Of a DNA stretch of 53,396 nt, positions 1 to 53,396 are shown in pieces. The notes beneath the pieces are model-generated. The model ran no database searches. It was not told the origin of the DNA and worked only from the letters and a program-made list of their open reading frames with translations. The translations under genes and the position numbers were made by a program. Source of the DNA: Moorena bouillonii PNG (GTDB lineage: Bacteria > Cyanobacteriota > Cyanobacteriia > Cyanobacteriales > Coleofasciculaceae); the NCBI RefSeq assembly GCF_001942495.1, contig NZ_MKZS01000001.1, positions 5,222,817 to 5,276,212 on the forward strand, read 5' to 3'. How positions within the stretch are numbered: the first letter of the stretch is position 1; every line of letters begins with the position of its first letter.

Positions 1-55
1 GGCTAGGTCGCACGTCCTCAGTAAGCGCGTCCTAACCAACCTGGCGGTTGCTATA
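1..55 (+). mobile_element. 3' end of an IS630-type element (truncated by window edge)
   Basis: These 55 bases are identical to the last 55 bases of the decayed element at 1246-2241 and end in the same terminal sequence GCGGTTGCTATA. They read as the transposase C-terminus and terminal inverted repeat. The element interrupts the ammonium transporter gene on the other strand, and the join is at a TA, the usual IS630/Tc1 target. The rest of the element lies outside the window. Confidence 0.75.
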
Positions 56-921
56 ATCAGACATCCCAAGGTGGCAAGGGTGATATTATGCCCGTTTAAG
101 GGTTCGATTTTCTTCTTAAACTTAGTTTTTTGTCGTGGCTCAAGTTTATCGAACTCTGATTGCTCAATGTCGCAATATTTATCAGCCCGTGCCCCCAGGG
201 CGATGGTTCCCATCAAGCCAGCAGCTCCTCCCACGGTGTGGACTACCGTTGAACCGGCAAAATCCCAAAATTTTAAGTCGTTTTCAGGATCTCCGAGACT
301 AATATGCTTCAGCCATCCAGACTCCGACCACGCCCAATGTCCGGTGATAGGATACAAAAATCCCACTAGCAAGAAACTGAAGAGTAGAAAGCTCAAAAAT
401 CTCATGCGCTCGGCCACCGCTCTAGAAACAATGCTTGCTGCGGTGCCAGCAAATACTAATTGAAAGAAAAACTTGGCTTCCCTCATAGCCAGAGAGTCAT
501 AATAACTAGAGTCATAATAACTGAAGTTAAAAATATCCTGGCCACTAAAAAATAACCCTCCAGTCCCGATCCACGGATTGTCACCACCAAACATTAATCC
601 CACTCCGCAAAGCCAGAACGCTACGGTGGAGATACTGAACACTACTAGGTTCTTTGCTAGAATATTGATCGCATTTTGCTTGCGACAAAAACCGGTTTCC
701 AATAAGCAGAATCCCGCATTCATAAAAAATACGAAAGAGCCTGCTATCACCAACCAGATCGTGTCCAGGACGCCCTTGAGTTCAGGGTATATTGAGGCAG
801 TCTCATGAGCCACTGCCCCATGACTCCACACCAGCACGAGCATCACAGCTAGTGATATATATATATAGTTAGACCAAACCAACCATCTGGTTTGGCGGTT
901 GGTTTGCTTGAGCTTAGTCAT
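56..921 (-). pseudogene. amt: Ammonium transporter Amt, 3' part cut off by an IS
   Basis: The reverse strand encodes about 288 residues of an Amt/MEP ammonium channel from ATG at 921. An N-terminal membrane segment is followed by the family block FFMNAGFCLLETGF, then NAINILAKN, GFLYPITGHWAW and VVHTVGGAAGLMGTIALGAR. These are typical of the first six or so of the 11 membrane helices and the conserved pore region. The frame stays open until the codons for LATLGCLI, where the IS630-type terminal repeat begins. A full-length Amt is normally 400-500 residues, so the protein is truncated; the remainder may lie beyond the element. In cyanobacteria amt genes supply ammonium to nitrogen assimilation and are usually controlled by NtcA. 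Confidence 0.85.
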
Positions 922-1245
922 GCCACTGCTTGATTTCCCTAGCTTCTAAAATCCAACTCCTGCTAGATTCAGCTGAGTTTAGGAGAACATGAGTTAACTG
1001 TAAATCATCTCTACATCATCAGGTGCCCTGGGAGCTGACTGATACAAAGTAAAGGGAGTAATAGCTTAACCCCCCATCCACTACATCATGGGGCGCGGGG
1101 AGTGTGAGGAGTGTCGGGCGAACGCCATAGGAGATATACCTTTATGATAGCTTAATAGAGCAATAGGCACTTATGTATTGACACATTAAAGTAACACAGA
1201 ATTGCTAAAACTTCTCAACGGGAAGTTGCTCATGGTAAACCACAG
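922..1245. other. amt upstream region, no gene seen
   Basis: Non-coding spacer between the amt start and the left end of the decayed IS. It should contain the amt promoter. A palindrome TGTA-N9-TACA at 999-1015 resembles an NtcA site, but its spacing is one base longer than the GTA-N8-TAC consensus, so no site is called. Confidence 0.5.
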
Positions 1246-2241
1246 TATAGCAGTCGCCATCATAGTTAGGACAAAGAAAACGAAAAGCCCTTCCACTTAT
1301 CGTCCGATTTCTGTCATGCCTTTTCCTTACAGCGAAGACCTGCGCCAAAAAGTAATTCAGGCGATCGAACTCAATGGCATGAAGCGCTCTCGTAGCCAGT
1401 GAGTATTTTAACATTAGCCGCAACACCATTAATTTGTGGTTACGGCCATTGCTGAGACGGGGGACAACCAGCGCCAAAGTCAGGGAGCACCGAGGCTTGA
1501 ATAACAAGATCACTGACTCGGAGAAGTTTCGAGCCAATGCCTATACCCATGGTGACAAAACCCAGGTGGAGATGGCTGAGTTATGGGATGGAGAGATCAG
1601 CGATTCGGGCAAAGCCCGACGCTTCGCGAACGCACAATATCACGTGCCTTGAAGAAAATTGGGTTTACGCGAAAAAAAAGACTTACGGCTACCGTGAAAC
1701 AGATGAACAATTACGCCTTGCCAAAGTTGAACAGCTAGCCACCCAAAAGATATGAACAGATTGTTTATGCCTCGGAGTCAGGTATTGCTCATCGGTTCGA
1801 TTATGGCTATGGTTACAGTCCATTTGGAGAGCGCTTTAATGACCATTAGTCCGGTCGCAGAAAAGGTCGAGTCAACATGATTGCTGCACTTTGTGGGCAA
1901 CAGTTGTTAGCACCTTTCACGCTTTGAATGCTATTGTAATCGAGAGGTATTTGAAACTTGGGAACGAAACGTGCTTGAAAACCACCTTGAGACCAGGGCA
2001 GAAACTGGTGATTGACAATGCCACCTTTCATAAAGGTGGACGTATTGAGCAACTGGTTCGGGCAGCAGGAGTTCAGGTGTGGTACAAACCCACCCTATTC
2101 ACCAGACTTGAACCGGATTGAAAAATGCTGGTCATGGCTTATTGCCGCTAAGCCAAGCAACTAGAGCATTTTGAAACACTGCGAGAGGCTAGGTCGCACG
2201 TCCTCAGTAAGCGCGTCCTAACCAACCTGGCGGTTGCTATA
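1246..2241 (+). mobile_element. Decayed IS630-type insertion sequence with both ends
   Basis: The left end reads TATAGCAGTCGCCAT at 1246. The right end, complemented, reads TATAGCAACCGCCAGG, ending at 2241. The two form an imperfect inverted repeat that also shares GTTAGGAC about 20 bases in. The length of 996 bp and TA at the ends suit the IS630/Tc1 group. The interior is a transposase pseudogene. Its last 55 bases are identical to the copy at 1-55. Confidence 0.7.
1316..2241 (+). pseudogene. IS630-type transposase remnant
   Basis: It begins with MPFPYSEDLRQKVIQAIE, the usual N-terminus of IS630 transposases with a helix-turn-helix. After a frameshift near 1390 it continues as SEYFNISRNTINLWL, the second part of that domain. 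Several more frameshifts and stops follow. The DDE domain is recognisable only in pieces, for example YGYRETDEQL near 1690, MIAALCGQQLLAPFT near 1880 and HFETLREA near 2170. It cannot make a working transposase. Confidence 0.7.
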
Positions 2242-3300
2242 GTTGCCCATGGAGGAAACTCCCCTATTCCCTAAAACCTAGGACGAAAGTACCTCAAGCA
2301 ATTGAGAACTGCTATATACTACAAATATAATAACGACTTTTTATCCAAAGGATACAGGTGATTAGCTTATTAAAAGAGCGTTTAAAGAATGTCTGGGTTC
2401 GTGTAGTGATTGCTCTGTTTATTGCTTACGTCTTTCTAGTCGTATTAAATGTCTTGGAGAAAATAACGACTAGGTTATTAGATCATACAAATCCAACGAA
2501 ATAATTTCCCTTACCTAAAGTATTTTTATTCTTGGTCAAGCAACCAGTTTTAGTCTTTAAATTGGATAATCTTGAAGGTTTCGCTCTTTTATTTGGAGCG
2601 TCTTTTTACATACTAGAAAGTCCAGAGCGCAAACAAAGGATAATCTATGAGGCATGGCAAGTCGTTGATAATGCAGCAGGAGCGGGAGTCCCCACTAGTT
2701 ATGCCAGAATCAAAGCCCTTGAGGTTTTGAACAACTATGGTGTTTCCATGAGGGGTCTGGATGTCCCAAACGCTGATTTGACTGACATTGACCTGGCTAA
2801 TGCTATACTCCATCAAGCTACTCTCAATGACGCTGAACTTACTGGAGCTAACCTTACTGAAGCTGAACTTACTGGAGCCAACCTTAGTCAAGCCAACCTT
2901 AGTAAAGCTAAACTTGGTAAAGCATTGTTGATCAAAGCGGAGCTCAGTCAAACCGACCTGAGTAATGCTGATCTCACTGGTGCGGATATCAGAAATGCGG
3001 ACCTCAGTGGTGCTAACCTCAGTGGTGCGGATCTCACTACTGTTGCCAACCTCAGTGGTGCCAACCTCAGTGGTGCCAACCTCAGTGGTGCCAACCTCAG
3101 TGGTGCGGATCTCACTACTGTTGCCAACCTCAGAAATACGAACCTCAGTGGTGCCAACCTCAGAAATACCAACCTCAGTGGTGCCAACCTCAGAAATACC
3201 AACCTCAGTGGTGCCAACCTCAGTGGTTTAGACCTCAGTGATACCAACCTCAATGATGCAAACCTCAATGGTGCGGACTTCACTGGTGCAGATCTAACTA

Positions 3301-4523
3301 GTGGTCTGTCAATTTTGTATTTGTGGGTAAAGCCGCTTGAGACGGACGCGGGCATCTGCGGTTGTGAATTGCCAATCTACTGACTTGTGCAACCGATTGC
3401 GCTCAATGTACCAAGCCTCAGTTTCCCGTTCTAAAGTTTCACGGTCCGGAATCCGTCTATCCAAGCATTGTCGGGTCCGTGACAACTCATTCTCGGCAAT
3501 ATTGAGCCAACTGCCATGTTTAGGAGTGTGGTGAATCTCCAATTTTTCGACTAAACGACGTGCAGTAGGTGCTTCAAAGGCTGCATAGAGGGAAGCTGGT
3601 TTGTGAGTGTTTAATTGATCACATATCAAGGTGAGGGTTTCGCATTCAGGGTAATCTTGATCTAGTAAGCGTTGAATTTCCACTGCCCAATCCACTGCCG
3701 TTCTGCGCTCTCTAACTACCACCTTGCGCCAGCCTGAAAGGGGTTCTGTAAACATGAAGATGCTCGCAGTTCCATTGCGTTCGTATTCATAATCGACTGA
3801 CTCTGGATGTCCCGGTTTAGCCGGCAGGGGAATGCGGGTTTCTTTGATCAGTTGGACAGGTTGTTCATCCATACAAATCATTGGACGTTTGGGGTCATAG
3901 GGTTGGTGATAAACCTCCAGCACATCTTCCATATCCGCCACAAATTCGGCATTTTTTTGGGGTGGAATCACATATTGCTGACGCAGATGTGGTTTTAATT
4001 GGTTTTTTTGAGCTCTTGTCGCACGGTTTCGTGGCTAATGGCTGGTACAATCTCTAGCTCCACTGCTTTGTCGGCTAGGAGTCGTAAGGTCCAACGTGCT
4101 TGTCCTGCTGGGGGTTCTCCACAACGTAGAGCGATCAGTTTGGCTTGAGCCTCTCCGTCACATACCCGTTGCCGTGATGGATTCTTCTGCTGCTTTCGTT
4201 CCACTGCCGCCTCTAAACCTTGTTCGACTAATCGTTGCCGCAGATTGGCTACCGTGTTTCGGTGACAACCAAAGGTAGTTGCCGCTTGCTCGTCTGTCCA
4301 TCCTTGTCCATTGATATCAATGTGAGCGCAGAAGAAGCGCGTGTTTTATTTTGTAGGCTGCTGTCTTGCCCCTGGATACCAACTGTTGGAGTTGTTGTCT
4401 TTCTTCAAGTGTTAACCGAACAATGTAACGTTTCTCCATGGTTTCTCAGATGATGGGTAATGGCAGATGAGGATTACTTCTTTAACATCCATTCTATTCA
4501 CAAAATTAAAACTGACAGACCAC
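3301..4523 (-). mobile_element. IS630-family insertion sequence, 1223 bp, TA target duplication
   Basis: Inverted ends GTGGTCTGTCA flank the element, the right copy being complementary, and TA occurs at both junctions (3299-3300 and 4524-4525). Removing the element plus one TA restores the pentapeptide reading frame exactly, so the boundaries are well fixed. The transposase is on the minus strand. Confidence 0.9.
3309..4439 (-). pseudogene. IS630-family DDE transposase, split by frameshifts
   Basis: The minus strand starts MEKRYIVRLTLEERQQLQ (4439), then shifts frame near 4330. It continues as a helix-turn-helix part (WTDEQAATTFGCHRNTVANL) to a stop at 3995. A -1 shift in a run of seven A bases then joins it to the catalytic domain, which runs 3971-3309 with FVADMEDVLEVY, MICMDEQPVQL, CDQLNTHKPASLY and HHTPKHGSWLNIAENE, all standard for IS630. 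The A7 shift could be programmed slippage, which some IS630 elements use. The shift near 4330 looks like decay, so activity is doubtful. Confidence 0.75.
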
Positions 4524-4707
4524 TAGTGCGAACCTTGAAGGCATCTCTTGGAATCAACATACAAAGTGGAAAAATGCTACAGGTTTGGACAAAGCCGAGA
4601 ATGTGCCCGATGCGTTGCGACAAAAGCTTGGTCTGGCATAGGGAATAGGGAAAGAGAGGGGGCGTTGGAAGTATGGGGCGATATAGGGTAATTATGTGGA
4701 GATAATC

Positions 4708-5961
4708 TTACAAGCCCAGAAGAAATTTCAGTGCAATAGCTTCTAGTTTTACTCCCGTCAGAATCATATCCAGTCCCAGAGCCACCTGCATCACCCCAAA
4801 CACAAAACCAAGCACTCTTAGAGTCACGGGTTTGATGAGATTCAAAAGGGGATGGGCGACCAACATTACCCCTAAGTTGAGTACCATAACCAATAATAAT
4901 AGCAAAAACATAGAACCCGGAGCAATTGCCATCCGTCCGAACATGGCGCTCATAGTCACCACAACAGCAATGCCATAGGGAGTTAAAATACTGGGAAAAA
5001 CTAAGGGATTAATCGTTAACTTGAGAGAAGGATTTACAGGGGTAGCATCCTTGGTTGTGGGGGTATTATACTGAGATAATACTGTTCGCAGAGCCACTAA
5101 AAAAAGGATAATACCTGTTGCGATAAGCATTGCTGAGATATCAATTTTCCAGGCTTTCAGAACATTTTGGCAAAGTAGTGCTACCGCAAAAATAACTAAC
5201 GTAGATATGCCAAACCCCCGTAAAGCAAGCTGGCGACGCAAGGCCGGATCCGCATTAGCTGTCAGCTTCACAAAGGGTACAATTAGCTTGAGTGGACCGA
5301 CGGTAAGTAAAAAGATAATCAGGATATTGAATGCCCCAAATCCCTCAAAAAGTTGCTCAAACAACACTTGAGTTTTAGCATCAATCTCAGCCTTGACCGG
5401 TATGGCAATTTGATTGCTCGATGATTCCAGAGCTTGGGCTGAGATTATGGTGTTGCTTAATAATGGAATGATTTTAAGAGTGAGGTGGAATGGGCATCTT
5501 GGTAGAACTGGCATCTTGCCAGTTTCATGCTTATTTCCGGCGGGAATGATTTGAAGAGTGAGGTGGAATGGGCATCTTGGTAGAACTGGCATCTTGCCAG
5601 TTTCATGCTTATTTCCGGCGGGAATGATTTGAAGAGTGAGGTGGAATGGGCATCTTGGTAGAACTGGCATCTTGCCAGTTTCATGCTTATTTCCGGCGGG
5701 AATGATTTGAAGAGTGAGGTGGAATGGGCATCTTGGTAGAACTGGCATCTTGCCAGTTTCATGCTTATTTCCGGCGGGCAGGATGCCCACTCTACTCCTA
5801 TTCATGGAAAGATTCAGCAACGCTGTTTGCCCAGTAAAATCCTTTGCCAGTAAGGGAGATGGCGGTGTAGGGATGGTGGCTGTGGCACTGTTAAGTGCTA
5901 ACATCGAGGCAAAATAAGCCGATGCGATCGCTATCCCTAGAATTCTCAACAACCTACCCAT
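4708..5961 (-). CDS. MarC-family integral membrane protein with a repeat-expanded N-terminus
   Basis: The C-terminal 220 residues form a MarC/UPF0056-type membrane domain with about six hydrophobic helices (for example FNILIIFLLTVGPLKLIVPF, LVFPSILTPYGIAVVVTM, FLLLLLVMVLNLGVMLVAH). The biochemical role of this family is not settled, and antibiotic efflux has been doubted. Residues 1-30 look like a signal peptide or first membrane anchor. Between about residues 60 and 165 lie four tandem 26-residue copies of a segment containing AGNKHETGKMPVLPR, encoded by a 78-bp DNA repeat whose length keeps the frame open. Family members are normally about 200-210 residues; this one is 417. The insert lies before the membrane core, so function may survive. 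Confidence 0.75.
   Translation of the reverse strand: MGRLLRILGIAIASAYFASMLALNSATATIPTPPSPLLAKDFTGQTALLNLSMNRSRVGILPAGNKHETGKMPVLPRCPFHLTLQIIPAGNKHETGKMPVLPRCPFHLTLQIIPAGNKHETGKMPVLPRCPFHLTLQIIPAGNKHETGKMPVLPRCPFHLTLKIIPLLSNTIISAQALESSSNQIAIPVKAEIDAKTQVLFEQLFEGFGAFNILIIFLLTVGPLKLIVPFVKLTANADPALRRQLALRGFGISTLVIFAVALLCQNVLKAWKIDISAMLIATGIILFLVALRTVLSQYNTPTTKDATPVNPSLKLTINPLVFPSILTPYGIAVVVTMSAMFGRMAIAPGSMFLLLLLVMVLNLGVMLVAHPLLNLIKPVTLRVLGFVFGVMQVALGLDMILTGVKLEAIALKFLLGL
5466..5777. repeat. Four tandem 78-bp repeats inside the MarC-like gene
   Basis: Unit starts at 5466, 5544, 5622 and 5700 give an exact 78-bp period, that is 26 codons. Copies are almost identical (the first differs by a base near 5475). 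Each unit holds the palindrome GGCATCTTGCCAG. Related CGGGCAAGATGCCCG words occur in the spacer at 24216-24310, so this is a dispersed cyanobacterial repeat taken into a coding region. Confidence 0.95.
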
Positions 5962-5991
5962 CTCTCCATCTCCCCACTTTTACAAGATTTT

Positions 5992-6576
5992 CTAGCGCAA
6001 CTTCATATTGCTAAACAGCTTTGCCACTGGTTCCGGAAGATTAGGTAGATTGGGTAAGTCGGGAGTCTCGGACATGGCAAGGCCCGTGAGGTTGTTATCC
6101 TTGATCAGCCTTGGAATTTCGTCGAGAGCAAAAACCATGCCCCAGTCCCGCTCTGCGTTTGCCACACCTTTGCGATCGCCCCCCTTCAAGGAGTCAACGA
6201 ACCCCTCAAAGGTTTCCTGACCTGACAGCTCAATGTAATGAGCTGGTGTATCGGTGGAGTTCCAGAAAGCATGGACAATGCCCCGTGGCTTTTGGACATA
6301 GCTTCCCGCAGGAGCTGTAAACCTTAGTCCATCTGCACCCCCAATCTCGAAGACAAGTTCACTCGATATCACGTAGACCAGTTGATCGCAAAACTTATGG
6401 CTGTGGGGTGACAGCAAGTGACCGGGATTGATCACACCCTGCATCACTGAGAAATCACCACCCATGTCTCTGGATCGAGCCATGATAATCATGTCCGTGG
6501 CTGTCCTTTCTCCTTCACCAGGTTTCTTGAGGAGATCCTGGGCATCAAATCGATCGTTTACATTATATTCACTCAT
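5992..6576 (-). CDS. Cupin-domain protein
   Basis: A 194-residue soluble protein with one cupin beta-barrel. Motif 1 is HLLSPHSHKFCDQLVYVISSE (residues about 53-73), with two histidines suited to metal binding. Motif 2 is AGSYVQKPRGIVHAFWN (about 89-105). The C-terminal 70 residues carry no domain I recognise. No enzyme activity can be assigned; the family includes dioxygenases, isomerases and sensors. It is convergent with the AraC-type regulator only in the sense of being its divergent neighbour across 440 bp of repeats, so a shared role is possible but unproven. Confidence 0.7.
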   Translation of the reverse strand: MSEYNVNDRFDAQDLLKKPGEGERTATDMIIMARSRDMGGDFSVMQGVINPGHLLSPHSHKFCDQLVYVISSELVFEIGGADGLRFTAPAGSYVQKPRGIVHAFWNSTDTPAHYIELSGQETFEGFVDSLKGGDRKGVANAERDWGMVFALDEIPRLIKDNNLTGLAMSETPDLPNLPNLPEPVAKLFSNMKLR

Positions 6577-7016
6577 TGTTCTACTCCTTTAATCTTGCTT
6601 TGCTGAAAAATTCCTTGAGTAAATTTAAAAGTGCAACCCTGTCATCAAATGCCTTAAAAATGGCAAACCGATAATGCAGCTCATGGGGCACTATAATGGT
6701 TTTGAAGCTATCAGCTATTAGCTATCAGCTATCAGCTATCAGCTATCAGCTATCAGCTAATGCGCACGCTGCGCGAACAGCTTTTGAATGAAAGAGGTAA
6801 GCATTCGTTGCATCTCAGTTCCCTGGCCTTTTGGCCTTTTGGCCACGCTACGCGAACGGCCACGCTAAGCGAACGCCCGAGGGAGGAATTCATAGTCTTT
6901 GGCTTTGAGTCCCTTGAACTTGTCAGCCGAATAGCTTGTTTTAAGCTGACGGCTGAGAGCTGAGAGCTCATAGCTGACGAGCTTTCTATAACCAAATTGC
7001 CATCTTTAGCAGAGGT
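6577..7016. other. Repeat-rich divergent spacer between cupin and AraC-type genes
   Basis: Holds a heptamer array of CAGCTAT/CTATCAG units at 6707-6759, a GGCC/ACGCTACGCGAACG palindromic block at 6827-6877, and a few CTGAGAG/AGCTGA units at 6945-6980. Promoters for the two flanking divergent genes should lie here, but none is distinct. Confidence 0.7.
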
Positions 7017-8072
7017 GTGATAAGGACAATGGGCGCACCAAATCGGACATTTCACGACAGATTGCACAAACCCGAAATGCTAGCTAGCGTGGTGGCGAGT
7101 ACCGTAGCTTATGCAGTGGCACGGGGAGTGGACATGGAACAGATCACTGCCGCCACAGGACTAACCCGTACCGATCTGCTCGATCCCGATGCCCACCTGT
7201 CTCAACATCTGGTACCAACGGTATGGCGCTTACTGACCAAGGCTTACCCAGGGGAAGCGATCGCACTCCACATGGCCAGTGCTACTCCCTTCTCATACTT
7301 TGGAACACTAGCCTATGGAGCTAGATATGCTGAAAATCTCAGAGAAGCGTTGCAGAACTTAGTCCGCTATCGGTCTGTGCTATCGGATCAACTGCACATC
7401 GCCCTGATTGAGTCCTCCTCAGAGGGCATTTTACACATGCATCATCCCATGGATGCCGAGGATGGGGGTTGCGCTGCTGAAGTGGGACTAGCTTTGGGGT
7501 TGCGCTATATGCGGGAAATTTTAGGAGCAGATGATATCCTTCTGCGCGCGGACTTCACTCACCTGCCCTTCGGACCAATCCAGGTTTATGAAGAGTTCTT
7601 TGGTAGCCCAGTATGCTTTCAACAATCCCACAATGCCCTTGTATTTCGTCAAGGAGCCCTAGACCTACCCACCAAACAGCCTGATCCGGATCTGTTTCGT
7701 TATATTCAGAGCCATCTAGACCTGGTGCGAGAACGGTTAGCAGGTTCTAGTGATTCTCCAGAACTATCTAGGATCCGGAATGCGATCGCTCACAATGCTG
7801 AACGTTCTGAATATGGTGCAGAAGCCCTAGCACGACAGATGAACATGAGTCTTCGTGCTTTGCAACGCTTGACCCAAGACCATGGTATCACCGTTCGGCA
7901 ACTGTTAGACGAAACTCGTCAAGCAAACGCACAACAATTCCTCAGTGACCCCAGACTCAGTATCGAAGCCATATCCTGTTTGCTAGGTTACTCGGAAGAT
8001 CGTGCATTCCGCAGAGCCTTCAAGCGTTGGACCGGGCACACCCCTGCCGAGTTCCGGCGGACTGTTGGTTAA
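7017..8072 (+). CDS. AraC-family transcriptional regulator (OruR/ArgR-like architecture)
   Basis: A 351-residue protein (GTG 7017; ATG at 7029 is an alternative, preceded by AAGGA). Residues about 20-215 match the N-terminal ligand domain of the arabinose-binding-like AraC group, with FSYFGTLAYGARYAENLREA and HALVFRQGALDLP. Residues 250-350 are the double helix-turn-helix domain, with LARQMNMSLRALQRL and ISCLLGYSEDRAFRRAFKRW followed by TGHTPAEFR. Such proteins bind DNA and respond to a small molecule. The cupin gene transcribed away on the other side is the obvious candidate target (inference). Confidence 0.85.
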   Translation: MIRTMGAPNRTFHDRLHKPEMLASVVASTVAYAVARGVDMEQITAATGLTRTDLLDPDAHLSQHLVPTVWRLLTKAYPGEAIALHMASATPFSYFGTLAYGARYAENLREALQNLVRYRSVLSDQLHIALIESSSEGILHMHHPMDAEDGGCAAEVGLALGLRYMREILGADDILLRADFTHLPFGPIQVYEEFFGSPVCFQQSHNALVFRQGALDLPTKQPDPDLFRYIQSHLDLVRERLAGSSDSPELSRIRNAIAHNAERSEYGAEALARQMNMSLRALQRLTQDHGITVRQLLDETRQANAQQFLSDPRLSIEAISCLLGYSEDRAFRRAFKRWTGHTPAEFRRTVG

Positions 8073-8160
8073 GTATTTTAGTATACCCAATTAAACAGTT
8101 ATAGCGTTTCTAGGACTCATGAGGTACACAGGATTGTTTCACTCTCGGCTCTTGCCTAAT

Positions 8161-8196
8161 CCCTGCTCCCTGCTCCCTGCTCCCTGCTCCCTGCTC
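8161..8196. repeat. Heptamer array CTCCCTG
   Basis: Five tandem CTCCCTG units in the 177-bp spacer between the AraC-type gene and the next gene. This is one of many period-7 arrays in the window. Confidence 0.9.
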
Positions 8197-8276
8197 TATC
8201 AATTTAAGTCTGAACTAACCTGTAACGTGTAACTTTCCGTTTTTATGCCTTGATCACCACCAACAACTTAACAACA

Positions 8277-8903
8277 ATGGTAGAAACAATCCAAGCTAAA
8301 GACGTCACCCTCAAGCAATTAAAGACCCTAGTCAATCTTCAGCTAGTTAACGATAACCAATTCTTTCACGAGTGGCAAGAAAACTTACCAGAAATTAGCG
8401 AATTACAACAGCAATTACTAGATGACGTTAAAGCTGGTTATTTTAATTTACTCTATTACCCACCCTTACTAGAAAAAAACGTTAATCTCGCCATCCTATC
8501 CCCCCTGCTATTTATCGGAAAATTTTATTTGGAACCCTTTCACATCAAAGCCGAAAAAACCGTAGATATTTCTGTTGATGACCACGGCATTATTGTCAAA
8601 GGAAGCATTGATACCCTAGTCTTACATAACGAATTTTGGATGACGATTATCGAATCCAAACAGGCTAGCTTCTCCATAGAAGCTGGACTACCCCAACTTC
8701 TGGCCTACATGTTAGCTAATCCCCACCCAGATCAACCAAGCTATGGCATGATTACCACTGGTGGTACCTTCATTTTCATCAAACTAGTTAACAGTGAAAA
8801 GCCCAGATATGCCACATCTGCTGAATTTTCACTGCGCAATCCCGGAAATGATTTGTATCAGGTGCTTCGGATTCTTAAAAAACTGAGTCAAATAGACATC
8901 TAG
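8277..8903 (+). CDS. PD-(D/E)XK nuclease-fold protein (restriction-subunit-like)
   Basis: A 208-residue protein from ATG 8277; TTG at 8250 is an upstream alternative with nine extra residues. Residues 109-128 hold GSID (D112) and, 14 residues later, IIESKQ (E126, K128), the D...ExK pattern of the PD-(D/E)XK fold, followed by a helix with QLLAYM. Relatives are common in cyanobacteria and often labelled restriction endonuclease subunit R, but no methylase or specificity subunit is nearby. Function is therefore unproven. Confidence 0.6.
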   Translation: MVETIQAKDVTLKQLKTLVNLQLVNDNQFFHEWQENLPEISELQQQLLDDVKAGYFNLLYYPPLLEKNVNLAILSPLLFIGKFYLEPFHIKAEKTVDISVDDHGIIVKGSIDTLVLHNEFWMTIIESKQASFSIEAGLPQLLAYMLANPHPDQPSYGMITTGGTFIFIKLVNSEKPRYATSAEFSLRNPGNDLYQVLRILKKLSQIDI

Positions 8904-9033
8904 TTCTGAAGGGGTAACCAGCAGATTAAAATACTTAATAGCAATCCGTGTAGGAATTGTGATAATTTTTGATGCCATATTCCCAGGGAGTGCGCGTTCA
9001 CGCTTAGCTTTGAAAAAGCGCGGGGTCGCACCG

Positions 9034-9075
9034 CTCCCTACTCCCTACTCCCTACTCCCTACTCCCTACTCCCTT
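9034..9075. repeat. Heptamer array CTCCCTA
   Basis: Six tandem CTCCCTA units just upstream of the Rpn-like gene. Its last copy is about 14 bases before the start codon, close enough to affect the 5' leader. Confidence 0.9.
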
Positions 9076-9088
9076 TACTATATGTGTT

Positions 9089-10033
9089 ATGAGTTACGAC
9101 AGTACCCTTAAATATTTAGTTGAACAATATCCCCAAGCCTTTACCCGTTGGTTGTGGAACCAGGAACCACCAGAAGATATAGAAATTCTCAACACCGAAT
9201 TAAGTACAGAACCAATTCGGGCAGATGCCTTGTTTTTTGTGCGGGTTGCTGATGCTATTTTGCATTTGGAATTTCAAACCCTACCCCAGTCTGAACCTCC
9301 CTTACCCCTGCGGATGCTCGATTATTGGGTGAGGTTGTATCGCCAGTATCGCTGTAAGATTGAGCAGGTAATAATTTTTCTGAAACCAAGCCGATTAGCG
9401 GGAGTATTTGTGAATCAATTTACCGAGCCGAACCTATCCTTCCACTACCGAGTGATTCGGATTTGGGAATGTGATCCACAACCGTTACTTACCACCCCAG
9501 GGTTACTACCCTTGGCAGTATTAGCACAAGCGGAAGTGCCAGAAAACCTGCTATCCCAAGTAGCAGCCAGAATCGATATGATTGAAGATAGACAACAGCA
9601 GCGTAACCTATCTGCTTGCGTGCAACTGTTGGCTGGGGTGAAATTTGATGAGCAGTTAATTCAAGCTTATTTTCGGGAGGATATGATGCAAGAGTCGGTG
9701 GTTTATCAACGCATTATTCGTCAAGGATTAGAACAAGGATTAGAACAAGGATTAAAACAAGGATTAGAACAAGGATTAAAACAAGGATTAAAACAAGGAT
9801 TAGAACAAGGATTAGAACAAGGATTAGAACAAGGATTAGAACAAGGAAAGCACAATGAGCTTAATTTAATTATCCGTCTACTTAACCGTCGCCTAGGTCA
9901 GCTCAATCCCCAATTACAGCATCAAATTGAGCAGTTATCCTTTTCCCAGTTGGAGGATTTAGGGGAAGCGTTGTTGGATTTTGAAACCGAAGTGGATTTG
10001 AGCAATTGGTTGAACCAGTTCAGGGATAGGTAA
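9089..10033 (+). CDS. Rpn/YhgA-like nuclease-fold protein with DUF4351 tail
   Basis: A 314-residue protein. The N-terminal half has RADALFFV (D46) and LHLEFQT (E61, Q63), the nuclease-like pattern of Rpn/PD-(D/E)XK proteins often annotated as recombination-promoting nuclease or putative transposase. Residues 213-252 are ten tandem tetrapeptides GLEQ/GLKQ encoded by a 12-bp repeat, predicted to be a long charged helix. The end (LIIRLLNRRLGQLNPQLQ and LEDLGEALLDF) is a DUF4351-type domain. These proteins form large paralogous families in filamentous cyanobacteria. Substrate unknown. Confidence 0.75.
   Translation: MSYDSTLKYLVEQYPQAFTRWLWNQEPPEDIEILNTELSTEPIRADALFFVRVADAILHLEFQTLPQSEPPLPLRMLDYWVRLYRQYRCKIEQVIIFLKPSRLAGVFVNQFTEPNLSFHYRVIRIWECDPQPLLTTPGLLPLAVLAQAEVPENLLSQVAARIDMIEDRQQQRNLSACVQLLAGVKFDEQLIQAYFREDMMQESVVYQRIIRQGLEQGLEQGLKQGLEQGLKQGLKQGLEQGLEQGLEQGLEQGKHNELNLIIRLLNRRLGQLNPQLQHQIEQLSFSQLEDLGEALLDFETEVDLSNWLNQFRDR
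9725..9844 (+). repeat. Ten 12-bp repeats encoding GLEQ/GLKQ
   Basis: Ten units of GGATTAGAACAA with A/G variation at one position (E or K). The frame is preserved for any copy number, so length variation between strains is likely. Confidence 0.95.
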
Positions 10034-10359
10034 TATGTAAGCTATCAGCTATCAGCTATCAGCTATCAGCTATCAGCTTAAGCGCTACGCGCACGCTACG
10101 CGAACAGCTATCAGCTATCAGCTATCAGCTTTTGAATCAAACAGGTCAGCATTCGAATAATGCTGAGTTATGTCACAGCGTCGTTCGCACAGCGTGGCCA
10201 AACGCGCCCCGCGTGGCCTTTTGGCCAAGGCCAAAGCCTGTACCACAAACTAGAAGCCTGTGGCACAAAGCGGTTCCCGTAGCGTGAGCCTTTAGCTGAC
10301 GGCTGACGGCTGACGGCTGACGGCTGAAAACTGATAGCTGATAGCTTTCTTGCTATCTA
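10034..10359. other. Repeat-filled spacer upstream of tRNA-Ala
   Basis: Contains CTATCAG heptamers at 10042-10077 and 10105-10130, a GCTACGCGCACGCTACGCGAA block at 10083-10104, GGCC palindromes near 10195-10230, and ACGGCTG heptamers at 10297-10327. No gene is seen. Confidence 0.75.
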
Positions 10360-10432
10360 TGGAGAATAGGGGATTCGAACCCCTGACCTCTGCGGTGCGA
10401 TCGCAGCGCTCTACCAACTGAGCCAATTCCCC
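10360..10432 (-). tRNA. tRNA-Ala(CGC)
   Basis: The minus strand folds as a 73-nt cloverleaf without encoded CCA. The acceptor GGGGAAT pairs with ATTCTCC (one G-U), the anticodon stem CTGCG pairs with CGCAG, and the T arm is GGGG-TTCGAAT-CCCC. The loop ATCGCAC places anticodon CGC at 10397-10399. The anticodon region contains a HIP1 octamer, GCGATCGC. Confidence 0.95.
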
Positions 10433-10509
10433 CTAGTAATTTGGTTTATTACTTTTGTTTATATGTTTATTCTAGCAGCAGGACTAATATCCCTGTGCCC
10501 TTGTATGGT

Positions 10510-11235
10510 CTAGATTTCTGCTACTGGCTGAGGTGATACCCCAGAATAGACCTGCTGCACCCGTTCTAATTCCAGCTGATTCAAATAATCCACAGTCCAG
10601 TTAGCGTGACGCTGTAGCATATGAAGGGGATAAGTACTAGCCACTCCTACCACTGGCATGCCAGCTCGCTTCGCCGCCTCAATTCCAGCCAAAGAATCTT
10701 CTATCACTAGACATTCCGCAGGTTTCAAGTTCAGGTTACCATAAACTTGATTGAGCCGCTCTACCGCTAGCAGATAGCCATCCGGTTCCGGTTTACTAGT
10801 AGTAATATCATCACCAGCAACAATCAAACTAAAATAGTGAGCTAAACCAGCGCGATTGAGCACCACTTCTACCTCATTCCGCAATGCTCCAGTCACCAGA
10901 GCCATTGGTATCTGAGCACCCTGGATCTGAACCATTAAATCCTCCACACCAGGATAAATGGGCAACGTTTCTATACTTTCTAGCTGACGTTGATAGGCAG
11001 CAGCTTTGCGGCTAATGAGCTGATTTAAGTAATCCTCCGTAACCACCCGACCGCGACGCTTAAGTAACTCTCGCAGACAAGAGCGATCGCCTCTACCTGT
11101 ACAAACCTGTCGAAACTCTTCGGAATCCGGACGCAAATTTTCCCCAAGAATAATTTCCTCAATTAGTTTCTCGTGAATCGGCTCATCATTGATTATTACT
11201 CCGTTAAAATCAAACAGAACTGCTTTCAAACTCAT
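10510..11235 (-). CDS. HAD-superfamily hydrolase-like protein lacking the second motif-I aspartate
   Basis: A 241-residue protein of the beta-phosphoglucomutase-like HAD subgroup. Motif I is LFDFNGVIINDEP, with the nucleophile D9 present but position 11 an Asn in place of the usual acid/base Asp. A helical cap follows (residues 18-90). Motif II is ALVTGALRNEV, motif III is the lysine in TSKPEPDGYL, and motif IV is CLVIEDSLAGIEAAKRAGM. The D-to-N change should weaken classical phosphatase turnover, so this may be a slow or different enzyme. The DFNGV form recurs in cyanobacterial homologues, as far as I recall, so it is probably not a recent mutation. Confidence 0.8.
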   Translation of the reverse strand: MSLKAVLFDFNGVIINDEPIHEKLIEEIILGENLRPDSEEFRQVCTGRGDRSCLRELLKRRGRVVTEDYLNQLISRKAAAYQRQLESIETLPIYPGVEDLMVQIQGAQIPMALVTGALRNEVEVVLNRAGLAHYFSLIVAGDDITTSKPEPDGYLLAVERLNQVYGNLNLKPAECLVIEDSLAGIEAAKRAGMPVVGVASTYPLHMLQRHANWTVDYLNQLELERVQQVYSGVSPQPVAEI

Positions 11236-11679
11236 AAGTACCTAGATATAAATTCTGTTACTATTGTTTATAAGCATAAAAAAAATAACGTTAATCAACC
11301 CTTTTTTGTTCCCCGTTACCCCTTGCCTATTCCCTTATTTTAACATTCAACGTTACTAATCTTAACAGTCAAGGTTAATTGTGTCCAAGTGATTACTTGA
11401 GGTCAGCTATCAGCTATCAGCTATCAGCTATCAGCTTATGGGTTATAGGCACTGAAGTATAGTTTAGGACATAGTATTTTGGTTTAAAGGGAGCAGGGAG
11501 CAGGGAGCAGGGAAAATAAATATGTCCTAAGCTTTGCTTCGACTGCTATACCTCACAGGCTTCTAGCCTGTGCGACGCTACTTGACTTTTGAATAAAACA
11601 GGTAACCATTCATTTATCTGAGTTAAGTCTGCTGAGCGCTGAGCGCTGACCGCTGAATGCTTACTACTTGAGAAAGGCA
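11236..11679. other. Repeat-filled spacer, no gene seen
   Basis: Holds CAGCTAT heptamers at 11404-11436, GGGAGCA heptamers at 11490-11515, the palindrome CACAGGCTTCTAGCCTGTG at 11555-11573 and GAGCGCT units near 11633-11652. The HAD gene promoter should be at its left end. Confidence 0.7.
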
Positions 11680-12292
11680 CTATACCGCTGGAACCGGCAG
11701 CCCTTGTGACGCAATATCATCTGGAAAACTTCCCTCAGATTGAGATTCCCAAACAGTTGATTTCCCTACTGGCAAAGGTTTTAGACCCTGAGTTATTTGA
11801 TGCAGCCACCACCATTGCGTAGTCCGGACTGCTTCAAAACTAGCTGCACCCATCCAAGCATCAACGCTACCATTAGCGTAAGCCTTGATATAGGGTTCTT
11901 CAAAAACTTCCGTTAGCCAATTCGCCTCCCGGATCGTAGTCTGATTCCCGTCTAGAATCAAGACTTGTCCTCCCCCTTGGAGCAGTCGGAAGGATTCATG
12001 CAAAATCGACTGAGTTACCTTGGGTGGAGTTTCGTGAAACAACAGTGATGCTGTAACTAGATCAAAAGACTGATCATCTAAACCGGTCTGTTCAGCCATA
12101 CCATGAAGCCACTGAATATCGAGATTAGCCTTGTTAGCTTTATAGTCAGCCATGACCAGCATATAAGGTGACCAAAAATATCGGTTTCAAGCCTGGCCTT
12201 GGCCAAAAGGCCACGCGGGGCGCGTTTGGCCACGCTACTTGAGGTGCCCATAAGCGGGCGAATTTTTCAAAAATGATGTGTTATAATCTAAT

Positions 12293-12510
12293 TAAGTGTG
12301 TAGCCTAGCACAGGCAGGATTCGTCGGTACTGCCCTATTCCCCAACGACGTAAAGCGATGCTAGTACACGAGGCGCGAAAAACCTCTAAAACGCATGGAT
12401 CTTAACGGATACCGAATACCAGTAAAATACGATTGCAAAATATTAACGTACCGTGGGGCACACGGAAACGGGAAATTCCAACGCTTAGGGAGATAAGCCC
12501 ACGCTCGTTT
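12293..12510 (+). ncRNA. HEARO / IscB omega-RNA-like sequence
   Basis: The order of short blocks AGCACAGGC, ATTCGT, CCCTATTCCCC, AAAGCGATGC and GATAAGCCC resembles the core of IscB omega-RNAs as I remember them. Local stems are visible: TGTG/CACA (12296-12312), GGCAG/CTGCC (12313-12334) and CCGTG/CACGG (12451-12465). In living elements this RNA lies directly upstream of iscB and its 5' neighbour serves as guide. Here it stands alone. The assignment rests on memory of the motif, not on a covariance model. Confidence 0.55.
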
Positions 12511-12591
12511 AGTTAAATTAGGCTCGATACTTGGTTATGCATGAACCGGTGTTTGGCTTAAGTATTGCCTTTCAGGATAGCTAATTTTAGC

Positions 12592-12641
12592 GATGCAGCG
12601 CGGTCTTGGGGGTTTCCCCCATGAGCGACTGCATCAAGACA
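12592..12641 (+). repeat. Mobile palindromic repeat, copy 1 (GATGCAG...CTGCATC)
   Basis: The same sequence as the 52-bp insertion at 19605-19656, apart from its last two bases, with outer stem GATGCAG/CTGCATC and inner stem TGGGGG/CCCCCA. A third copy with a different inner loop is at 42046-42096. Confidence 0.9.
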
Positions 12642-13039
12642 AGGCGTGTCGTAGAACTAAGAATCCCCGTTCTTACTTCGGCGGGGAGTGTCAAGGACCC
12701 AGGTTTCATTAGGGGGCAACGCATATTGGGTAATTGGGTCGTAGCTTGTGGCTGCACTTCCATTCAAGTAGCCCCCTTCAATACCATGGAAATTCTGAGT
12801 GCTGTAATAGTCAGGATAGATTAAATCAGGGTTACGGAAGCGATCGCACTCAGCTTCCCAATCCATAGTTTGGTAAAACTGTAGCAGCTTTTCTTGATCA
12901 ATCAAGCTAAAGATGATCGGGGATAAGAAACGGTCCCAAAGTGTATCTTGATTAACTGCCATAGGTATAATTCCTGTAGATGTCAAACCAACTGCTAACG
13001 CAGTATACCTTGAGGGTGATTAATCTAGCACCACACTCC

Positions 13040-14170
13040 TTACCGTTGCCGTTTAATATACCGAGCAAACCGCTCCCGACCCTCTTGCAGATTACCAGGA
13101 ATACCATTAGGGTAAGTTTTAGCAATCAGACTCTGGAGTTGTTCAATCCGATTACTAGGGTTAGGGTGAGTAGTGACATACTCCCACACTGAATCGAAGA
13201 TTACAGTGTGGGCTTCTTACCAACTCCAGCCATCGCTTAGGATACTCGGTAAGCTTTATTAACGACACGGGATGCCCCTCCGCGCCGGAACAATACAATA
13301 AGTTCTATTTTTAATTAGTAGGTGGCGGTTAGCTCTTAATTTGTTTTCCCTACTATTTTTAGTATAACGTTTTTCAGCCTGTTTATCAGAGTTCCAGCTC
13401 CGCGATTCATCCCACACTCATGCTGCGCATTGAGATGTGGGGCTTCTCGCGGAGGAAGCTAAAAAACTCCGGTGGTTGCCCACCCTGTCGAATCGAGTTA
13501 AGGACTTGCATCAGTTCAACGATTCCCCTAGGGTTATAGCCCGCTTGTGTCATAAATCGAAAACCAAGGCGGTCGCTTTCTAATTCATCCTCACGTCCAT
13601 ACTTAAGGCTAACCATTTGATTAATCGCTTGGGCAAGTAGTGCTGCTTGCCTGCCACTCTGGGCATCATCACTGGCAGCAATACCAACAGCATTAACCAA
13701 TGCTACCCCAAGTTTCTGCTTGGCCAGATGTTCTGCACCATGTCGTCCCACCACGTGACCAATCTCATGGCCCAACACCCCCGCCAGCTGAGCTTCTGAA
13801 TTAAGTCGCCTGAGCATGGCCAGGGTCAGAAAAATTTGTCCCCCTGGTAGAGCAAAGGCATTCACCGTGCGGGGGTCACTCAACAAATAGAACTCAAACG
13901 GATAAGGTGAACCAGAGGCTGCCGACTTTTTGACAATCTGCTCTCCCACTTGAGAAATATATCCTTGAAGGGCTTTATCTTGGTAAAGACCACCGTGTTG
14001 AGCGGCCATTTCCGTGCTTGTAACCCAATCACCACTTCCTGACGGGGGGAAAGTTGGATGCGCTGCTTTTCCCCAGTTACTGGGTTTTCAGAGACACTGG
14101 TAAAGTAGCTGATCAACCCAAACAAGCCGACTATGAATGCAATTCCTAAACGAAGGATTAGTCTACGCAC
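13040..14170 (-). pseudogene. M48-family zinc metallopeptidase, frameshifted and split
   Basis: It begins MRRLILRLGIAFIVGLFGLI (membrane anchor or signal), then NPVTGEKQRIQLSPRQEVVIGLQAR. A one-base loss near 14010 shifts the frame. The new frame carries MAAQHGGLYQDKALQGYI and the zinc motif HEIGHVVGRH with the later glutamate in YGREDELESDRLGFRFM, ending at ...GGQPPEFFS. A 286-bp element intervenes (13172-13457). The frame then resumes THPNPSNRIEQLQ and stops at 13040. Removing the element and restoring one base gives exactly 282 codons. The lesions probably inactivate this periplasmic or membrane-bound quality-control protease. Confidence 0.85.
13172..13457 (-). mobile_element. 286-bp IS605-type derivative without tnpB
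   Basis: Read on the minus strand, its left end GAAGCCCCACATC...GTGTGGGATGAAT matches the left end of the TnpB element at 22503 (GAAGCCCCACGTC...GTGGGATGAAT). Its right 110 bases match the 3' end of tnpB and the terminal hairpin of that element (GGGGCATCCCGT..., then GAAGCCCACACTGTAATC and GTGTGGGAGTATGTCAC). The interior, including tnpB, is gone. It must have been moved by a transposase supplied elsewhere. It splits the M48 peptidase gene between codons for Ser and Thr. Confidence 0.85.
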
Positions 14171-14321
14171 CGATTATCTCCCAAATTCATCCATAGCAAA
14201 ATACTATAAGACTATTGTTCTAGAAGATATGATTAATGATTAGAACCGTTATGATTAGAGCTATCATTTAACAAGTATTACCCTATATTGACCAATCTGT
14301 ATTAGTCCTGAAAACTTACAT

Positions 14322-14368
14322 AGGTGCGCTTGACCCATTAAGAATTAAATTCGCCACGGGTCGCACCT
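14322..14368. repeat. Dispersed palindrome AGGTGCG...CGCACCT, copy A
   Basis: About 47 bp bounded by AGGTGCG and CGCACCT with AATTAAATT in the middle. Other copies are at 28318-28363, 28522-28567 and 42097-42146. This copy sits in the leader of the response regulator gene, 28 bases before its start, so it may form a hairpin in the mRNA. Confidence 0.9.
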
Positions 14369-14395
14369 CTTGTTTGGCCTAGACACCATTCAGCT

Positions 14396-15070
14396 ATGAC
14401 CCACCATATTTTAGTTGTCGAAGATGAAACCAAACTAGCCCAGTTTATTGAACTGGAACTCAAGTACGAAGGTTATCAGGTTAGTGTTGCCTACGATGGA
14501 TTAGCTGGTTTGGGAGCAGCGCGGGAATCTAATCCAGATTTAGTAATACTTGACTGGATGCTACCGGGCATATCAGGACCAGAAATTTGCCGACGCCTGC
14601 GCAGTACTGGTAATCAGGTGCCGATTATCTTATTAACCGCTAAAGATGAAGTAAGCGATCGCGTTAGTGGTTTAGATGCTGGTGCTGATGACTACGTAGT
14701 CAAACCCTTCAGCGTAGAGGAATTATTAGCCAGAGTCCGAGCTCATCTGCGACGCAATCAAACCGAAGACCCCAACATCCTGCAATTTGCCGACTTAAGT
14801 TTAAACCATAGCACCCGTGAAGTGTATCGAGGTCAGCGATTAATTGAACTGACTGTCAAAGAATTTGATCTACTCGAATATCTCCTAGCCCATCCCCGAC
14901 AAGTCCTCACCCGAGAGCAAATCCTCGAAAGAGTTTGGGGTTATGACTTTATGGGTGACTCTAATATCATAGAAGTTTACATTCGCTACTTGCGCCTGAA
15001 GCTAGAAGCCAACAACGAAAACCGTCTAGTCCAAACCGTGCGCGGTGTTGGCTACGTATTGCGAGATTAG
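14396..15070 (+). CDS. OmpR/PhoB-family response regulator (ManR-like)
   Basis: A 224-residue protein with a receiver domain (residues 1-120) and a winged-helix DNA-binding domain (130-222). The phosphoacceptor is D53 in [10 protein letters not shown], with acidic D10/E11, threonine in ILLTAKDE and lysine in YVVKPF. The winged helix shows [16 protein letters not shown] and VWGYDF...YIRYLRLKL. The receiver resembles cyanobacterial ManR-type regulators, but a ligand or cognate sensor cannot be named; no histidine kinase gene is adjacent. Confidence 0.9.
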
Positions 15071-15113
15071 TCCTGAGTGCATCATTCCTGATTGCATCAG
15101 TCCATCCTGACTT

Positions 15114-15191
15114 CCGACTCCCGACTCCCGACTCCCGACTCCCGTTCCCCTCTTGGGAGGGGTTAGGGGTGGGTTCCGACTCCCGACTCCC
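15114..15191. repeat. Heptamer array CGACTCC
   Basis: Four CGACTCC units at 15114-15142 and two more at 15177-15191, separated by a GGGAGGGGTTAGGGGTGGG tract. It lies between the convergent response regulator and ferredoxin genes. Confidence 0.9.
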
Positions 15192-15215
15192 TAAAAGCAT
15201 GGAAAACTGCTATAC

Positions 15216-15539
15216 CTAATAGCCAAAACTCATATGGATGCGGGGATGGAGTTTTGCCCTTACTAACTTACCTCCTTGCAGATGTTCTTCCACAATTACC
15301 GGCACATCTTGTGGTTTGACTCGGCAATACCAAGTCTCCTCTGGAACAATCCGCACCGTTGGACCAGAACTACACTGTCCCTGGCAAGTTGTACCAATCA
15401 CGCTAAAGTCAGAAAGATCAGCTTCCTCGAAGGCAGCCAGCACCTCAGCTGAACCGACTGCTAAACAAGACTTATATTGGCAGACTAAAACACAAGGCTT
15501 TTCAGTTTTGGCACTGTCTTGAGTAAAGTTTGTTTCCAC
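15216..15539 (-). CDS. Thioredoxin-like [2Fe-2S] ferredoxin
   Basis: A 107-residue protein. The cysteine pattern C20-x4-C25 (VCQYKSC) and C52-x3-C56 (TCQGQCSSGP) is that of thioredoxin-like [2Fe-2S] ferredoxins; C16 is an additional cysteine. The C-terminal half VRIVPEETWYCRVKPQDVP is typical of the stand-alone cyanobacterial form. It should carry electrons in the cytoplasm; partner unknown. Confidence 0.85.
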   Translation of the reverse strand: METNFTQDSAKTEKPCVLVCQYKSCLAVGSAEVLAAFEEADLSDFSVIGTTCQGQCSSGPTVRIVPEETWYCRVKPQDVPVIVEEHLQGGKLVRAKLHPRIHMSFGY

Positions 15540-15674
15540 CTTAAGTTCAGTTACTATTAAGAATTATTACTACTGTCATCATAACCATTGACTTTTAGGC
15601 ATATTTTAATGTCATTATCCCGTAGGATGCAAAATAGCTGTTTTCAGTCCTGAGTCGGTTTTGAGCTATGGGCG
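15540..15674. other. Short spacer, ferredoxin upstream region
   Basis: No gene seen. It should contain the ferredoxin promoter and ends at the left boundary of the first TnpB element. Confidence 0.4.
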
Positions 15675-15750
15675 GCAGCCCCGCGCCCTACGCGGATATT
15701 GTGGGCGTCGGGAAGGATAGCCCGGTGATGGAGTGGAACGGAATCACCAA

Positions 15751-15891
15751 TTAGGAATGTCTTGGCTCAGGGAAGCGAGCTATTAAGTTTCTAAGTACTT
15801 CCGATTCATTTATTCCCCTCCGTTCTGCTTCTTGTTATAGCTTCTTTTTCTCATATTCGGTTAACCGAATTGTCATCTTTATTGTTTTCAA
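15751..15891 (-). pseudogene. Ribbon-helix-helix protein of the TnpB element, with internal stop
   Basis: The minus strand reads LKTIKMTIRLTEYEKKKL, stop, QEAERRGINESEVLRN, then LIARFPEPRHS. This is the same protein as the intact 47-residue gene in TnpB element 2, but its start codon is TTG and TAA occurs at 15835-15837 in place of GAG. It is divergent from tnpB, 68 bp away. Confidence 0.75.
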
Positions 15892-15959
15892 TATGAATTG
15901 CCATTTGACTAGCTATATACTAAGATAGTAACAGGTCGATAAACCAGAGTAAAAACAGA

Positions 15960-17180
15960 ATGAGAGCTGCTTACCAGTACCGATTAAGATTAACCAAGAC
16001 TCAAGTAATTCAATTAGAGAAATGGTTAGAAATGTTGCGCTGCCAATATAACTACTTATTGGCTGACAGATTTGCCTGGTACGAACAAAATCGCTGTTCC
16101 ATCAATGCATGTTCTTTGGTTTGTCATCTCCCAGAACTCAGGGATAATCCTGATTACTACTCTCAAAAACGAACTCTTCCCCAGCTCAAGCAAAATAGAC
16201 CGTGGTACGGAGAAATTCATGCTCACGTTCTACAGGACTGCGTTAAACGAGTAGATTTAGCCTTTAAACGGTATCTCAAGGGGGATTGTAACGGTAGAAT
16301 AAGTGGAAGACCTCGGTTTAAAGGAAAAGCCCGGTACCGTTCCTTAACTTTCCCTTCTCTTGGGAAAAACCCTATTGATGGCCACCGTTTAAAACTACCT
16401 AAATTTGGGTGGGTCAAGATGGTTTACCACAGGCCAATCCCTGACGGCTTCAAGATTAAGACAGCTACAATTACCCGTAAAGCGGATGGTTACTATATCA
16501 CCTTATCGATCCAAGACGATACTGTACCTGAACTAATCCCTGTTGATCAGGTATCTAATCCTGTGGGGATTGATATGGGTCTTAAGTCGTTTTTGATTAA
16601 GTCTGATGGTACTGAGGTAGAAATTCCTCAATATTACCGAAAAGCTCAAAAACGGCTCAAGAAAATTCAGAAAGCCGTTAGCCGAACGAGAATTGGTAGC
16701 AATAACCGAAAAAAGGCTGTAACCAAACTAGGGAAGGCTCATAAAAAGGTAGCTGATACCCGAAAAGACTTTCATTTTAAGACGGCGTGCGGTCTGCTAG
16801 ATGACCACGATCTAGTAGCCCATGAAAAGCTCAACATTAAAGGTCTAGCCAGGACTAAAATGGCTAAATCAGTTTTGGACGCTGGATGGGGTCAATTCCT
16901 GTCAATCCTCTCAGTCAAAGCCGAGAATGCTGGGCTGTTAACGGTTGCAGTTAATCCCAAGAATACTAGCCAGAACTGTTCAAACTGCGGGAAGAAAGTA
17001 CCCAAAAAACTAAAAGACCGCACCCATTCCTGTCACCATTGTGGTTATATCGCAGATAGGGATGTTAATGCGGCTAAAAATATCTTGAAATTGGCGGTGG
17101 GGCATCCCGTCAGAAGTAAAGCTTACCGAGTAACCCAGGCAATGGCCGGTGTTGGTAAGAAGCCCGCGTTGTCCCGTTAG
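15960..17180 (+). CDS. tnpB: TnpB RNA-guided nuclease (IS605 OrfB family)
   Basis: A 406-residue protein. The N-terminal wedge starts [15 protein letters not shown]. The RuvC-like catalytic acids are in GIDMGLKS (about residue 205), [10 protein letters not shown] (about 288) and [10 protein letters not shown] (about 366), and the zinc ribbon is CSNCG...CHHCG. All key residues are present, so the protein may be active as an omega-RNA-guided DNA nuclease that keeps the element in place. No tnpA transposase is nearby. It is closely similar to the copy at 22755-23969, and the two flank an 5.5-kb segment. Confidence 0.95.
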
Positions 17181-17342
17181 GGCAACGTCGGGAGTATGTC
17201 ACGAAGCACAGTCTCCTGTTATGCACCAATGACCAATGAATAATTACCAATAACTCATTGCTCAACCATCCAATTGAATCGGAGAGCAGCTTAACATTAG
17301 AATGAAGACCACACTTCGAACCCAATTGTCCCTGAATCCGTC

Positions 17343-19322
17343 ATGAATCCAAAACTCTTAAACAATCGCTACCGTGTCCTTGAGACTCTAGGTTCGGGTG
17401 GGTTCGGTGACACCTTTCTCGCCGAAGATATCCATATGCCCTCAAGACGGCGGTGTGTGATTAAGCAACTTAAGGCATTAGCTCATAATCCCAAAGCTTA
17501 CAAGCTCGTCCAAGAGCGATTCCAACGAGAAGCAGCTGTTTTAGAAGCCTTAGGGGAAGGACATGACCAGATTCCGAGACTTTATGCCTATTTCTCTGAA
17601 GCCGAAAAGTTTTACCTGGTTCAAGAGTGGATTCGAGGAAATACCTTTACAACACAGGTCAGACAGGGAAAAAAATTTACTGAGATTGAAGTTAGGGAAC
17701 TCCTAATTAGTTTGTTAAAAGTTCTAGAGTATGTCCACTCTCGCCGTATCATTCATCGGGACATTAAGCCAGATAACATCATTATCCGCCAACGAGATGG
17801 AGTACCAGTTCTGATTGATTTTGGTGCAGTCAAAGAAGCAATGAGTACCGTAGTCACCAACTCTGGCACCCCTCACCCAGCATCAATTATAATTGGCACT
17901 CCTGGCTATATGTCTTCGGAACAGTCAGCAGGACACCCAACCTATAGCAGTGATCTGTACAGTTTGGGGCTGACAGCAATTTTATTGCTAACGGGTAAAA
18001 TACCACAGCTATTCCACACAGATGAGAGGACTGGTGAAATTTTATGGCGTCAAGATGCCCCACACCTTTATTCAAACCTAGGAATAGTGCTCGACAAAGC
18101 GATTCGATTCCATCCACGCGATCGCTTTATTAGTGCCAGACAAATGCTTGATGCTCTCCAATCTGACCCGGCATCACCTACGGAAGCCACAGTCCCCATG
18201 TCTCCCGGTGCCCCATCAACAGCCAACAAAGGTACCGTAGCAACAGTCCCCATTTCTCCCGGTGAGCCACCAGCCAACAACGGTTCAGTGTCCACTATTA
18301 AAGGCCCTTATCCAGTCACTGTAAAACAAAACGATAGTTACAAGGCAGTTTTAAAGGGAGGTTTAATCGGAGGCGGTATATTACTGATTGTGGTGGCATT
18401 TGGTTCAGGATTCAACAAATTCTTGAATCCCTCTACGACCGTCCCATCCTATGATCAATCTAAATCAACATCATACCCAGACAAGCCAAGTTCTCAAGAA
18501 CCGCAAGATAAAAAAGTATCATCAAAAGACCCATTACCAGAAACACCATCATACCCATCACAGTCCCAGACCAATAACCCATCACAACCAGTAACTAAAC
18601 CAGAAACACCATCATACCCATCACAGTCCCAGACCAAGGATCGATCATCCCCATCACAACCAGAGACTACCGTAACTGATCCGGTCACACCATCATCCCC
18701 ATCACAACCAGACTCGACCGTAACTGATCCGGTCACACCATCATCCCCATCACAACCAGAGACTACCGTAACTGATCCGGTCACACCATCATCCCCATCA
18801 CAACCAGAAACTACTGTAAAACCAGTTCCAGTAACGACACGGAAACCTATCACCGAACCTTCACCCATCGTAGAAAACAAGACCAGTAACCCAAATCTTG
18901 CTCAGCTCAACGCTATTCCCAAATTTCCCCCAGGAACTCAGCGAAGAGCAGTGGAATATGCTTTAGGCAAGCCCACAAAACAATCAAACGGCATGTGGAA
19001 GACTCGCGCTTTCCTTTATAAAAACGTTGTGCCCAATCATGTAGACCTAGGATACCTGTTTGATCGAAGTTCTGGGCGTCTGCGCCAAACGGAAGTTACT
19101 TTTTCGCAATCCGTTGACCTAGAAATCATGTCAGAGACCTTAAACAAGCTGCTCAGTAACAACATCTCCACTGACATTAAACAGGGACTGAAAGATGTAT
19201 ATCAGGGCGAGTCTAAGACCTATAAATTTTCCAGTGGTAACAATAACAGCTTGGAGGGTGTGATTCAACGAGACGGTAGCGATCGCATTTACATTGGTGT
19301 TTGGGAAGCCGATTTAAAGTAA
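17343..19322 (+). CDS. Eukaryotic-type Ser/Thr protein kinase, membrane-anchored
   Basis: A 659-residue protein. Residues 1-275 are the kinase domain: glycine loop GSGGFGDTF, lysine in CVIKQLKAL, catalytic loop HRDIKPDN, DFGAVKE, and the APE-equivalent region GTPGYMSSEQ. A single membrane helix (GGLIGGGILLIVVAFGSGF) lies near 340-358. It is followed by 130 residues of Pro/Ser/Thr repeats and a C-terminal domain (about 520-659) I do not recognise, with PKFPPGTQRRAVEYALGKPT. The layout suggests an outer sensor or wall-facing part linked to a cytoplasmic kinase. The signal is unknown. Confidence 0.9.
   Translation: MNPKLLNNRYRVLETLGSGGFGDTFLAEDIHMPSRRRCVIKQLKALAHNPKAYKLVQERFQREAAVLEALGEGHDQIPRLYAYFSEAEKFYLVQEWIRGNTFTTQVRQGKKFTEIEVRELLISLLKVLEYVHSRRIIHRDIKPDNIIIRQRDGVPVLIDFGAVKEAMSTVVTNSGTPHPASIIIGTPGYMSSEQSAGHPTYSSDLYSLGLTAILLLTGKIPQLFHTDERTGEILWRQDAPHLYSNLGIVLDKAIRFHPRDRFISARQMLDALQSDPASPTEATVPMSPGAPSTANKGTVATVPISPGEPPANNGSVSTIKGPYPVTVKQNDSYKAVLKGGLIGGGILLIVVAFGSGFNKFLNPSTTVPSYDQSKSTSYPDKPSSQEPQDKKVSSKDPLPETPSYPSQSQTNNPSQPVTKPETPSYPSQSQTKDRSSPSQPETTVTDPVTPSSPSQPDSTVTDPVTPSSPSQPETTVTDPVTPSSPSQPETTVKPVPVTTRKPITEPSPIVENKTSNPNLAQLNAIPKFPPGTQRRAVEYALGKPTKQSNGMWKTRAFLYKNVVPNHVDLGYLFDRSSGRLRQTEVTFSQSVDLEIMSETLNKLLSNNISTDIKQGLKDVYQGESKTYKFSSGNNNSLEGVIQRDGSDRIYIGVWEADLK
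18650..18812 (+). repeat. 48-bp in-frame repeats in the kinase linker
   Basis: Period 48 bp (CGTAACTG at 18671, 18719 and 18767) encoding the 16-residue unit TVTDPVTPSSPSQPET, three full copies with shorter related units upstream from 18541. It makes a flexible extracytoplasmic stalk. Confidence 0.9.
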
Positions 19323-19451
19323 AAAGTAATCTTAATTCCCTGAGCAAGACTGTAGTGCTAAAGGCTCCCCGGCTGATAGCTGATAGCTAAGGGCACCTCA
19401 AGTAGCATCTCAAGTAGCGCATATGCTTACCTTTTGTCTATTTAATTTAAC

Positions 19452-19974
19452 ATGAGAAAAATACTCATATTCGGTAACTCTGGAGCGGGAAAAACAACCT
19501 TAGCCTTAAAATTGCAGGTTGAATTAAGCTTACCCATACTCGATCTAGATACTATTACTTGGATACCGGATCTACCAGGAGTAAGACGAGAAGATGTGGA
19601 AAGCGATGCAGCGCGGTCTTGGGGGTTTCCCCCATGAGCGACTGCATCAAGACAGCGAGAGATTATTAATCGACTTTATTCAAAAAAATCCTGGATGGAT
19701 AATTGAAGGATGCTACGGTAGTTTAATTGAAACAGCCGCCAAATATTCCTCAGAGATGATATTTTTGAATCCTGGAGTTGAAAAATGCCTAGAAAACAAT
19801 CGACTCAGACCATGGGAGCCTCATAAGTATAAGACTCCCAAAGAACAAGAAGCGAATTTTGAATTTCTACAAACCTGGATTAGAGACTACTATTCACGTG
19901 ATGATGAATATTCCTTTAGGTGCCATGATCGACTATTCAAAACATTTAGCGGCAATAAAAGAGAAATCAATTAA
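19452..19974 (+). pseudogene. Adenylate-kinase-like P-loop gene broken by a 52-bp repeat
   Basis: It begins MRKILIFGNSGAGKTTLALK with Walker A GNSGAGKTT, then LPILDLDTITW. At 19604 a 52-bp palindromic repeat interrupts the frame. Removing bases 19605-19656 joins VRREDVE directly to SERLLIDFIQKN, continuing WIIEGCYGSLIETAAKY to the stop at 19974. That gives exactly 157 codons. The restored protein resembles small AAA/adenylate-kinase-like nucleotide kinases of unknown substrate. Because 52 is not a multiple of three, the present gene is frameshifted. Confidence 0.85.
19605..19656 (+). repeat. Mobile palindromic repeat, copy 2, inserted in a gene
   Basis: 52 bp from GATGCAGCGCGG to CATCAAGACAGC. 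The outer arms GATGCAG/CTGCATC and inner arms TGGGGG/CCCCCA form a hairpin. The exact restoration of a reading frame when it is removed shows that this short sequence inserted as a unit. Confidence 0.9.
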
Positions 19975-20192
19975 TCATGGGTTGCCGTAGCGTCGCATTT
20001 TCTAATGCTAGGATTGTACAACACCTTTTTAGGATTTTATCACTAGACAGAATTGCTGAAGTCATCGTAAGAATCCAGAATTTATGGGGAGCGCTCCATC
20101 TCTACTCCCTACTCCCTACTCCTGCGAAATCTAGGACAAAAGTACTTCACAGAATTTATCAATGCGATAAGTGGTAAATAGTTTGGTTTAAC
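19975..20192. other. Short spacer with heptamers
   Basis: Contains CTCCCTA heptamers at 20104-20121 and nothing else recognisable. Confidence 0.6.
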
Positions 20193-21170
20193 TTAAGCAC
20201 TTGTCCGAGATCCGATTATAGAATCTAATTTTTTTTGTGCAGGATAACGATTCAAATAAGCCGGATCATTAATATTTTTATGGCTTCCATAGTAGTTAGG
20301 TAATGGCTGAATTTGGGAAGCTTGATTTTGATGAGATTGGCCGAGCAACCTATCAGCTAAAATACTAGAAATAGCTTTATAGAAACGGGACGAAAAACTT
20401 GTATCTTGCTGTAGTTTATCCTGTAATTGTTGCCGAGAAATTGACCAAACTTCTGAGTTAGTTATAGCGGTAACAGTAGCGGAAGGTAAACTTCGTTTTA
20501 GAAAGGACATTTCCCCCACTACTTCACCTCCTGATAATTCAGCAATATTTCTGCCCCCAACTGAAACTGTAAACTGTCCCTCCGATACTATATACAGTGC
20601 ATCAATTTCTTTCCCTTCTTCTATAAGCGTAGTATCGGCAATAATTTCTTTCTTGCTTCCTGTAGCAATCATCCATTCCACATCCCTATCACTCAATTCC
20701 TCTATCATCAAAAGTGTTTTTTTGATACCCTGCTTCCAGAGAGCTTCTACATTATGTAATTTTTCTATAGGAAGCAAGAATTCCTTATAATCATCAAAAA
20801 AAATTGCCCCTTGAGCCTTGAGAGCAGATATAATCTCCTCAGTAAGCCCTGAATTATTACAAAATTGAGCGTTGTCTAAAATAGCATTACTAAAGTCAGC
20901 ACCGGTTAGATTAGCATTTCTAAGATCAGCACCGCTCAGATTGGCATTCCTAAAAATCGTTCCCCTTAAATCGGCATTCCTCAGATTAACGTTTTCTAAG
21001 TTAACCCCGCTTAAGTCAACTCTAGCCAAGTCCTCAGAAAGATTTAGGTCAGCTATCTCCGCCAGTTTATAAAAATTAGTAGTGTTAGCGCCTTCAACAC
21101 TTTTGATTAATTCTTCTAACTCTTGGTTAAATTGTTCGTTATTTACCGGTTTTAATTGTTCGTTAGTCAT
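20193..21170 (-). CDS. Pentapeptide-repeat / cyclic nucleotide-binding domain fusion
   Basis: A 325-residue protein. Residues 42-105 are about a dozen A(N/D)LxxA pentapeptides (NADLRGTIFRNANLSGADLR). Residues about 165-290 are a cAMP/cGMP-binding-type beta-barrel (TTLIEEGKEIDALYIVSEGQ, AELSGGEVVGEMSFL, RSLPSATVTAI), followed by a helix. In the phosphate-binding cassette the usual RSA is RSLPSA, so ligand binding is uncertain. No DNA-binding domain or membrane segment is seen. Its start overlaps the end of the upstream gene by 8 bp, so the two are probably translationally coupled. Confidence 0.8.
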   Translation of the reverse strand: MTNEQLKPVNNEQFNQELEELIKSVEGANTTNFYKLAEIADLNLSEDLARVDLSGVNLENVNLRNADLRGTIFRNANLSGADLRNANLTGADFSNAILDNAQFCNNSGLTEEIISALKAQGAIFFDDYKEFLLPIEKLHNVEALWKQGIKKTLLMIEELSDRDVEWMIATGSKKEIIADTTLIEEGKEIDALYIVSEGQFTVSVGGRNIAELSGGEVVGEMSFLKRSLPSATVTAITNSEVWSISRQQLQDKLQQDTSFSSRFYKAISSILADRLLGQSHQNQASQIQPLPNYYGSHKNINDPAYLNRYPAQKKLDSIIGSRTSA

Positions 21171-21777
21171 ACTTTAGTACCACTTTACTTAAATAAGGTT
21201 TTAATTTGTGATCTAGAATCAGTAAGGCAATCTTTCTATCTAAGACTACACGTTTTTCCCGACTAATTTCGGGAGACCACAACCCTTCAGCTCCAGTCAG
21301 ATGAACATCTGGCTTAAAAACTTCAAAGGTAGCTTCTATGTAGCACGGCTTTGCCATTACATCTATTGTTCCCAGCTCGACTTCCTTGAGTATTCCTTTA
21401 AACACGGGTTGACCCGTTTTTACCTCAAAAACCCAAGCCGGATTTTCCTCTGAGCCCTTCGTTGTGATCTGAGGGTCAATGAACTGAAACCCATCGGTTG
21501 TTCCTCCTGTATTTTTGTGACCATGGTTAGCTTTAACCCCAGGTTTATTCTTATCCCAAGACGCCTCCACTTTACTGTGATTTTCTTTATTCTCTTGCTG
21601 CTTCCTCTGTTTCTCAACATCAGGGTCAAATGAGCCACTGTAGTTACGAGCTTCCAAAGGGATATTGGCATTTTTTAGCCTTAGCCTAAGTTCTCCACCT
21701 TTGAGTCCGAACCTAACTCGACCCAATGGCGTCTGCACCCACTGTTCATTAAATTGTATAGTCAGGTATAGCTTCAA
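21163..21777 (-). CDS. Unrecognised soluble protein coupled to the pentapeptide/CNBD gene
   Basis: A 204-residue protein without signal peptide or membrane segment. It looks like a beta-rich domain: an N-terminal sheet (MKLYLTIQFNEQWVQTPLGR), a polar low-complexity insert rich in K, N and H (about 55-90), then strands such as PAWVFEVKTGQPVFKGIL and IDVMAKPCYIEATFEVF. It overlaps the next gene by 8 bp, which argues for joint function. I cannot assign a family. Confidence 0.65.
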   Translation of the reverse strand: MKLYLTIQFNEQWVQTPLGRVRFGLKGGELRLRLKNANIPLEARNYSGSFDPDVEKQRKQQENKENHSKVEASWDKNKPGVKANHGHKNTGGTTDGFQFIDPQITTKGSEENPAWVFEVKTGQPVFKGILKEVELGTIDVMAKPCYIEATFEVFKPDVHLTGAEGLWSPEISREKRVVLDRKIALLILDHKLKPYLSKVVLKYD

Positions 21778-22499
21778 TTGCTCTATCTGGCGAGATTAAA
21801 AAATCCCTGTCGAGACTGGCTCAACTTTAAGCTCCATCGTCAGACAATCTGGAAATTTATTTTCCTCTTGTGGGATAAGCGGTGTCGATTTTATTTTGGA
21901 CATGCTAAATTAGGATACAGAGGTTCACAGTTTACTCGCGAGGTAACCCTAAGGCTTATAGGCAAACGAGTTCATATTCACGTTTGCAAAGAATTGCTTC
22001 TAGGTTACTGATGACAGCGACCTCTGCTCGAATTGTTTGAGCAGAAATGCACGTAAAATCTAGTTAAACGTGAAATACACGGCACAATTTAGAGCATCTC
22101 ACGTTTAGCTGAAGACACCGATACAGCTTTACTGAAATGATCTGAACTGATCTATTAGTTCAAGTCCAGTTAATCACTTACAAAATAGTCTCTAGATTTT
22201 TGGGTAAGCGTAATCGGTAATGGGTAATCCTAAACTACCAATTACCAATTTAAAATCACCAATTCTAAATTACCAATTCCAAATTACTTGATTTCGGATC
22301 TGATAATTAGTCAATCAGAGATGATATTATATTTATTGACTGATATATTTAATAACCCAGAGATGTGCTACCCTGAGCTTATAATCGTGAGCATATAATC
22401 AGATGCTTTGCCCTGAGATGATAAATTAAAAGACTTGGCTGACTAATCTTATAATTTTCACTAATAATCATTATTATCGATTTAGTTAGCTGACCGGTA
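21778..22499. other. 720-bp spacer, no convincing gene
   Basis: AT-rich sequence with a hairpin CTGCTCGAATTGTTTGAGCAG at 22024-22044 and tandem variants of AAATTACCAATTC near 22230-22290. The open frame 21778-22011 has no good start and no recognisable domain, so it is not called. The promoter of the minus-strand gene pair should lie near 21780-21900. Confidence 0.5.
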
Positions 22500-22543
22500 A
22501 AAGAAGCCCCACGTCCGAACTGAAAGTCGGCGTGGGATGAATT

Positions 22544-22687
22544 TTACACGGAGTCTTTGGGATCGGGGAAACGAGCTATCAAACTTCTAAGTACCTCTGA
22601 TTGGTTCATCCCCCTTTTGGTTGCTTCTTGCTCTAGTTTTTTCTTTTCATACTCGGTCAACCGTATCGTCATTTTTATAGTTTTCAT
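22544..22687 (-). CDS. 47-residue ribbon-helix-helix protein encoded opposite tnpB
   Basis: ATG at 22687 to TAA at 22544 gives a 47-residue protein: MKTIKMTIRLTEYEKKKLEQ, then EATKRGMNQSEVLRSL and IARFPDPKDSV. A beta-strand (IKMTIRLT) followed by two helices with G-M-N-Q-S-E is the MetJ/Arc (CopG-like) ribbon-helix-helix pattern, so it should bind DNA as a dimer. It lies between the element left end and tnpB, pointing away, with 67 bp of shared promoter region. Autoregulation of tnpB or control of transposition is the natural guess. A decayed copy exists in element 1. Confidence 0.75.
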   Translation of the reverse strand: MKTIKMTIRLTEYEKKKLEQEATKRGMNQSEVLRSLIARFPDPKDSV

Positions 22688-22754
22688 TCTGACTTGCCAT
22701 TTGACTAGCTGTATGCTATACTAATAGTAGGTCGAAAAACAGGAGATAGCAACA

Positions 22755-23969
22755 ATGAGAGCAGCCTATCAATATCGACTAAGGTTAACCAAAGCCCAGG
22801 AATCTGAAATCGAGAAATGGCTGGATCTACTCCGTTGCCAATACAACTATTTGCTTGCAGATAGGTTTAATTGGTATGAGCAAAATCGCTGCTCCATTAA
22901 CTCCTGTCCTTTGATTTGTCACTTGCCAGACCTAAGGAAAAATCCTGATTATTTTTCCCAAAAGAAAACTCTTCCTCAACTAAAGAAGGATAGACCCTGG
23001 TACAAGGTAGTTCAATCTCAAGTACTCCAGGATTGCGTAAAAAGAGTTGACCTTGCTTTTAAGAGGTTTCTTAAAGGAGACGGTAATGGGAAAAAGAGTG
23101 GAAGACCTCGATTTAAAGGGAAAAATAGATATAAGTCATTTACTTTCCCGTCTCTGTCTAAAAATCCAATAAATGGAAATATTTTGACTCTTCCAAAATT
23201 TGGAAAGGTTAAAATGATTTATCATCGACCTATTCCAGAAGGGTTTAAAATCAAGACAGCGACTATAACCCGAAAGGCTGATGGCTATTACGTCACGCTG
23301 TCAATCCAAGATGATACAGTCCCGAATATTATCCCAGTAGACAGTGTTGAAAATCCCATCGGGATAGACATGGGTCTTAAATCGTTCTTGATCAGGTCTG
23401 ACGGTACTGAGATACCAATTCCTCAGTATTACAGAAAAGCTCAAAAACGACTCAATAAAATCCAGAAAGCTGTCAGTAGATCAAGGAAAGGTAGTAAGAA
23501 CAGAAAAAAAGCTGTAAACAAACTAGGGAAGGCTCACAAAAAGGTAGCTGACACCCGAAAAGATTTTCACTTTAAGACAACAAAAAGCTTGCTAGATACC
23601 TACGATCTAGTTGCTCATGAAAAACTAAACATTAAGGGTTTGGCTAGGACTAAATTAGCTAAATCTGTATTGGACGCTGGTTGGGGTCAATTTCTGTCAA
23701 TATTATCAAACAAAGCCGAGAATGCTGGTTTGGTCACAGTTGCGGTAAACCCCCGAAACACCAGCCAAAATTGTTCCAATTGTGGAACAAAGGTACCTAA
23801 AAAATTAAAAGACCGTATCCATTCTTGTCCTTCTTGTGGGTACATCGAAGATCGTGATGTGAATGCGGCGAAAAATATATTGAAGTTGGCGGTGGGGCAT
23901 CCCGTCGGAAATAAAGCTTACCGGGTATCCGAACCGTTGGGTGGAGTTGGTAAGAAGCCCACACTGTAA
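22755..23969 (+). CDS. tnpB: TnpB RNA-guided nuclease (IS605 OrfB family), second copy
   Basis: A 404-residue protein, closely similar along its length to the copy at 15960-17180. The RuvC acids occur in [18 protein letters not shown] and [10 protein letters not shown], and the zinc ribbon as CSNCG...CPSCG. It is intact. Differences from copy 1 include many silent ones, so the two are not very recent duplicates. The 3' end runs into the terminal hairpin where the omega-RNA scaffold is expected. Confidence 0.95.
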
Positions 23970-23998
23970 TCTTTGATGAGCGTGTGGGAGTATGTCAC

Positions 23999-24199
23999 AT
24001 AAAGGTGTGATATCAATCACATCAACCAGTGAAGTTAATTAAACCAGTGAAGTTAATTACTGTATTCGGTGACTGGATTCACTGACTCGATTCGGTGACT
24101 GGATGGAGTTATTGAAATCAGCGTATTCTAAAGCCCTAGGCGGGATTCCTCTGAAGGGAATGGTATGCGATCGCATCACCAACAGTTGAGCTGACTTGT
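23999..24199. other. Spacer with small tandem repeats
   Basis: Contains ACCAGTGAAGTTAATTA in two tandem copies (24026-24060) and TCGGTGACTGGAT twice (24066-24102). No gene seen. Confidence 0.5.
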
Positions 24200-24312
24200 C
24201 ACCCCCTCAACGGAAAATGAAACGGGCAAGATGCTCGTTCCACAAAACTATTTAAATCATTCCAGAAAATGAAACGGGCAAGATGCCCGTTCCACACAAG
24301 ATGCCGGTTCCA
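24200..24312. repeat. Dispersed CGGGCAAGATGCCCG repeats
   Basis: Three variants of GGGCAAGATGCNCGTTCCAC at 24226, 24279 and (partial) 24297. The core is a hairpin and is related to the 78-bp coding repeat in the MarC-like gene. Confidence 0.8.
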
Positions 24313-24345
24313 CAAAAAAAAGGAGCCGATTGCGTCGGCTCCCCA
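24312..24345 (-). terminator. Rho-independent terminator of the ribosomal protein operon
   Basis: On the minus strand GGAGCCGA-CGCAA-TCGGCTCC forms an eight-pair stem followed by eight T. It lies 224 bp past the rplL stop, with repeat arrays in between, and is the first good terminator for the operon. Confidence 0.85.
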
Positions 24346-24410
24346 AAAATTGAGGTTGATTCAACTGAGCTCAAGTCTGGTTAATCACTTACCAAATAGT
24401 CACTAATCGT

Positions 24411-24540
24411 CAGCTATCAGCTATCAGCTATCAGATATCAGCTATCAGCCAAAGGCCTGTGGCCACGCTACGCGAATGGCTCAGGGCTGACGGCTGACGG
24501 CTGACTGCTGTTCGCGTAGCGTGCGCGTAGCGCATATGCT
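24411..24540. repeat. Heptamer arrays between rplL and its terminator
   Basis: CAGCTAT units at 24411-24449, a GGCCACGCTACGCGAATGGC block at 24461-24480, ACGGCTG units at 24488-24505 and a GTTCGCGTAGCGTGCGCGTAG block at 24509-24530. All would be transcribed in the 3' untranslated part of the operon. Confidence 0.85.
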
Positions 24541-24568
24541 TATCGTCAACCAGACATGATAGTAGATA

Positions 24569-24970
24569 TTACTTGACGGTAACTTTAGCACCAGCCTCTT
24601 CCAGTTGCTTCTTAGCGTCTTCAGCCGCCTCTTTAGCAATGGCCTCTTTAATCGCTTTAGGAGCAGATTCCACCAACTCTTTGGCTTCTTTGAGTCCCAA
24701 ACCAGTGATGCCTCGCACCACCTTAAGTACAGCAATCTTCTTATCAGAGGGGAACTCTTCTAGAACCACATCAAATTCAGTTTTCTCTTCCTCTGGCTCA
24801 GCCTCAGCAGCTGGAGCACCAGGCATAGCACCAGCCATCATCATCATACCGCCAGCAGGAGCAGCAGCACTGACACCAAAAGCCTCTTCGATCTGCTTAA
24901 CCAGCTCAGAAGCTTCTAGCAGAGTCAGTGATTTTAATTTTTCGAGAATTTCATCAGTTGTAGCAGACAT
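24569..24970 (-). CDS. rplL: 50S ribosomal protein L7/L12
   Basis: A 133-residue protein. The N-terminal dimer domain ([20 protein letters not shown]), an Ala/Gly/Met/Pro-rich hinge (about 36-60) and the C-terminal factor-binding domain ([40 protein letters not shown]) are all present. It is last in the secE-nusG-rplK-rplA-rplJ-rplL operon and forms the stalk with L10. Slight length excess over E. coli L7/L12 comes from the cyanobacterial hinge. Confidence 0.98.
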
Positions 24971-25059
24971 TGATATAACTCCTTTTAGGTGAATTGTTTA
25001 ATGTATTGAGTGTTGTACTTGAGTGTTGTACAAATCTCCGAAAGGGGGAAAACCGAGTA

Positions 25060-25626
25060 CTAGCTGTTGCCTTCTTCCTTGGCAGCAATCCCTTGGATGC
25101 ATCGACCCAAAGAAGCTGGCACCTCGTTAATACTACGACCCAAGGAGGCTGGTACCTCATTAATCCCGACAGCAAGTTTGGTAGCGATAGAATTAATCGC
25201 TCCAGCAACTTGCGCGATCAGTTCCTCCTTAGAAGGCAAGTCGGCAATTGCCTTAACTTGCTCTTCATTTAAGGCTTGACCTTGCATCACGCCGCCGCGA
25301 AATTCAGTCTTCTTGGCGGCTTTCTTAAACTCCTGGTAAGCTCTGATGGCACTACCAACATCGTCTTTGACCAGGAGAAAAGCTGAAGTACCACTCAGGA
25401 ATTCTGTCATCGGCTGCCAGTTTTCGTCTTCTTCCACCGCAAGCCGCATGAAGGTGTTTTTGGTCACCTTGCAAATCGTGCCAGTGGGACGCAGACGATT
25501 CCGTAAATCGGTAATTTCAGCAACCGACAGCCCCTGGTAATCAATAACTACAGCCAGCTGAGACTCACTCAAGGTTTGCTTGAGCTCCGCCACAATTGTC
25601 TTTTTCTCGTCAAGTGTTCTACCCAT
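25060..25626 (-). CDS. rplJ: 50S ribosomal protein L10
   Basis: A 188-residue stalk base protein starting MGRTLDEKKTIVAELKQTLS, with the RNA-binding domain to about residue 135 and the C-terminal L7/L12-binding helix. The tail holds a tandem duplication, INEVPASLGRS followed by INEVPASLGRC (33-bp period, with several silent differences). It comes before the helix end GIAAKEEGNS. An 89-bp spacer separates it from rplL. Confidence 0.97.
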   Translation of the reverse strand: MGRTLDEKKTIVAELKQTLSESQLAVVIDYQGLSVAEITDLRNRLRPTGTICKVTKNTFMRLAVEEDENWQPMTEFLSGTSAFLLVKDDVGSAIRAYQEFKKAAKKTEFRGGVMQGQALNEEQVKAIADLPSKEELIAQVAGAINSIATKLAVGINEVPASLGRSINEVPASLGRCIQGIAAKEEGNS

Positions 25627-26014
25627 TTTGTTAAGTGTTAACTGGTTAATTGTTAATTGAAAATAAATAAAAATAAATATTATTTATTTTTAATTGACTC
25701 TCAACCAAGAATGATAAGTATTGAACGGTCGGTCGCGTAGCGTGTGCGTAGCACATAGATCTGACGGATAACAAATAACCAAACTAAAACCCCGGAGACT
25801 TGGCCGGGGTTAAGGGTCGTATCATTACCGCGTTCGCGTAGCGTGTGCGTAGCACATATCGCACTCACTGTAGGATCAGTGCCTGGGCAGATGATACATA
25901 GTACTTTAACCTCGGCAGGATATTAAGCTAGTTACTCCTGCTGTCTTCAGCGCAAGCCTTCTTCAATTGTCTAGTTTGTTTTGTCGAATACTAAGGTGAT
26001 GTCTAATCTCTGTT
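25627..26014. other. rplA-rplJ spacer (L10 leader position) invaded by repeats
   Basis: 388 bp where the L10 autoregulatory leader would be expected on the minus strand. It contains an AT-rich dyad (ATAAATAAAAATAAATATTATTTA, 25663-25686), two copies of CGCGTAGCGTGTGCGTAGCACATA (25734-25757 and 25836-25859), and a terminator-like hairpin listed separately. Confidence 0.6.
25782..25811 (-). terminator. Attenuator-like hairpin upstream of rplJ
   Basis: On the minus strand AACCCCGG-CCAAGTCT-CCGGGGTT forms an eight-pair stem followed by TTAGTTTGG. The position, between rplA and rplJ, is where ribosomal-protein attenuation or processing often sets the L10-L12 ratio. The short T tract makes full termination doubtful. 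Confidence 0.5.
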
Positions 26015-26731
26015 TTAAGCAGCACCCTCAAGCTTGAGTTCACGCAGGATAGCGATATCCACTTCAATCGATGGACCCATGCTGGCAGACACATATAAAG
26101 TGCGCCAATAGCGACCTTTCGCGCCAGATGGACGATGGCGGTCGATACTTTCCTGCAAAGCTTTGAGATTCACCAGTAAGTCTTCGGGGCTAAAGGATGC
26201 CTTACCAAACATAACATGAACAATGCCAGTACGGTCAGCCCTAAATTCTAGTTTACCAGCTTTGAATTCTTGGATTGCCTGAGCTATATCATTAGTAACT
26301 GTACCACCTTTAGGAGAAGGCATCAAGCCCCGTGGTCCGAGGAGACGACCCAATCTGGCTACTTTGGGCATCATGTCCGGCGTAGCAATTAGCCGGTCAA
26401 AATCCATCATCCCGTTTTGAATTTCTGCAATTAACTCTTCAGAACCAGCAATGTCTGCCCCTGCATTAGTAGCTTCCGAGACTTTTTCACCCCGAGCAAT
26501 CACTGCTACTCGTATCGTCTGACCTGTCCCCTTCGGTAAAGCCACTGTAGTGCGCAGTTGCTGGTCAGTATACTTTGGGTCAATTCCTAAGCGAATATGG
26601 GCTTCAGCCGATTCCGCAAATTTAGCCGTGGCTGTTTCTTTGAGGAGTTTGAGAGCTTCTATTGGTTCATAAGGTCGCTCTTCAACCTTCTTTTTTAGTT
26701 CTTGTAATCGACGCGATGGTTTCTTGGGCAT
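26015..26731 (-). CDS. rplA: 50S ribosomal protein L1
   Basis: A 238-residue full-length L1, starting [20 protein letters not shown], with the hinge region [20 protein letters not shown] and the RNA-contact block [18 protein letters not shown]. It binds 23S rRNA helices 76-78 and can repress its own mRNA. It is followed by a 388-bp gap before rplJ. Confidence 0.98.
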
Positions 26732-26799
26732 CTGTATCTCCTGGGGTACTTAGCGAAGTAAAACTCCTCCCCCTCTATGGTTTACGTTAATACATTGGA

Positions 26800-26913
26800 G
26801 TTGAAAGTTGAAAGTTGAAAGTTGAAAGTTAAAAGTTGAAAGTTGAAATTTCCAGGTTACAGCGTCAATTCATCTTTCATCCTTGATCCTTCATCCTTGA
26901 TCTTTCATCCTTA
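26800..26913. repeat. Heptamer arrays between rplK and rplA
   Basis: GTTGAAA units at 26799-26851 and ATCCTTG/ATCTTTC units at 26870-26912, filling most of the 182-bp rplK-rplA gap, which is normally short. Confidence 0.85.
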
Positions 26914-27339
26914 CTAATCGGTTATGGCTACACCCATGTTTCTAGCTGTGCCTTCCACAATTTTCATTGCCGCTTCTATATCATTAGCATTGAGGTCAGG
27001 CATTTTAGTTTGGGCGATTTCTTGCAGCTGGGACCGAGTAAGGCTGCCAGCTTTAGTACGGTTGGGTTGTGCTGAACCTTTCTCAATGCCAGCAGCTTTC
27101 TTGATCAGTACAGATGCTGGTGGAGTTTTGAGGATAAAGGTAAAGCTTCTATCCTCAAACACGGATATTTCCACTGGTATCACCATACCAGCTTGATCAG
27201 CAGTTTTGGCATTGTACTCTTTACAGAATGCCATAATATTTACCCCGTGCTGACCGAGTGCTGGTCCGACGGGGGGAGCTGGGTTAGCTTTCCCAGCTGG
27301 AAGCGCTAACTTAATTAATGCAACAACTTTTTTAGCCAT
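26914..27339 (-). CDS. rplK: 50S ribosomal protein L11
   Basis: A 141-residue protein starting [20 protein letters not shown] with the proline-rich [20 protein letters not shown] loop contacted by thiostrepton, and a C-terminal rRNA-binding domain ending [13 protein letters not shown]. Starts 10 bp after nusG. Confidence 0.98.
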
Positions 27340-27349
27340 GATCTAGGGT

Positions 27350-27967
27350 CTAGCTTGTTTTTTCAATCTGATTGAACTCCAATTCTACTGGTGTATCCCG
27401 CCCAAAGATCGAGAGTAACGCTTTGAGTTTGCTCCTTTCGGGGCTAACTTCAATCACTTCCCCTTCAAATTCTTTAAACGGACCAGATAGCACCATAATT
27501 TTGTCCCCTACTGCCATATCTACTTTGACAATCGGCTCTTGCTCTTCGGTTTGCTTGAAGATCCGCTCTACTTCACCATAGCTGAGGGGTACGGGTTTAA
27601 CATGTCCTCTGCCACGCCCGTAGCGGCGTTTTTGTTCTGCCCCAACAAAATTAATCACATTTGGTGTGTTTTTGACAACTTGCCAAGCTTCATCATCCAT
27701 CACCATCTGGACTAACACATAGCCGGGGAAAACTTTTTCTTCGCTGTGTTGCCGAGAACCATCCTTACGGATTTTAACCGTAGGTGTTTGGGGAATCTGT
27801 ACTTTTAAAATCCGGTCCCCTACATCCATAGTTTGGATGCGCTGTTCCAAGTTCGTCTTAACCCGTTTTTCACAGCCAGAAGCAACCTGAACTGCGTACC
27901 AACGTGGAGTTGCAGGTTTTGATACCTCTTGATCGAAATCTTGGGATTCGTCTGCAGCAAAACTCAT
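27350..27967 (-). CDS. nusG: Transcription antitermination factor NusG
   Basis: 205 residues from ATG at 27967, which overlaps the secE stop (TGATG); an upstream TTG would add one residue. The NGN domain (WYAVQVASGCEKRVKTNLEQ, VFPGYVLVQMVMDDEAW) and the C-terminal KOW domain (MVLSGPFKEFEGEVIEVSPE) are complete. It binds RNA polymerase and couples to ribosomes. Confidence 0.97.
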   Translation of the reverse strand: MSFAADESQDFDQEVSKPATPRWYAVQVASGCEKRVKTNLEQRIQTMDVGDRILKVQIPQTPTVKIRKDGSRQHSEEKVFPGYVLVQMVMDDEAWQVVKNTPNVINFVGAEQKRRYGRGRGHVKPVPLSYGEVERIFKQTEEQEPIVKVDMAVGDKIMVLSGPFKEFEGEVIEVSPERSKLKALLSIFGRDTPVELEFNQIEKTS

Positions 27968-28194
27968 CAAAATACCTGTCCTGATGCCCAGGAAAATAAA
28001 CCATCTACCAAGTAAATTATGGTGGCAGACAGAATGACCATCAACAATACCGCTGCTGATTCACTAATCAACTGTTGCCGAGAAGGCCAAACAACTTTAG
28101 CGAGTTCTTGTTTGGTTTCGTTGAAGAACTGACCTAGGTTAAACCCAGATTCAGTTTCTTTAGTCTCTGGTTCAGCTTTTGTTTTCTTTGCCAC
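27967..28194 (-). CDS. secE: Preprotein translocase subunit SecE
   Basis: A 75-residue short SecE with an acidic/basic N-terminus, the amphipathic block FFNETKQELAKVVWPSRQQL, and one membrane helix (AVLLMVILSATIIYLVDGLF). It is part of the SecYEG channel and is first of the operon, with tRNA-Trp 400 bp upstream. Confidence 0.96.
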   Translation of the reverse strand: MAKKTKAEPETKETESGFNLGQFFNETKQELAKVVWPSRQQLISESAAVLLMVILSATIIYLVDGLFSWASGQVF

Positions 28195-28317
28195 AACTTC
28201 TCCTTTCCCCCATCAACGCATTAATATCGGTCTACCATGGTCGGTGCTGAGTGCTATGTTCGCATCTTGCTCAGTTAATCCAGCCAGGGATTAGATGACA
28301 CAAGTCGGCTTTACTGG

Positions 28318-28363
28318 AGGTGCGACCCGTGGCCAATTTAATTCGCCAAGTAAGAGCGCACCT
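28318..28363. repeat. Dispersed palindrome AGGTGCG...CGCACCT, copy B
   Basis: Lies in the secE upstream region; the same family as 14322-14368. Confidence 0.9.
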
Positions 28364-28521
28364 ATCTCAATTTCCTGTTCCTTGTATCGGGGATAGTCTA
28401 GCTGGTAGGGCTCCCGCCACAAAAATCCACTATTCCTGATGGTTGAGTCAAACTGTTCTACTCAGCCTCCTCAACTGAAGGAATCCCAGTGGATTTGCTC
28501 AGGTAAACCCTGGCATAGCAC

Positions 28522-28567
28522 AGGTGCGACCCCTGGAGAATTTAATTCGCCAAGTAAGAGCGCACCT
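28522..28567. repeat. Dispersed palindrome AGGTGCG...CGCACCT, copy C
   Basis: A near copy of the repeat at 28318-28363, 204 bp away, both in the tRNA-Trp to secE spacer. It ends 27 bp from the tRNA 3' end. Confidence 0.9.
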
Positions 28568-28593
28568 AACTTTTGTATTCTACCAATTTTGAG

Positions 28594-28666
28594 CGCGCCC
28601 TGGAGGACTCGAACCCCCGACATCAGGTTTTGGAGACCTGCGTTCTACCAACTGAACTAAGGACGC
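28594..28666 (-). tRNA. tRNA-Trp(CCA)
   Basis: A 73-nt cloverleaf on the minus strand. The acceptor GCGTCCT pairs with AGGGCGC (one U-G), the anticodon loop CTCCAAA has CCA at 28631-28633, and the discriminator is G, as usual for tRNA-Trp. Its place next to secE is conserved in cyanobacteria. Confidence 0.96.
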
Positions 28667-28764
28667 AGATGGATTAGAGAGGTAGAGGTCAACCTCTCGC
28701 TTGATCTAGTTTACCCTAATTTTGGCATTTACACCAACCAACTTGATGCTAGGCCAGAAAAAGT

Positions 28765-29127
28765 TTATAAACTACGGTCAAAGCGTTGTTTGATGCGAGT
28801 AGCCTTACCAACGCGATCGCGTAAGTAGTATAGCTTGGCTCGACGCACCTTGCCTCGACGGATTACTTTTATATTAGCAATTTTTGGAGAATGGAGTAGA
28901 AAAACCCGTTCCACACCAATCCCTTGGAAAATCCGGCGTACTGTAATCGTTTCATTTATGCCACCATTGCGCATGGCAATCACAGTGCCTTCATAGGGTT
29001 GAACCCGTTCCTTATTACCTTCTTTAATCCGTACCCCCACCCGCACGGTGTCACCGACGTAGATGGTAGGGACGTTTTCCTTAAGTTGTTCCGCTTCAAG
29101 GGAACGAATGATTTCTTGAGCATTCAT
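28765..29127 (-). CDS. rplS: 50S ribosomal protein L19
   Basis: A complete 120-residue L19 with [40 protein letters not shown] and [20 protein letters not shown]. It sits at the 30S-50S interface. Same direction as tRNA-Trp and secE, 98 bp upstream of the tRNA. Confidence 0.98.
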
Positions 29128-29289
29128 GGTTTTTGCTTATGCCTAAAAGCACCAGCTTCTGATTATATCCGAAAGAAACCCTTGAAGTCTAGATTTTTTT
29201 GGGAAAAGGTAGGACTTCAGCACCACTACCTGTGTCTGTGTCTGTCTATTTCGTTTAATACCGAGTTGCATTCAAAGAGAGTAGATTAG

Positions 29290-29427
29290 TTGGATAGGGA
29301 GATGGGGAGATGGGGAGATTGGGAGATGGGGAGATGGGGAGATGGGGAGATTGGGAGATTGGGAGATGGGGAGATTGGGAGATTGGGAGATAGGGAGATT
29401 GGGAGATGGGGAGATTGGGAGATTGGC
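29290..29427. repeat. Octamer array GGGAGATG/GGGAGATT
   Basis: About 17 tandem eight-base units of GATGGGGA and GATTGGGA types, purine-only on the plus strand except T. One of the few arrays here whose period is eight rather than seven. Confidence 0.9.
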
Positions 29428-29488
29428 GGAAGAGAAAGTTGTACCTTTGACCGCAACTTAGTATAAATAGCTGATCTGGTAGCTGTAT

Positions 29489-30622
29489 CTACTCTCTGTT
29501 GCTTCCTTTTTTTCTTTGAGTACTCAAACGTGTAGCTATCATACCAAGGGCTAGTAAACCTAATGTAGCAGTAGGTTCATTAACACTAGCCTCAGAGGCG
29601 CTAGGCTCAGAGAACACTGGATACAGGAACTGGCGACCAGCGTAGTCATCATTAACCAATGGGCTAAGGTTAGTGACTGGGTTGCCTGGAGCTATGCCTA
29701 GTCCCCGGGATTCCATCAGAATATCTACGCCTGGGGTGTCAACACCCGGATCCTGATCTGGAACTGTAAACAATGAAAATGGCGAAGCGGCTGGATTGAG
29801 GGGATCGATTAGTTGGGCGATCGGGTTGCTTAATGTTACATTAGCTGTGGCGCTAGTACTGCCATCATAGTTGTCGTCGATAAATCTATTAGCACTGATG
29901 TCTCCCTCGATATCTCCCAATCCAATGGCATGACCGATCTCGTGGGTCAACAATCGCCTGAAAAAGTCGAGGGTATATACTGTTCCGGCATTATTGTTGA
30001 AGGTGATATCTGCTCCGATAATGGCGCTTGAACCTGTGTAATTTTCCGTTCCAGAGGTGAGAGTTACGGTATCGTTGATGTAATAGAAAAACGATTCACC
30101 TTGGGGTGAAGTATTTCCAGGATTCCAGAAAATGGCATCTGTCGAGGCAAACAGGTCAATTTCGGCACCATATCGGTTAACGCCTCCTCTACCGGTACCT
30201 ACTACTGGTGTCTCTAAATCTGCTACAAATGACAAATCGGTACCTAAACCAGATACTGGATCAACTACAGTCCAGGCGTTGAAAGCAGCCTCAATGGCAT
30301 TTTGAAACTCATTGACACTAGGAACAATATCCCAGGTGAATAAATCCCGGTAAGCTTGATAGGAACCGCCCTGTAGTGAGTATCGCAATCCGCCCTCCAG
30401 GGAACGCTCTCTTCCATGGATAGTCCTTGGAGCTGCATCCCATCGGGAGCCACCTTCGAGTGTGCTACCAGACCGGTTAAAAATTACAAAAGCGTCAGAG
30501 CGTGCTGGGTTAGCAACTTCAATCGCGGCAAAACTCAAAACAGACCCTAGGATGGCTAGTGATAGGTTTTGTGTCAGTTTGAGTAAATCAATAGGTTGTT
30601 TGTTTTTGAAGTTTGTTTTCAT
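29489..30622 (-). CDS. Exported metalloprotease-like protein with PEP-CTERM sorting signal
   Basis: A 377-residue protein with an N-terminal signal (LSLAILGSVLSFAAIEVANP). The zinc motif HEIGHAIGLGDIEG (about residues 230-243) is a matrixin-like HExxHxxGxx(H/D) in which aspartate takes the third position. The C-terminus NEPTATLGLLALGMIATRLS then RKK is a PEP-CTERM signal cut by an exosortase. It is likely secreted or cell-surface attached. A conserved methionine turn may be ILMESRGLG. Confidence 0.8.
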   Translation of the reverse strand: MKTNFKNKQPIDLLKLTQNLSLAILGSVLSFAAIEVANPARSDAFVIFNRSGSTLEGGSRWDAAPRTIHGRERSLEGGLRYSLQGGSYQAYRDLFTWDIVPSVNEFQNAIEAAFNAWTVVDPVSGLGTDLSFVADLETPVVGTGRGGVNRYGAEIDLFASTDAIFWNPGNTSPQGESFFYYINDTVTLTSGTENYTGSSAIIGADITFNNNAGTVYTLDFFRRLLTHEIGHAIGLGDIEGDISANRFIDDNYDGSTSATANVTLSNPIAQLIDPLNPAASPFSLFTVPDQDPGVDTPGVDILMESRGLGIAPGNPVTNLSPLVNDDYAGRQFLYPVFSEPSASEASVNEPTATLGLLALGMIATRLSTQRKKGSNRE

Positions 30623-30972
30623 AAAATTGTTAATTTTAATATCTTAAAATCTATGGGCAGGTTAGTTTGAAAAACATCAAATAACCTAGTTTTTTATATG
30701 CTTTAATTAAATTAAATATAAAATTGAAGTAAATTACCTCAATAAAAATACTGAAAATTTTCAAATAAATATAGTAAATTTGATGATAAATATTAAGCGA
30801 TCGGGATGGGAAATTGGTATGACTAACGACAAATACGCAAAGAACACGAAGACTAAAAAGAAATAGTCCTTTTGAGCCATTGATTCACAATTTATTCACA
30901 ATGAAATAATATTAGCGATCGCGTAGCGTGGCCGTTCGCGTAGCGTGGCCAAAAGGCCAAAAGGCCATCGCT
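30623..30972. other. AT-rich upstream region, no gene
   Basis: Should hold the promoter of the PEP-CTERM gene. A GCGTAGCGTGGCC/GGCCAAAAGGCC repeat block is at 30912-30968, touching the 3' end of the next gene. Confidence 0.5.
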
Positions 30973-33921
30973 TTAAAGTTCTAATCCCTGAATAACACTC
31001 CAAGCTTTGAACACATTACCTTGCATCAAGGCAGCTATACCAGATAGGGCTTGTAGTTCGGGAATAGTCGGGTTGATTTTAAGGGCAGGTTTTAGGGCAT
31101 TTTCTCCATCTTTTCCATCCCAATCATAGAGATAGACGAAGGCAAGATAAGCGTGAGCATAGGGATTTTGGGGGTCAAGTTGGGTGACTCGCTTTAATGC
31201 TGCGATCGCACCTTCTACATCTTGCTGCAATACCCTACTCAAGGCCAGAGCATAGGCCAAGTCTAGGTTATTCGATTCCGATTCCAGCCGATAGCTTAAG
31301 GCTAAATCTGCTTGTTCTAAGTACTCCTGAATCGGATCGTACTGGTTAATCCGGGCAGTTTCTTCAAAAACCGGTTCTAGGCCATTGAGTCCTTTAGGTA
31401 AATTAGTGGATAATATCCGCATTTGGGTGATTAAATCTAGTTCTGGTGCAGGTATGGGGGTAGTTGCTGGATCGATGGTCAAGGTAACGGTTGGTACTTG
31501 TATCCCATAGGTTTCCCCAGTTTGTCGATTGAGGTAAGTTGCTTTTAGAGTATAGCTTCCAGCTGGGATATCTGCTGGGGGAAACATCGCCATCCGTTCA
31601 ATGACTTGAAATTGGGAATTGGCAGGTGGTAATTGGGAAGAGTGTAGTTCTCCCATGGCAATACCATGGTCGTGTAACCATCGGTGGGTTAAAGGTTGCA
31701 GGTTAGTTTCGGTGGAAGGTTGCAGGTTAGTTTCGGTGGAAGGTTGTTCGCGTAGCGTGGCCAATAGGCCAAGGTTAGTTTGGGTTGAAGGTTGTTCGCG
31801 TAGCGTGGCCAATAGGCCAAGGTTAGTTTGGGTTGAAGGTTGTTCGCGTAGCGTGGCCAATAGGCCAAGGTTAGTTTCGGTGGAAGGTTGAAGGTTGTTA
31901 GGTTGTAGGTTAGTTTCCGTTAAACCTTCAACCTTGGCCAAAAGGCCACCCTTCGCGAACAACTGGCCAACCTTCAACTTGTTAACCTTCAACTTGTTAA
32001 CCTTCAACTTGTTAACCTTCAACTTACCAACCTTGGCCAAAAGGCCACGCTTCCCGAACAAATCTACCGGTTGCCAGGTTAGGATAACGATGCCAGATTG
32101 TAATTGCTCCCAAGAACCAGTCCACTGATAAGTTACTGGTATAGGTACTCCAGCAGGAGATGTTTCTGGTACGGTGACTTTGTCTAATTTAACTCTGGAA
32201 CTTGAAGTGACAGTAGTGCTCAGGGAAGTATTGCCATCTAAACTAGTGGGTTTTATGGATGATTGGTCACCCACAGGCTTTATCGATAATGGTTTTACGG
32301 CTATTGGTGGCTGCCGCTTGTGATACAGTTTCAGTTGGCTAGCATCGGGTAACTCCCAAGTCTGGTGTAGGTCAAATTCTGTCCCTTGCTCAACTGCCTG
32401 AACAATAGCTGCTTGGGATTCTGGGATTGACCCTTGGGCACCAGTTTTAGTGAGGAACCAAGAAAGCGATCGCATATCCTGTTTCACTTGTTTGGCTTGG
32501 GTTCCCACTTGACGCCCGTATACTTGGAAATTGGCTAATGCACCATAGTAATTGAAGTTGTGTTGGTTAATGTCTGGGGTTGATGGTAATACTCCTAAGT
32601 TAGAGCGCAAGTAAGGTTGAGTCTTGATGATTTCAGCAATTACCTTCGGATGAGGCCATGGCTGTCCTAAGTAGGGAAAATGTTGTACACGGGGACTAAG
32701 TAATTGAGTCAATCCCCTACCTCCTAATGGAAATAGATTCAACATCATCAGTACAGTTGCTAACCCTACCGTGGTCCAACGCATCGGTTTACCCCAACGA
32801 TTAGTCCAGCAGGTTAAGCCATAAGCCAGAAACAGTGATAGCACTGGAACTAATGGCAAGATATAGCGAGCATCTTTATTAATATTCAATGAACACAATA
32901 GATAACCACCCACTATGAAGACCCCTAGCCAGGTTAGTGACCAGATGGGGGGATGGGGGGATGGCAGATTGTTCTGTTTTGCGATAGGAGATTGCTTGAG
33001 CCCATACTTGAGCCCATAAATTAATAGTCCTACTATCGGTATTAACAACAGCGGCCAAGAGATCAGGTAAGGTAAGATTTTCCAGTAGTAAACCCAGGCG
33101 TCAAGGGTATTGAGGGCTGGGTCTCCTTCTGCGATCGCGGAATCAATGGTTGCTCGCTTGCCAGAGGTCAATATCAACAACCAATTAATCCGGTACCATG
33201 GACCAAATAGCAAAACTGATACCAGCAAACCCCCGATTAATTGAGCTAACCTTTGCCATTGTCTCTGCCACAGAACCCTTACCCCAGCCCAAGCGATTGG
33301 CACGAATAGAAAAAATAAGGCGGTTTGCTTAACTAGCAACGCTAATCCTAAACAAAGCCCAAACCCCAACCCCCACAACCATCCTTGTCTTACTGTGGTT
33401 CGCGATAAGGGTGTTTTGGCCCTCCCCAAACTCCACCACACTGTCAGAGACCAAAAACACAAACTGACTACTGTGCTTAATGGATAATCCAGCAAAAATT
33501 CTAAACGGTAGCGATATAGTCCTGGTAACAACATGACTAAACCAGCAGCCCATAACCCTACCCGGCGGTTAAATAATACCAGCCCTAATCCATAAACTGA
33601 AGCAATTAACACTCCACTACATAAAACTAGCGCTATCGTAGCTAGCTCTGGTCCGGTTCCAAACAGCTGCTGAAGCATTGCGGCAATAATATAAGTCAAT
33701 GGCGGGACTTTTGACGAAATTGCCCAAAAACTGCTCCACCACTCCCCAGAGAACCACTGAGGATGCTGCAACGCCTGCCAGTAATTCAACGAACCAGTCA
33801 AATAATCCGCCTGGTCCCAAGCTGGGACAGAGTGATCTAGGGCAAACCAAATGCGATCGCAAAATCCACTCCCTAGCCAAATTAGTCCTAAAATTACTGG
33901 ATCTCTCAAGCGTCTTTTCAT
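30973..33921 (-). CDS. GT39/ArnT-type membrane glycosyltransferase with repeat insert and TPR-like tail
   Basis: A 982-residue protein. Residues 1-420 hold about ten membrane helices with the family loop SVPAWDQADYLTGSLNYW after helix 1 and KVPPLTYIIAAML. Such enzymes move sugars from lipid carriers outside the membrane. Residues about 613-743 are a low-complexity insert made of KLKVN and GLLATLREQPSTQTNL repeats. Residues 830-982 look like tetratricopeptide helices (LSYRLESESNNLDLAYALAL, VTQLDPQNPYAHAYLAFVYL). The frame is open throughout. The start has an alternative shorter reading, but MKRRLRDPVILGLIWLGSGF fits. Confidence 0.8.
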   Translation of the reverse strand: MKRRLRDPVILGLIWLGSGFCDRIWFALDHSVPAWDQADYLTGSLNYWQALQHPQWFSGEWWSSFWAISSKVPPLTYIIAAMLQQLFGTGPELATIALVLCSGVLIASVYGLGLVLFNRRVGLWAAGLVMLLPGLYRYRLEFLLDYPLSTVVSLCFWSLTVWWSLGRAKTPLSRTTVRQGWLWGLGFGLCLGLALLVKQTALFFLFVPIAWAGVRVLWQRQWQRLAQLIGGLLVSVLLFGPWYRINWLLILTSGKRATIDSAIAEGDPALNTLDAWVYYWKILPYLISWPLLLIPIVGLLIYGLKYGLKQSPIAKQNNLPSPHPPIWSLTWLGVFIVGGYLLCSLNINKDARYILPLVPVLSLFLAYGLTCWTNRWGKPMRWTTVGLATVLMMLNLFPLGGRGLTQLLSPRVQHFPYLGQPWPHPKVIAEIIKTQPYLRSNLGVLPSTPDINQHNFNYYGALANFQVYGRQVGTQAKQVKQDMRSLSWFLTKTGAQGSIPESQAAIVQAVEQGTEFDLHQTWELPDASQLKLYHKRQPPIAVKPLSIKPVGDQSSIKPTSLDGNTSLSTTVTSSSRVKLDKVTVPETSPAGVPIPVTYQWTGSWEQLQSGIVILTWQPVDLFGKRGLLAKVGKLKVNKLKVNKLKVNKLKVGQLFAKGGLLAKVEGLTETNLQPNNLQPSTETNLGLLATLREQPSTQTNLGLLATLREQPSTQTNLGLLATLREQPSTETNLQPSTETNLQPLTHRWLHDHGIAMGELHSSQLPPANSQFQVIERMAMFPPADIPAGSYTLKATYLNRQTGETYGIQVPTVTLTIDPATTPIPAPELDLITQMRILSTNLPKGLNGLEPVFEETARINQYDPIQEYLEQADLALSYRLESESNNLDLAYALALSRVLQQDVEGAIAALKRVTQLDPQNPYAHAYLAFVYLYDWDGKDGENALKPALKINPTIPELQALSGIAALMQGNVFKAWSVIQGLEL
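31742..31885. repeat. Three 48-bp in-frame repeats in the glycosyltransferase
   Basis: TTGTTCGCG recurs at 31744, 31792 and 31840, an exact 48-bp period. Each unit contains TTCGCGTAGCGTGGCC plus AATAGGCC, the same word that fills spacers elsewhere, and encodes 16 residues (GLLATLREQPSTQTNL). Confidence 0.95.
31966..32032. repeat. 15-bp in-frame repeats (KLKVN) in the glycosyltransferase
   Basis: Four units of AACCTTCAACTTGTT, 15-bp period. The core AACCTTCAAC is the complement of the GGTTGAAGGTT units in putA at 46484-46630. Confidence 0.95.
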
Positions 33922-34067
33922 AGTGGTGATTGCTAAGTGCTCAGATGAATTAGCTACAACAATCTTACCTGTAGTGATTGAGTAAATTGATATTGAACGG
34001 GTAATCTTGAGAAAGAGTTTATTTGAACAAAACCCAGATGTTCATACCTATGTAGAGGAGGAAGAAA

Positions 34068-34376
34068 ATGACTAAGACTTCTGATGCGATTAAAATTCTT
34101 AACAAGAAGACTCGTACCGACCCCGAGATGGAGGAAATGATAGCAGAAGCTTCTCTTAATGCAGAGGTGGCACAGTTGATTTATGAAGCCAGAACAAAAG
34201 CGGGGTTAACCCAGAAACAGCTTGCAGAACTTGTGGGTACAAAGCAGCCTGTGATTGCAAGGCTGGAAGATGCTGATTATGAGGGACATTCCCTTTCGAT
34301 GTTGCCAAAAATCGCTCGCGCTCTCAATCAGCGGGTAGCGATCGCGTTTATCCCTACCGCAAATCTGATTCAATAG
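34068..34376 (+). CDS. Xre-family helix-turn-helix protein (HigA/antitoxin-like)
   Basis: A 102-residue protein; GGAGGAAG lies just before the ATG. Residues 40-95 are a lambda-repressor-type helix-turn-helix (ARTKAGLTQKQLAELVGTKQ, PVIARLEDADYEGHSLSML). The leading 40 residues and ending RVAIAFIPT resemble HigA/XRE antitoxins. No toxin gene is adjacent on either side, so it is either orphan or a stand-alone regulator. Confidence 0.85.
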   Translation: MTKTSDAIKILNKKTRTDPEMEEMIAEASLNAEVAQLIYEARTKAGLTQKQLAELVGTKQPVIARLEDADYEGHSLSMLPKIARALNQRVAIAFIPTANLIQ

Positions 34377-34483
34377 ACTATTTACAAATATAGCAGTTTT
34401 CAATTGGATGAAGTCATTTAGTCTAGGGTTTTAGGGAGTAGGGAGTAGGGATGCATAGCTATTACCTATTTATTGTTACCTTT

Positions 34484-34930
34484 TTAAATCAATCCTATTA
34501 ACTTCTTTATCATCTTCACATGAACAATACCAGCCTCCTCAAAGGAATCTCCCACTACTTCAAAACCTAACTTTTCATAAAGCCCTTTCACATGCTCTTG
34601 AGCATGAACTACCACTACCTTAATTCCAGCTTGCTCAGCTAACTCTAATGCTTTAATCATCAACTGTTTTCCAATGCCCTTACCTCTAGCATCAGATAAG
34701 ACGGCTAACCGTTCTATTTTAGCTGTTTTATCATCTAGATATCTTACCCTAGTTGTTCCTACTGGCTGATTATTCCAATAGGCTAATAAATGCTTAGCTA
34801 TTTCATCCTTACCATCAAACTCTAAATCCGCTGCTACCCCTTGTTCAACCTGAAAAACCTGCACCCTGATTAACTTAATTTCTGATAATCGTTCAGTATA
34901 TTCAACAACTTTAATAGTCAAATCATCCAT
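34484..34930 (-). CDS. GNAT-family N-acetyltransferase (ElaA/YjcF-like)
   Basis: A 148-residue protein with IRVQVFQVEQGVAADLEFDG near the start, the beta-strand IERLAVLSDARGKGIGKQLM containing the acetyl-CoA pyrophosphate loop (R/Q-x-x-G-x-G/A as RGKGIG), and VHAQEHVKGLYEKLGFEVVG at the end. Substrate unknown. Confidence 0.88.
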   Translation of the reverse strand: MDDLTIKVVEYTERLSEIKLIRVQVFQVEQGVAADLEFDGKDEIAKHLLAYWNNQPVGTTRVRYLDDKTAKIERLAVLSDARGKGIGKQLMIKALELAEQAGIKVVVVHAQEHVKGLYEKLGFEVVGDSFEEAGIVHVKMIKKLIGLI

Positions 34931-35036
34931 TTATTTATTCCAATTATTAACTGCTTAAATTATAATATAGCGGTTTATATCCTAATGATTTAAACATGAT
35001 TTTGTATCTCTTCCCTGATGGAAAGTTCCCTCTTCT

Positions 35037-35101
35037 CTCTTGCCTGTTGCCTGTTGCCTGTTGCCTGTTGCCTGTTGCCTGTTCCCTGTTCCCTGTTCCC
35101 T
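35037..35101. repeat. Heptamer array CCTGTTG/CCTGTTC
   Basis: About nine period-7 units drifting from GCCTGTT to CCCTGTT along the array, between the acetyltransferase and glycosyltransferase genes. Confidence 0.9.
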
Positions 35102-35149
35102 AAAACCCAAAGAAAGATTTGTACCTCACCTAATTTAAAACCCCTATAC

Positions 35150-36766
35150 TTAAAGCCTTAACTTACCGAGGGGCTTGACACTCGACTCATCAAACCACTC
35201 TATTTTAGTACTATACTTTTCCTCAAGTCCTTGTTGCAAATGATCAGATGGATAAAATAGAAACACATCACTAAACCCTTGAGGAATATCGGGAATAGTA
35301 GGGGGAATGACTAACTGAAATTTTACCTGAGGATTTAATAAATAACTAAGAGAAATCACATCCCCAGGATTCACGGAAGAAACATTGCTAATTACCAGAG
35401 GTCGCTCAGCTTGATTAATAATCCTAGCGATGGTAGGATTGTTACCCCCAACTTGCTTGTTCCACCAGATTTCTGTTTGGGAACTAATAGCACAAGAGAT
35501 AACTCCCCCTGTAAGCAGCACAGCTACTATTCCTTTCCAGACCTTCTGTGTTCTTAAATTAGCCTTTATTAAAGTAGCCCTGGATAGATACCCAGTTATA
35601 TACATACTAATTACATAAGCAACAGCCAGCTGCACTCCTATATAACAAGGTAGGAAATACCGACTACTTACTGAACGTCGTCCTCCCCAAATTAAGTCTG
35701 GTAAGATTAAGCTTAATGCAGTAATAAGGATTAATGTTAAAACCAGTAACCAAACTCGCTGGTTAGTATAACGACAAATAAAATAAATTGCATATCCCAC
35801 AAAACTCACTAAAATTGGTGGGATTATATAGGTAAATGGATGCTCCAGTGGTATTCCAATATCAAAAAATATTAAACTAAGGTTTATCCCCCAGATTTTT
35901 ACCAAAAATGATAAAGGAACTTGAATAGTTGTCCAATGGGTTTTATGCTGAATGATAGCTAAGTTAATAACCACCACAACTAACCAAGGGGAAAAGGCTA
36001 GAAACCCTGCACCAGATGCTATCAAATAAGCAAAAATAGTTTTATTAAAGCGAAACCGTTCTATAATAAAGACATAAATTCCATGTCCAATGGCAACAAA
36101 TATAGAAAAGAGAAAGGTGTAAAGACTAAGTGCCAAGGTGATAGCATAGATTACCCATGACCAGATGTAGCTTGTTACTTTTATACTATCCTTAGTTTTG
36201 CAGATAGCTCGCAACAGAGATGCACAAGATAAGATAATAGTCAATGTCCATAGACTATATTCCCGTGCTTCTTGAGCGTAGAGCACATGAAAGGGAGATA
36301 CCGCTAAAAGGGCCACAGCTACCCATGCCACTAAAGGGGATTCAAATAATTCTAAGCACAGCCAATAGATAGCTGGAAAAACCAGCAGGCTAAACAGAAC
36401 AGATAAACCCCTAGGGTTATTGACAGCAGCACCAAATAGCTGCCGCCAAAACCGGGCCATTAAATAATAGAGGGGTGGATGTTCTGGGTTTGTAGTTAAG
36501 GCATTAATAGTATCACCTAAGTCTTTTTCTGGATTAGGATGCTGATACTTTTGTAAGTCTTCAACACCAATCACCCTACCATCAAAAACTTCCTTAATTA
36601 CTTCATCTCCGGTGTAGCCAGAACTCCGAATTGAGGTATAAACCTCATCGTGCCAGTAGATTTTATGGTTTAGATTGAAGCAGCGGAAGAAGATTCCTAG
36701 CAGTAAAAGGACGATAATTAAAAATCGCCATCTTAGGTAAAAATACTGCTTAGATGGTTTCGTCAT
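35150..36766 (-). CDS. GT39-type membrane glycosyltransferase
   Basis: A 538-residue protein with about 11 membrane helices. After helix 1 comes KIYWHDEVYTSIRSSG (acidic catalytic loop), then NPEHPPLYYLMARFWRQLFG and LYAQEAREYSLW, all typical of cyanobacterial GT39/PMT-related enzymes that use polyprenyl-phosphate sugars. The soluble C-terminal 100 residues are outside the membrane domain. Acceptor unknown. Confidence 0.85.
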   Translation of the reverse strand: MTKPSKQYFYLRWRFLIIVLLLLGIFFRCFNLNHKIYWHDEVYTSIRSSGYTGDEVIKEVFDGRVIGVEDLQKYQHPNPEKDLGDTINALTTNPEHPPLYYLMARFWRQLFGAAVNNPRGLSVLFSLLVFPAIYWLCLELFESPLVAWVAVALLAVSPFHVLYAQEAREYSLWTLTIILSCASLLRAICKTKDSIKVTSYIWSWVIYAITLALSLYTFLFSIFVAIGHGIYVFIIERFRFNKTIFAYLIASGAGFLAFSPWLVVVVINLAIIQHKTHWTTIQVPLSFLVKIWGINLSLIFFDIGIPLEHPFTYIIPPILVSFVGYAIYFICRYTNQRVWLLVLTLILITALSLILPDLIWGGRRSVSSRYFLPCYIGVQLAVAYVISMYITGYLSRATLIKANLRTQKVWKGIVAVLLTGGVISCAISSQTEIWWNKQVGGNNPTIARIINQAERPLVISNVSSVNPGDVISLSYLLNPQVKFQLVIPPTIPDIPQGFSDVFLFYPSDHLQQGLEEKYSTKIEWFDESSVKPLGKLRL

Positions 36767-37189
36767 ATCTTAAATTGATGGTTGGGATTCCATTCACCAG
36801 TATTTTAGATAGAAAGGTGTTAGGTTAATGGTTTTTTGTATTTAATCCCTACTCCCTACTCCCCTGACTGCCTGACAGAAGTGCTCGAAAGCCTACAAGA
36901 ACGGGATCTTTAAAAGCTCAGCTTATGCCCGCACTCGGACTAGGAGCTGTAGCTCTCCAAAACAGCACTACTCTTTGTATGGCCGTACAACTTGCACCGC
37001 TTGCGTCAAGAAGTTGTTCGCGCAGCGTGACCAAAGGTCAATCCCCATTGGCGGCGAGGTATCAGTTATCTCAAAATAGGTCTACGCTGGCTCAAGGGGG
37101 TTCACGAACATTGGACGCCAATGGTTAACCCCTGTGTTCAAGTTACCCCGCGACCCGCAACCAAGCTTTGCTTCTTTGAAGGCTGATCC
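36767..37189. other. Spacer with possible transposase remnant
   Basis: Contains CTCCCTA heptamers at 36846-36860. In one frame near 37045-37110, RRGISYLKIGLRWLKGV resembles the end of a transposase, but I cannot place the family with confidence. A GTTCGCGCAGCGTGACC word is at 37016-37032. Confidence 0.35.
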
Positions 37190-37283
37190 GCATTACTACG
37201 ACCGAATCTGGTTTACTCGTATTCCCTCGAAGCACTGCACCCCTTGATGACTGCCATTTTCCAAGATGTGTCAGGCAGTCAGC
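37190..37283. repeat. 94-bp repeat, copy 1
   Basis: 94 bases from GCATTACTACGACCGAATCT to TCAGGCAGTCAGC, repeated at 40750-40843 with one difference (CCCTCG versus CGCTCG). This copy abuts the 5'-truncated nuclease gene. Confidence 0.95.
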
Positions 37284-37472
37284 ATCATCACAACCGACCG
37301 TTATGGTCGTTCTGTTGCTGAGGTGTGGAACAGCGGCGGTTTAGTTCAAAGCCGTCTTGTTCACTTGGGATTGGTTTATCCCTATGAGCAGTACAAGTCA
37401 GATTGTCCCAGTTGGGATATTGTTAAGCGGGGTGAGGAGTATGCGATCGCACTTATTTCCCAACAACTCTAA
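37284..37472 (+). pseudogene. Staphylococcal-nuclease-like (SNase) C-terminal fragment
   Basis: Reads ITTDRYGRSVAEVWNSGGLV, then VYPYEQYKSDCPSWDIVKRG, matching the C-terminal third of thermonuclease-family proteins, where TDRYGR(x)VAEV includes a catalytic arginine. The N-terminal two thirds are missing, replaced by the 94-bp repeat. Stop at 37470-37472. Confidence 0.75.
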
Positions 37473-37497
37473 TATTTATCGGGCACCGACAGAAATT

Positions 37498-38259
37498 TTA
37501 ATTTATTCGACCAACTCTCATGTGTAATGGCCATTGAAATAAAATTTTCCTCTCGGGATCGCCCCAAGCCTTGACTAGACGCTTGGAGAATTCTAACATT
37601 GGTTCGTGGGATTGAACAGAAATCATTTTTTGAACAGCAGACACACTATTCAAATATCCAAGGAATTCTTCCATGTTCCATTGGCATTCCATTGTGAAAA
37701 GAGGTGTTTTTAACTCAGCAAAAGGGAAAGGAATGGTTTGATACTTTTGAATAAGTATTTTTATTTCTTCAGCTCCAAACTGGTCAAAGACAGTAGTCAA
37801 AAAATCTCTCAACATTTGCTTCAAATGTTCTTCTTCTCGGAGCAAATGAAAATACCAGTATCCCCAGATAGCAATAATTCCTCCAGGCTTAGAAATCCGC
37901 TGAACTTCCTGATAAAATTGTTCCAGATTAAACCAATGAACTGCTTCTGCAACAGTTATTAAATCTATAGATTTATTCGCTAGCCCAACTTTTTCTGCAA
38001 CTGCCAAAGAATATTTAATCTTATCATGATGAAATGCATAACTAATTTGCTTTTCGCTAGCATCTGTAGCATAAATTTTATGAAAATGAGATGTTAATCC
38101 CAAGGCTACTTGACCATTACCAGTTGCACAATCCCAAGCAGCTTTACATTCGGTGACTTGAGTAGCTAAATACTCGAATAAAGCTTCTGGATAATGAGGT
38201 CTATAGTTTGCATAATTATCTGCTTGCTTCGAGAAATAGTCCTTAAATTGTTTGACCAA
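37498..38259 (-). CDS. SAM-dependent methyltransferase (UbiE-like, type 11)
   Basis: A 253-residue protein with FKDYFSKQADNYANYRPHYP at the start, motif I AWDCATGNGQVALGL, motif II IYATDASEKQI, and EAVHWFNLEQFYQEV plus LKPGG-like ISKPGGIIAIWGY. The small-molecule substrate cannot be inferred. It is last in a co-directional group with the P-loop and homocitrate-synthase-like genes, 105 bp after the former. Confidence 0.85.
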   Translation of the reverse strand: MVKQFKDYFSKQADNYANYRPHYPEALFEYLATQVTECKAAWDCATGNGQVALGLTSHFHKIYATDASEKQISYAFHHDKIKYSLAVAEKVGLANKSIDLITVAEAVHWFNLEQFYQEVQRISKPGGIIAIWGYWYFHLLREEEHLKQMLRDFLTTVFDQFGAEEIKILIQKYQTIPFPFAELKTPLFTMECQWNMEEFLGYLNSVSAVQKMISVQSHEPMLEFSKRLVKAWGDPERKILFQWPLHMRVGRIN

Positions 38260-38364
38260 GTTTCTTCTCCTACGAACTTTCGCTCTCCTCCGACGCCAAG
38301 ACCCGCCGGTTCAGTATTCTCAGCAACCCGGTTTCTTAACCGATGCTCTAGCTTGATGATACCC

Positions 38365-39225
38365 TCAACCAGACGAGAGAAAACTCTGAACCTCTTGTGC
38401 AATCAAGTGAGGAGCATAGCTAGTTGTATTAATGAACAGAGTTCGACTTGGGGCTAAATCTTCTAAAATGGATCTAGTTTCGTATGGATTATAGTTGCAT
38501 TTTTCTGCAACTATAATCTTTAAGCAATCTCGTAAGTCATTTATGGAAAAGTAACCTTTATTCACTTTGGCTAGGATCTCTTGTGTTTGTTCATGGGCAA
38601 AAAGATGGGTATCCTGTGGTATCCCTAATTCAGAAAAACTACTAATTTTATTTTCATTGTAATTATATTTTATTGGGCTAGATTGCGCAATGCGATCAAA
38701 CAAATCCCTACGAGTTAACAGGCGTTCCAATCGGACATAGTTAGGAGCTTCCAAAACTAAAAACTGAGCTTTTGGTAGAATTTTGATTGCGTATTTTACC
38801 TCCTGCTTTCCTCGCAAACCATCAAAAAGTAGCGGAAAGCAAACTTGAGACGGATTAATCTGTAATTTGCTCAAAATATGGACTATTCCCTCAGGAAAAA
38901 GTTGCTTATAGCGACGGGTATAGGAGAAGCGTGTAACACGGCAGGTAATATCATCTTCTTTTTCTGCTCCATCGATCTGCATCACCGTCGGAATAATAAA
39001 TTTATCAGTTAAAGTACGACGATTAGGAAACAGCGTAAAGTTTAGCTCTGTATCGGATAAAGCATTGATAAGTGTACTTTTACCGACTCCCGTCAACCCA
39101 ACTAAAATAAACAAGGGCTGTTCAACAAGCGGCAGCCAGCCATCAACCGCTGATAATCCGTATCTAATCCCAGAGCTCAACTCTATAGACTCTATAGACT
39201 CAGTTTGTTTTTGGTTTAACGGCAT
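38365..39225 (-). CDS. P-loop NTPase/kinase-like protein next to a homocitrate-synthase-like gene
   Basis: A 286-residue soluble protein. Walker A is GLTGVGKST (residues 43-51), preceded by a hydrophobic strand (LFILV). TRRYKQLFPEGIVHI and LLFDGLRGKQEVKYA contain a candidate Walker B (LLFDG), and FLVLEAPNYVRLERLLTRRD looks like a kinase lid or NMP-binding-type region. I do not know a characterised homologue. It lies 50 bp downstream of the synthase gene, suggesting shared transcription. Confidence 0.65.
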   Translation of the reverse strand: MPLNQKQTESIESIELSSGIRYGLSAVDGWLPLVEQPLFILVGLTGVGKSTLINALSDTELNFTLFPNRRTLTDKFIIPTVMQIDGAEKEDDITCRVTRFSYTRRYKQLFPEGIVHILSKLQINPSQVCFPLLFDGLRGKQEVKYAIKILPKAQFLVLEAPNYVRLERLLTRRDLFDRIAQSSPIKYNYNENKISSFSELGIPQDTHLFAHEQTQEILAKVNKGYFSINDLRDCLKIIVAEKCNYNPYETRSILEDLAPSRTLFINTTSYAPHLIAQEVQSFLSSG

Positions 39226-39275
39226 TATTAGTAAACTGTTATAGACCTAAGCATTCTTCACTCAAAGTGAGAAGA

Positions 39276-40445
39276 TTATTCACAATTATCAAAAGCCAAA
39301 CATTGATTAACTATGTGGGGCAATTCGTTGTCAATATCAATACCAGTCCCTCGTTTAGCCAGCACTTTAACCTCCTTGAGAATGCAATTCATTAAAACCC
39401 TATTATTGCTCAATCCCTCTTGACCAATTTGTTCCAGAGCTAACTCAACTGAAGCTCTGCCCGATTGCATTCCTAAAGCTAAGTTATTTTTGTTTGTCAA
39501 ACTAGCAAGAGCTAAACTTTGGTAAAGCATCGGATCTTTAGCAATTGCTTTGACGTGAACCCCAGCATAGTGAGTGAACGCATTTTTTCCCATAATGGGT
39601 AAAATAGGCGGAATTGAAATATGGGAATATTCACTCACAATATGGTATAGATCCTTAAGATAGTTAAACTCCCAAGGCAATTCTGATTCAACCATCTCGC
39701 CCAAATTGACCAACAATGTTGCTAAATCAACAATACCAGCACGTTCTCCTAACCCCATCACAGTTACATCGATAATGTCTGCTCCAGCCTGGTAAGCATC
39801 AAGAGCATTAGCCAGTGCTAAACCTCTATCATTGTGACAATGAACAGCAATTTTAGGATATAGCTGTTGTCCAGCTAGTTTTTCCTTCAAAGTTTTGACA
39901 AAATACGAGTAACTGCGATCGTTCTTAAATGGAGTAGCATATCCTGTTGTGTCTGCGATGCTAATAATATCTGCGCCTGCTTGTACCGCAGCGCTTGCTA
40001 CTTCAATAACTTGTTCGATTGAGGTACGTGTCGTATCTTCTGGTGTATAGCGAATTAATAGGTTTGGGTTTTGTGCTTTGGCATAGCTAATAACTTCCAC
40101 CACTTGCTCAATGGCATTTTCGATTGTAATTTGGTAGTCACGCTCTAAACGGTGATTGGCAACACTCAGGAAGATACCCAAAAAATCGATTTTACAATCT
40201 AATGCTTTTTGAACATGATCGATGCGACAAAGAGAGTGAGCACCAATCTTAGCATTCAATCCCGCATTAGAAACCAAGGCTACAGCTTCACAAATTTCAG
40301 GGCCAACAGCAGGATTTCCTACTTCAATAATATCAATACCAATTCGATCTAAAAGTTGAGCAATTAATAACTTGGTTTCAGGGTAAAAATAAAAACCAGG
40401 AGTTTGTTCTCCTTCTCTTAGGGTAGAGTCAAGAATCTGCAACAT
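39276..40445 (-). CDS. Homocitrate / 2-isopropylmalate synthase-like enzyme (DRE-TIM)
   Basis: A 389-residue DRE-TIM metallolyase-fold protein. The DRE motif is DSTLREGEQTPGF (residues 6-18), and the metal-binding His pair is in AVHCHNDRGLALANAL. DVTVMGLGERAGI and GKNAFTHYAGVHVKAI are also family signatures. Length is close to NifV/homocitrate synthases, and the C-terminal leucine-regulatory domain of LeuA (about 510-560 residues) is absent. It should condense acetyl-CoA with a 2-oxoacid. No nif or leucine genes are nearby, so a role in primary metabolism is not supported by context. Confidence 0.85.
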   Translation of the reverse strand: MLQILDSTLREGEQTPGFYFYPETKLLIAQLLDRIGIDIIEVGNPAVGPEICEAVALVSNAGLNAKIGAHSLCRIDHVQKALDCKIDFLGIFLSVANHRLERDYQITIENAIEQVVEVISYAKAQNPNLLIRYTPEDTTRTSIEQVIEVASAAVQAGADIISIADTTGYATPFKNDRSYSYFVKTLKEKLAGQQLYPKIAVHCHNDRGLALANALDAYQAGADIIDVTVMGLGERAGIVDLATLLVNLGEMVESELPWEFNYLKDLYHIVSEYSHISIPPILPIMGKNAFTHYAGVHVKAIAKDPMLYQSLALASLTNKNNLALGMQSGRASVELALEQIGQEGLSNNRVLMNCILKEVKVLAKRGTGIDIDNELPHIVNQCLAFDNCE

Positions 40446-40523
40446 TACGTGACAAAATCTCCTTTTCTGGTAATTAACTAAGCTTAGTCAAAACTTGCTT
40501 CCAGGCTTGAGGGCATCATAGAA

Positions 40524-40749
40524 TTAAATCCAGTCGTTTTCAATATGAGCATGGAAAATCAGTTTACCACTACTGGAGTCAGTGGCAATGGCTTCTGTGA
40601 GGCTTTGTAGCTCGATGCCTCTGTTAGACAGGGTTTTGACCATCTCAATCAAATCTTTGAGTGAGCGTCCCAACCGGTCTAAACGCCACACCACCAGTAC
40701 ATCTCCAGTTCGGGCGATGGATAGGGCTTGTTGTAAACCGGGTCTGGCA
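40524..40749 (-). pseudogene. Serine recombinase (resolvase/invertase) fragment
   Basis: The minus strand reads RPGLQQALSIARTGDVLVVW, RLDRLGRSLKDLIEMV and LTEAIATDSSSGKLIFHAHI, ending IENDWI at 40524. This is the middle of the catalytic domain (LDRLGRS is diagnostic). The N-terminus with the catalytic serine and the DNA-binding C-terminus are gone. The 94-bp repeat begins exactly at its broken end. Confidence 0.8.
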
Positions 40750-40843
40750 GCATTACTACGACCGAATCTGGTTTACTCGTATTCGCTCGAAGCACTGCAC
40801 CCCTTGATGACTGCCATTTTCCAAGATGTGTCAGGCAGTCAGC
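40750..40843. repeat. 94-bp repeat, copy 2
   Basis: As 37190-37283. This copy truncates the recombinase fragment on one side and is followed by CTACTCC heptamers at 40844-40864. Confidence 0.95.
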
Positions 40844-40918
40844 CTACTCCCTACTCCCTACTCCCGCTCAACCCAGGGCTTTGTACTTCACCGAATTGAA
40901 AAATACTATAATTTGTGA

Positions 40919-41584
40919 CTACCTCGTTTTTTGTGCAAAATCTGGATCGTTTGCACTGGAAGTAGTAGCTAAAAATAGCTGTGGTAGTAGTAGTCCAGAA
41001 TTAGCGTTGTAGTCAGCAAACTCTGGATAACGAGAGAGAGACTTATCTTTTTTGAGCATATTGGGAATAAAGATACCTGCGATAAAAGCTGCTAAAATCA
41101 AAAAGGGTAGCCAGTGCTGAGCTAGCATGACAAAACCAGAGTAGATCAGGATTTCTCCCAAGTAGTTTGTGTTTCGACAGCGAGCAAAGAATCCTTCTGT
41201 GATTAATCCAGAACGATACTTGAGAGTATAGTATTTCTGGGCATCACTGGCATAGTGTAGAAAGACTCCCATGACATTAATGGAAATAGCAGCAGCGACC
41301 AGGGGTAAGGGAGGCTCAGAACCACTGCTGATCAGAATAAAGGGAGCAACCCAATAGAGCATTAGTATTCCGAAGGTAAGAATTCCCATGCCAATGGGCA
41401 TTTCTTCCTCCCACTGCTTGTCTGGATAGATACGGTCTTTGAGTAGCCACATCACCCCATAGGTACCATGGAGGGCTAGGTAAACCCATGGGCCAAGGTT
41501 GAAATTATGATAGAAAACCATTAATCCCAGCACTACTGGCGCAGTAAGTGCTTTGTGAAGATTGATGAAGTGCTTGCTTTTCAT
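40919..41584 (-). CDS. DUF1295 / isoprenylcysteine-methyltransferase-like membrane protein
   Basis: A 221-residue protein with about six membrane helices and the cytosolic motif AQKYYTLKYRSGLITEGFFA then RCRNTNYLGEILIYSGF, typical of the DUF1295 steroid-reductase/ICMT-like fold (NxxYxGE). Members reduce or methylate lipids; the substrate here is unknown. Confidence 0.8.
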   Translation of the reverse strand: MKSKHFINLHKALTAPVVLGLMVFYHNFNLGPWVYLALHGTYGVMWLLKDRIYPDKQWEEEMPIGMGILTFGILMLYWVAPFILISSGSEPPLPLVAAAISINVMGVFLHYASDAQKYYTLKYRSGLITEGFFARCRNTNYLGEILIYSGFVMLAQHWLPFLILAAFIAGIFIPNMLKKDKSLSRYPEFADYNANSGLLLPQLFLATTSSANDPDFAQKTR

Positions 41585-42045
41585 AGGTAGGGTGTCTTCT
41601 TGATTAAAGGCTTGCTAAGTCACTACAGTAATTCTAAGGAAATTTGTGAGTGACTAAGTACCTGGATATAAATACTATTAGTTGTGTTTAACTTGCTAGT
41701 TTTATAATTTGTAATTTATCTAGTCAAAATTAATTTAATACGACGACTTCTCTTAAAGGTGATATCACTACCGTAATGATACTGATATCTATCATTGATT
41801 TCATAAACAATAACGGATAAATCAAGAATAATACTAACAGACTTGTATAAATAAATACTTGTTATCAGGGTATCTTCTTAAGAGAATTCGCGTATTCCTC
41901 AGTAATTTATCTTAAAAATACTATAATTGATACCATTATTATAATTGATGCCATTATAATTTATGATTAACTAGAGCCTCTGGGGGGGTAACCGGCAAGC
42001 TAAAATCATTACTGGGTAATAATTTCAGCCCATAAGTTACTTAGC
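41585..42045. other. AT-rich spacer, no gene
   Basis: Contains tandem ATAATTGATACCATTAT variants at 41930-41960. The DUF1295 gene promoter should be near its left end. Confidence 0.5.
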
Positions 42046-42096
42046 GATGCAGCGCCGCAAAAGGGGGTTTCTCCCATGAGCGACTGCATCAATACA
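42046..42096 (+). repeat. Mobile palindromic repeat, copy 3
   Basis: Outer arms GATGCAG/CTGCATC as in the copies at 12592 and 19605, but the loop reads CGCCGCAAAAGGGGGTTTCT. It directly abuts the AGGTGCG palindrome that follows, so one repeat may have inserted beside the other. Confidence 0.85.
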
Positions 42097-42146
42097 AGGT
42101 GCGCTTGACCTTGGCTAATTTAATTCTTAATGGGTCAAGCGCACCT
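42097..42146. repeat. Dispersed palindrome AGGTGCG...CGCACCT, copy D
   Basis: 50 bp with AATTTAATT in the middle; same family as the copies at 14322, 28318 and 28522. Confidence 0.9.
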
Positions 42147-42312
42147 TTAGAAACCCTATAGCAGTTCTCCATCGGGTGAGGTACTTTCCTCTTTAGTTTT
42201 AGGGAGCAGGGATTAGGGAGCAGGAAGCAATAAATAAAATTTATATTTACCTCAAGCTTACTAGGAAACGCAATAGTTCAGGTTTACTCAAGTCAAGCAA
42301 TTAAACAATGTT

Positions 42313-42921
42313 ATGTTTCTCATTAATAAAGAAGCAACCACTCAAAAAATTGAATTGCTGGATAAATCTAAAATTATTTTCCAGAATAAACTATTCACTA
42401 AATGGTTTGATATTTTCCCAAAGGCTTATCAAAAAGCATTCAAGTTTTGTCGTTCCCAAATATCTGATGAATATTCGTCTTTGTATTTGCTTGTAGAACA
42501 TCGGCATTATTTGACAATTTGGATTGAGCAAGAAGAGGTAAGTTTAGCTAACAAAGTTTATAGTTCACCAATAAATAGTGCTCAACCTAAATCCACTGAT
42601 TCGTTACCACTAATGGCAGCTAGAGCTAAAGGGGAAAATCCCAGATATTTTGATGGTGAACAATCCAGAAATCCTAACCAGTTTCCTAGGGAAGTTTTAC
42701 CTGATTCACTCCCCGAAGATATTTCAGCTTCCGAAGCTTCGATAGTTACTGAAAACCTTGGATACTGGTACAATCACACAGAATCTTATTCCCCGGCAAC
42801 TCCAAAATTAGCTACTGGTAATCTCAATCAGGAGCAAGAGATTCCGGAATCTGAGTTCCACCTGCATCCTAGGTTTCAGGAAATTACTAAGCAATCTCTT
42901 AAACGGCTGTCTAAAAAGTAA
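42313..42921 (+). pseudogene. DUF4278-like paralogue 1, truncated by a stop codon
   Basis: A 202-residue frame, MFLINKEATTQKIELLDKSK, paralogous to the gene at 43649 (shared IIFQNK(L/I)FT, FDI(F/S)P(K/N)AYQK, HYLT(I/V)WIEQ). The domain is followed by a low-complexity Ser/Pro/Glu-rich linker. The frame stops at TAA 42919-42921 where the paralogue has a lysine codon; after the stop YRGIYYQEQHVLSQLPKSQL continues in the same frame. The C-terminal YRG motif is therefore lost. Length to the stop suggests a recent nonsense change. Confidence 0.7.
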
Positions 42922-43018
42922 TATCGAGGGATTTATTACCAGGAGCAACATGTCTTGAGCCAGCTACCGAAATCACAGTTATCTCCCTCACGAATTGGCT
43001 CAAAAACCGTCTATAGCA

Positions 43019-43050
43019 GAAGTCAGAAGTCAGAAGTCAGAAGTCAGAAG
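43019..43050. repeat. Heptamer array AGAAGTC
   Basis: Four tandem AGAAGTC units just past the broken YRG-type C-terminus of paralogue 1; similar GAAGTGG/GAAGTCG units at 43187-43214. Confidence 0.9.
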
Positions 43051-43146
43051 TCAAACTCTTGCGCTTATTTAGGTTTGAGACTTTTTTCATGTCCTAACTG
43101 CCCTGGCGAATGCTATAAGTTTGATTGTAGAAAATCAGATGGTTGA

Positions 43147-43648
43147 GGGACTTTCGTCCTGGGTTGCGCGGCAGTAGGGAGTAGGCAAGTCAGAAGTGGG
43201 AAGTCGGAAGTGGGAAAAGTTTTGTGTACTTGCTTAACTAATTATTTGAACGGAGTATATAGTGATTAGAGCCCCAATTACCAAGACAGAAATGTAGGGA
43301 TTTCTGCAAGAGGAGACAAGGAAGGTTGGGTTAATTGTAAAACTAGCTACATTTTATGGTTGACAATTAAATTTATTTGTGATAGATTGGTATACCAGAT
43401 TTAGTCCATCCTAAATACTTGATCTTTACCCACATAGGCGTGAAACCGTTAATTGACTGGGCAAGACTCCAGCTCGATGCCCAAAATCCCAGCATTAATG
43501 AGATAAATTTTAAGTATATTGGGTCAAGGATGTAGCCAAATCTGCGACGCAATTGACTACATTTTTCTGTTGACACTTCCAGAGCAAAATTGCCACAATC
43601 TCACCAGCTATTTCCAAAAATAGATCAAGTAGGGGGTAAACTACCCAA
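43147..43648. other. 500-bp spacer, no gene called
   Basis: A short minus-strand frame at 43373-43576 has no recognised domain and is probably accidental. No promoter stands out. Confidence 0.45.
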
Positions 43649-44614
43649 ATGTTAATAATTGATCGAGAAAAGATTAATCAAGAGATTCAGTGGCTCGATG
43701 AATCTACAATTATTTTCCAAAATAAAATATTCACTAGAGGTTTTGATATTTCTCCAAATGCTTATCAAAAATCATTAAAGCTTTGTAGTTGCGAAATCTC
43801 TGAGGAATTTCGGCCTCTGTATTTAGTTTTAGAAAATCCGCATTATCTGACGGTTTGGATTGAGCAACAAGGGGTGAGTTTAACCGATGAAGCTTCTGCT
43901 TCACCAATCAATAGCCCCCAACCGGAAGGGAGAGTTACTGACACTCTTGATGGTGAACCAACCACAAATCATAACCAACTCCCTGTATCAGATTTACCTG
44001 ATTCACTGTCAAAATCTGAAACATCTTCAGAAACTCCAATCATAACTCAAAACCCCGGAGACTGGCACAATTCGACAGAATCTGATTCCCCTGCAACTCC
44101 AAAAGTACCTACTGGTAATCTCGATCAGGAGAAAGTGGTTTCTGAGACAGCAGTCAGTGACCAGAACAATACACTTCTTGCAGAAGTCGGGAACAGGGAA
44201 CAGGGAACAGGGAACAGTGGAGAAGATTTGACGCAAACACTATCAGAAAATTACTTTTGCAAGGAGAAAGTGGTTTCTGAGACAGCAGTCAGTGACCAGA
44301 ACAATACACTTCTTGCAGAAGTCGGAAACAGGGAACAGGGAACAGGGAACAGTGGAGAAGATTTGACGCAAACACTATCAGAAAATTACTTTTGCAAGAG
44401 TTCTAATACACCAAAAGCTGAGGGCGACCTGAATCCTAGTGGTCAGCAAATTACTAAGCAATCTGGTAAACGGGTGTTTAAAAAAAAATATCGAGGGATT
44501 GTCTATGAAGTGGAAGCTATGTTAATCCAGTTACCGGAATCGGAGTTAACGACCGATGATAAAGGGTTTGTTCGAAAAAAGTCTAAAAAGCGATATCGAG
44601 GAATTTCCTACTAA
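43649..44614 (+). CDS. DUF4278-like paralogue 2 with 135-bp internal duplication
   Basis: A 321-residue protein. Residues 1-80 are the domain shared with paralogue 1. Residues 85-260 are disordered and acidic, with two 45-residue copies of EKVVSETAVSDQNNTLLAEV... The end has KKKYRGIVYEVEAMLIQLPE and KKRYRGISY, the Y-R-G motif of cyanobacterial DUF4278 proteins. The copied segment includes GNREQGTGN, encoded by the GGGAACA heptamer found in spacers. Function unknown. Confidence 0.7.
   Translation: MLIIDREKINQEIQWLDESTIIFQNKIFTRGFDISPNAYQKSLKLCSCEISEEFRPLYLVLENPHYLTVWIEQQGVSLTDEASASPINSPQPEGRVTDTLDGEPTTNHNQLPVSDLPDSLSKSETSSETPIITQNPGDWHNSTESDSPATPKVPTGNLDQEKVVSETAVSDQNNTLLAEVGNREQGTGNSGEDLTQTLSENYFCKEKVVSETAVSDQNNTLLAEVGNREQGTGNSGEDLTQTLSENYFCKSSNTPKAEGDLNPSGQQITKQSGKRVFKKKYRGIVYEVEAMLIQLPESELTTDDKGFVRKKSKKRYRGISY
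44131..44400 (+). repeat. 135-bp tandem duplication, in frame
   Basis: 44131-44265 and 44266-44400 differ by about one base. 135 bp is 45 codons. Each copy contains three GGGAACA-type heptamers (21 bp, seven codons). Confidence 0.95.
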
Positions 44615-44914
<300 letters not shown>

Positions 44915-47900
44915 CTATTCCATTCCTTCAATGGGGGCAAAGCCTTGTCGCTGGATATTTTCAGTAATAGTACGGGGTTCGAGGAATTGGACTAGATAAT
45001 CGGGACCTCCTGCTTTTGACCCTACTCCAGACATCTTGAACCCACCAAACGGTTGCCGTGATACAATGGCACCGGTAATATTGCGGTTGATATATAGATT
45101 ACCGACCTCAAGCTCGGCTGAGGCTTGTTCTATATGGGATGGAGTGCGAGAATATAAGCCTCCGGTGAGCCCATAGTTGGTACTGTTGGCTATATCAAGG
45201 GCTTCTTGGAAATTCTTTGCGGCCATTACTGCTACTACTGGACCAAAGATTTCTTCTTGGGCAATGGTGGCCTTGGGGGAGATATCTTTAAAGATAACTG
45301 GACCAATAAAGTATCCGGTCTCAGGTGCTGGCATTTCTAATGCTACGTTAGCTTCCTGACGTCCTTTTTCAACGTACTCCCGAATGCGATCGCGTGCAGT
45401 AGCATCTATCACTGGACCGACCTGGGTACTGGGTGCTTCTGCTGGCCCAATGTTAAGCGATCGCGTTGCTTCCACTAACCGTTTTAGGAAGCTTTCATAC
45501 ACTGGCTCTAACACAATTACTCGGGAGCAAGCGGAACACTTTTGACCACTGTAACCAAATGCTGATTTGACGACTCCAGCTACAGCTTGGTCGAGGTCAG
45601 CACTTTCATCTACGATAATGCCATTCTTACCTCCCATCTCCGCAATGACTCGCTTGAGATGTTTTTGACCTGGTTGCACAATGGCGGCATCGGCGTAGAT
45701 ACGACAACCGACTTCTTGGGAACCGGTAAAGGCAATTAGATGGACATCGGGATGCTTGACCATATGGGCACCGACGGTTGAGCCTTTGCCTGGAACGAAT
45801 TGAAATACTCCTTTGGGTATCCCGGCTTCTACTAAAATTTCAGCTATTTTCCCGGCAATCACTGAGGAGTTTTCTGCGGGTTTGAGTAGAGTACAATTCC
45901 CAGCCACTAGGGCTGCTACAGTCATTCCTGTAGTAATGGCCATGGGGAAGTTCCAAGGAGAAATTACTAGGGCAATACCTCGGGGTTGATAGACATAGCG
46001 ATTGGTTTCTCCAGCAATGTCGTAGTTATATCCATCCCTTAGCCGTTCCATCTCTGATGCGTAGTAATGACAGAAGTCAATCGCTTCGGAGACTTCTGCA
46101 TCCGCTTCCCGTAATGGTTTCCCAACTTCCAGACAGACCAAGGCTGATAATTCAGCACGGCGTTGTTCGATCAAGTCTCCTGCTTTACGTAAAATACCAG
46201 CACGTTCGCTTACTGGTGTACGTCGCCAACTGGGAAATACTGCTTTAGCTTTCTCGATTGCTAATTCTGCTTGTTCTACAGAAATTAATCCAATTTTCCC
46301 GATCACGACCCTAGGGTTAGAGGGATTAACAGAATCTACTGTGTCTGTTGTAGGCTGATATTCCCCATTGATTAAGGGTAAATAGGTCTTACCTAGTTGT
46401 TGGCGAACAGTAAGTAAGGCTTGTTTAGCTTTTTCTCTGGCTTCTAGCTGAGCATAGTCTGTATTGGCAGCATTGGTGAATGGGTTAGAAGGTTTAAGGT
46501 TTGAAGGTTTAAGGTTTGAAGGTTGAAGGTTAGCAGGTTGAAGGTTAGCAGGTTGAAGGTTGGAAGGTTGAAGGTTAGAGGGTTGAAGGTTAGAGGGTTG
46601 AAGGTTAGAGGGTTGAAGGTTAGCAGGTTGTGAACTTTCAACTTTCAACTTGCCAACCTGCAACGGTTCGTTATTCAACTTGCCAACCTGCAACGCTTCA
46701 GAACTTTCAACATTCAACGTGCCAACATTCAACTGTTCCTGCAACGCTTTTGGTGGTGCAATCAATTCCTCTACGGGTCTATCTTCTAAGCTTTGTCGTA
46801 GGAAGGAACTATTTGCGGTATTTTCCAATAGCCGCCGAATCAGGTAAGCCATTCCTGGTAGTAGCTCTCCATAGGGTGCATAAACCCTGACCCGATGACC
46901 GTGATTGACTAAGGCTTTGGCTAGTTGGTCTCCCATGCCGTAGAGGACTTGCATCTCAAAGCAGCGACGGGGGATATTGAGATTTTCAGCAATTGCGATC
47001 GCATAAGCTTGAGAGCGCACGTTATGGGAACCAATAGCGCTATAAACATACTCGTGGTTTTCTAGCAGCAGTTGGGTGATACGCTCAAAATTGGCATCTG
47101 TGGCGGCTTTCTGGTTATATACTGGTTGGGGCCAATGGTTTTGCAGTGCTGTTATCGTCTCTTGGTCCCAATAGGCTCCTTTGACCAAGCGTACCGTTAC
47201 TGGATTACCCCGCTGTTTTGCCCAGGCAATCAAGTCTTGACAATCTTGTTCCGAGTCTCGCAGATAGGCTTGCATGGTAACACCGATATCGGTGCGTGAG
47301 CGAAACTCTTCTTCCATTAACAAGTCTTTGAGTATGGAGAAAGTAATGTCTTTGTACTCATACTGCTCCATATCAAAATGAACCGCCGCCCCCAATTCTT
47401 TGGCACGGCGGAGCAATTTGCGGATGCGATCGCACACCCGTTCTTGGCTACCCTGAGGATCAAGAGAATCAAATTGAGAGTAGAATGCTGTCAGTTTAAC
47501 CGATACTTGGACTAATGGCAAGGATTTACCATCAGCAACGTCAATTTCCTCTACCTTAGACCACTGTTTTGCTGCCTCAGTGAGTTGTTCGATCAGTTGT
47601 AGATAGCGGTCTAGATAAGAATGAGCTTCCGATTCTGTAATTACGGCTTCTCCCAATAAGTCTAGGGTAAATGCCATCTTCTGGTTTCGCAGGCGTTTAA
47701 TGGTTTTAAGGGCCTGGTTGAGATTTTCCCCAGCAATATACTTTTGGGCTAGGGTGGCTACAGCAGCAGATATGGTTTTCGCTGCCAGTTGTCCTGGTAT
47801 GGAGTCGGGATTGGTGAAATTGAGCATTCCCTTCAGGGCAGCAGGCAGTTCTACTGACTCATCCCCTAGGTATTCTTGAAAGTGACGAGCAACTTCCGTT

Positions 47901-48115
47901 TGGCTACGCAGTGCCGGTAGGGTATCGATGAAGCGAAATAGCTGCACCCGTAGTCCTGGATTACTCATTGCCCAGGCTAGTAACTTATCATCCCACCGCA
48001 TTTGGTCTCGCATTTGGGCAAGAAAGGAACCTTTCTCCCGAGTTGCGGCTAGAAGTTCTCTGGCAATTTCCTGAGTTTTGGCTTCGTAAGTGCTTTTGGG
48101 GATTTCTATAACCAC
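44915..48115 (-). CDS. putA: Bifunctional proline dehydrogenase / glutamate-semialdehyde dehydrogenase
   Basis: A 1066-residue enzyme oxidising proline to glutamate in two linked steps. The start is GTG at 48115, with AGGAG 10 bases before. Residues about 90-460 are the FAD-dependent proline dehydrogenase barrel (VRLVKGAYWDQE, ISEPxxR-like DRPVEEL region). Residues about 560-1050 are the NAD-dependent P5C dehydrogenase, with FTGSQEVG, the Glu in IAEMGGKNGIIV, and the catalytic Cys in GYSGQKCSACSRVIVL. Between them, about 495-543, is a linker of NLQPS repeats encoded by a 15-bp repeat. No N-terminal DNA-binding domain is present, so it is not an autoregulator like E. coli PutA. Confidence 0.95.
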   Translation of the reverse strand: MVIEIPKSTYEAKTQEIARELLAATREKGSFLAQMRDQMRWDDKLLAWAMSNPGLRVQLFRFIDTLPALRSQTEVARHFQEYLGDESVELPAALKGMLNFTNPDSIPGQLAAKTISAAVATLAQKYIAGENLNQALKTIKRLRNQKMAFTLDLLGEAVITESEAHSYLDRYLQLIEQLTEAAKQWSKVEEIDVADGKSLPLVQVSVKLTAFYSQFDSLDPQGSQERVCDRIRKLLRRAKELGAAVHFDMEQYEYKDITFSILKDLLMEEEFRSRTDIGVTMQAYLRDSEQDCQDLIAWAKQRGNPVTVRLVKGAYWDQETITALQNHWPQPVYNQKAATDANFERITQLLLENHEYVYSAIGSHNVRSQAYAIAIAENLNIPRRCFEMQVLYGMGDQLAKALVNHGHRVRVYAPYGELLPGMAYLIRRLLENTANSSFLRQSLEDRPVEELIAPPKALQEQLNVGTLNVESSEALQVGKLNNEPLQVGKLKVESSQPANLQPSNLQPSNLQPSNLQPSNLQPANLQPANLQPSNLKPSNLKPSNPFTNAANTDYAQLEAREKAKQALLTVRQQLGKTYLPLINGEYQPTTDTVDSVNPSNPRVVIGKIGLISVEQAELAIEKAKAVFPSWRRTPVSERAGILRKAGDLIEQRRAELSALVCLEVGKPLREADAEVSEAIDFCHYYASEMERLRDGYNYDIAGETNRYVYQPRGIALVISPWNFPMAITTGMTVAALVAGNCTLLKPAENSSVIAGKIAEILVEAGIPKGVFQFVPGKGSTVGAHMVKHPDVHLIAFTGSQEVGCRIYADAAIVQPGQKHLKRVIAEMGGKNGIIVDESADLDQAVAGVVKSAFGYSGQKCSACSRVIVLEPVYESFLKRLVEATRSLNIGPAEAPSTQVGPVIDATARDRIREYVEKGRQEANVALEMPAPETGYFIGPVIFKDISPKATIAQEEIFGPVVAVMAAKNFQEALDIANSTNYGLTGGLYSRTPSHIEQASAELEVGNLYINRNITGAIVSRQPFGGFKMSGVGSKAGGPDYLVQFLEPRTITENIQRQGFAPIEGME
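46484..46630. repeat. 15-bp in-frame repeats (NLQPS/NLKPS) in putA
   Basis: About ten units of GGTTGAAGGTTAGAG with small variants on the plus strand, expanding the domain linker. The core is the complement of the KLKVN repeat in the glycosyltransferase gene. Confidence 0.95.
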
Positions 48116-48763
48116 CGGTGGTAGACTCCTGTTCTGGATGCTGGCAGTTTTTGATCAAACAATTATTATATTTTATTTTCTCTAGTTAAAGCAAGATTTG
48201 ACTTGAGTCTTTAGAGGGATTTGAGGTAAGCATTCAGTTTTTCTTCAAAATTAGCTCAAGTACCGTGGAATAGGCTTCTAGCCTGTGACATGTGGAATAG
48301 GCTTCTAGCCTGTGACATGTGGAATAGGCTTCTAGCTGATAGAAAAGCCAGAATTAATGATCGTGATATTTTTGGCATCATAGAAGTAACTCCTATTTAG
48401 GTGGGAGGAAAACCGCGCTGGTGTGGATTAATGGTTATGACCAGCGCGGTTATTAGTATCGGTCGTCACTTTCTATACTATACATAACTACTCGAAAAAA
48501 AGCAAGGGGCAATTAAAAGTTTTTACATTTATTTACAAATAAAATCTTAAACAGGATTTATACTCAAATTTGTGTAGGATTTAGCTAGTTTTTTTGGGTT
48601 ATAGCAATCGTAAATTAATTGTAATAATTTTTGTTTCCTGTTCCCTGTTACCTGTTCCCTTTTACTACTCCCTACTCCCTACTCCCTTTTTACATCAATC
48701 CTATGTTTACATTTAAACTCAAAATGCTATAGGATAGTATCAATCATCATTTACAGACTAGTT
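48116..48763. other. putA upstream region and spacer
   Basis: Holds a triplicated CACGTG-less repeat GTGGAATAGGCTTCTAGCC at 48265-48333 (27-bp period), a strong hairpin listed separately, and CCTGTTC/CTCCCTA heptamers at 48634-48686. The putA promoter should lie near 48130-48200. No gene is called. Confidence 0.6.
48411..48451. other. Perfect 12-bp hairpin
   Basis: AACCGCGCTGGT at 48411-48422 pairs perfectly with ACCAGCGCGGTT at 48440-48451 around a 17-base loop. No long T run follows on either strand, so it is not a clear terminator. It could be a transcript end, a protein site, or the remains of an element. Confidence 0.7.
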
Positions 48764-48995
48764 ATGTTAACCCTTGATGAAATCGAAACAGCTATTCGAC
48801 AATTACCGAACAGCGAGATTATAGAGCTGGCAGCCCGCTTACAAAATTATTTAGATGATGCGCGATAATAGGTGGGACCAGCAGCTAGAATCTGACCTAA
48901 AATCTGGAAAGCTAGACAAGCTTATTGCCAGATCAGAAGCAGATATTGCTACCAATCAAGTTAAGGAGCTTAATGAAATCCTTGACGACACCTAA
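48764..48995 (+). pseudogene. Small antitoxin-like gene, frameshifted
   Basis: ATG 48764 encodes MLTLDEIETAIRQLPNSEII then ELAARLQNYLDDAR and a stop at 48866. A second frame from about 48855 continues DNRWDQQLESDLKSGKLDKL to the stop at 48995, ending KELNEILDDT. Together they resemble short cyanobacterial proteins of about 75 residues found beside toxin genes. A one-base shift near 48862 splits it. It lies 60 bp upstream of the DUF433 gene. Confidence 0.6.
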
Positions 48996-49054
48996 TTTTT
49001 GGATAAATGCTATAAACTAGATTAACCATAAATCTAAGTAAACAACTAATCATC

Positions 49055-49300
49055 ATGAATTGGAGAGAATACATTCATTCCAATCCCAACATTTTATTAG
49101 GGAAGCCAGTAGTTAAAGGTACTCGTTTATCCGTTGAGTTTATTTTAGGCTTGTTTGCTGCTGGTTGGACAGAGTTACAGATATTGGAAAGCTATCCAAC
49201 ACTAACTAGAGAATCAATTCGAGCAATCTTTGCTTTTACTGTTGAATGTATGCAAGATGAAGTTATCTATACATTGGCACCGATGGCTGAGGCAAGGTAG
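49055..49300 (+). CDS. DUF433 antitoxin-like protein
   Basis: An 81-residue protein with the DUF433 pattern: PNILLGKPVVKGTRLSVEFI, then LFAAGWTELQILESYPTLT and ESIRAIFAF. It is expected to be a helix-turn-helix antitoxin. The stop overlaps the GTG start of the next gene by one base (TAGTG), which implies coupled translation. Confidence 0.88.
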   Translation: MNWREYIHSNPNILLGKPVVKGTRLSVEFILGLFAAGWTELQILESYPTLTRESIRAIFAFTVECMQDEVIYTLAPMAEAR

Positions 49301-49659
49301 TGAGACTTCTAGCAAATGAAAACTTTCCACTTCCCAGTGTCAAAAGGTTGCGAAAAGCCGGTTATGATATCTTATCAATTACCGAAGAGTCACCAGGAAT
49401 TGAAGATACTGAGGTATTGGCTTGGGCAGTGTCTGATCAACGAGTTATTTTAACCTTTGATCGTGATTATGGTGAATTGATTTATCGATTGGGTCTAAAA
49501 CCACCATCAGGTGTGATTTATCTACGCTATCAACCCCTAAACCCCATCGAACCTGCCGAAAAATTGTTAATGTTGTTACAGGTTGAAGGATTAGAATTTG
49601 AAGGTAAATTTACAGTAGTTGAGCGAGAGCAATTTCGTCAGCGACCATTGCCTAACTGA
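49300..49659 (+). CDS. DUF5615 PIN-like toxin
   Basis: A 119-residue PIN-like protein starting at GTG 49300. The acidic residues typical of the fold appear in MRLLANENFP (N in place of D, then E), GIEDTEVLAWA and ILTFDRDYGELIYR. These proteins are predicted RNases paired with DUF433 antitoxins. The gene is intact. Confidence 0.88.
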   Translation: MRLLANENFPLPSVKRLRKAGYDILSITEESPGIEDTEVLAWAVSDQRVILTFDRDYGELIYRLGLKPPSGVIYLRYQPLNPIEPAEKLLMLLQVEGLEFEGKFTVVEREQFRQRPLPN

Positions 49660-49763
49660 CCATTGATAAAGTTCAGTTAATTTAGACTTTACTAGGCTGC
49701 CTAAATCCGGATAGGGAGAATCCTAACGAATTTCTCCTAACTTATTAATTAAGGGTGAATTTC

Positions 49764-49813
49764 TACTCCCGACTACTGACTCCCTGCTCCCTGCTCCCTG
49801 CTCCCTGCTCCCT
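49764..49813. repeat. Heptamer array CGACTAC/CTCCCTG
   Basis: Starts CCGACTACTGACTCC and becomes five CTCCCTG units, ending 15 bases before the TTG start of the NB-ARC gene. Confidence 0.9.
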
Positions 49814-49827
49814 AGATTACCAAAGCC

Positions 49828-51831
49828 TTGGAATCCCACCAAGCTACTGGTGAAAATTACAACATTGAGAATATGAATAACCAAACTCGATTGAATCAAG
49901 CTCCCCCACTACCTCCTTATTATGTCGAACGCCCGGAAGTAAGCGAACCACTAAAACAAATCCTTTTATCCCAAGAAACAGCAAAAGCTGGCACGTTAGT
50001 TGTTAGTGCCATCTATGGTTTAGGAGGCATTGGTAAATCCACCATTACTGCTGCTTTAGCCCATGATTCAGAAGTTCAATCTCATTTTCATGATGGGATT
50101 TTTTGGGCAACCTTAGGTCAGCAACCTGATATCTTATCCTTTCTAAGTAGCTGGATACAGCAATTAGGATATTATGACTTTAAAGCGATTAATATTGATA
50201 GCGCTTCTTTACAACTAAGAAAATTATTATCCGATAAGAAAGCTTTGCTAGTTGTCGATGATGTTTGGCATCCTGACCATGTTGAACCATTTCGAGTAGC
50301 AGGGGATGGCTGTCGGGTTTTAGTGACTACCAGAGAAGCCCAGATTAAAGATGCGATTTCCTATGATTTAGATGTGATGACTCCAAAGCAATCCTTGGAG
50401 TTATTAACCGCTTGTTTCAACAATGAGTTAACTGCTCAAGAACTGGAATATGCTGAAACCTTAGCCAAAACCGTCGGCTACTTACCCCTAGCATTAGAAT
50501 TAGCTGCTGCCCAAGTTAGAGATGGCATCTCTTGGCAGGAGTTACTTGGTGAGTTAGAAGATTTAATTGTTGGTGTAGAAGCTTTAGATCGATTGAAAGC
50601 AGAGGAAGAGCCAAGTGACGCTAAGCGCAAAAACTACAGTCTAGTGGCTTCCTTTAATCTCAGTTTAAAGGGATTATTCGACGACGATAGATTGAAAAAC
50701 TTTGCTTGGTTAGGGATACTGGCGGAGGATGTTACCATTACTGAAACCATGGCGACTACCTTATGGGATTGTAATTTAGTTGAAGCCAAAGATACCTTAA
50801 GATACTTACGACAAAAAGCGTTATTACTACCAGGGTTATCTACTACACCAGAAACTAACTATCGCCTCCATGACTTATTACATGATTTAGCCCTTCGTCT
50901 GGTACAATCAGAGCTAGGATTATCTATTACCGAAGCCCATCAACAATTATTAGAACGTTATCAAACTAAGACCGAAAAGGGATTATGGCATACCTTACCC
51001 GATGATGGTTATATCTATAACCACTTAATCTGGCATCTAGAGAAAGCAAAAAAAATTAATGAAATTCATTAACTCCTGAAAGAAGAAACGCCAGCAGGAG
51101 ATAACGGTTGGTATTGGCAGTGTGAGAGACAGGGAAAAACTGCTAATTTTATCAAGGATGTATCGAGAGCTTGGGCAATAGCAGCAGATAATTTTACATA
51201 AAATCCCACAAAATCGATTAGTTTACAGTGTCGGTATGCTCTGATTATCACATCCCTCAATAGCTTGGCTGAAAATTTAGATTGCATCACAACCCTTGGG
51301 GATGAATACGAGCAAGACAGAGCCTTAATCGACTTAGCCCCCCACTTACCCCAAGTGTTACCAGAAGCCTTAGATTGCATCACAACTCTTGAAGATAAAT
51401 CCGACCGAGATCAAGACCGAGTTGATGCCTTAATCGGCTTAGCCCCCCACTTACCCGATGTGTTGTTATCCCAAGCCTTAGATTGCGCCAGAAGGATTAA
51501 GTATGAAAACTCCCGAGCCAGAGCCTTAGAAGCCTTAGCCCCCTACTTCTACTTACCCGATGTGTTGCCAGAAGCTTTAGATTGCGCTAGAGCCATTAGA
51601 TACGAATCCAACCGAGCCGATGCCTTACACGGCTTGATCAAGAACTTAACTCCTTCCTCGGTTGATTTTCCTCTTTGGCAACAAATTCTTAATAGTTTAG
51701 CTAGTCTAAAACGTGCGGATTTTCTTAAGAATCTTCCTCAATTAGCTCCTTTAATTATCCACCTTGGGGGTATTGAAGCCCTAAGAGAAACGGTGGTAGC
51801 AGTTGAAGATGTTAGGCGGTGGTGGAAGTAG
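49828..51831 (+). pseudogene. NB-ARC ATPase with C-terminal helical repeats, two in-frame stops
   Basis: One frame of 668 codons (TTG 49828, or ATG 49873) contains an NB-ARC domain: Walker A IYGLGGIGKSTITAALAH, Walker B KALLVVDDVW, RVLVTTRE and GYLPLALELAA, then a winged-helix-like part. TAA at 51070-51072 (after KKINEIH) and TAA at 51199-51201 (after AADNFT) interrupt it, yet the frame continues on both sides. It runs as LLKEETPAGDNGWYWQCERQ, then NPTKSISLQCRYALIITSLN, then ALDCITTL/ALDCAR repeats with LAPHLP. Such STAND proteins act as sensor switches in defence or signalling. The first 414 residues could still be made alone. Confidence 0.8.
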
Positions 51832-51837
51832 GGAAGA

Positions 51838-51886
51838 GGGAGTAGGGAGTAGGGAGTAGGGAGTAGGGAGTAGGCAATAGGCATGC
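51838..51886. repeat. Heptamer array GGGAGTA
   Basis: Five or more GAGTAGG units immediately after the NB-ARC gene, then AGGCAATAG repeats. Confidence 0.9.
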
Positions 51887-51966
51887 TAGCAATAGGCAAT
51901 AGTTTACCATCAATGTTATGGATATTTCAATAGATTGAGTTCTGAGATAAATGGATAATTTCGTTT

Positions 51967-52358
51967 TTATTTAAGCCAATTATGTTGTCGAATTATTCTC
52001 ACCCATTCGCTACTATTTTGAGTATCTTGTCGATCACAACCCATACCAATAAAGGGTTGATTGTCTAATTGTAGAGGGTGAAGAGATACCGGTTCTTTCG
52101 TTACATACTGTTTTTTGAACACTGTTTTTTGAAGACGTCAATGATATCGGGTGCATCTCAGTTTTGAAAATTTTCCTAGTGGTGCTTCAGGGGGGCCTTC
52201 ATTTTTCGCCTCGTAGTCAGGGTTTGGACAGGCCGCCCCGTAACGCACCACCGTGTCAAACAGCTTTTAGGAGATGCACCCATGATATCGGCAATAATTT
52301 TTTGAGCGTCTTCTGGTAGTTCTTGAATATCTTTTGTTAGTTGTTCTAGGTCACGCAT
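51967..52358 (-). pseudogene. 78-residue gene broken by a MITE and a 14-bp duplication
   Basis: It begins MRDLEQLTKDIQELPEDAQK at ATG 52358, interrupted after IIADI by a 133-bp element, then by a 14-bp tandem duplication (ACTGTTTTTTGAAC, 52107-52134). The frame then reads YVTKEPVSLHPLQLDNQPFI, CDRQDTQNSSEWVRIIRQHN and WLK to a stop at 51967. Removing the element, one 8-bp target copy and one 14-bp copy gives exactly 79 codons. I do not recognise the family; the start resembles small antitoxin-like proteins. Confidence 0.8.
52149..52281. mobile_element. 133-bp MITE, 11-bp inverted ends, 8-bp target duplication
   Basis: Ends GGGTGCATCTC and GAGATGCACCC are perfect inverted repeats. ATGATATC is directly repeated on both sides (52141-52148 and 52282-52289). 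No coding capacity. The donor family is unknown, but an 8-bp duplication suits several DDE transposase families. Confidence 0.9.
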
Positions 52359-52960
52359 AAGTCTTGGTTCGGGCGTAGTAATTTAACTACTCTAATTTTA
52401 CAGTATTTATCAATGGGGTGAGGTACTTGGTTTTAGGCAACAGCGGATAAAAGAACAGCAGATCTGGGAGTAGCGATGCCGCCTGTTTTCTCGCCCCTGC
52501 CGCTAAACCCGATAGCAGTTGTCAATTGGTTGAGCTACAAAACCCCATTGACAACTGCCTGCTGCCTGCTGCCTTCTGCCTTTTGCCTTTTGCCTTGTGC
52601 CTTCTCAATTCTCCATTCTTAATTCTACATTCTTCATTCTCCATTCTACCTTACTGTTACTTCCAGATAATTTTCGGGAATTATCTAAGTATCACTTAGA
52701 GATTGCTTAATCTAGATTGCTTAATCAAACCAAGCAAATATCTCTAAGTAGGTAGGCATAATTATTCACCCTGTGAGATGTAAAGCCCAGTCAATTTTTG
52801 CTGGAAAAAGTTCTGATGGCTGGGTTTATTTTTTTACCTACTTATCTCTGGTAACAGTTGCGTAGGGTGCGTAAGGCCAGCGAGTGGGTGGTGCGTTACG
52901 GGACGGGTTCAGGCGCTCAGAGGCATAAAATCAGAGGCTTTCCGTCCCTAACGCACCCTA
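52359..52960. other. Spacer with small repeats and a palindromic block
   Basis: CCTGCTG/CTTTTGC period-7 units at 52554-52600, CATTCTTAATTCTCC units at 52608-52648, a 14-bp duplication GATTGCTTAATCTA at 52701-52726, and an outer palindrome GTAGGGTGCGTAAG...TAACGCACCCTAC at 52862-52961. No protein gene seen. Confidence 0.6.
52767..52836 (+). ncRNA. Candidate small RNA ending in a terminator
   Basis: CATAAT at 52758-52763 could be a -10 box. About 20 bases on, AAGCCCAG at 52783-52790 pairs with CTGGGTTT at 52820-52827 (one G-U), followed by ATTTTTTT. No open frame feeds this terminator, so a short RNA is possible. No good -35 is visible. Confidence 0.3.
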
Positions 52961-53341
52961 CTGGGGTGGCACACCTAAAAACGTTTGTTGGGTTGAGCGG
53001 TAGGGAAACCCAACAAAGCGTTACTGGTGTTGGGTTTCATTCTTCAACCCAACCTACGCGGCGTTGCACCAAATTAGCTGTGTCGGTCCACTACTGGGGT
53101 GGCACACCTAAAAACGTTTGTTGGGTTGAGCGGTAGGGAAACCCAACAAAGCGTTACTGGTGTTGGGTTTCATTCTTCAACCCAACCTACGCGGCGTTGC
53201 ACCAAATTAGCTGTGTCGGTCCACTACTGGGGTGGCACACCTAAAAACGTTTGTTGGGTTGAGCGGTAGGGAAACCCAACAAAGCGTTACTGGTGTTGGG
53301 TTTCATTCTTCAACCCAACCTACGCGGCGTTGCACCAAATT
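52961..53341. repeat. Three tandem 133-bp repeats
   Basis: CTGGGGTGGCACACC starts at 52961, 53094 and 53227, an exact 133-bp period. Each unit contains TTGGGTT/AACCCAA dyads that can fold. The third copy stops after GCACCAAATTA. Bases 53342-53396 hold nothing recognised. Confidence 0.95.
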
Positions 53342-53396
53342 ATATCAAATCCGGGTGTAGACTTATTGTATAGAGTGAGTCGGGAAAGATCTATGC

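Follow-up and report, generated by a model that had tools for sequence, protein, structure and literature searches.

It is quite possible, though not assured, that a modular family of cyanobacterial hairpins includes, as its A-type, the 52-bp palindrome interrupting a kinase-like gene of Moorena bouillonii PNG, and that this hairpin is mobile but non-autonomous, moved in trans via a folded strand. The stretch of DNA analysed (53,396 nt, here called the window) sits on an 8.26-Mb contig of an 8.32-Mb assembly.

The unit in the kinase-like gene

The locus comprises the following features.

19452..19974, plus strand: gene for a P-loop protein (AAA_18, adenylate-kinase-like), interrupted by the unit; its first frame now stops after 61 aa.
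19602: target A preceding the unit.
19603..19654, plus strand: inserted 52-bp unit consisting of GC, the 44-bp hairpin 19605-19648 and AAGACA, as read from the sequence and from the empty sites L035, L040 and L182 (the last in genome G001).

The hairpin 19605-19648 has the sequence GATGCAGCGCGGTCTTGGGGGTTTCCCCCATGAGCGACTGCATC; together with the two bases before it and the six behind it, it makes up the insert. Removal of the 52 bp yields a single frame of 156 aa and a stop, in line with the earlier note, which had suggested that the palindrome inserts as a unit and kills the gene. The 156-aa read-across product is 43-52% identical to seven homologues found in other bacteria, and the alignments show no internal gap. 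With PF13238 the product scores 21.8 bits, which is under the cut-off of 29.4, and the homologue L032 scores 36.8 bits, which is above it.

The interrupted gene has its close DNA matches in Moorena. Sites without exactly these 52 bp were read in L035 of Moorena SS36440bin_2 (GAAAGTGAGAGA; the same reading in L183 and L185 of G002), in L040 and L041 of Moorena SIO3I8 and SIO3H5 (GAAAGCGAGAGA; the same reading in L184 of G003) and in L182 of G001 (GAAAGCGAGACA). Since these sister loci read empty, the 52 bp at the kinase-like gene represent a derived insertion. They are also absent from the seven distant homologues, which speaks against the alternative raised in the earlier note, namely that they are ancestral coding sequence. 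The target sequence AGCGA leaves the exact junction open within as many as 5 bases; judged by the other copies, the natural boundaries are 19603-19654, equivalent to 19605-19656.

The kinase-like gene is disrupted differently in three Moorena lineages (window 19452-19974; L035 3001-3600; L040 3001-3640). The window carries the 52-bp unit. A separate A-type copy lies further down in L035, and its loop contains a nested second hairpin; in L040 the gene is broken just past GAGAGAT by another inserted sequence. L182 of G001 is without insert at the site.

Further copies had been noticed at 12592 and 42046, and both are present; the three matches in the window compare with a mean of 0.00 in 100 shuffles.

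12590..12641, plus strand: second copy with identical 44-bp core and the tail AAGACA; an empty homologue is L070 of G001 (83% identity).
42044..42096, plus strand: third copy, a 45-bp core variant with the left arm CGCCGCAAAA and the tail AATACA.
42097-42150: inverted repeat AGGTGCGCTTGACC/GGTCAAGCGCACCT with 14-bp arms, directly beside the third copy.

The latter repeat corresponds to the palindrome which the third copy was said to abut. The proposed location of the second copy in a HEARO remnant is not supported by Rfam, which gave no HEARO match at the gathering threshold in the window or at E<=1 in the region 11000-20500, and in the empty homologue L070 (1 kb, E<=10) there were only four weak matches to other families, far under the cut-off.

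Copy number and distribution

A loose pattern matched 145 times in the own genome, while the reversed control pattern gave 0 matches, and 128 matches were obtained when the standard right arm was required. Among 37 relatives the pattern was found in four genomes, all Moorena, with 128, 86, 72 and 53 matches, in which a few copies are counted twice because near-perfect palindromes match on both strands; it is absent from the remaining 33. In a draw of 386 Cyanobacteriota, which was without the other two Moorena, the A-type is present in five genomes, two of them Moorena (125 and 67 matches) and the others G098, G151 and G170. The latter three carry identical 44-bp cores (2, 1 and 3 copies, respectively), and each represents a different family of the order. 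Copies beyond the genus came to light in the phylum draw, the 37 relatives having shown none outside Moorena. The inner module without the outer wings is more widespread: with at most one mismatch it was found in 16 of 156 genomes of the order, with counts of 154, 157 and 100 in three Moorena and of 1-6 in each of thirteen other genomes.

Phages and plasmids were considered as vehicles and rejected. The A-type was absent from the viral contigs and phages searched, and in plasmids the core alone turned up, in 13 records out of 72,556. All 13 are from cyanobacteria; the match spans 80% or more of the query in 8 of them, and 12 were read.

Ten copies could be compared between genomes by flanks of at least 85% identity, a procedure in which a paralogue is possible case by case. 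Six of them meet empty sites only and four are common to one other Moorena. At the level of these comparisons, the presence of the unit differs between Moorena species.

Ends, target and genomic context

Boundaries were aligned in 91 rows, 80 of them from the own genome, with the perfectly symmetric copy of L115 entered once in each orientation. On the left, 87 rows have AGC, 2 have TGC and 2 have CTT; on the right, 89 start with AAGA and 2 with AATA. Stringent empty sites exist for 11 copies (80 of the 91 rows have no qualifying one), partly in other genomes and partly in repeated stretches of the own genome. The gain at these sites is 52 bp in 10 copies and 51 bp in one, and for all 11 the base before the insertion, determined by eye, is A in at least one empty homologue. 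Apart from the ambiguity at 19605 that is caused by the target, none of the 11 has a target duplication of 2 bp or more. The A is common to both junctions and may therefore either be a single duplicated base or belong to the unit as its final base.

In the 53 of 86 Moorena rows that were analysed as AAGACA rows, position -1 is A in 53, position -2 is G in 1, position +1 is T in 1 and position +3 is G in 44. From this the rule HA^VNG -> HA[GC-hairpin-AAGACA]VNG was derived. Genome-wide collection of copies, a search for empty sites and derivation of a target rule had been proposed earlier; with 145 matches, 11 stringent empty sites and HA^VNG, all three are now at hand. As judged from the junctions, the unit enters as a precise full-length piece after the A in HA^VNG. 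The right ends of the 86 Moorena rows vary (AAGACA 54, AAGACG 10, AAGAA 15, AAGAG 4, others 3), and the 3' cut is therefore imperfectly fixed.

The ten AAGACG rows adjoin 7-base arrays (by eye). Heptamer arrays stand beside copies in 10 of 80 rows (8 real copies, L011 being a masked-N artefact and the L115 copy standing twice), compared to 96 of 4000 random sites. Two of these array copies, L112 and L057, have wider flanks in common. HIP1 (GCGATCGC) is abutted by A-type copies in G151, G423 and G479 and in 0 of the 86 Moorena rows. Within ORFs of at least 100 aa we found 21 of 74 copies of the own genome versus 714 of 1480 random sites, a deficit that is in part inherent, given that the ORF hit by an insertion can be broken by it. 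Among the matches listed (98 of 128, up to 5.78 of 8.26 Mb; 46 of the 98 on the plus strand), orientation showed no block-wise bias, 187 of 500 permutations being as strong; as these matches reach only this far along the contig, the test has limited power. At L051, three Rfam matches to the sRNA NsiR1 (17363-18771) lie around the copy at 18385.

Conservation of the stem and exchange of the wings

The fold z of the top strand is -4.7 for RNA and -5.7 for DNA. In an alignment of 31 distinct hairpins, whose collecting pattern prescribes the runs of G and of C as well as most of CAG/CTG, 98.3% of the cells are paired. Double-change cells number 28, compared to 7.0 +/- 2.1 in shuffles (0 of 500 as high) and to 0-9 in slid structures. 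The number of pairs changed on both sides (4 versus 3.0 expected; 82 of 500 shuffles) is not unusual alone; these four co-varying pairs lie outside the letters fixed by the pattern, and the covariation is mostly between subfamilies.

The 21 inner-module copies read in 20 stretches comprise 3 of A-type, 4 of B-type or B-like and 14 of C-type. The wings of the three types are the following.

A-type: GC-GATGCAG...CTGCATC-AAGA(C), or GGTGCAG...CTGCACC; sites A^VNG or HIP1.
B-type: AGXCAG...CTGX'CGTG after GGGG; site GGGG^G, often in the loop of another copy.
C-type: GAGXCAG...CTGX'CGAACCC...GGG, with putative ends; often in heptamer arrays.

All 14 C-type rows have GT on the left, but a T opens the right side in just 9 of them (by eye), and a T shared by both sides was therefore dropped as a reading. 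The B-type is the kind that is nested in A-type loops in Moorena. In G454 it is held by a short repeat whose unfilled form was found, at a different locus, in Moorena (L053, L114).

The alignments show that related copies keep the stem via paired base changes and that the wing types occupy different sites. On a more tentative footing, it is conceivable that cyanobacteria carry mobile hairpins of about 45-65 nt in which a near-constant core is recognised by the mover, while exchangeable, covarying wings and the tail serve as the target address (A^VNG or HIP1; GGGG^G including the loops of sister copies; heptamer arrays).

Nested copies and passengers

In 425 kb we found 79 GCGATGCAG sites. The standard right end is missing from 28 of them, and 7 right ends have no left partner. 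The unpaired ends were read over about 75 bases and proved to be mostly nested or variant, cut by masked N, or unrelated. Six of these sites ran into a longer repeat and were extended to about 520 bases. Five close within 170-300 bases, with a [CT]TGCATCAAGA end or the end of an inner copy, and are deeper nestings around an insert beginning with GGAGACGAAACC; for the sixth (L056), no outer right end was seen over about 520 bases. An autonomous element with the same ends was thereby discarded, the six longer forms being nested hairpins in which no gene was noticed on reading.

The GGAGACGAAACC insert is located inside nested hairpins at the following positions.

L044: 17641.
L051: 18473, minus strand.
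L054: 8360 and 8790, minus strand.
L056: 19152, minus strand.
L058: 9923, minus strand.

A B-type unit lies within an A-type unit in L058 and in turn holds this insert. In L044, L051 and L054 the insert itself holds another A-type copy at TTAATA^AGG, consistent with the target rule. Triple nesting is seen in L047 at 4713-4850 (the same copy as L030, about 920-1050), with a hairpin in a loop in a loop, each with its own wings. On the minus strand of L049 (7424-7570), the loop of a copy contains an insert of about 50 bp (ACGGGGC...ACCCATGCGCC), possibly another small mobile unit.

All three copies of G170 keep the frame of a tnpB gene, in whose 3' part they lie; this gene is repeated three-fold.

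L100 9894-9945, also L101 and L102 (G170): in-frame hairpin AMQRGLGGFPHERLHQD near the zinc-finger end of tnpB.

Among 27 tnpB loci, drawn from seven genomes and including two truncated at contig ends, these three were the only ones holding the element within the compared stretch, and tnpB was rejected as its carrier in Moorena. In Stanieria a core copy sits in a tnpB tail. In view of the G170 and Stanieria copies, the hairpin may pass between lineages via tnpB elements. In Moorena L123, a nested copy with an 88-bp core (1303-1390) lies just upstream of a C-terminal tnpB stretch, the frame being open over 428 aa; it may be another in-frame passenger.

How the hairpin may move

From the stem-loop, the earlier note had deduced single-strand transposition by a transposase of the TnpA/REP type. 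The importance of the structure is borne out by folding and covariation, but the kind of enzyme is not supported. A REP-like palindrome moved by a RAYT (TnpA_REP) would fit the size, hairpin and dispersal of the unit, and the genome has 18 matches to Y1_Tnp. However, a reading of 1.5 kb to either side with exact motifs found no copy abutting any of the 18, the GTAG/CGTC tag is absent (the hairpin foot is AGC in 87 of 91 rows and TGC in 2), the copies are single full units and not inverted doublets, and block-wise strand bias was not found. We consider this pairing improbable, since the known tag is absent and an orientation bias is not visible. No candidate enzyme was found, and a Y1 gene with the ends of the unit was not seen in the 1.5-kb flanks of the 18 matches, at loci whose element ends are unmapped. 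A nested copy lies about 0.75 kb downstream of the Y1 match of L086, not abutting it, and the hairpin beside the Y1 match of L090 is a different sequence. The outer inverted repeat GATGCAG/CTGCATC would also suit a MITE mobilised by the DDE transposase of an insertion sequence with matching ends. Here, a target duplication of at most one base, asymmetric ends (GC and AAGACA) and the nested, apparently gene-free nature of the six extended forms, none of them an insertion sequence, make this very improbable.

The main rival remains an RNA route, in which the hairpin is transcribed and then inserted by reverse transcription or reverse splicing; Elhai is said to have proposed in 2008 that small dispersed repeats (SDRs) of cyanobacteria spread by way of RNA. 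The covarying stem, two group II intron matches in L051 and an excess of wobble pairs are compatible with this (4 G-U/U-G cells versus one A-C cell by reading, which would favour pairing in RNA of the strand as read, although the numbers are tiny). Yet nearly all copies read have two fixed ends, no tail whose length clearly varies was seen, and the 28 of 79 left ends that lack the standard right end are mostly nested, variant, N-masked or unrelated. Moreover, the ends are unlike those of group II introns, and overall we regard insertion through RNA as unlikely, albeit worth serious attention. Passive spread by homologous recombination or gene conversion, including hitch-hiking in larger elements, could account for the G170 copies, which all ride in one tnpB repeat, and for the array copies L112 and L057 with their similar wider flanks. 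It is very doubtful as the main route, against which stand the unrelated look of the flanks of copies and the exact loss of the unit at empty sites; as a secondary route it remains.

We favour a mover that would be distinct from the known RAYT/REP pairing, a fold-recognising nickase acting in trans. It fits because the ends are precise, one base is shared, the stem covaries and the sites are specific to the wings. An enzyme encoded elsewhere would recognise the folded core on one strand and cut beside the base common to element and target, which would be A for the A-type; the strand would then be rejoined or copied into the new site, and the unpaired feet and the tail might help to choose that site. 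The strand would be DNA and the chemistry HUH-like, with a nick 3' of the shared base and no longer target duplication. A HUH-type single-strand mechanism in the wider sense is possible. Against this explanation stand the lack of a candidate enzyme, the variable right end, the missing block-wise orientation bias, where well-studied Y1 elements favour the lagging strand, and the target preference on both sides of the nick, where that of IS200/IS605 elements lies only 5' of it. With IS200/IS605-type transposons and with PATEs, as generally described, the unit shares the hairpin, the lack of target duplication and the insertion 3' of a fixed base. It differs from them by its 52 bp, its one hairpin, its two-sided target preference and in that no Y1 gene with its ends was seen in the flanks read.

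Relation to known elements and significance

Descriptions of very small mobile repeats in cyanobacteria go back to 2008, and we know of no identified mover for them. The SDRs of Elhai 2008 reportedly are mobile and nested repeats of 21-27 nt, located in heptamer arrays, with a hairpin kept by compensatory mutations. The A-type unit resembles them as a tiny mobile cyanobacterial hairpin with compensatory changes, heptamer arrays, HIP1 and nesting. It differs in size (52 bp in 10 of 11 copies and 51 bp in one, compared to the 21-27 nt reported for SDRs), in the 0 of 86 Moorena rows at HIP1, and in having a common core with swapped wings. Thus it is SDR-like by behaviour and not an SDR by size, a likeness drawn from descriptions only, and by this analogy SDRs would be the closest known kind. 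Rickettsia palindromic elements can likewise sit in frame in a gene, as the hairpin does in tnpB of G170, but the unit is about half their size, and only 21 of 74 copies are in ORFs. According to PMC4390886, the insertion point of SDR5 in HIP1 is exactly between nucleotides 3 and 4. The SDR paper of Elhai 2008 is cited in PMC3116915 and PMC3733652, which also present REP/REPIN sequences with RAYTs as short palindromes dispersed within a genome; from these our unit differs by the missing GTAG/CGTC tag, the lack of a RAYT beside its copies and its single instead of doublet form. Nezha and other cyanobacterial MITEs, named in PMC3733652, are similarly non-autonomous and dispersed and have an inverted repeat, but the unit is much smaller and its target duplication is at most one base. 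A search of a paper library for printed core sequences gave no paper, and none of the titles and abstract beginnings listed concerned this hairpin family.

The 52-bp hairpin appears to rank among the smallest known mobile elements. Its insertion product, target rule, empty sites, nested generations and copies in different families can be read from the sequence, and thus the chemistry of its movement is testable. Available for this are a 52-nt substrate, a defined junction and 53-128 matches per Moorena genome as opposed to 1-3 in the few other A-type genomes. Were the reading with wings as address true, hardly any precisely transposing unit known would be smaller than these hairpins, and their target specificity could be swapped; if the wings set the target, cyanobacteria would harbour a natural minimal transposon with exchangeable addressing.
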